Program-made: the position numbers and the translations under genes
The notes under the pieces: model-generated
What the model was told of the DNA's origin: nothing
The model's database searches: none
The model's input: the letters and a program-made list of their open reading frames with translations, nothing else
Source of the DNA: a virus
DNA length: 24,957 bases
Reading direction: 5' to 3' (one strand)
Virus record (IMG/VR): IMGVR_UViG_3300006192_000036
Location: 1-24,957 of that record
In this document: one piece after another, positions 1 to 24,957 of the stretch
How positions within the stretch are numbered: the stretch's first letter is position 1
Layout: each line of letters starts with the position of its first letter

Positions 1-851
1 TCGTTACTGCCAACCATGATCTCCTTTTCGCCCACAGCTATTGGCGCACCATTTTGGTCTAGAGGCTGCTCAGGTTCAGCTTTGGGTTTACTTTTTTGCC
101 AAGGTTTTCTGGCTTTAACAGTTTGCCGCTTGGCGGCTTTATCGTTTTGCCAGTAGGCCACAACGCCTGAGTAAGCATCGCGATCAGCTACGCCAAAGTG
201 ATGGCTGTCGCCTGACTGGCGGGTAATGTCTACACGGTCGAGCGCGATGCCGCTGGCGTTGTGGGCTAAACCCGCCTGTAAAAATAACAGGTTGCCATTT
301 TTTACCGTCGCGATGGCATCAAACTGTTCGGCAAGGCGGCTTAGAAAATTAGCATCGGACTCGTTGGCTTGGTCTATGTGATCGATAAACTCCATTTTCA
401 AGTTATCGCTGATTTTAGCCTTGAGCTGATGCCGCGCTGCGATGACATCGATAATGCTGCTCACGCTTTGCTGGTGAAAGCTTTGCTCACGGCTTTGTTG
501 CAATGTGCCACGCATATCGGCGGATTTACCGCGAATGGTTAAGCAATCTGGCGGGCCGCTGTGCTCGAGTTCGTCAATGGTGTACGTGCCTTTATCAACC
601 AGCGGGCTACCCTTCCAACCAATACGCACTTGCATGGTTGCGCCTTTAGGTGGCATGGCCAGCTCACCATCTGCATCATCAAGTTGCACTTCGACGGTGT
701 CGGCCTCAAAACCGCGATTATCAGTCAGGCGCAGCGACATAAGCCGCGTTTTCATTTTGGGGCTGATGTCTTTGCCATTGACCAATATTTGATAGTCTGG
801 CGTGGGCTGGTCGCTCGATGCCAGCGGGTTAAACTGCGCGAGTAGGTTCAC
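1..851 (-). CDS. D: Late control protein D / tail hub (GpD), 3' end outside window
   Basis: Reading leftward from a GTG at 849-851 the frame stays open to the window edge (283 codons seen) and is cut there, so the C-terminus is missing. The product matches the P2 GpD family (phage late control D, Pfam PF05954), the hub protein that sits under the central spike and links tube to baseplate. The family pattern is visible in an early segment reading MSLRLTDNRGFEADTVEV, a middle segment with GKSADMRGTLQQSRE, and FLSRLAEQFDA further on. A Shine-Dalgarno-like AAGGAAA lies about 7 bases before the GTG. The GTG overlaps the stop codon of gene U as GTGA, which implies translational coupling. No ATG fits as well, so GTG is preferred. 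Confidence 0.9.
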   Translation of the reverse strand, partial: MNLLAQFNPLASSDQPTPDYQILVNGKDISPKMKTRLMSLRLTDNRGFEADTVEVQLDDADGELAMPPKGATMQVRIGWKGSPLVDKGTYTIDELEHSGPPDCLTIRGKSADMRGTLQQSREQSFHQQSVSSIIDVIAARHQLKAKISDNLKMEFIDHIDQANESDANFLSRLAEQFDAIATVKNGNLLFLQAGLAHNASGIALDRVDITRQSGDSHHFGVADRDAYSGVVAYWQNDKAAKRQTVKARKPWQKSKPKAEPEQPLDQNGAPIAVGEKEIMVGSN

Positions 852-1297
852 AAAAATTTCCTTATCAACTTGCTGATACCCATGCCGATGAGGTTCTCGT
901 TAGCGATGAGGCTAGTGTTTTTTTCATCCACCCGTTTTAGCTCAATCGTAAATTCAATCTTCCTCGCTGCGCCGTCACTAAAAAACTCGCTTCGGCCTTT
1001 GCTGATTTTCTCGATCACGAAAAAACCTGTCACAGTGCCGCGCCCTTCGATAAGTGGATAGGCTTTACCTGTGTCGGCCATTTTACGCAGCGCCTCAAGG
1101 CTTAGCTCTCCACCCGTTATTTCGGGCATTAGCACACCAGATAGCGTTAGCGTTTCATCACCAACCCCTAAGAACTGCGCCGATGGCCGCGCCCCCACGC
1201 GGCTGTTGGTTGGGTGACGCCATACCATTTCATGCTGCGATGATTGGTATGGCACAGTTAGCCTGCTAAATACAAAAAAACCGAGTGTCATCATCAT
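848..1297 (-). CDS. U: Tail protein GpU (tail terminator/completion)
   Basis: 149-aa protein of the P2 GpU family (PF06995), which acts at the tail during assembly, probably as tail terminator. The N-terminal pattern with LGFFVFSRLTVPYQSSQ followed by WRHPTNSRVGARPSAQFLG is characteristic, as is the GTVTGFFVIEKISKG segment near residue 105. Three consecutive ATG codons open the frame. No good ribosome-binding site precedes them, so the exact start is uncertain by one or two residues. It lies between T and D as in P2 and its stop overlaps the D start by 4 bases. Confidence 0.9.
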   Translation of the reverse strand: MMMTLGFFVFSRLTVPYQSSQHEMVWRHPTNSRVGARPSAQFLGVGDETLTLSGVLMPEITGGELSLEALRKMADTGKAYPLIEGRGTVTGFFVIEKISKGRSEFFSDGAARKIEFTIELKRVDEKNTSLIANENLIGMGISKLIRKFL

Positions 1298-1312
1298 AAT
1301 ATTTGACTCATG

Positions 1313-4300
1313 TTAGTTCAGGTCCTTAAGGCTGCTGCGAAGGCGTGCCTGCTGAGCGCGGTCACGCTTTTCTAGTTCGATGGCGACTAGGCGCGCGACA
1401 TCCTGCGCATCCATATTGGTGGTAGTGTGGATGGTAATGGGTGCATGGATACCCGCATCGATGTGAACGGTTTGAGGTTGCGGCGCTTGGCGCTGCGCAA
1501 AGGCACTGCCGGCGCTTAATCTATCTGGCGCTGCGTTATGCGTTAAGCTATTGCTGTCATGCGCTAAGTCGCTGCCGTTATGCGTTAAGTCGTCACTCTT
1601 CGCTTTTCTGGCAGGCAGCTCGCCCTCTTTTACCAAACGGATTGCATCCGGTACCGAATAATCAGCGCCTTGGTATTCATCCCGAATGGTGCGGGTTTGG
1701 TCTGGTATTGCCTGCAATGCTGTGCCCAGATATTCCTCGCGCACCTGGCGCACGGCATCCTCTGGCTGGCTCAGTTTAGCCGGCGACAGCTGCTCGATGA
1801 TCTCGCGGTTAGCACTGGGTACTGCAGACAATGCGGCTGCTGAATGCTCGTCGCGCACCTGGCGCACTGCATCCTCTGGCTGGCTCAGTTTAGCCGGCGA
1901 CAGCTGTTCAATGATCTCACGGTTAGCACTGGGCACTGCAGACAATATAACTGCTAAATGCTCGTCACGTACCTGACGCACAGCATCCTCTGGCTGACTG
2001 AATTTAGCCGGCGACAGCTGTTCAATGATCTCACGGTTAGCATTGGGCACTGCAGACAATGCAGCTACTGAATGCTCGTCGCGCACCTGACGCACAGCAT
2101 CCTCCGGCTGACTCAGTTTAGCCGGCGACAGTTGTTCAATGATCTCACGGTTAGCACTGGGCACTGCAGACAATACAGCTGCTAAATGCTCGTCACGCAC
2201 CTGACGCGCAGCATCCTCTGGCTGACTGAATTTAGCCGGCGACAGCTGTTCAATGATCTCTCGGTTCTGAACGATTGGCGCTGGCGATGGCAGATTAGCA
2301 ACGTCATTCGGCATGGCTGCGGCAGGAAGTGCAGAAATGCCCAGCACAAATGCCGTTCCTGCAATTTGCTTACTGAGTTTATTTACCTCATTTAGCGGAC
2401 CTTGTTGGCTACGATTAAGACCAACAGTTAAGCCGTCCATCGTTTGGTCACCCATTACCGCAAATACTTTGCTGGGTGAAGCAATACCGAGCACATCTTT
2501 AAACCAACCAATGGCATTGCTGGCTGCATTGGTGATGGTTTCTTTTACCTCGGTTAGCTTGCCGGTGATCCCTTTAACTAGGCCGTCCATCGTCATCTCG
2601 CCCAGGCTGCTAAACTTAGCGGGCAGTCCGGTGAAAAATGACATGATTTCGCTAAAATTGCTCACAATCAGCCCGAGTGGCGACCATGAAAAAACGGTTT
2701 TCATGGTTTCCCATATACCAGAAAGCACGGCTTTAATTGGCTCTGGTAAGCCATTAAATAGGTTAGTAACAGCAATAACTCCGCTATCAACCAATGAGGT
2801 GATTGTCTGCCAGAACCCTGTCATCCACGCCTTAACTGTGTCCCAGTGAGTAACGAGCAAATACCCAGCAGCGACTAACGCAGTAATGCCTAAGATCACC
2901 CAACCAATGGGCGTAGATACCAGCGCTAAAGATAAGGCCCTTAATCCACCAATAACCCACTTAAATGCACCACCCAGCTTAGTGAGTGCGCTCCCCATCA
3001 GCGGCAATGACTTAATGCCAAGTATCGATGTGCTGTATTTAAGCATAGCCATCGGGCCTAAGATGCCAGCTAGCATCAAGGTTATAGAGCCGCCGACAGC
3101 TGCCACAATAGCCATGGCAGCAGCCGCTTTAAAAAGCGTGCCAGTTAGCTCAGGATTCACCCTCATCCAATTGCCTATACCATTAACAACTCCGGTGATT
3201 TGCTGGATAAAACTGCGAATACCTCCGTTGTTACCTTCGAATATTTCGATACCCACGTCTTCCCACGCCGATTTGAGGGTATCGATATCTCCCTTGGCAT
3301 TATCAGCCATGGTCTTAGCCACTCGCGCGTTCTCACCAGCAGATTTACGCAGTACATTGGTAAACGAAGTGATGGCACCATCACCCTGCTGCTTAATTAG
3401 CTCACTGACGCCAGTGCCAGCTTCTTCACCAAAGATGGTTTTAAGTATTGCGGCGCGGTCGGCGTTACCCATCGTCTTAGTGGCCTTGACCACATCGGCC
3501 AAGATGTCGGGGATCGCGCGCAGATTGCCTGCGCTATCCTTGGTCTTTAGCCCTAACTGCTCAATGGCAGCTGCAGCTGGTCCTGTTTGCCCCGCCAAAC
3601 GGTTAAGCATTGCGCGCATTACCGTGCCGCCTTGGCTCGCTTGGATACCAATGTTGCCGAGTAACCCCGACATAGCGGCGGCTTCTTCTACGCTCACACC
3701 TAAATCACGCGCGGCAGGTGCAACGTATTTCATCGTTTCACCCAGCATGGTTAAGTCAACGTTGGCGCGGGTTGTGGTTGCGGTAAGCACATCGCCAAGA
3801 CGATTCATTTGATCTGCAGCTAAACCAAAGCCAGACAATATGTTTGAGGCAATATCGGACGTCACCGCGAGATCGGTATCGTTGGCCTTGGCTAAGTCGA
3901 GCATACCAGGCATGGCTTGTTTAATTGACTTAGCATCAAAGCCCGCCATAGCTAAGAATGACTGCCCCTGTGATACATCGTTAGCAGTAAAGCTGGTTGA
4001 TGCGCCAAGTTCGCGCGCTTGTTTGCGCAGTGCGATAAGTTGCGGGTCGTTCTTATCCAGCCGAGTTAATGCCTGAACCTTGGATTGTGCAGCGGTAAAA
4101 TCTAGACCCGGTTGTAACACCTGCGAGCCAGCATAGAGCGCAGCCGCACCTGATGCTGCAGCTGTTGCGCCCGCACCGGCCATATTGCCCTGCAGTGCTT
4201 TGGTTTTGTGGTAAGTGGCTTGTGCTGCGGATAGCTTTTTCTGTTGCGCCGAAACCTGTTGTAGGCGGCGCTTTTGTTGGTCGAGTTGTTTGTTAGCCTG

Positions 4301-4741
4301 AGAAAGGTCAGCAGTCAACGTGCGTTGATGCTGTGAAAGATTACGAGTATCAATCCCCGCAGAGCGGAGCGCTTCACGCTGCCGGTGCTGGCTAATGGTC
4401 AAGTTTTTATGCTGAGTATTCAGCCTAACTGTTGTCGCCCTGGCTTGTTCGTATTCCTTAACCAGTGCTTTAGCTGGCGCTTGGCTGCTTTGCATTTCAA
4501 GCGCAAGGCGTTTCACCTCCTTTTGTGCCTTGGCCAACTCATTTGAAGTAATACCAAGGCTGCGGCTCACCTTGCGATAACCATCGATTTGAGCAGACTG
4601 CTTATTAAGAGACTTAACTCTGTCTTGCGTCTCTTTTAATTGAGTGGCGGTTATGCCGCTGGCTTGGCGCATTTTTTTTAATGGCCCAGTGATCTTATCC
4701 ACTGCCGCCAATAACACGCGCATCTCTAATTTTTTAGTCAT
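1313..4741 (-). CDS. T: Tail tape measure protein (GpT) with repeat extension
   Basis: 1142-aa tape measure protein, which sets tail length and is ejected with the DNA. It has a coiled-coil-rich N-terminus (roughly residues 1-185, many Q/K/L heptads), then a TP901-type core with segments such as ASTSFTANDVSQGQSFLAMAG and LTATTTRANVDLTMLGETMK. Hydrophobic segments follow near residues 540-590 and 620-650. A SPSKVFAVMGDQTMDGL motif near residue 750 is typical of the family. P2 GpT is about 815 residues; the extra length here is a C-terminal extension made of five 38-residue repeats (residues 826-1015) followed by a shorter 7-residue repeat. The ATG overlaps the end of the E' frame by 8 bases. 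Confidence 0.93.
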   Translation of the reverse strand: MTKKLEMRVLLAAVDKITGPLKKMRQASGITATQLKETQDRVKSLNKQSAQIDGYRKVSRSLGITSNELAKAQKEVKRLALEMQSSQAPAKALVKEYEQARATTVRLNTQHKNLTISQHRQREALRSAGIDTRNLSQHQRTLTADLSQANKQLDQQKRRLQQVSAQQKKLSAAQATYHKTKALQGNMAGAGATAAASGAAALYAGSQVLQPGLDFTAAQSKVQALTRLDKNDPQLIALRKQARELGASTSFTANDVSQGQSFLAMAGFDAKSIKQAMPGMLDLAKANDTDLAVTSDIASNILSGFGLAADQMNRLGDVLTATTTRANVDLTMLGETMKYVAPAARDLGVSVEEAAAMSGLLGNIGIQASQGGTVMRAMLNRLAGQTGPAAAAIEQLGLKTKDSAGNLRAIPDILADVVKATKTMGNADRAAILKTIFGEEAGTGVSELIKQQGDGAITSFTNVLRKSAGENARVAKTMADNAKGDIDTLKSAWEDVGIEIFEGNNGGIRSFIQQITGVVNGIGNWMRVNPELTGTLFKAAAAMAIVAAVGGSITLMLAGILGPMAMLKYSTSILGIKSLPLMGSALTKLGGAFKWVIGGLRALSLALVSTPIGWVILGITALVAAGYLLVTHWDTVKAWMTGFWQTITSLVDSGVIAVTNLFNGLPEPIKAVLSGIWETMKTVFSWSPLGLIVSNFSEIMSFFTGLPAKFSSLGEMTMDGLVKGITGKLTEVKETITNAASNAIGWFKDVLGIASPSKVFAVMGDQTMDGLTVGLNRSQQGPLNEVNKLSKQIAGTAFVLGISALPAAAMPNDVANLPSPAPIVQNREIIEQLSPAKFSQPEDAARQVRDEHLAAVLSAVPSANREIIEQLSPAKLSQPEDAVRQVRDEHSVAALSAVPNANREIIEQLSPAKFSQPEDAVRQVRDEHLAVILSAVPSANREIIEQLSPAKLSQPEDAVRQVRDEHSAAALSAVPSANREIIEQLSPAKLSQPEDAVRQVREEYLGTALQAIPDQTRTIRDEYQGADYSVPDAIRLVKEGELPARKAKSDDLTHNGSDLAHDSNSLTHNAAPDRLSAGSAFAQRQAPQPQTVHIDAGIHAPITIHTTTNMDAQDVARLVAIELEKRDRAQQARLRSSLKDLN
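1535..1597 (-). repeat. Three 21-bp tandem repeats near the tape measure C-terminus
   Basis: Three 21-bp units (1535-1555, 1556-1576, 1577-1597) share the core GT-ATGCG-TAAG on the plus strand. In the protein they give three 7-residue copies of the type LTHNGSD / LAHDSNS / LTHNAAP. They lie C-terminal to the 38-residue repeats, in the region linking them to the conserved C-terminal tail. Confidence 0.8.
1697..2266 (-). repeat. Five 114-bp in-frame tandem repeats in the tape measure gene
   Basis: Five consecutive 114-bp units encode 38-residue copies beginning NREIIEQLSPAK and followed by SQPEDA-RQVRDEH. Units are highly alike, with substitutions clustered at a few places (F or L after AK, HL or HS after DE, variable AAVL/VAAL/AVIL). 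The last copy has diverged (REEY, then ALQAIPDQ). The period is an exact multiple of three and copies are in frame, so unit gain or loss would change protein length without breaking it. Confidence 0.95.
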
Positions 4742-4865
4742 GCTTAACCTTGTTGATCCTTTCCCATCTATCCAGCGCTTTATCGTGCCAGCCTAGAAGC
4801 TCATCGATGTCCATTGCCGCCATCTCAGATAGCGGCCAATGGAAGATAATGGCGATATCCGCCAT
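4734..4865 (-). CDS. E': Tail assembly chaperone GpE' (small frame, expressed by -1 frameshift from E)
   Basis: A 43-aa frame starting MADIAIIFHWPLSEMAAMD matches the P2 GpE' family (PF06528). In P2 this frame is made as an E+E' fusion by -1 ribosomal frameshifting. Here its frame is exactly -1 relative to E and is open from the slippery site at 4940-4946 without any stop, giving a predicted fusion of about 156 residues (88 from E plus 68). An internal ATG at 4863-4865 could also start it independently but has no clear ribosome-binding site. The frame ends inside the first codons of the tape measure gene (8-base overlap). In P2-like phages the fusion and the short form act as chaperones for the tape measure. 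Confidence 0.88.
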   Translation of the reverse strand: MADIAIIFHWPLSEMAAMDIDELLGWHDKALDRWERINKVKHD

Positions 4866-4873
4866 GGTGTCAT

Positions 4874-5203
4874 CTATGCACTCAGGGAGGCTTGACTGTC
4901 GCTCTCGCTCTGGCTGTCCATCTGTAACTTCTTCGGCACCAAAAAATTACTAATTTCTCCACCAATCTGCACTAAGTCAGCAGGGTCCATATTGAGTACT
5001 TCATCTTTGGTGATCATTGGCGAACTGATACGAGGCAGCACTGTCGAGATAGCGTTAACATCAAGGTTGAGCAAATCAGATAGCGATAATCCGCGCAGTT
5101 CGCCAGCTTTAGGTTTGCGCAAGGTGACTTTGGTAACGGACTCTTTGCCGCGTGCAATCGGTTGATCGAGTGTGACTTCTTTATGAGTAATGGTGACTGT
5201 CAT
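4874..5203 (-). CDS. E: Tail assembly chaperone GpE
   Basis: 109-aa protein of the P2 GpE / phage TAC_7 family (PF10109), a cytoplasmic chaperone that coats the tape measure before tube polymerisation. The family signature is the basic TLRKPKAGELRGLSLSDLL segment around residues 27-45 and IGGEISNFLVP near the end. The last 21 residues after the slippery site (Q/S rich) are read only in the unshifted product. A GAGGGT ribosome-binding site lies about 8 bases before the ATG. The gene sits between tube (FII) and tape measure (T), the conserved position for chaperones in tailed phages. Confidence 0.92.
   Translation of the reverse strand: MTVTITHKEVTLDQPIARGKESVTKVTLRKPKAGELRGLSLSDLLNLDVNAISTVLPRISSPMITKDEVLNMDPADLVQIGGEISNFLVPKKLQMDSQSESDSQASLSA
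4940..4946 (-). promoter_or_regulatory. -1 programmed frameshift slippery site T TTT TTG (E to E')
   Basis: On the minus strand the codons AAT TTT TTG GTG of gene E contain the heptamer T TTT TTG in the zero frame, fitting X XXY YYZ. This is the slippery sequence I recall for the P2 E/E' shift. After a one-base back-slip the next codons run GGT GCC GAA GAA and stay open into the E' frame. No experiment is implied; the claim rests on motif, phase and open frame. Confidence 0.85.
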
Positions 5204-5223
5204 TGTTAGACCCTCTGTCTAAT

Positions 5224-5258
5224 TAAAAAATGCCCGCATACTGTTATGTATTGCGGGC
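5224..5258 (-). terminator. Rho-independent terminator between tube (FII) and chaperone (E) genes
   Basis: On the minus strand GCCCGCA (5258-5252) and TGCGGGC (5238-5232) form a 7-bp stem with a 13-base loop, followed directly by ATTTTTT. It lies in the 85-base gap between FII and E. In this position it would act as a partial terminator, cutting transcription after the abundantly needed sheath and tube genes while letting some pass to the chaperone and tape measure. Confidence 0.75.
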
Positions 5259-5288
5259 TAAGATTGGTATTAACGTTTTAAGCCCGAG

Positions 5289-5804
5289 TTATAACCCGAT
5301 GGCTTTGCGGTGTTCTGCCATCATGTCGACGCCATTGATGATCTCAATGCCGTTAACGGTATCAACTTCAACAAGCACTTCGCCGCCTGCCGTTTCTTTG
5401 TAGTAAGTGCACGTCATAGTGGCTTTGGTTTGGCTGTTGTCGCCGGTTTTGTAACTGCCGCGATCAAGCTCTTTGTAACGGCCACGGCATACGATTTCGA
5501 CGGCTTGCACTTCACCGGTGTCGTCGCGCTGGAATGAACCCGCAAAACGCAGCTGAACACCGTCAATCTTGCTGGCCGACATCTGCTTAACGAGCTGGGC
5601 TTCATAGCCGCCTAAGGTGAATTCGACACCTAAGGCATCATCATCCAGCCCCATATCGATATCAGCCGCACCTGGCATGCCGCCGCCACGGTATTTTTCA
5701 AATTTGCGGCTTAGTTTGGCGGGGGTAAATTCTTCCGCCACACCTATCCAGTTTTGACCATCACCGAATAGGTTCAGGTGCTTGAGTTTTCTTGGTAAAG
5801 CCAT
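5289..5804 (-). CDS. FII: Major tail tube protein FII
   Basis: 171-aa protein of the P2 FII tail tube family (PF04985; P2 protein is 172 aa), which polymerises into the inner tube through which DNA passes. The start MALPRKLKHLNLFGDGQNWIG and the segment KLSRKFEKYRGGGMPGAAD are diagnostic. A strong AAGGAT ribosome-binding site sits about 6 bases before the ATG. It lies immediately after the sheath gene (9-base gap), as in P2, and is followed by a terminator-like hairpin. Confidence 0.95.
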   Translation of the reverse strand: MALPRKLKHLNLFGDGQNWIGVAEEFTPAKLSRKFEKYRGGGMPGAADIDMGLDDDALGVEFTLGGYEAQLVKQMSASKIDGVQLRFAGSFQRDDTGEVQAVEIVCRGRYKELDRGSYKTGDNSQTKATMTCTYYKETAGGEVLVEVDTVNGIEIINGVDMMAEHRKAIGL

Positions 5805-5813
5805 GGGTTATCC

Positions 5814-6983
5814 TTAGGCCGCAGCGACTGCGGACGCGAAGTCGACCAAATAACGGTCGGTAATTTTTTGACGGAAGGTTAAATCTTCCAGCGGAGGCAC
5901 TGGGGTGTAGTCGTAATCGATATACAACTTACCGGCCTTAATCGTGCTGACGTCGTTAACGTCTTCGCTGTACCACGCTTGGCCATCGACGATATAGCCA
6001 AGGCCTTTCAACTCGCGGATCTTAGCGTTAATACCTTCGATAATGTCTTTAACCAATGTGGGGGTCATTGGCTTATCAACGGCCCACATGTGTGCGTCAG
6101 CAATGGTGTCAGCCAACACTTGTGCGGTGCGGGTGTAGTTTTCAAACTGGAATAAGGGATCTTCCGAGCAAGTACGCGAGCCCCAAAAACGGAAACCTGA
6201 TTGGTTAATCAAGGTGGTAATGTCGTTGCTGTTTAGGTAGCCGGCATCGGTAGAGGGATCTTGCAAATCCCAGTACACGGGTTTGCTTAAACCGGTAACG
6301 CCGTTAACAGTGACGTTCGATAGGGTTTTGTGCCAACCGACTTCTTTGTCGATACGTGCGCGTAAACCTAATGCGCGAGCGGTCGCTGTCGCGTTTACAC
6401 TTGCGGCGGCAACGGTATCAAAGGCAACAAACTCAGGCCAAATGATCATCACTTCACGATCGCCAAAGTTTTCACGGTAAGCCACGGCTTCTTCTTTGGT
6501 GGCGCAGCCATAGGCGCTGATATAGGCAAAGGCGCGCAGCTTTTTAGCCGTCGCAGCAAGTTCTGTGGCAACTGGCAAGGTGTCTAATCCTGGAGTGCCA
6601 ACAATGCGAGGCTTAACGCCCAATAATGACTGTGCAGCCAGCAATGCTTTAAGGCCGGTATACTGCCCTTGTGGGGTTACAGTGCCGACAATATTCGCCG
6701 TTGTGGCTGTTTCATCCGCCCCCTGCTCAACACGTACCACAACGGTAAGTGTATTCACTTGAGCGGCAATGGCTTCTAGCGTGGGTTTTAACGTACCTAA
6801 GGTGCCTGCTTTACCAATGGCTTGCATAACATTGGTTAGCAATACTGGGGTGTTTAGCGGGAATAGTGTTGCATCAGCATCGCTGGCGGTGCAGACAATG
6901 CCGATAACTGAGGTTGATACTGTACGAATAGTTCGGGTGCCATCATTGACTTCAATGACGCGGACCCCGTGGTGATAATCCAT
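5814..6983 (-). CDS. FI: Tail sheath protein FI
   Basis: 389-aa contractile tail sheath protein of the P2 FI family (PF04984; P2 about 396 aa). The family N-terminus MDYHHGVRVIEVNDGTRTI starts at 6983 and the C-terminal half carries FRFWGSRTCSEDPLFQFENY. The frame could begin 20 codons earlier at 7043, but the chosen ATG has GGAG at a 6-base spacing and yields the normal family start. The 118-base gap upstream holds a long inverted repeat that could mask this ribosome-binding site (separate entry). Confidence 0.95.
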   Translation of the reverse strand: MDYHHGVRVIEVNDGTRTIRTVSTSVIGIVCTASDADATLFPLNTPVLLTNVMQAIGKAGTLGTLKPTLEAIAAQVNTLTVVVRVEQGADETATTANIVGTVTPQGQYTGLKALLAAQSLLGVKPRIVGTPGLDTLPVATELAATAKKLRAFAYISAYGCATKEEAVAYRENFGDREVMIIWPEFVAFDTVAAASVNATATARALGLRARIDKEVGWHKTLSNVTVNGVTGLSKPVYWDLQDPSTDAGYLNSNDITTLINQSGFRFWGSRTCSEDPLFQFENYTRTAQVLADTIADAHMWAVDKPMTPTLVKDIIEGINAKIRELKGLGYIVDGQAWYSEDVNDVSTIKAGKLYIDYDYTPVPPLEDLTFRQKITDRYLVDFASAVAAA

Positions 6984-6988
6984 AATAA

Positions 6989-7049
6989 GCTCCGGTGCTG
7001 TGGGTTTTGCAAAACTAAGCAGGGCTAAGCTTGCAGAGCACACCGGAGC
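6989..7049 (-). promoter_or_regulatory. Inverted repeat covering the sheath gene ribosome-binding site
   Basis: In the minus-strand RNA, GCTCCGGTG (7049-7041) is perfectly complementary to CACCGGAGC (6997-6989), with a 43-base loop. The downstream arm contains the GGAG ribosome-binding site of the sheath gene, whose ATG is at 6983-6981. If folded, the site is buried. Part of the loop (a GCAAGC arm and a GCTT arm) could add pairing. Function is inferred only. Confidence 0.5.
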
Positions 7050-7101
7050 GGTGCTACTGGTTTGAGTGGTAAGAGTCGTTTATTGACCTAAAAACCTCTG
7101 A

Positions 7102-7386
7102 TCATTCATCAGTAGCGACAGGATAGCGCAGCTTGATCTCGACCACTTTATCGCGCCAATGTTGCTCGCTTTCTGGCGTTTGGTCGTATTGCCACTCCAT
7201 ATAAAGCGGGTCTGACTCTTCTCGATACGCAGCCTTACGTTTTTCGATGTTTTGCGACAATTCAAAGTCACGCTGGGCGAGCACAGAATTAACTTGCTCA
7301 GTGCTCATGCCCAAGTTGTTCATGTATTCACGCGACACATCAGTGTGCGATACGCCGTTAAATAAATAGGTGAATTTTTCATTCAT
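7102..7386 (-). CDS. Small tail-fibre assembly chaperone-like protein
   Basis: 94-aa acidic protein starting MNEKFTYLFNGVSHTDVS. The C-terminal half (RKAAYREESDPLYMEWQYD, then TPESEQHWRDKVVEIK) resembles the short proteins found after tail-fibre genes and grouped as phage tail assembly chaperones (Phage_tail_APC, PF16778), with their typical R-x-x-R-D-P/W and W-x-x-x-V-x-x-I pattern. It occupies the P2 G (fibre assembly) slot. It overlaps the end of the reverse-transcriptase frame by 8 bases, so it is co-transcribed and perhaps coupled with the DGR. Its client could be the variable tail protein. Family assignment is by pattern and is moderate. Confidence 0.6.
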   Translation of the reverse strand: MNEKFTYLFNGVSHTDVSREYMNNLGMSTEQVNSVLAQRDFELSQNIEKRKAAYREESDPLYMEWQYDQTPESEQHWRDKVVEIKLRYPVATDE

Positions 7387-8656
7387 TGCTGTTTCTCCTG
7401 AACGGCTTGCTAAGCAAAGCCTTTTTTAGGTTGTAAGTATTGGCATGGCTTGCGTGTCCTAGCCATGATTGGATGGTTTGCTTTATCTCCACTAGATTGA
7501 TCTCGCCTTCACCAAACTTCCTATGGAACTGCTTTAGCTTGGCTTTTATTCGATTGACGCTGCACTTTCTTAATAGCCTATGGCCGGAGTAAATTCGATA
7601 CCCCAGAAAATCTAAGCTTCTACCTTGACTGGTTGAAATGGGGAAAACTTGCGTCTTGCTATTGGTTTTGAGTCTGAGGTATTGATGCAAAAATGTTTCT
7701 ATCTCATGCCTCCACGCATGTAGCTGAGCTTTATCCTGGTGAATAATAATAAAGTCATCCATGTAGCGAACATAATTAACCGCTTTTAGCCGATGCTTAA
7801 CAAATCTATCAAGCTCATTGAGATAGATGTTGGCAAATATCTGGCTCGTTAGGTTGCCCAGCGGAATACCTACGCCGAGCGCATCACTCGGGCTGTTGTC
7901 AATGATATAAAACAGCAACGCTTTGGTGCGCTCGCATTGTATTTTTGCATTAAGCAGCGATTTAAGGATGTGGTGATCAATGCTAGAAAAGTAGCGGCTA
8001 ATATCCGCCTTAAGCGCATAAGCTTTGCCGTGCTTTTGCTCCACACGCTTGATAAAAAGCTGTGCTCTGTCAGCGCCTTTATGCGTCCCTTTATTGCGAC
8101 GGCAGGCGTAAGAGTCGTGAATATACTGCTGGTCAAAAAGCGGCTCTATGATGTTGTAAATCGCACGATGCACCACCCTGTCTTTAAAATGTGGCGCCGA
8201 GATTAATCTGCGCTTTGGCTCAAATACATAAAAGTGATGGTATGGCGACATTTCATACATGCCCCACATTAACTCGTTTTGAATTTGAATAACGTTCTCT
8301 TCAAGATGATTGAAGAATGCCAGTGTTGCATTGGCCTTTGTTTTTCCTCTGCGACATTGGTAAGCCGCATTCAAGATATTTTCAAAGCTGTAAATTTGCT
8401 CAAAAGAGCAACCCATTGACGCATCAATTGGTTTGATTTTTGTTTCAGCAATGGCTGAGGCGAATGCATCCTTTTCATTGTTGCACTGGCAGCATCCCGT
8501 AGGATGTTTGCTTCTGGCGTAATCAAGAGCTGGACGGAAACCGATGTTGCTGTTCGCATTCGAGCGCGGATTGTTCAAGTTGAGCGCACCCAGCCCGGCG
8601 TTCGTGCCGTTGTTCCAGTTGCCACCGCGGATAGGGAACCGGTCCCGCATATTCAT
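7379..8656 (-). CDS. DGR reverse transcriptase (frame includes the template repeat)
   Basis: 425-codon frame encoding a DGR reverse transcriptase, which copies the template repeat RNA with adenine-directed errors. Visible motifs are ADISRYFSSID (catalytic Asp 218), GIPLGNLTSQ (263-272, the Ser-Gln form typical of DGR enzymes rather than group II introns), YMDD (298-301), LDFLGYRIY (348-356) and a C-terminal SWLGHASHANTYNL. No maturase or endonuclease domain is seen. Residues 5-43 are the translation of the template repeat. The first ATG overlaps the avd stop as ATGA, suggesting coupling. The next in-frame Met (residue 81, at 8416) would leave a 111-base spacer like that in other DGRs, but has no ribosome-binding site. 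The start is therefore uncertain. Confidence 0.92.
   Translation of the reverse strand: MNMRDRFPIRGGNWNNGTNAGLGALNLNNPRSNANSNIGFRPALDYARSKHPTGCCQCNNEKDAFASAIAETKIKPIDASMGCSFEQIYSFENILNAAYQCRRGKTKANATLAFFNHLEENVIQIQNELMWGMYEMSPYHHFYVFEPKRRLISAPHFKDRVVHRAIYNIIEPLFDQQYIHDSYACRRNKGTHKGADRAQLFIKRVEQKHGKAYALKADISRYFSSIDHHILKSLLNAKIQCERTKALLFYIIDNSPSDALGVGIPLGNLTSQIFANIYLNELDRFVKHRLKAVNYVRYMDDFIIIHQDKAQLHAWRHEIETFLHQYLRLKTNSKTQVFPISTSQGRSLDFLGYRIYSGHRLLRKCSVNRIKAKLKQFHRKFGEGEINLVEIKQTIQSWLGHASHANTYNLKKALLSKPFRRNSNE
8528..8644 (-). repeat. DGR template repeat (TR), 117 bp
   Basis: Aligns without gaps to 9084-9200 at a constant offset of 556. 97 of 117 positions match and all 20 mismatches fall on adenines of this copy (coding, minus strand). 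It contains 26 such adenines, six unchanged. It is rich in AAC codons in the frame shared with the variable repeat (N-W-N-N-G-T-N), the usual composition that avoids stop codons after mutation. It lies within the 5' end of the reverse-transcriptase frame. Confidence 0.96.
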
Positions 8657-9009
8657 AATGCAATCGCCTGTTGTTTGGTTTTAACAGACTTTATCCAACC
8701 GCCTATCATGCGACCTATCTCGACGAGCTTTTCAATCCATATCTGATACTTTTTAAGATCGACATAGCGCAAGTCTTTTGCCAGTCGAACCTGTCGCTTC
8801 AGAATGGCCAACTCAATGTCGAGATCGGTGAGCGTGGTCTTTTTGTGATAACGTTTAAAAGCTGTGATAACTAAACGCTGCAATTGCAGCATAGACAAAC
8901 GAATTTCAGCGCCCAGTACATGTGTTTCATGCTTAGGGAACTGCTTTAACGCTTGATAGCCGTACAACAACATTTCTCGGCATTTATCTTCAATAAGTAA
9001 GGCGGTCAA
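8653..9009 (-). CDS. avd: DGR accessory variability determinant (Avd), four-helix bundle
   Basis: 118-aa basic, helical protein of the Avd / four-helix-bundle type, which in the Bordetella phage DGR forms a barrel-shaped pentamer that binds the reverse transcriptase and template RNA and is needed for mutagenic homing. Alternating Leu/Ile and Lys/Arg patterns (LQLQRLVITAFKRYHKK, LDIELAILKRQVRLAKDLRY) fit four amphipathic helices. It starts with TTG at 9007-9009; GGAGG lies 4 bases before it and no nearby ATG is in frame. It sits between target gene and reverse transcriptase, and its TGA overlaps the next ATG. Confidence 0.9.
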   Translation of the reverse strand: MTALLIEDKCREMLLYGYQALKQFPKHETHVLGAEIRLSMLQLQRLVITAFKRYHKKTTLTDLDIELAILKRQVRLAKDLRYVDLKKYQIWIEKLVEIGRMIGGWIKSVKTKQQAIAL

Positions 9010-9033
9010 TCTGCCTCCAAGAGTAAGAGAACA

Positions 9034-9051
9034 GCTGCGCTATCGCGCAGC
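9034..9051 (-). promoter_or_regulatory. DGR target-recognition hairpin after the variable repeat
   Basis: GCTGCGC and GCGCAGC form a perfect 7-bp GC-rich stem with a GATA loop on the coding strand, ending 32 bases beyond the variable repeat and after the target stop codon. DGR target sites in the Bordetella phage and relatives need a similar hairpin or cruciform just 3' of the variable repeat, often with a GRNA tetraloop; GATA fits. No U-run follows, so it is not a standard terminator. Confidence 0.8.
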
Positions 9052-9071
9052 ACACAAAGATTCAGGCTTCA

Positions 9072-10304
9072 CTACACAAAGAAAGCTGGACGGAAACCGA
9101 AGCCGCCGCTCGCATGCGAGCGCGGATCGCTCAAGCCGAGCGCACCCAGCCCGGCGCCCGCGCCGCCGCCCCAGCCGCCACCGCGGACAGGGAACCGGTC
9201 GCCGTAGTTTCTTGCGTAAATGTAACCGCCAACGGTAGCCGTAGTGGCCGATTCAATTAACAGCTTGCGCAATAGCTCGTTAGGCACGTAGCTCACTGCT
9301 TTAGTGATGGCAGCAAAGTGCGAGGCGGTTAAGTATGGGTAATCGTTTGAATCGTCATTCATAGGACCGTTGCGCTTAGTCACTGCATTGCTGAGGATTG
9401 GCGCGCCAGCGCTGCCCGCGCCGGTTTGGTTATCAGTCGGTGAGTCAAAATAAGCAGCGTGTTTGTGCCAGTTTGCTTCAGCCACTGCAGGGTTATTGTC
9501 CAGCGTTGTAATAATCTGGCCATCATCTAGCTTAAATTGATCTAACCATTCCCAAACGTTGCCCACTAAATCACACACGCCAAAATTGGTATGGTCATGG
9601 TTCCAAGTTGAGGGCCCTTTACCCGTGTCCGTTCTACCCGTGCCGCTCACGTCCCCTGGAGCGCCATTATCAGAGCGGCGCGCGGTTTCCCACTTTTTCT
9701 CGTGCGAGCGTCCGTAGTTTGTGTTGCCCCGCGGTACGGTTCCATTAGCAAGGGACCATAGCGCAATAGCTGCCCACTCATGCACTGACATCATGTGCCA
9801 ATTTGCGCCTTTGCGCGTGCACAGCTCTTTTGCTACATCGTAGTTAACGGATGTGCGCGGCTGTACGCCACCAATAACGGCACTACCGCCAGCGGCTGTT
9901 GAGGCCAAATACTTGCCGATTAATATCTCACCGCGTGGCACTCCATTTGTCTGGAACGCAGGGTGAACCCCTGTGCCAAGGTTTAAGTCAACTAGCCCGA
10001 GGTCTTCAATATTGAAGCGCGGGATAACGCACATAATGTTAGGATTACCCTGAGCGTCATACACCACGGTATTGCGACCGCCAGAATTGTGCTCGATAGC
10101 TTTTTTGTAGCCGTCGGTGGCGATAATGGTCAGTCCGGCCGCTTTTTGGTCGTAGGTTGATTCAACCTTAGCAATGGAGTCATTGGTTTTTTTATCGATA
10201 GCCGCCATCTTGCCAGCGACTTCTTGCGATAACGCCTGTGATGCGGCAGTTTGTGTTGCGGACGCGACTTTTAGCCCCGCAATTTCTTCAGCAATCGAGC
10301 TCAT
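9072..10304 (-). CDS. DGR variable target: tail-tip protein with C-lectin / FGE-like fold
   Basis: 410-aa protein in tail-fibre position, proposed distal receptor-binding protein. Residues 1-60 are Ala/Lys/Gln rich and probably coiled coil, suiting attachment to the tail. Residues about 90-410 look like the formylglycine-generating-enzyme/sulfatase-modifying C-lectin fold: RGEILIGKYLAS (124-135), SVHEWAAIALW (173-183), VCDLVGNVWEWLDQ (243-256) and the terminal RGGGWGGG...GFRP block. The variable repeat covers residues 369-407. Fourteen of these 39 residues differ from the template translation. The ATG follows GAGGGAT at good spacing, two bases after the H-type gene. Binding partner is unknown. 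Confidence 0.9.
   Translation of the reverse strand: MSSIAEEIAGLKVASATQTAASQALSQEVAGKMAAIDKKTNDSIAKVESTYDQKAAGLTIIATDGYKKAIEHNSGGRNTVVYDAQGNPNIMCVIPRFNIEDLGLVDLNLGTGVHPAFQTNGVPRGEILIGKYLASTAAGGSAVIGGVQPRTSVNYDVAKELCTRKGANWHMMSVHEWAAIALWSLANGTVPRGNTNYGRSHEKKWETARRSDNGAPGDVSGTGRTDTGKGPSTWNHDHTNFGVCDLVGNVWEWLDQFKLDDGQIITTLDNNPAVAEANWHKHAAYFDSPTDNQTGAGSAGAPILSNAVTKRNGPMNDDSNDYPYLTASHFAAITKAVSYVPNELLRKLLIESATTATVGGYIYARNYGDRFPVRGGGWGGGAGAGLGALGLSDPRSHASGGFGFRPAFFV
9084..9200 (-). repeat. DGR variable repeat (VR), 117 bp
   Basis: Codes for residues 369-407 of the target protein. Compared with the template, changes are at 9101, 9103, 9104, 9107, 9109, 9116, 9128, 9130, 9136, 9137, 9157, 9158, 9161, 9166, 9167, 9169, 9170, 9175, 9176 and 9188. 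On the coding strand 18 are A to G, one A to C (9116) and one A to T (9101). The last 16-17 bases of the repeat (9100-9084) are unchanged from the template and fit the homing-initiation (IMH) segment. Confidence 0.96.
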
Positions 10305-10306
10305 AA

Positions 10307-10837
10307 TTATCCCTCTAGTTGTCTAATGCGCTCACTGAGTTGCATGTTCCAGTGAGCATTTTTAATAACTGCCGCCGCATTTTGTAAAAATGCCGTACAG
10401 CCCGCGATAAACTCTTTGTCTAAAATCAGGTTAAGGTTTTCAGCGCCCACTACCACTGTGATGCTGTCTGTTGGCAGCGCCTCAATATTTAACGTAAACC
10501 ACTGCACGACTTTTACCGCAGGGGTTCGGTAGCCCAGTGTCTTATTTGGTGCGCTGTATACGCCAAGCAAAGTTGTGCCAATGTAAAACCCTATCTCTTT
10601 GATGGCGTACTCTAGTGCGCCATCAAATACGCCAGCCATCCGTAGGCTTTTGCCACCATCTTGATAGTCAGAAATGGCAATGCGCTCTTTTTCAGCGCTC
10701 AAGCTGGTTTGGGCTTTAGAGGGCGTATAGGCGTTTGAGCCAAACGCCATGTGAGTGATCTCGGCTCTCAGTCCTTTGTCTTTTGCTGACAAGCAAGCGG
10801 CAAGGCCAGCTTCAGTAAATTGCAGTGTTAGTGCCAT
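10307..10837 (-). CDS. Tail fibre / tail collar protein, H-type N-terminal domain only
   Basis: 176-aa protein whose start MALTLQFTEAGLAACLSAKDK and ITHMAFGSNAYTPS segment match the N-terminal phage tail-collar fibre domain (DUF3751, PF12571) of P2 H-type fibres. P2 H is over 600 residues; here only the baseplate-attaching base is present, plus a short C-terminal helix. The distal fibre function seems to have moved to the separate DGR target gene two bases downstream. Its stop/start junction with I overlaps by one base (TAATG). Confidence 0.85.
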   Translation of the reverse strand: MALTLQFTEAGLAACLSAKDKGLRAEITHMAFGSNAYTPSKAQTSLSAEKERIAISDYQDGGKSLRMAGVFDGALEYAIKEIGFYIGTTLLGVYSAPNKTLGYRTPAVKVVQWFTLNIEALPTDSITVVVGAENLNLILDKEFIAGCTAFLQNAAAVIKNAHWNMQLSERIRQLEG

Positions 10838-11589
10838 TACACAACTCCCGTTAATTCGTGTTCAGAGATGATTAGTTGATGCGACACCGCCGCAAGCTTG
10901 TGGGTAAATAACAATTCGTCAGGTAGCACAGGAGATAACTGGTAATTGGTATCGATGCAGTCAATACGATGCTCGATGCCAAATATGCCAGCTAAGGCAA
11001 TAACACCATCAGGGCGAACGCCATTAGAATCGGCATCGATATCAGATATGCCCACACTAGGGCTAATGCCCGCAGCAATTGAAAGTGACTCTTCAAATGA
11101 GATACCAAGCTCAACATCAAAATGGATCGAGCCACGCTTTGAGGTTCGAATGGCCTCTGTCACCATCGCGAGCATTTTTGCGGTGATCAGTCCATCGTTA
11201 TCATCGGTGATGTTGTCATTAACTAACGCGAGCACTTTCATGGTGCCGCGCACATTGCTGCCAGCGCTTTCCCACCATTCGAGGATATTGGTCTTAATGC
11301 CTAAGCTATTAAGTGCCCGTTGCACCGCATAGGGCGTGCCTTTGTGGCGATGAATATCGAAAGCATCGTTAACGACCTGGCGCTTAACGCTTTCAGGCCA
11401 ACTGTCCGCCCATTGGTCAACTGAGTAGGCCCACGCTAGCCAAGGCAGCAAAGACAATGGGCAGCGAAACGGATCCCACAGTTCAGCAATAGACAGGGGC
11501 AAATCCAGCGAGCTGGCGATCACTTGTTCGATATCGCGCTCAAGCTGTGATGCATTAGGTGGCAGTAATGAGGAAACTCGATTATTCAC
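10837..11589 (-). CDS. I: Baseplate wedge / tail protein GpI
   Basis: 250-aa protein of the P2 GpI family (PF09684), a baseplate component. The diagnostic N-terminal pattern is SSLLPPNASQLERDIEQV followed by LPLSIAELWDPFRCP and LLPWLAWAYSVDQWADSWPE, then HRHKGTPYAVQRAL. I choose the GTG at 11587-11589, which overlaps the J stop (GTGAATAA, 8 bases), follows a GGGGGC and gives the normal family start. The frame extends 18 codons further upstream to an ATG at 11643, which would overlap J by 62 bases. The protein is longer than P2 GpI (about 176 aa), with an extra C-terminal domain. Confidence 0.9.
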   Translation of the reverse strand: MNNRVSSLLPPNASQLERDIEQVIASSLDLPLSIAELWDPFRCPLSLLPWLAWAYSVDQWADSWPESVKRQVVNDAFDIHRHKGTPYAVQRALNSLGIKTNILEWWESAGSNVRGTMKVLALVNDNITDDNDGLITAKMLAMVTEAIRTSKRGSIHFDVELGISFEESLSIAAGISPSVGISDIDADSNGVRPDGVIALAGIFGIEHRIDCIDTNYQLSPVLPDELLFTHKLAAVSHQLIISEHELTGVV

Positions 11590-12511
11590 CGACGCCCCCA
11601 ATCGAAATGTTAACGCTGGTGCAATATGCTGCCTGATGATCAAGCACGGTTACATCAGCGGATGGGCTAATCAGATTGACGTTATTGACGCCACTTTGGT
11701 GCAGCGCTTTGAATATTCCTGAGCGGGTAATATCAGCCCCCAAGCGGCGCTGCTCCTTTTGGTAGAGTGCTAAAGCTTGATTAGCAGCAGCTAACACTAT
11801 TTGCGCATCTGGCCCCGGCAACAGATGTAACACGGCTTGCACACTGTAATTAACAATACCAGAGCCCTGAATAGTTACTCTATCGCCCTGCGGCCGCACT
11901 TTTGAAGGGGTATTTGACTGTGATAAACCGTCGGCACTCATGCCAAAAACGTCACGTACCTTAATAAGAAGCTCATTGCTAACTGTGCCATTACCCTCGA
12001 TAGATAGAATGGTGACCACCATTTCACAGGGTTCAGGACTCACGGCTTTGGCATCAGCCACGCGGCCATCGGCGCCCAGCGCAAAAAAGATATAACCGTC
12101 GATACTGCCCGCCGTATTTAAGCCATCAAACGCCATTTGCACGCGGCGCTTAAAGGATTGTTCATCCTCTAAAATTTCAGGGATTGGCGGCACTGCAGTT
12201 GGATTGCCCGCTTGGATAACTAATGGCGCTAGGTCATAACGCGAGCCTAATGCGATCAAATTATTACCCGTTGATGAGGCTAAAATATTACCGCGAGTGG
12301 CATCATTAATTTGCGCAACCAAGTGCATTTCACGATAGGCAAATACCTGCAGTAATTTGGTAACAGGGTCGGATTCTAGCGCCACTACAGCTTCATAGCT
12401 TCGGTCGATATCAATCAGTAATTGCTTGAGCGCAGCAAAGCGCTGCTCAAAGCTCAGCGGCTGGATAATGTCAGGCACAGGAACTTTAGAAAGGTCAATG
12501 AGCTCAGCCAT
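11582..12511 (-). CDS. J: Baseplate assembly protein GpJ
   Basis: 309-aa protein of the P2 GpJ / baseplate J family (PF04865), the main wedge protein of the contractile-tail baseplate. It starts MAELIDLSKVPVPDIIQPLSFE, and carries FAYREMHLVAQINDATRGN and LAPLVIQAGNPTAVPP further on. I take the ATG at 12511, which overlaps the W stop by 8 bases (ATGGCTGA) and has GAGG just upstream, over the ATG eight codons earlier at 12535. Confidence 0.94.
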   Translation of the reverse strand: MAELIDLSKVPVPDIIQPLSFEQRFAALKQLLIDIDRSYEAVVALESDPVTKLLQVFAYREMHLVAQINDATRGNILASSTGNNLIALGSRYDLAPLVIQAGNPTAVPPIPEILEDEQSFKRRVQMAFDGLNTAGSIDGYIFFALGADGRVADAKAVSPEPCEMVVTILSIEGNGTVSNELLIKVRDVFGMSADGLSQSNTPSKVRPQGDRVTIQGSGIVNYSVQAVLHLLPGPDAQIVLAAANQALALYQKEQRRLGADITRSGIFKALHQSGVNNVNLISPSADVTVLDHQAAYCTSVNISIGGVGE

Positions 12512-12860
12512 AGGTGGCCTCGAATAATTGGGCACGTTGAGTGTCGATACGGTCGGTCACTAAGTTGAATTGCACTTTGCCGTCGTTGCCGCCACTGATA
12601 ATTTCAATCTCAGTAATGCGAATACGCGGCTCCCAACGGGTTAGCGCGATAACGGCCGCCGCCATAATCTGCAGCTTTACAGCTGCGCTTTGTGGCTGGT
12701 CGATAAGTTCAAAAATGGCACTTCCATAGTCACGACGCATCACACGCGAACCTAATGGCGTGGTTAATATGTCCTGGATACTTTGGCTGATATGCTGCGA
12801 CTCGCTAATGCTTTGGCCGGTAAAGCGATTCATACCTTGCCAGTTTTTATTGGTACTCAT
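12504..12860 (-). CDS. W: Baseplate protein GpW (gp25-like)
   Basis: 118-aa protein of the GpW/gp25 family (PF04965), the conserved baseplate wedge component that initiates sheath assembly. The pattern SISQSIQDILTTPLGSRVMRRDYGS around residues 23-48 (quoted in part: TPLGSRVMRRDYGS) and the WEPRIRI motif near residue 84 are diagnostic. It overlaps V by 4 bases and J by 8, in the standard V-W-J-I order. Confidence 0.94.
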   Translation of the reverse strand: MSTNKNWQGMNRFTGQSISESQHISQSIQDILTTPLGSRVMRRDYGSAIFELIDQPQSAAVKLQIMAAAVIALTRWEPRIRITEIEIISGGNDGKVQFNLVTDRIDTQRAQLFEATYG

Positions 12861-13483
12861 TGCGGGCCTCCAGAAGTACCCGAGCCAGTATCGACACCGC
12901 CATGTTCATGGGTGCCAAAATTAATACCGTCGATATTAGCGCCGCCAGTGATTGCTATACCGCCGTTATTGGTCAGCTTGCCTGAATGTTCAATCGCCCC
13001 AGTAACCTTCGCGCCCTGTTCTACAGTGAGTTTTTTCTTAACCAACACATTGCCCGTAAACTCCGAATTTGGGCAATCGATAGTCACCCGCTCGCTCGCC
13101 TGTACAGTGGCGGTTTTGATACCGGTAACTTTAAGCGCGCTTGTATCTGGATCGTACTCAATCACCGCGCCGTCTGGATAAACAGTGCGTTCACGATTGT
13201 TGTTATCGTCAGGCTCTGGGTTTTCATCGCTATAAAGCGCGGGCAGAATGTAAGCGTTGGTTAGATCGCCGCTAAGCGATAGCAGCATCACTTGCTCACC
13301 AACGGTAGGGCGCCAGCTGGTTTTTGCCTTGCCGGCACGGCGGGTAAAAAAGGGGCGAAACTGGGTAAGTAACTCGCCTGTTTTTACGCGGCACGAATCG
13401 CCCTTTACTTCGGCAACGGTGCCAATACGTAAAAGGTTATCGATACGGCGTGTAAGTTCGGTAATCGCGGCGGTCGTGTTCAT
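12857..13483 (-). CDS. V: Baseplate central spike protein GpV
   Basis: 208-aa membrane-piercing spike of the P2 GpV family. It has an OB-fold N-terminal domain (about residues 15-95, with VKGDSCRVKTGELLTQFRP and SWRPTVGEQVMLLSLSGDL), a beta-helical stalk with repeating GxIEHSGxLTNNGGI-type strands, and a tip HEHGG near residue 194. The H-x-H tip is known in P2 GpV to bind an iron ion at the needle apex. The C-terminal GSGTSGGPQ tail is typical. 59 bases separate it from the S gene upstream. Confidence 0.94.
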   Translation of the reverse strand: MNTTAAITELTRRIDNLLRIGTVAEVKGDSCRVKTGELLTQFRPFFTRRAGKAKTSWRPTVGEQVMLLSLSGDLTNAYILPALYSDENPEPDDNNNRERTVYPDGAVIEYDPDTSALKVTGIKTATVQASERVTIDCPNSEFTGNVLVKKKLTVEQGAKVTGAIEHSGKLTNNGGIAITGGANIDGINFGTHEHGGVDTGSGTSGGPQ

Positions 13484-13542
13484 GCGGCTATGGTTGCCAG
13501 TTGTATGACTAGCCGCTAGCGGTTTGGGTGGTATGTGGGAAG

Positions 13543-14001
13543 TTATAGCGCAAGATGGGTAATGACGACCTCCTCGATCATATCGAGCTCGCTGGCAGTA
13601 AAGCCCAATAATTCACGCTTTGGATATTGTGCCGATATCCGCTCGTTTATCCGCCCTCTAAGCCCGTATTGATGCTCGGTCGCTACGCGGGAAATAAACC
13701 CCGTAAACCCAACACTGGCTGCTGATGCTGAATACTCGGCCTTTAAGTATTTTTGTCTGATTATTTTCTGGAACATCGGCTTTCGTTTAATAGCCCCTAG
13801 CCTTTTCGCCCACGTAGGCTGGGGCTTTCTAGCCTCAAACGCCGAGCCGTCTGGGGCATTGTTTTGTTTAATCCTCTGCGCCTGGCTTGCTCGTAAGCGC
13901 CTTGAAATATCGCGGCTTAGTTGCTTGCGCGCAGCAGGGGATAATTGTTGTATTAGCCCGTCAAACAACTCATTCAGTCGGTTTAAATCGTCGGTGGCCA
14001 T
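13543..14001 (-). CDS. S: Tail completion / virion morphogenesis protein GpS
   Basis: 152-aa protein of the P2 GpS family (phage virion morphogenesis, PF05069), needed to finish the tail and join it to the head. Family features are an N-terminal helical region (LNELFDGLIQQLSPAARKQL) followed by RRLRASQAQRIKQNNAPDGS and a C-terminal HQYGLRGRI block. The start overlaps the end of R by 19 bases. Confidence 0.9.
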   Translation of the reverse strand: MATDDLNRLNELFDGLIQQLSPAARKQLSRDISRRLRASQAQRIKQNNAPDGSAFEARKPQPTWAKRLGAIKRKPMFQKIIRQKYLKAEYSASAASVGFTGFISRVATEHQYGLRGRINERISAQYPKRELLGFTASELDMIEEVVITHLAL

Positions 14002-14456
14002 GGCACTTCAATTCCATTGGTGTAAAGCGTCCAATCAATCGCTTCGTCATTGAAAACGGGCTCAGGTAAGTGCGTCACTTCAAGCTGCATATCATCACCC
14101 GCAACAACTTTTACTCGCTCAGTTAATGCCAGCACAATTTCGATGTCGGCAGTGGTGTGATTAATGATTTCGGCTTTGAATTTAAACCCTGACTCGCGCT
14201 TGTCCGGGTTAAATAATAGCTCTGGTTGCTGCGATGCAAGCCAGCCTAAAATTGGCACGATGAGCGTATCAGCATGGGCGGCGTAGTCTGTCACGATTAA
14301 TACGCAGTTGAATTGATACTCAAAACTCAGGTTTTGCCCCGCCCCGGTGGCGATGATGTTGCCGTTCTCAATGAAGACGTGCAGGCAATCAGGATTTTGT
14401 TGCAAGTGGGGAACGTGGCTAGATAACAGCTCACGCAACTGCGACGGTTTATTCAT
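13983..14456 (-). CDS. R: Tail completion protein GpR
   Basis: 157-aa protein of the P2 GpR family (PF06891), a tail completion protein acting with S. The N-terminal MNKPSQLRELLSSHVPHLQQ, FIENGNIIATG and the central SFEYQFNCVLIVTDYAAHAD are characteristic. Its position after the lysis genes and before S is the P2 order. It overlaps lysC by 8 bases. Confidence 0.9.
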   Translation of the reverse strand: MNKPSQLRELLSSHVPHLQQNPDCLHVFIENGNIIATGAGQNLSFEYQFNCVLIVTDYAAHADTLIVPILGWLASQQPELLFNPDKRESGFKFKAEIINHTTADIEIVLALTERVKVVAGDDMQLEVTHLPEPVFNDEAIDWTLYTNGIEVPWPPTI

Positions 14457-14757
14457 TGCGTTTCCCTTCAGTCTGGCTTAAGTCTTTAGCTTGCTGTTTA
14501 GCTTGTTGTTTAGTTTGGCACTCGACAATCATATCGATTTGCGCAGCGCAGTCATGCCAAGCCGTTTCGCAGCTATCGAGCTCACTGCTTATCCCTTGAT
14601 TGCTGATGGGGTTGCTCGCCGGCAACTGGCAAGGGATCACGAGTGGACAACCAACGACGGTACTCTGCACTGCCACTAATGGCGGGGCGCTGGTGCAGCC
14701 GACGAATAGAGTCAGGCAACAAGGTATCAGCCCAGGCTTTAACATCGCTAAGTTCAC
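14449..14757 (-). CDS. lysC: Outer-membrane spanin lipoprotein (LysC / Rz1-like)
   Basis: 102-aa lipoprotein with an N-terminal hydrophobic signal ending in a lipobox-like LFVGC (Cys 21, or 17 if translation starts at the second Met), giving an outer-membrane-anchored o-spanin. The mature region is Pro/Cys rich, then helical and Gln/Lys rich. The first 176 bases lie inside lysB in another frame, the nested Rz/Rz1 arrangement. It should pair with LysB to fuse inner and outer membranes at lysis. Confidence 0.82.
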   Translation of the reverse strand: MNLAMLKPGLIPCCLTLFVGCTSAPPLVAVQSTVVGCPLVIPCQLPASNPISNQGISSELDSCETAWHDCAAQIDMIVECQTKQQAKQQAKDLSQTEGKRNE

Positions 14758-15052
14758 GTTTTAGCTCCTCGATTTTGTTTTTTCGGTATTGGCTCGTGCT
14801 GTTTACACTTGCTAGCTGCGTTCGCAGCTCTGCCTGCGCTTGCTGGTTTTCGGATGATAGCTGCTTTAAGTCAAAATAGGACTGTGATGTTTGTGTCAGC
14901 GATTGCAGCATTGAACCTTGCGTCTGTTGTAACTTACTAAGTCGCTCTTGTTGCTGATAAATAACGCCCGCCATAGTGAGCGCAATCCCGATGGCGGCGA
15001 CAAGTAAATAACCTGCAAATGGCTTAATAAACCGACTAAGCAGCGACAACAT
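14582..15052 (-). CDS. lysB: Inner-membrane spanin (LysB / Rz-like)
   Basis: 156-aa i-spanin starting MLSLLSRFIKPFAGYLLVAA, with one membrane segment near residues 10-30 and a periplasmic coiled coil (roughly residues 33-115; ERLSKLQQTQ, LKQLSSENQQAQAELRTQL, KIEELKRELSDVKAWADT). The C-terminal end is Pro/Arg/Gln rich. I take the ATG at 15052; an ATG ten codons earlier (15082) is possible, and neither has a strong ribosome-binding site. It overlaps the endolysin by 17 bases. Confidence 0.82.
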   Translation of the reverse strand: MLSLLSRFIKPFAGYLLVAAIGIALTMAGVIYQQQERLSKLQQTQGSMLQSLTQTSQSYFDLKQLSSENQQAQAELRTQLASVNSTSQYRKNKIEELKRELSDVKAWADTLLPDSIRRLHQRPAISGSAEYRRWLSTRDPLPVAGEQPHQQSRDKQ

Positions 15053-15857
15053 TATCGGCACTCTGTGGCTTGCTCGCGGCATTAAATTGCTGATAAGCCC
15101 GCGCTAATTTAATGTCGTAGTCATTTTCTTTGTAAGCAGGACCGTTGTAGCGCTTGGCAAATTCTGCCCATTTACGCGCTTTGAGTGCCTTATGCAGCAC
15201 AGGATCCGCCTCGATAAATTTAACTAAGGCCTTGAGCTGTTCCCCCTCTGAAATATCCATGGCTTGCTTGAAAGCCTGCGGGGACGGATATCCCAAGGCT
15301 TGCCAATGAAAGCCCATTATCTGAAACATACCCCAGCTGCAGGCGCAAATCGCGGCCTCTGGATTAAGCTGGTACGCAATAGCAAAGCGCTGATACTCAC
15401 CACTGCCGCCGGTGTAACCGCCACGGGCTGGGTTGCAAATATTCGGGTATTTCGCTGCCAGCTCTGCCGCTGCGGCGCCTTGCTCTAATAGCTCGCGATA
15501 AAATACGTGCCGCTCAAATAAAATCGTGGGCCTACCACAGGCGAAAAAGCCAAAGCCGTTGGATTCCACTTCTGCCACGCTGGCCATGGCGGCAAACGAG
15601 ACGCCCAGCACCATTGCAGCATCAGCTAATTGTGAGTGCTGAATAAACTTGCTGCGGCTTTCGCCGGCGAGTAATGCCAGCGTTCTTACCCCTGCGTAGC
15701 CGGTGCGCGGTAAGTCTTGCTTGTCTTGGAATTGCTCGATGGCCTTTTGGGTTGCATCACCAAACCAACCATCTACCGTTAATGACGCGCCAGCGGCATT
15801 GAGCCGTTGTTGTAAATCACGCACTGCCGTGCCATTGCTGCCTTTTTTTAGGGTCAT
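15036..15857 (-). CDS. Endolysin: peptidoglycan-binding domain plus DUF3380 N-acetylmuramidase
   Basis: 273-aa lysis enzyme. Residues 5-62 are a PG_binding_1 domain (VRDLQQRLNAAGASLTVDG then WFGDATQKAIEQFQ). Residues about 75-265 match the N-acetylmuramidase family DUF3380 (PF11860), with a candidate catalytic glutamate in VAEVESNGFGF (Glu 96 or 98), PTILFERHVF, and ACSWGMFQIMGFHW. There is no signal peptide, so release needs a holin, which the two membrane proteins just upstream could supply. AGGTAA precedes the ATG by about 6 bases. Confidence 0.92.
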   Translation of the reverse strand: MTLKKGSNGTAVRDLQQRLNAAGASLTVDGWFGDATQKAIEQFQDKQDLPRTGYAGVRTLALLAGESRSKFIQHSQLADAAMVLGVSFAAMASVAEVESNGFGFFACGRPTILFERHVFYRELLEQGAAAAELAAKYPNICNPARGGYTGGSGEYQRFAIAYQLNPEAAICACSWGMFQIMGFHWQALGYPSPQAFKQAMDISEGEQLKALVKFIEADPVLHKALKARKWAEFAKRYNGPAYKENDYDIKLARAYQQFNAASKPQSADNVVAA

Positions 15858-15862
15858 CTCGA

Positions 15863-16186
15863 TTACCTATGTTTGGTTTTGAATGTTTGTGCACGGGGAA
15901 TGCGCACTAGCCTGCTACCAACTTTTTTCGAGTTTGGTTGCAGAAGATGCGCAACATTGCCCTGCGCTTGGAAAATGGCGATGCAAAGCGTGGCTTTTAA
16001 AAATATCTCAGCATAACTTGGCGCTGTGGCGACGCCATACACAGTGAGAATGACCTCAATGCCTGCGGCGACTGTGATGAGATAGGCGCAAATACTGATG
16101 AATATTCGATGCCGCCCTGTTCGTACAAACAAAGCCAGGCGCAACACAATCAAACTGCAAATAATGGCATTGATAATCAGCATCAT
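15863..16186 (-). CDS. Putative three-transmembrane phage holin
   Basis: 107-aa membrane protein with three hydrophobic segments, near residues 2-20, 28-50 and 60-77, and a basic C-terminal tail (KKVGSRLVRIPRAQ, KTKHR). This layout fits the 3TM phage holin group (Phage_holin_3 type, PF05449). The gene lies directly before the endolysin (5-base gap) and overlaps the other holin-like gene by 4 bases. It could be holin or antiholin. Confidence 0.7.
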   Translation of the reverse strand: MMLIINAIICSLIVLRLALFVRTGRHRIFISICAYLITVAAGIEVILTVYGVATAPSYAEIFLKATLCIAIFQAQGNVAHLLQPNSKKVGSRLVRIPRAQTFKTKHR

Positions 16187-16560
16187 TTCCCCCTAAGCCC
16201 ACGCAGGGCATTAAGCCAACTTTCTGGGTTATTGGTGAGTTTCATAAAATACTGCAGCATGCGCACAACACAGGCGGATGAAATGAGTGCCGCCATACCC
16301 ACATTAACCTGCAAGGCATTTGGCAGTAATGCACTCAAGGCATTTGCGGCCCAGTTGGCGCACAGTACGCCGCCCAAAAATGACACAATAAACAGTCCGA
16401 TACGCTGATAATTCCCCGCTGCGTCATTCGAAATAATGAACAACACTGCACCGGTAAACGCGCCGATCATGACTGCAGGCTCAGCCCCAGGCACTAATGT
16501 AAGCACGCTGGCGGTGACGACTGCAGATGTGGCTGATGTCGCTGAAATTGGCTCGCTCAT
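16183..16560 (-). CDS. Putative phage holin (multi-pass membrane protein)
   Basis: 125-aa protein starting MSEPISATSATSAVV, with hydrophobic segments near residues 10-45, 50-75 and 85-105 and a polar C-terminus ending LRGLRGK. Size, topology and position before the endolysin fit a holin family. I take the second of two adjacent ATGs (16560), giving 6 bases from a GGGA; the frame could start 4 codons earlier. The region overlaps the X stop codon (TAATGATG). Confidence 0.65.
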   Translation of the reverse strand: MSEPISATSATSAVVTASVLTLVPGAEPAVMIGAFTGAVLFIISNDAAGNYQRIGLFIVSFLGGVLCANWAANALSALLPNALQVNVGMAALISSACVVRMLQYFMKLTNNPESWLNALRGLRGK

Positions 16561-16562
16561 CA

Positions 16563-16781
16563 TTAATCCCATAGTTGAATAAAGTTTGGCTGTGTCGGCG
16601 CGGCCACCTGCACAGGAAGAAGTATCAGCGTACCGTTTGGCAATATAGGGCCGATGGCGGCAAGCTGCGGGTTAGCGTCTAGCACTTGCTCAGTAATCTC
16701 ACCCGTTGCCCCAAGGTATCGATAACAAATCTTATCGACGGTATCGCCCTCGATGCTGCGAACTGCCTGCAAGCTGCTCAT
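16563..16781 (-). CDS. X: Tail protein GpX (LysM-like)
   Basis: 72-aa protein of the P2 GpX family (PF05489), a small LysM-like tail protein. The pattern GDTVDKICYRYLGATGEITEQ, quoted here as GDTVDKICYRYLG and TEQVLDANPQLA, with ILPNGTLILLP at the end, is diagnostic. The ATG overlaps the L stop by one base (TAATG). Confidence 0.93.
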   Translation of the reverse strand: MSSLQAVRSIEGDTVDKICYRYLGATGEITEQVLDANPQLAAIGPILPNGTLILLPVQVAAPTQPNFIQLWD

Positions 16782-17242
16782 TAAATCAGTTCCACCGTGA
16801 CATGGCTTTCGCCTAAGATGTCGCGAATAGCAAAACGCGCATCACGGCGCAGATCGTCAACACTCTCGCCGAGCACTTCACCCGCCTTTAGTCCCTTGGC
16901 CGTGCTATCAAAATCGCTATAACGCTCAATGAGATTGGCTTTGGTGAGGCAGTACACCGCACGTAAATACAATTGCAAATAGATGCTCTGATCGTTGATT
17001 TGCTCGGCAGGCACCTGCTCTAAACCGTCAAAGCCCAAGATTTGCTGCCCGATACGCCAATCCTTGAGATCACGGTTTGTCTGCAGTGCTGCATTGATTG
17101 CGGAGTGCTCAAGCCGCTCATTGGTCACAGTGCCATCGAGGCGCATGGCATCGCGCAGCTTAGCTAAATCAATATCAGGCCAAAACTCACTGTTAGTGAT
17201 GGTTTTTGGTGCGCTGCTTGGTGCTGGGGCGATAAAACTCAT
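16781..17242 (-). CDS. L: Head completion protein GpL
   Basis: 153-aa protein of the P2 GpL family (PF05926), the head completion protein that seals the filled capsid. Seen are FWPDIDLAKLRDAMRLDGTV, ALQTNRDLKDWRIGQQ and LQLYLRAVYCLTKANLIERY. I take the ATG at 17242 (MSFIAPAPSSAP), which follows CAGGTAAAC; an upstream ATG at 17323 adds 27 residues with no family resemblance. Confidence 0.92.
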   Translation of the reverse strand: MSFIAPAPSSAPKTITNSEFWPDIDLAKLRDAMRLDGTVTNERLEHSAINAALQTNRDLKDWRIGQQILGFDGLEQVPAEQINDQSIYLQLYLRAVYCLTKANLIERYSDFDSTAKGLKAGEVLGESVDDLRRDARFAIRDILGESHVTVELI

Positions 17243-17343
17243 GTTTACCTGCTTGCGGCTAGGTTGTGCGGTGGGCTGGCTTAAGTAGTGAAATTGGATA
17301 ACGCTACTTGGCCAGCGCCGCACGGGTTGCGAGGGTCGCTCGG

Positions 17344-18048
17344 TTAACCTGCACTGCCTTGTGTTTCTGAGGGCTCAGTGCTTTCGGTTGTTTGTTTGTC
17401 GGCGTTCTTAAGATCACGAGTGACTTTCTCGATAAACTTCTTCACACCCACTTTATCGTTTAGGGCTAATGCTTGTTGATAGGCGTCGAGCGCAGCGGTT
17501 AACTCGCCTTCCGCTTCAAATGCTTGCCCCATTTGACGCAGCAGCTTAGCGCGCGCTTCGTCGTACATGTCGCACTCGGCCGTAAGCTCAAGCACAGCTT
17601 TTAGCTGCGAACTGGCTACTGGTGTTTCGGTTTCAATCACGCGCGCGGCGGTTTCGGCAATTTCTTCGGCAATGGTGCAAGCCAGATTGCGCTCAAAGCG
17701 GTCTGGCATCACCAAATCATGCTTAAGCGCGTATGCGGCCAGCTCTATCGCACGATCGATGTTGCCAACATCGATATGCCATAGCAGCACAGTCACGAAT
17801 ACTTCATCCTGCACGCCACTGTCGCCCTTAATGGTGCCATCGATATAGGCATCATATTCAGGTAAGAACTGCGATTTAGCCTGCAGCTTACGCGCGAGCG
17901 CCTGCACCGTTTTTAAGATACGGCGATGTTCGGTAAGCTGCATGAGCATGAGCTCGTAGGTATTTTCGGAGCGAGCGCTTAAGGGGGAATCCGTTCCCCG
18001 CGCTGCCGCTAACACGCCATGAAAGCGTTTATGGGCGGGTGATGTCAT
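17344..18048 (-). CDS. M: Terminase endonuclease subunit GpM
   Basis: 234-aa protein of the P2 GpM family (PF05944), the small terminase subunit with cos-cleaving activity. It starts MTSPAHKRFHGVLAAARGTD and has VTVLLWHIDVGNIDRAIELA in the middle and a TPR-like region (LTAALDAYQQALALNDKVGV). The Lys/Glu/Thr-rich tail is variable. It follows the capsid gene after 2 bases, as in P2 (O-N-M-L order). Confidence 0.93.
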   Translation of the reverse strand: MTSPAHKRFHGVLAAARGTDSPLSARSENTYELMLMQLTEHRRILKTVQALARKLQAKSQFLPEYDAYIDGTIKGDSGVQDEVFVTVLLWHIDVGNIDRAIELAAYALKHDLVMPDRFERNLACTIAEEIAETAARVIETETPVASSQLKAVLELTAECDMYDEARAKLLRQMGQAFEAEGELTAALDAYQQALALNDKVGVKKFIEKVTRDLKNADKQTTESTEPSETQGSAG

Positions 18049-18050
18049 GG

Positions 18051-19055
18051 CTATGCTCCCATCTCAATGTTTTCGGCAAACGCTGTGCAGCCATAATCTT
18101 CAACTACATAGGCATCGTTTGATGATTCGTAGTTTTCGATTTGGTCACGTTTAGGGTTATCAATCACACTGCGACGGCGAGCGCCTTCTTGCCAGTACAA
18201 GCTTAAGTTATCCAGGCGCGTGACCAGCAAGGCGTTAGCAGGGAAATGCGGCACACGCACGGCACCCAATCCGCCAATGCGTTTTTGGCTGATGATCATG
18301 TCAGCGGCCATAGCTTCGGTTGGGGCGTTGTCTTTATTGATAATCGGGAAGTACTTATCAGCCAACAGCTTACGGCCACAAATCACAACTAGCTCAGTAT
18401 CGTCTTGGTGCCATGGGTCAATCATGTTGTTCACCATGTCATACACCAATGCGTCGAGGTTGGCGTAATCGGTGCCTATGACAATTTTACCTGAACCTTC
18501 AACCACTTCTGCCATATGGCGCTGTGGTGCATGCTGGCGAATTTTTTTCAACCAGCCGATGTTTACATCTTGCAGTAATGGATTGGCGGTACGGTTAGAG
18601 GTAGCCGCGCGGCTAGTGCCGTTAAAGCCAATCATGATACGGTCTAGCGCTTGCTGTTTCAGAATGGCATCACGGATGCGCGCCTGAAAATCAGGGAACT
18701 TGGCCCACATATCGATTTTGGCGTAACGAAGCGCCGTATCGAAGTTGGTTTGAGTACAGTCATAACCCAGTGCATCTAAATCGGTTGGGTCAATGGCTTG
18801 GCGATCGCTTTGGGTGGTGTCGGTCGTGCCGGCAATAGTACCGCTAACGCCAAGGCCTAATTTTTCGCCTGACTTTTCGGTGACCGGCACAACGTTAATC
18901 ATCGTCAAGAACTGCGAGCTTTCTTGCATTCGCGTTTCTAACGTTTGCTGAACGCTTGGCGCAACGGTGAATTTAGCTGTTGCCGTTTCGATGCTATTAA
19001 GCGTGGCAACCTGTGAAAGGTAGCCATTAAAAAGTGTACGAGTGGTATTGCGCAT
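18051..19055 (-). CDS. N: Major capsid protein GpN
   Basis: 334-aa major capsid protein of the P2 GpN family (PF05125; P2 357 aa before processing). The start MRNTTRTLFNGYLSQVATLN and the segments QESSQFLTMINVVPV, DALGYDCTQTNFDTALRYAK and VPHFPANALLVTRLDNLSLY are diagnostic. It lies after the scaffold gene O with a 9-base gap. In P2 its N-terminus is cut by the O protease; cleavage here is inferred from homology. Confidence 0.95.
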   Translation of the reverse strand: MRNTTRTLFNGYLSQVATLNSIETATAKFTVAPSVQQTLETRMQESSQFLTMINVVPVTEKSGEKLGLGVSGTIAGTTDTTQSDRQAIDPTDLDALGYDCTQTNFDTALRYAKIDMWAKFPDFQARIRDAILKQQALDRIMIGFNGTSRAATSNRTANPLLQDVNIGWLKKIRQHAPQRHMAEVVEGSGKIVIGTDYANLDALVYDMVNNMIDPWHQDDTELVVICGRKLLADKYFPIINKDNAPTEAMAADMIISQKRIGGLGAVRVPHFPANALLVTRLDNLSLYWQEGARRRSVIDNPKRDQIENYESSNDAYVVEDYGCTAFAENIEMGA

Positions 19056-19064
19056 GTTTGCTCC

Positions 19065-19874
19065 TTAGCAATCGGTTTTCATGTTGTTGTCGCCACCGGT
19101 TGCGGGCGAACGTCGTTGGCCTGTTGGCTCTTCTTTTTCAAGCTGGGCCTTGAGTGCATTGAATTGAGTGCTGAGCTCATTAAAATCCGTCTGCAACTTA
19201 ATCAAATCTTCCATGCCTTTAGTGACTTTGGTGCCAAATTGCGTTTCAGCATGAGCAACGGCTTGGGCGATTTCTTCAACAGCCTGATGCACGTCGGCAA
19301 AGTCGGTTTTGGCTTCTGCCTTATTTTTACTGAGCAGCGCTTTGACTTTGGCAAATAGTCCTGGCTCGTCACTGACCTCTTCAAATTCAAAATCCACTTC
19401 CACTGCAGAGGTAAACAGGTTTTCGGGGCGCTGCTTGCGTGAAGAGAGTGGGCTGTCTTTGCAGGTTGCTGAGAACGCCAGCATTTCAGTACCAAGGGAT
19501 GCAGGAGAATCTGTTACTGCCAAGCCGGTTAAATAACATTTACCGGTTTTAGCAAAGTCAGGGTCGATTTCAACACTGGTATAGATTTTTTGCTTTTTCT
19601 GATTCATGGCGATCAGTTCTTCTGTCGGCTCAATTTGCGCAAACAGGGTTAATTTGCCATCGACTTCCTCAGCCTTTACCGCACTCACATCACCATAGGC
19701 TTTAAATGGGCTATCTGCCGTCATGCCACGGATATGCTCCATCCAAATACGGGCGCCATACTTTGCTGCGTTATAGGTTTCTACAATATCGGTGATCCAC
19801 TGACGCTCAACGACTCGGCCGTCGGTCGTATGTCCTTCAGTAAATACACGGAAAAATTTCGATTTCTTAGCCAT
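19065..19874 (-). CDS. O: Capsid scaffold and maturation protease GpO
   Basis: 269-aa protein of the P2 GpO family (PF05929), an N-terminal serine protease fused to a C-terminal scaffold. The protease part (residues 1-140) shows FRVFTEGHTTDGR, IWMEHIRGM with the candidate catalytic His 47, and GLAVTDSPASLGTEM with the candidate Ser. Residues about 165-255 are acidic and coiled-coil, the scaffold region. It reads away from P across the divergent promoter region. Confidence 0.93.
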   Translation of the reverse strand: MAKKSKFFRVFTEGHTTDGRVVERQWITDIVETYNAAKYGARIWMEHIRGMTADSPFKAYGDVSAVKAEEVDGKLTLFAQIEPTEELIAMNQKKQKIYTSVEIDPDFAKTGKCYLTGLAVTDSPASLGTEMLAFSATCKDSPLSSRKQRPENLFTSAVEVDFEFEEVSDEPGLFAKVKALLSKNKAEAKTDFADVHQAVEEIAQAVAHAETQFGTKVTKGMEDLIKLQTDFNELSTQFNALKAQLEKEEPTGQRRSPATGGDNNMKTDC

Positions 19875-20027
19875 CTTGGTCGCCCTTTGGGGTTGAATTA
19901 GGTCTGTTAACTGCTGCCTGTATGGTCAAGAGCAAGGCGATGATGGGCAAGGGCTTCGGGCGGTATAAGGAAACCGATACCGCTTAAACAGCAGGGTTTT
20001 CGGTATTGGGCTATTTACACTGGCGCC
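19875..20027. promoter_or_regulatory. Divergent promoter region between O (leftward) and P (rightward)
   Basis: 153 bases separate the divergent starts of O and P. In P2 this interval holds Ogr-activated late promoters in both directions. I looked for the TGT-N12-ACA Ogr site and did not find a clean copy. What is visible is an inverted repeat CGGTAT-N10-ATACCG at 19961-19982 and a further CGGTAT at 20001-20006, about 22-27 bases before the P start. These could be binding sites for a different activator. Confidence 0.55.
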
Positions 20028-21797
20028 ATGAAACTGAATCCCCAAATCTCTATAGATAAGAATCAACGCCAATATGCCAAAAATCTTTTTTGGCAAGGCT
20101 GGGCTGTCCGCGAGATTAGCCAGCATTTACAACTGCCTGAAAGTACCGTGTCGAGTTGGAAAAAGCGCGATGCCTGGGAAGATGCCAAACCCATTGACAG
20201 GGTGGACTCTGCGCTTGAAATGCGCATGCTGCAGCTGATCAACAAAGAGGATAAAGACGGCAAGGATTTTAAGGAGATAGACCTACTCGGTCGGCAGCTG
20301 GAGCGCATTGCCCGTATTACTCGCTATCACAATGGCGGTAATGAGGCAGACCTCAATCCGAACGTACAAAACCGCAACGCTGGACCGAAAAAGCTGCCGG
20401 TGAAGAACCATGTTAGCGAAGATGATTTGGAAAAGCTGATTGAAGCGTTCCAAGGCTCGATGTTTGCCTATCAAAAGGAATGGTACACAGCAGGACTCAC
20501 CCAGCGTATACGCAATATTCTCAAGTCGAGACAAATTGGCGCGACGTACTTTTTTGCCCATGAAGCCATTATTGATGCGCTAGTAACGGGCCGTAACCAA
20601 ATCTTTTTGTCGGCCAGTAAAGCGCAGGCCCATGTTTTTAAGCAGTACATCATTCAGTTCGTGAAGGATGTCACCGGCATTGAACTCAAGGGCGACCCGA
20701 TTATGCTGCACAATGGCGCTATTCTGTATTTTTTAGGCACCAATGCCAGAACAGCCCAGTCTTACCACGGCAATTTATATCTTGATGAGTACTTCTGGAT
20801 CCACAAATTCCAAGAGTTCCGCAAAGTCTCCTCTGGCATGGCGATTCAAGCAAGATGGCGACAAACCTACATTTCTACTCCGTCATCAATTACTCACGAT
20901 GCCTACCCGTTCTGGACTGGCACACTGTTTAACCGTGGCCGCCCAAAAGCCGATCGCATTGAGATTGATGTTAGCCATCGCGCCCTAGCAAATGGCCGCA
21001 AGTGTGAAGACGGTCAGTGGCGTCAAGTGGTCACGGTCGATGATGCTATCCGCAAAGGTTGCAACTTATTCGACCCCGATACCCTGCACTTAGAGTACAG
21101 CCCTGACGAATATTCAAACCTGCTGATGTGCGAGTTCATCGACGACACTATGTCGGTGTTCCCTATGGTGATGATGCAGCGCTGCATGGTCGATTCGTGG
21201 GAAGTGTGGACAGACTACAAGCCCTTTGCGCCAAGACCGCTGGCGCACCGTGAAGTGTGGATTGGATACGACCCAAACAAAGGCGGCAAAGGTGATAGTG
21301 CCGGTTGCATTGTGATCTGCCCACCTGCTGTGCCAGGCGGTAAGTTCCGTGTGATAGAAAAACACCGTTGGAACGGGATGGACTTTGAGGCACAGGCCAA
21401 AGCAATTCAGGATATCTGCAATAAATACAATGTGACTTTTATCGGTATCGATACCACAGGCCTTGGTGAGGCAGTGTATCAACTGGTGAAGAAGTTTTTC
21501 CCTCAGGTCACGCCATTCCTCTACAACCCTGTGCTGAAAAGTCAGATGGTGATCAAGGCTTATGACGTGATCAGTAAAGGCCGCTTGGAATATGACGCAG
21601 GCTGGACCGACCTAGCCCAGGCATTTATGAGCATTCGCAAAACCCTGACAGCCAACGGCAAACAAGTTACCTATGAATCCGCTCGCAGCGAAGAAATTAG
21701 CCACGCAGATATCGCGTGGGCTGCAATGCATGCGCTTTACAATGAGCCACTGGATACCAGCGGCACCAGTACATCGACGTTGGAGATTTACGACTAA
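20028..21797 (+). CDS. P: Terminase large (ATPase) subunit GpP
   Basis: 589-aa packaging motor of the P2 GpP family. A helix-turn-helix near residues 22-46 (AVREISQHLQLPESTVSSW) fits DNA binding. The ATPase domain shows a Walker-A-like LKSRQIGATYFF (166-176) and Walker B LYLDE (250-254). The C-terminal RNase-H-like nuclease domain has Asp 415 in GYDPNKGG, Asp 475 in IGIDTTGLGE and Asp 561 in HADIAWAAMHAL. The ATG has no obvious ribosome-binding site. Q starts on the last base of its stop codon. Confidence 0.95.
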   Translation: MKLNPQISIDKNQRQYAKNLFWQGWAVREISQHLQLPESTVSSWKKRDAWEDAKPIDRVDSALEMRMLQLINKEDKDGKDFKEIDLLGRQLERIARITRYHNGGNEADLNPNVQNRNAGPKKLPVKNHVSEDDLEKLIEAFQGSMFAYQKEWYTAGLTQRIRNILKSRQIGATYFFAHEAIIDALVTGRNQIFLSASKAQAHVFKQYIIQFVKDVTGIELKGDPIMLHNGAILYFLGTNARTAQSYHGNLYLDEYFWIHKFQEFRKVSSGMAIQARWRQTYISTPSSITHDAYPFWTGTLFNRGRPKADRIEIDVSHRALANGRKCEDGQWRQVVTVDDAIRKGCNLFDPDTLHLEYSPDEYSNLLMCEFIDDTMSVFPMVMMQRCMVDSWEVWTDYKPFAPRPLAHREVWIGYDPNKGGKGDSAGCIVICPPAVPGGKFRVIEKHRWNGMDFEAQAKAIQDICNKYNVTFIGIDTTGLGEAVYQLVKKFFPQVTPFLYNPVLKSQMVIKAYDVISKGRLEYDAGWTDLAQAFMSIRKTLTANGKQVTYESARSEEISHADIAWAAMHALYNEPLDTSGTSTSTLEIYD

Positions 21798-22843
21798 TGG
21801 CAAAATATAGAAAGGCTCGAACCATGGCAGCCAAACCGCAAGAGCAGCAAGGGCCGCAAGAGCAACGAATTGAGACCTTTACCTTTGGCGACCCCATGCC
21901 AGTACTGAGCCAACGGGAGATCTTCGACTATCTTGAGGCCATGTCTAACGGTAAATACTACGAGCCGCCGCTTTCATTGACTGGCCTTAGCCGCATTTAT
22001 CGTGCTTCTGTGCATCATGCCAGCGCGATTCAGGTAAAGCGCAATATTCTAAAAAGTTGTTTTATTCCACACCCTAAGCTTAGCCTGTATGAGTTCAGCG
22101 CCATTGTTCTCGATTATCTGGTTTTTAATAATGCCTATGTGCAGGTCATTAAGAATCGCTTGGGTGGCGCGTTGAAGTATCAAGCCTCGCCGGCTAAATA
22201 CACGCGGGTAGGTGTTAAACCTAATCAATTTTGGTGGGTGCCTAACTTTCACGAAGAGATGGAGTTTTCTGAATCATCAATTTTTCACGTAAAGGATCCA
22301 GACTTAAACCAAGAGGTTTATGGCATTCCCGACTATGTGGCCAGCATGAACTCGTCATTGCTGAATGAGAGTGCGACACTGTTTAGGCGTCGGTACTACG
22401 AGAACGGCAGTCACGCTGGATTTATCATGTACCTTACCGACTCAACAGTGAACGAGAAAGATGTCGGCAAGCTGCGTGAATCCCTAAGAAACAGCAAAGG
22501 CCCTGGCAATTTCCGCAACTTGTTTTTGCATGCACCAGGTGGCAATAAGGATGGGATCAAATTAATCCCAGTGGCAGAAGTTGCCGCGAATGATGAGTTT
22601 TTGAGTATTAAGAACGTCAGCCGTGACGACCAGCTGGCATCGCACCGCGTACCGCCTCAACTCATGGGGATTGTGCCCAACAATACCGGCGGCTTTGGTG
22701 ATGCCGGCAAGGCGGCACAGGTATTTGATGCTAACGAACTGGATTGTATTCGCCAGTCACTACTGGCTATCAACGACTGGGCAGGCGAAGAGATAGTCCG
22801 CTTCAAGCCTTACCAACTGGCAGTCGCAACCGAAGCCAAGTAA
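21797..22843 (+). CDS. Q: Portal protein GpQ
   Basis: 348-aa portal protein of the P2 GpQ family (PF04860), the dodecameric vertex through which DNA enters. Diagnostic segments are FTFGDPMPVLSQREIFDYLE near residue 28, YEPPLSLTGLSRIYRAS, DYLVFNNAYVQVIKNRLG and the C-terminal VPPQLMGIVPNNTGGFGDA. The ATG overlaps the P stop (TAATG). It ends 22 bases before a strong terminator and is the last rightward gene. Confidence 0.95.
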   Translation: MAKYRKARTMAAKPQEQQGPQEQRIETFTFGDPMPVLSQREIFDYLEAMSNGKYYEPPLSLTGLSRIYRASVHHASAIQVKRNILKSCFIPHPKLSLYEFSAIVLDYLVFNNAYVQVIKNRLGGALKYQASPAKYTRVGVKPNQFWWVPNFHEEMEFSESSIFHVKDPDLNQEVYGIPDYVASMNSSLLNESATLFRRRYYENGSHAGFIMYLTDSTVNEKDVGKLRESLRNSKGPGNFRNLFLHAPGGNKDGIKLIPVAEVAANDEFLSIKNVSRDDQLASHRVPPQLMGIVPNNTGGFGDAGKAAQVFDANELDCIRQSLLAINDWAGEEIVRFKPYQLAVATEAK

Positions 22844-22865
22844 CTATCGGAACCCCATTCCCATC

Positions 22866-22887
22866 AACCGCCCTCGGGCGGTTTTTT
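22866..22887 (+). terminator. Rho-independent terminator after Q
   Basis: AACCGCCC and GGGCGGTT form a perfect 8-bp stem with a two-base loop (TC), the second arm running into six T. It directly follows the P-Q operon and should end rightward late transcription before the cos-type region. Confidence 0.92.
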
Positions 22888-23174
22888 GTTGCCTGCGATT
22901 TACCCCCACTTCTAACCCAGCGCGCGCCGTCAGACCCACGCCACGCCTGCGCGCTTTGTCGGGTGAAAAAAACGCAATAGCGCGAGTCCCTAAAACCGCG
23001 CCAGCGCTTGCTGCTTTCACTGGCTAACCCCCGCTACAAAAAACGCAAAAAAACGCGATAGCGATCCTTTAGCGATCCCTCAGATCCATTAAAAAAGCGA
23101 CTAATAATTTTGCGCACGTTTCAAGCTTTCCTATTTGTGGTTTTCTATAAAAATCTGTTTTTCACATTAGTTTT
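22888..23174. other. Gene-free region after Q; candidate cos / packaging region with A-tract repeats
   Basis: No convincing gene. In P2-like phages cos lies just beyond the 3' end of Q, so this is the expected place. A 17-base direct repeat, seven A then CGC(A/G)ATAGCG, occurs at 22966-22982 and 23047-23063 with one mismatch, and a partial third A-tract-CGC copy is at 23038-23047. TAGCGATCC is repeated at 23059-23067 and 23070-23078 with an 11-base period. On the minus strand GGCGTGGCGTGGG (22947-22935) is G-rich like the cohesive ends known for P2 relatives. The cut site cannot be fixed from this sequence. Confidence 0.5.
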
Positions 23175-23471
23175 CTAGTGTTGATTTAATTGTTTTATTT
23201 TCTGTTGCAACTCATCGAAGTTATTAACAGTCTTTACTTTGTTTAGTTCTGCGTACTGCATCGCCAAATCTGCTTTTTTGTTTAGCAACATTAATGCCTG
23301 GCTAAAATGCTGCTGGGTAACATGAAAGCGGGCATACGCGCGCTTAGCCGGTAGGCCTTCAACTAAGTGAGCACGGAGTGCATTTTTTTTATCTTCGCTG
23401 GTGATGCCCGTCAACTGTAGCAATACCTCAAACTGTTCTGCACTTTCACAGCCTTGAATCAGTGTTTTCAT
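23175..23471 (-). CDS. PapB/FocB-like small helix-turn-helix protein
   Basis: 98-aa protein. The central part (LRAHLVEGLPAKRAYARFHV then TQQHFSQALMLLNKK, residues 33-67) has the spacing of a helix-turn-helix and resembles PapB/FocB-type fimbrial regulators, which share the G-x-x-x-x-x-A/V-x-x-x-x-V/M-x-x-x-x-F-S-x-x-L pattern. The C-terminus is a Lys/Gln-rich helix. It is the last gene of the leftward early-type block. A role in DNA binding is inferred; the resemblance was judged by eye. Confidence 0.5.
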   Translation of the reverse strand: MKTLIQGCESAEQFEVLLQLTGITSEDKKNALRAHLVEGLPAKRAYARFHVTQQHFSQALMLLNKKADLAMQYAELNKVKTVNNFDELQQKIKQLNQH

Positions 23472-23705
23472 TTATCTGATTTCACTTATTATTTTAATAA
23501 ACTTATTTTTAAATTCTTCATCACTTAAGACTGTTGTAGGTATATTTCCATATTCCCACACTCCATCATCAGCAACTAATATGGCCTCTGAGCATCCATT
23601 CTCTGGGTTCCTCGAAACAGCCAAACCTAGAGGGTGTAAAATTTCACGATTTATCCTTTCAATTAATCCAAGTTCAGACATTTGGTTCCAATTGATTTTT
23701 TTCAT
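23472..23705 (-). CDS. Unknown small phage protein
   Basis: 77-aa protein starting MKKINWNQMSELGLIERINRE, with HPLGLAVSRNPENG and DGVWEYG. I have seen similar short proteins in phage early regions, but I know of no function. It overlaps the upstream 60-aa gene by 4 bases (ATGA) and abuts the HTH gene, so the three genes probably form one operon. The compact, charged composition and lack of membrane or signal segments suggest a cytoplasmic protein. Confidence 0.65.
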   Translation of the reverse strand: MKKINWNQMSELGLIERINREILHPLGLAVSRNPENGCSEAILVADDGVWEYGNIPTTVLSDEEFKNKFIKIISEIR

Positions 23706-23884
23706 GCTTTCACCATCATTTTTTTAATTAATTGATTTGCTGTATAAATACTGTTGCTTAAGTGCAATTCGGCAAGCCGAGGTAGGAAAATAAAGCATTG
23801 CCCTTTATAGCCATTTTCCCGGTTTTTGGCGGTGATATAGGCTAATACAGTTTCATGGTCGTCATTGTTAAGCGTTAGTTTCAT
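23702..23884 (-). CDS. Unknown small phage protein
   Basis: 60-aa protein starting MKLTLNNDDHETVLAYITAK and ending in the basic IKKMMVKA. I do not recognise it. Gene status is supported by the 4-base overlap with the next gene, the same strand as its neighbours and tight spacing (37 bases after the methyltransferase). No domain is visible. Confidence 0.55.
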   Translation of the reverse strand: MKLTLNNDDHETVLAYITAKNRENGYKGQCFIFLPRLAELHLSNSIYTANQLIKKMMVKA

Positions 23885-23921
23885 GGCTAATTCCTTGTTT
23901 TACACTTGAGTAAACATCGTT

Positions 23922-24620
23922 TTAATTTTCTATAGCGAGCAATGCCGCCATCACGGCTTGGCGTTCTGCAGCAGGCAATGCTTCAAAGTTTTTTGCCCAT
24001 CTTGCTGCTTTACGTTTTATCCGTTGGCGATCAGTAAAATCCTTTCCCGCAAACGTATGGTAATGCTGTTCGCCAGGATGAAAGCTGCACCATACCGTTT
24101 CCGTTCTGACTCCTCCGCGCGTCATAGCCTGAAAGTCTTTGCTATACCAATCAGCTAGCTCCGTGTCATACAAATGATTTCGGTAACCAGAAATGATGAT
24201 AAAAACACCCTTAAGTACGGCTAAATGCTTAACAACAGTAAGCAGCTCTGCATGCTCCGCATCAGTGAGCTCGTTTTTATATCTTGCATTGCTTGTTCTG
24301 GTTGAGTGCACATAGGGAGGATCAAGATAAATCACCGTTTTGCCGATTGGTTGAAACGCTTTTAGGTAGGTAATTGCGTTGGCATTGATGAGATTGATAG
24401 ATAAATTTAGCTCTGCTGCAGCATGGTCAAATTTGTCTATGACACCAGGGTTAATTTCAATGCCAATATTATTTTTTGCTGGCGCTTTACGGCGCATGAT
24501 TGCACCAGTGCCGAGGAACGCCTCGATATAAGTGTCATGTGGCGGCATCAAGTTAATAATGCACTGAAAAACACCACTCCCATTTTTAGCGCCTAAATAG
24601 CTTTGCTTAGCAGCTGTCAT
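23922..24620 (-). CDS. dam: D12-class DNA N6-adenine methyltransferase (Dam-like)
   Basis: 232-aa methyltransferase that transfers a methyl group from S-adenosylmethionine to adenine N6. Visible are the N-terminal YLGAKNGSGVFQCI, the AdoMet-binding YIEAFLGTGAIMRR with IGIEINP, and the catalytic DPPYVHSTR (about residues 100-108). The C-terminal 35 residues are a basic helix (RQRIKRKAARWAKNF) beyond the usual core. I take the ATG at 24620 (GGGA 6 bases upstream) over a TTG two codons earlier. Phage copies of this family often methylate GATC and protect the genome; the target site here is not known. Confidence 0.88.
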   Translation of the reverse strand: MTAAKQSYLGAKNGSGVFQCIINLMPPHDTYIEAFLGTGAIMRRKAPAKNNIGIEINPGVIDKFDHAAAELNLSINLINANAITYLKAFQPIGKTVIYLDPPYVHSTRTSNARYKNELTDAEHAELLTVVKHLAVLKGVFIIISGYRNHLYDTELADWYSKDFQAMTRGGVRTETVWCSFHPGEQHYHTFAGKDFTDRQRIKRKAARWAKNFEALPAAERQAVMAALLAIEN

Positions 24621-24696
24621 AGACAATCCCGTCCATGGCCAACATAGACATTAGCGTCTGTACTCGATACCGCTGGTACCGCAAAGTTATATTTGT

Positions 24697-24957
24697 CTAT
24701 GGTAGTTTTCCCCACGACTGCATTTCTGAGACAAGCTCATCGAGCGGAAGATCCCTAATTTCGTGATACCGATACGGTTCGTTCCGCAGTTGACCATCAT
24801 CAACCCACCACTCACCGCCGTCAGCATCCATCACCCGACAACCATCGAACAGTAAACGCTCAATATTAACTGGGTCTGTAATCCCCACCTGCGCAAGGTG
24901 CCTGATAATTCGGCTATCAACCTCCTCCAAAACAGGGTCTGTACAGTTATTCCTACA
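24697..24957 (-). CDS. Unknown phage protein, 5' end outside window
   Basis: The frame is open from the window edge to a stop at 24697-24699 (86 codons seen). It contains RIIRHLAQVGITDPVN, GCRVMDADGGEWWVDDGQL and ends MQSWGKLP. A TTG at 24928-24930 is possible but the open frame continues upstream without a stop, so the true start probably lies beyond the edge. It is acidic with no membrane segment. I do not recognise the family. It sits upstream of the methyltransferase in the same direction. Confidence 0.6.
   Translation of the reverse strand, partial: CRNNCTDPVLEEVDSRIIRHLAQVGITDPVNIERLLFDGCRVMDADGGEWWVDDGQLRNEPYRYHEIRDLPLDELVSEMQSWGKLP

Follow-up and report, generated by a model that had tools for sequence, protein, structure and literature searches.

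The viral DNA analysed here, a stretch of 24,957 nucleotides that we call the window, carries a diversity-generating retroelement (DGR) that is a genuine, recently active rewriter of the phage's own tail-fibre tip. Very probably it belongs, as a functional-type DGR, to the VHML/Vp58.5/ACA1 lineage and entered an M16-3-like phage of the P2 type as a cassette, in the distal-fibre slot. A sequence-only reading of the same DNA had proposed a complete DGR in one leftward unit in this slot of a P2-like tail operon. Our analysis bears this out: target gene, variable repeat (VR), hairpin, avd, template repeat (TR) and reverse transcriptase (RT) all lie on the minus strand (Table 1). The exchanged module extends past the interval nominated in that reading (7379-10304) and takes in a further open reading frame of 94 codons.

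Table 1. Features of the DGR module and its borders in the window.
Feature	Position	Strand	Remarks
94-aa protein, probable tail-fibre-assembly chaperone accompanying the DGR	7102..7386	-	PHROG 5714
Segment in place of M16-3-like fibre body and chaperone	7109..10204	-	blastn against NC_070920 stops at 10205, resumes at 7108
DGR reverse transcriptase ORF, 425 aa	7379..8656	-	Pfam RVT_1 E 2e-22; PHROG 1423 E 4e-167
Structured spacer RNA, RT-14-like, between TR and RT domain	8410..8529	-	also read by the RT frame
Template repeat (TR)	8528..8644	-	in frame within RT ORF, codons 5-43
avd	8653..9009	-	TTG start behind GGAGG
Target hairpin	9034..9051	-	GCTGCGC-GATA-GCGCAGC; 7-bp stem, GATA (GRNA) loop, 32 nt after VR
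Fibre-tip / antireceptor protein targeted by the DGR, 410 aa	9072..10304	-	PHROG 2889 E 3e-158; FGE-sulfatase domain
Variable repeat (VR)	9084..9200	-	117 bp; differs from TR at 20 bases, each a TR adenine
Collar / gpH-N-terminus-like tail fibre protein	10307..10837	-	PHROG 3737 E 4e-72; retained relative to M16-3

The window covers part of the genome of a P2-like phage. It has P2 gene order, tail proteins of the P2 type (V, W, J, I, sheath and tube), and terminase and portal on the opposite strand; P2-type integrase, replication genes and cos ends fall outside the 24,957 bases of the record. Its nearest isolate is Shewanella phage vB_SspM_M16-3 (NC_070920), a member of the Peduoviridae, at 93.7% DNA identity across 62% of the window. 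M16-3 has the same P2-like layout, but its slot holds an ordinary fibre and a Phage_tail_APC chaperone, and no DGR. Against M16-3 the module borders fall at about 10205 and 7108; the collar gene, within a block of 96.5% DNA identity, and the first ~33 fibre codons are kept. The proposal that the module replaces the H/G region thus holds for the distal fibre body and chaperone, which are exchanged, but not for the gpH-N-terminus-like collar gene. The two phages form a clean close pair, with and without a DGR, which shows exactly which parts of the fibre are exchanged on DGR uptake. Placed directly after the fibre gene module, the 94-aa protein is probably a tail-fibre-assembly chaperone, as judged by sequence: PHROG 5714 is matched by this protein (6e-33) and by the M16-3 chaperone (4e-6), and its homologues in two related loci (L043 and L051) have a Phage_tail_APC C-terminus. 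Pfam PF16778 matched these homologues and the M16-3 protein, but not the window's 94-aa protein. This cassette, together with its small chaperone-like gene, occurs in contractile-tailed and lambda-type tails.

The target protein is built of an N-terminal helix and a C-type-lectin body, and the best Foldseek match of its structure was TaqVP (5vf4; TM 0.75-0.77, E 2.5e-35). The modelled structure supports a TaqVP/Mtd-type C-type lectin with the VR at its C-terminus, stopping 12 bases short of the open reading frame's end, and the protein presumably has a receptor function. No second VR was found in the 24,957-base record. Avd scored above the curated cut-off of the NCBIfam model DivGenRetAVD (NF033474) and matched Pfam bAvd (E 2e-31) and PHROG 3206. 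Using the rule for a GC-rich GRNA-loop hairpin after the VR (PMC3240598), we found a comparable hairpin at 80 of 97 related loci versus 17 of 3330 control windows.

By its sequence, the RT is assigned to the DGR clade. Among full-length homologues, DGR RTs match it best (BPP-1 bRT 8ub7, E 4e-66), it has YMDD at residues 298-301, and its LGNLTSQ fits the DGR RT motif LGxxxSQ / (I/V/L)GxxxSQ (PMC3521204). The RT domain begins at about codon 79-85 (about 8404-8422, reading leftward). At all 45 close loci the TR is part of the RT frame, as a predicted-disordered N-terminus, and no separate element precedes the RT; such an N-terminal extension was previously noted for ACA1 (PMC10612066). In the window the RT start at 8656 overlaps the avd stop as ATGA.

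It is unlikely, in our judgement, that the RT is instead translated from an internal start after the TR, the in-frame extension being a by-product of a template that is open because the VR must have no stops. Such a start would fit BPP-1 bRT, which has no such extension, the predicted disorder of codons 1-78, the position of the TR outside the RT ORF in distant members, and the scarcity of synonymous changes within the spacer (pS 0.44 vs 0.81), which implies that the RNA itself is constrained. However, 31 of the 45 clade loci have no in-frame ATG, GTG or TTG between the end of the TR and the RT domain; the ATGA overlap with avd occurs in 45/45, with AGG upstream in 44/45; the TR frame equals the VR frame in 45/45; and spacers vary in length essentially by multiples of three. 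We rejected the internal start, as the candidate start is not conserved.

The spacer that follows the translated TR is a strongly covarying structured RNA whose best match is RT-14. Two-sided changes occur at 13 of 29 pairs of its helices, and the RT-14 helices match in a full-length structural alignment. Against Rfam RT-14 (RF02921) the window's spacer gave a full-length match of 37.6 bits, which does not reach the gathering score of 48.1; at the same place, the relatives L106 (53.1) and L013 (52.5) pass it. The folding energy of the window's spacer taken singly was only weakly below that of shuffles (z -1.6), and the case for a structured RNA therefore rests on covariation. The BPP-1 spacer family, RF03022, was not among the matches in the window, where RT-14 was found instead, and our own model, R1, gave no match when searched against BPP-1. 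Outside the spacer the consensus fold has mostly invariant pairs, and we make no claim for it. These observations support the view that template, structured RNA and reading frame overlap in one stretch.

The 117-bp repeats align without gaps and differ only at template adenines, to the base as the sequence-only reading had it. Twenty of the 26 TR adenines are changed in the VR (18 A>G, 1 A>C, 1 A>T), a placement with a chance probability of 1.4e-17, and 14 of 39 codons differ between the repeats. That reading had also proposed looking for VR variation among relatives; we ran this check and it was positive. Across the clade, VRs are changed at 573/1176 TR adenine sites versus 22/4035 other sites. 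In the pair L047 and L050 the target body and TR are identical, yet 13 of 25 adenine sites differ; between the window and L003, whose target bodies diverge by 10.4%, differences fall at 15/27 adenine sites and only 2/90 others. When loci are compared in pairs, a non-adenine difference between TRs recurs in the VR of the same locus in 5585 of 5685 comparisons (pairs that are not independent). TR-to-VR copying occurs in the lineage, and we conclude that the lineage diversifies because, among close relatives that share a target body, VR differences are almost confined to template adenines.

The RT is broken in some relatives (prophage proACA1-A), and carriage of a DGR is therefore no proof of activity. 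With this precedent of an inactivated RT, the window's DGR could be no longer active, its repeats a record of past diversification and its VR now fixed. A single VR sequence is known for the window's record, and its A>G share (18/20) is more skewed than that of the clade (59% G; p = 0.003, uncorrected for the roughly 45 loci), which could mean a selected, long-kept VR. We nevertheless consider inactivity improbable, slightly more so than an internal RT start: the window has an intact RT, avd, TR, spacer and hairpin, with the RT and avd frames open and the catalytic YMDD kept, purifying selection on RT codons at sister loci is strong (pN/pS about 0.22 for the RT core), and the VRs of the closest relatives differ. 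We infer that the window's own copy is active at present. A plain duplication of a lectin segment that later diverged, with no mutagenic homing pair, has practically no chance of being correct: two gapless repeats of 83% identity would by themselves be compatible with it, but the adenine pattern already refutes it, a DGR RT and Avd adjoin the repeats, and the same repeat pattern occurs in about 100 loci.

We suggest that one transcript would be both the template and the mRNA from which avd and RT are translated. The RT-Avd complex would bind the structured spacer, from which cDNA synthesis may be primed by analogy with BPP-1; the TR would be copied to cDNA with random bases opposite adenines; and the cDNA would replace the VR, aided by the hairpin after it. 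The changed residues would lie at the ligand-binding end of the C-type-lectin fibre tip and shift receptor choice, and the small chaperone of the cassette probably assists fibre folding. More tentatively, and with the balance of our judgement against it, the same RNA may act as TR template, as a spacer recruiting RT-Avd and priming cDNA, and as translated RT leader, with translation and template use exclusive and mutation throttled. Translating ribosomes would unfold or clear the RNA, so that RT synthesis and template use would be mutually exclusive; a throttle on mutation from this conflict is speculation. As the RT gene and a structured RNA overlap, the sharing of template, priming RNA and mRNA roles in one transcript can be tested.

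The sequence-only reading held the fibre-slot placement to be the notable part, but a DGR at this place is already known from Vibrio and Pseudoalteromonas phages, and a homologous module sits in the same slot in VHML, Vp58.5 and ACA1/ACA2, for the last of which it has been described in print (PMC10612066); we rejected any claim to a first DGR in a P2-type fibre slot. The RT of the Burkholderia P2-like phage KS5 was also rejected as a relative, its authors arguing that it is not DGR-like. VHML (AY133112) and Vp58.5 (FN297812) share with the window the gene order collar-target-avd-TR/RT-small ORF-sheath, the slot between gpI/collar and sheath, and a GRNA-loop hairpin. Their module DNA is about 70% identical to the window's, their target about 80%, and the Vp58.5 RT 79%, but the remaining phage differs (Vhmlvirus, not Peduoviridae), and the VHML RT frame is broken as deposited whereas the window's is open. 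ACA1 and ACA2 (Peduoviridae; PMC10612066) are P2-like, with a fibre-slot DGR module acting on the antireceptor, a TR translated as an RT N-terminal extension and a small protein, gp45, resembling the window; their VRs differ between near-identical genomes. Their tail module, however, belongs to the HP1 branch, with flanking gene order unlike the window's, and their RT is 73% identical. In a kappa-type prophage of Vibrio cholerae HE-09 (PMC3521204) a DGR likewise replaces a fibre-region segment, with the fusion inside the target/fibre gene, but its mtd/brt are BPP-1-like, unlike the window's VHML-type module. The DGR of Bordetella phage BPP-1 (mtd-avd-TR-brt) is the mechanistic prototype, with a homologous RT (39% identity), a homologous Avd, a C-type-lectin target and a hairpin after the VR, as in the window; BPP-1 is no P2-type phage, its TR lies outside the RT ORF, and its spacer RNA is RF03022 whereas the window's is RT-14-like.

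The window, 24,957 bases long, is a fragment of a P2-like phage. Terminase and portal lie on the plus strand and the capsid and tail genes on the minus strand, with the tail genes ordered V, W, J, I, collar, fibre slot, sheath, tube, tape measure; this strand split and gene order are the P2 layout. Among isolates, Shewanella phage vB_SspM_M16-3 (Peduoviridae, Arsenicumvirus) comes closest, with 93.7% identity over 62% of the window, which makes a Shewanella-like host likely on sequence grounds. The M16-3 slot holds an ordinary fibre gene and assembly chaperone, whereas the window slot holds a diversity-generating retroelement (DGR). Alignment between the two runs at 96.5% as far as 10205, taking in the collar gene and the fibre gene's first ~33 codons, and picks up again at 7108, at 92%, continuing into the sheath region; 3.1 kb here thus occupies the place of 0.8 kb in M16-3. 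The border that falls within the fibre gene leaves in place an N-terminal segment presumably used for docking. Elsewhere in the window, the tape measure gene contains a tandem array (1737-2266; 4.6 copies of a 114-bp unit, 90% matches), each copy of which should add 38 aa to the predicted protein, and a gene at 23922-24626 resembles adenine methyltransferases of the Dam family, with a score under the curated cut-off.

The sequence-only reading had described a complete DGR in one unit, with gapless 117-bp repeats mismatched only at template adenines, and both observations hold: all listed parts were located on the minus strand, and 20/20 mismatches between template repeat (TR) and variable repeat (VR) fall on the 26 TR adenines (chance probability 1.4e-17). 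The changes comprise 18 A>G, 1 A>C and 1 A>T, and affect only codon positions 1 (12 changes) and 2 (8 changes).

Features of the DGR module and adjoining small ORF in the window
Feature	Position	Strand	Basis
Target ORF	9072-10304	-	PHROG 2889 and FGE-sulfatase family profiles
VR	9084-9200	-	117-base gapless alignment to TR
avd	8653-9009	-	bAvd, DivGenRetAVD, PHROG 3206 profiles
TR	8528-8644	-	117-base gapless alignment to VR
Reverse transcriptase (RT) ORF	7379-8656	-	RVT_1, PHROG 1423 profiles
Small ORF (94 aa)	7102-7386		PHROG 5714

The target is predicted (mean pLDDT 84.9) to consist of a lectin body preceded by a 74-residue helix. In the PDB it best matches the DGR variable protein of Thermus aquaticus, TaqVP (TM 0.75-0.77, 36% identity), with Treponema denticola variable protein 1 and Mtd of Bordetella phage BPP-1 ranked lower. 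The window VR is unusually A>G-skewed (18/20 versus 59% G clade-wide; p = 0.003 uncorrected), which makes its variable face rich in Gly (GGWGGGAGAG).

About 100 related loci yielded a TR/VR pair. Variation at template adenines was sought among relatives and found: across the 45 loci, the window among them, that form the clade sharing at least 66% RT identity, VR departs from TR at 573/1176 adenine sites and 22/4035 other sites. Two related loci, L047 and L050, share the same TR and the same 1100-base target-body stretches, yet differ at 13/25 adenine sites; the three ACA genomes show a similar pattern. Between the window and the related locus L003 the target body is 10.4% divergent, and the VRs differ at 15/27 adenine sites and 2/90 others. 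Non-adenine TR differences between loci are echoed in each locus's own VR in 5585/5685 pairwise comparisons, the pairs not being independent. Such mirroring is what TR-to-VR copying would be expected to produce. A hairpin with a GRNA loop follows VR in 80/97 loci, against 17/3330 control windows with a slightly stricter stem length (7 versus 6). The window DGR is real, sits in a P2-like phage and belongs to a recently diversifying lineage. In the close relatives L005 (TR 996-1112) and L025 (TR 6566-6682), five adenines of the window TR are G, leaving fewer mutable sites; VR-to-TR back-copying is one possible cause.

Several signs suggest that TR is translated as part of RT. The RT ORF begins at 8656, 12 bases ahead of TR, where its start codon and the avd stop overlap as ATGA; this overlap is kept in 45/45 clade loci, with AGG upstream in 44. 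TR lies in the RT frame, which is also the frame of VR in the target, in 45/45. No in-frame ATG, GTG or TTG occurs between the TR end and the RT domain in 31/45. RT codons 1-78 are predicted to be disordered and the RT domain is well predicted thereafter, the match to BPP-1 bRT beginning at residue 85.

The spacer between TR and the RT domain combines low pS (0.44 versus 0.81 in the RT core, about half) with higher pN/pS (0.49 versus 0.22), which points to constraint as RNA rather than as peptide. Covariation in a 25-sequence alignment, with 500 shuffles and slid structures as controls, strongly supports the named helices: 96.6% of cells are paired, while shuffles reach 86.3% and slid controls 26-48%; the paired percentage is favoured because the structure was derived from the same sequences. 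Two-sided changes occupy 83 cells versus 22.7 in shuffles, compensatory change occurs at 13/29 pairs, and 0/500 shuffles matched the covariation score, a shuffle test inflated by shared ancestry, which the slid controls retain. Rfam RT-14 (RF02921) matches the window spacer full-length at 37.6 bits, below its gathering score of 48.1; two related loci (L106, L013) exceed that score at the same place after TR, and our own covariance model places the element beside TR in distant members whose TR lies outside the RT ORF (L010, L011 and L013, for example). The BPP-1 spacer, by contrast, belongs to a different family, Phage_DGR (RF03022), and recruits bRT-Avd and primes cDNA (PMC12875486); from its position and conservation, the RT-14-like element may do likewise with its own RT-Avd.

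The 94-aa protein is best read as a putative tail-fibre-assembly chaperone. It has no Pfam match itself; the M16-3 chaperone also matches PHROG 5714, more weakly (E 4e-6), same-place homologues in two related loci (L043, L051) keep the N-terminal half and add a Phage_tail_APC domain, and the L014 homologue carries DUF4376. The small ORF also travels with the DGR in L007, L055, L056 and L082, whose flanks are lambda-type (tape measure, minor tail protein, Phage_tail_L, NlpC/P60), so the cassette is present in different tail types, including a non-P2 tail.

A search for the same module in the same place found it, as in the window, in two Vibrio phages, VHML and Vp58.5, and in ACA1 and ACA2 of Pseudoalteromonas; the suggestion that a DGR in a P2-type fibre slot is the notable feature therefore fails, given these phages and the published record. 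In VHML as deposited (L031, 7901-9044), frameshifts reflecting either decay or sequencing error split the TR-containing frame from the RT frame; Vp58.5 has none. The 2023 ACA paper already covers the DGR, the translated TR and a third small protein, its authors considering theirs the sole DGR among characterised P2-like phages (PMC10612066); the VHML target hairpin has been on record since 2011 (PMC3240598); and an analogous DGR swap in a kappa-type prophage, along with "group 3" DGRs in which TR overlaps the annotated RT ORF, was reported in 2012 (PMC3521204). The window DGR is a further member of this published group, and its analysis gives more detail on the RNA overlap, on the chaperone-like small gene and on where the exchange borders lie.
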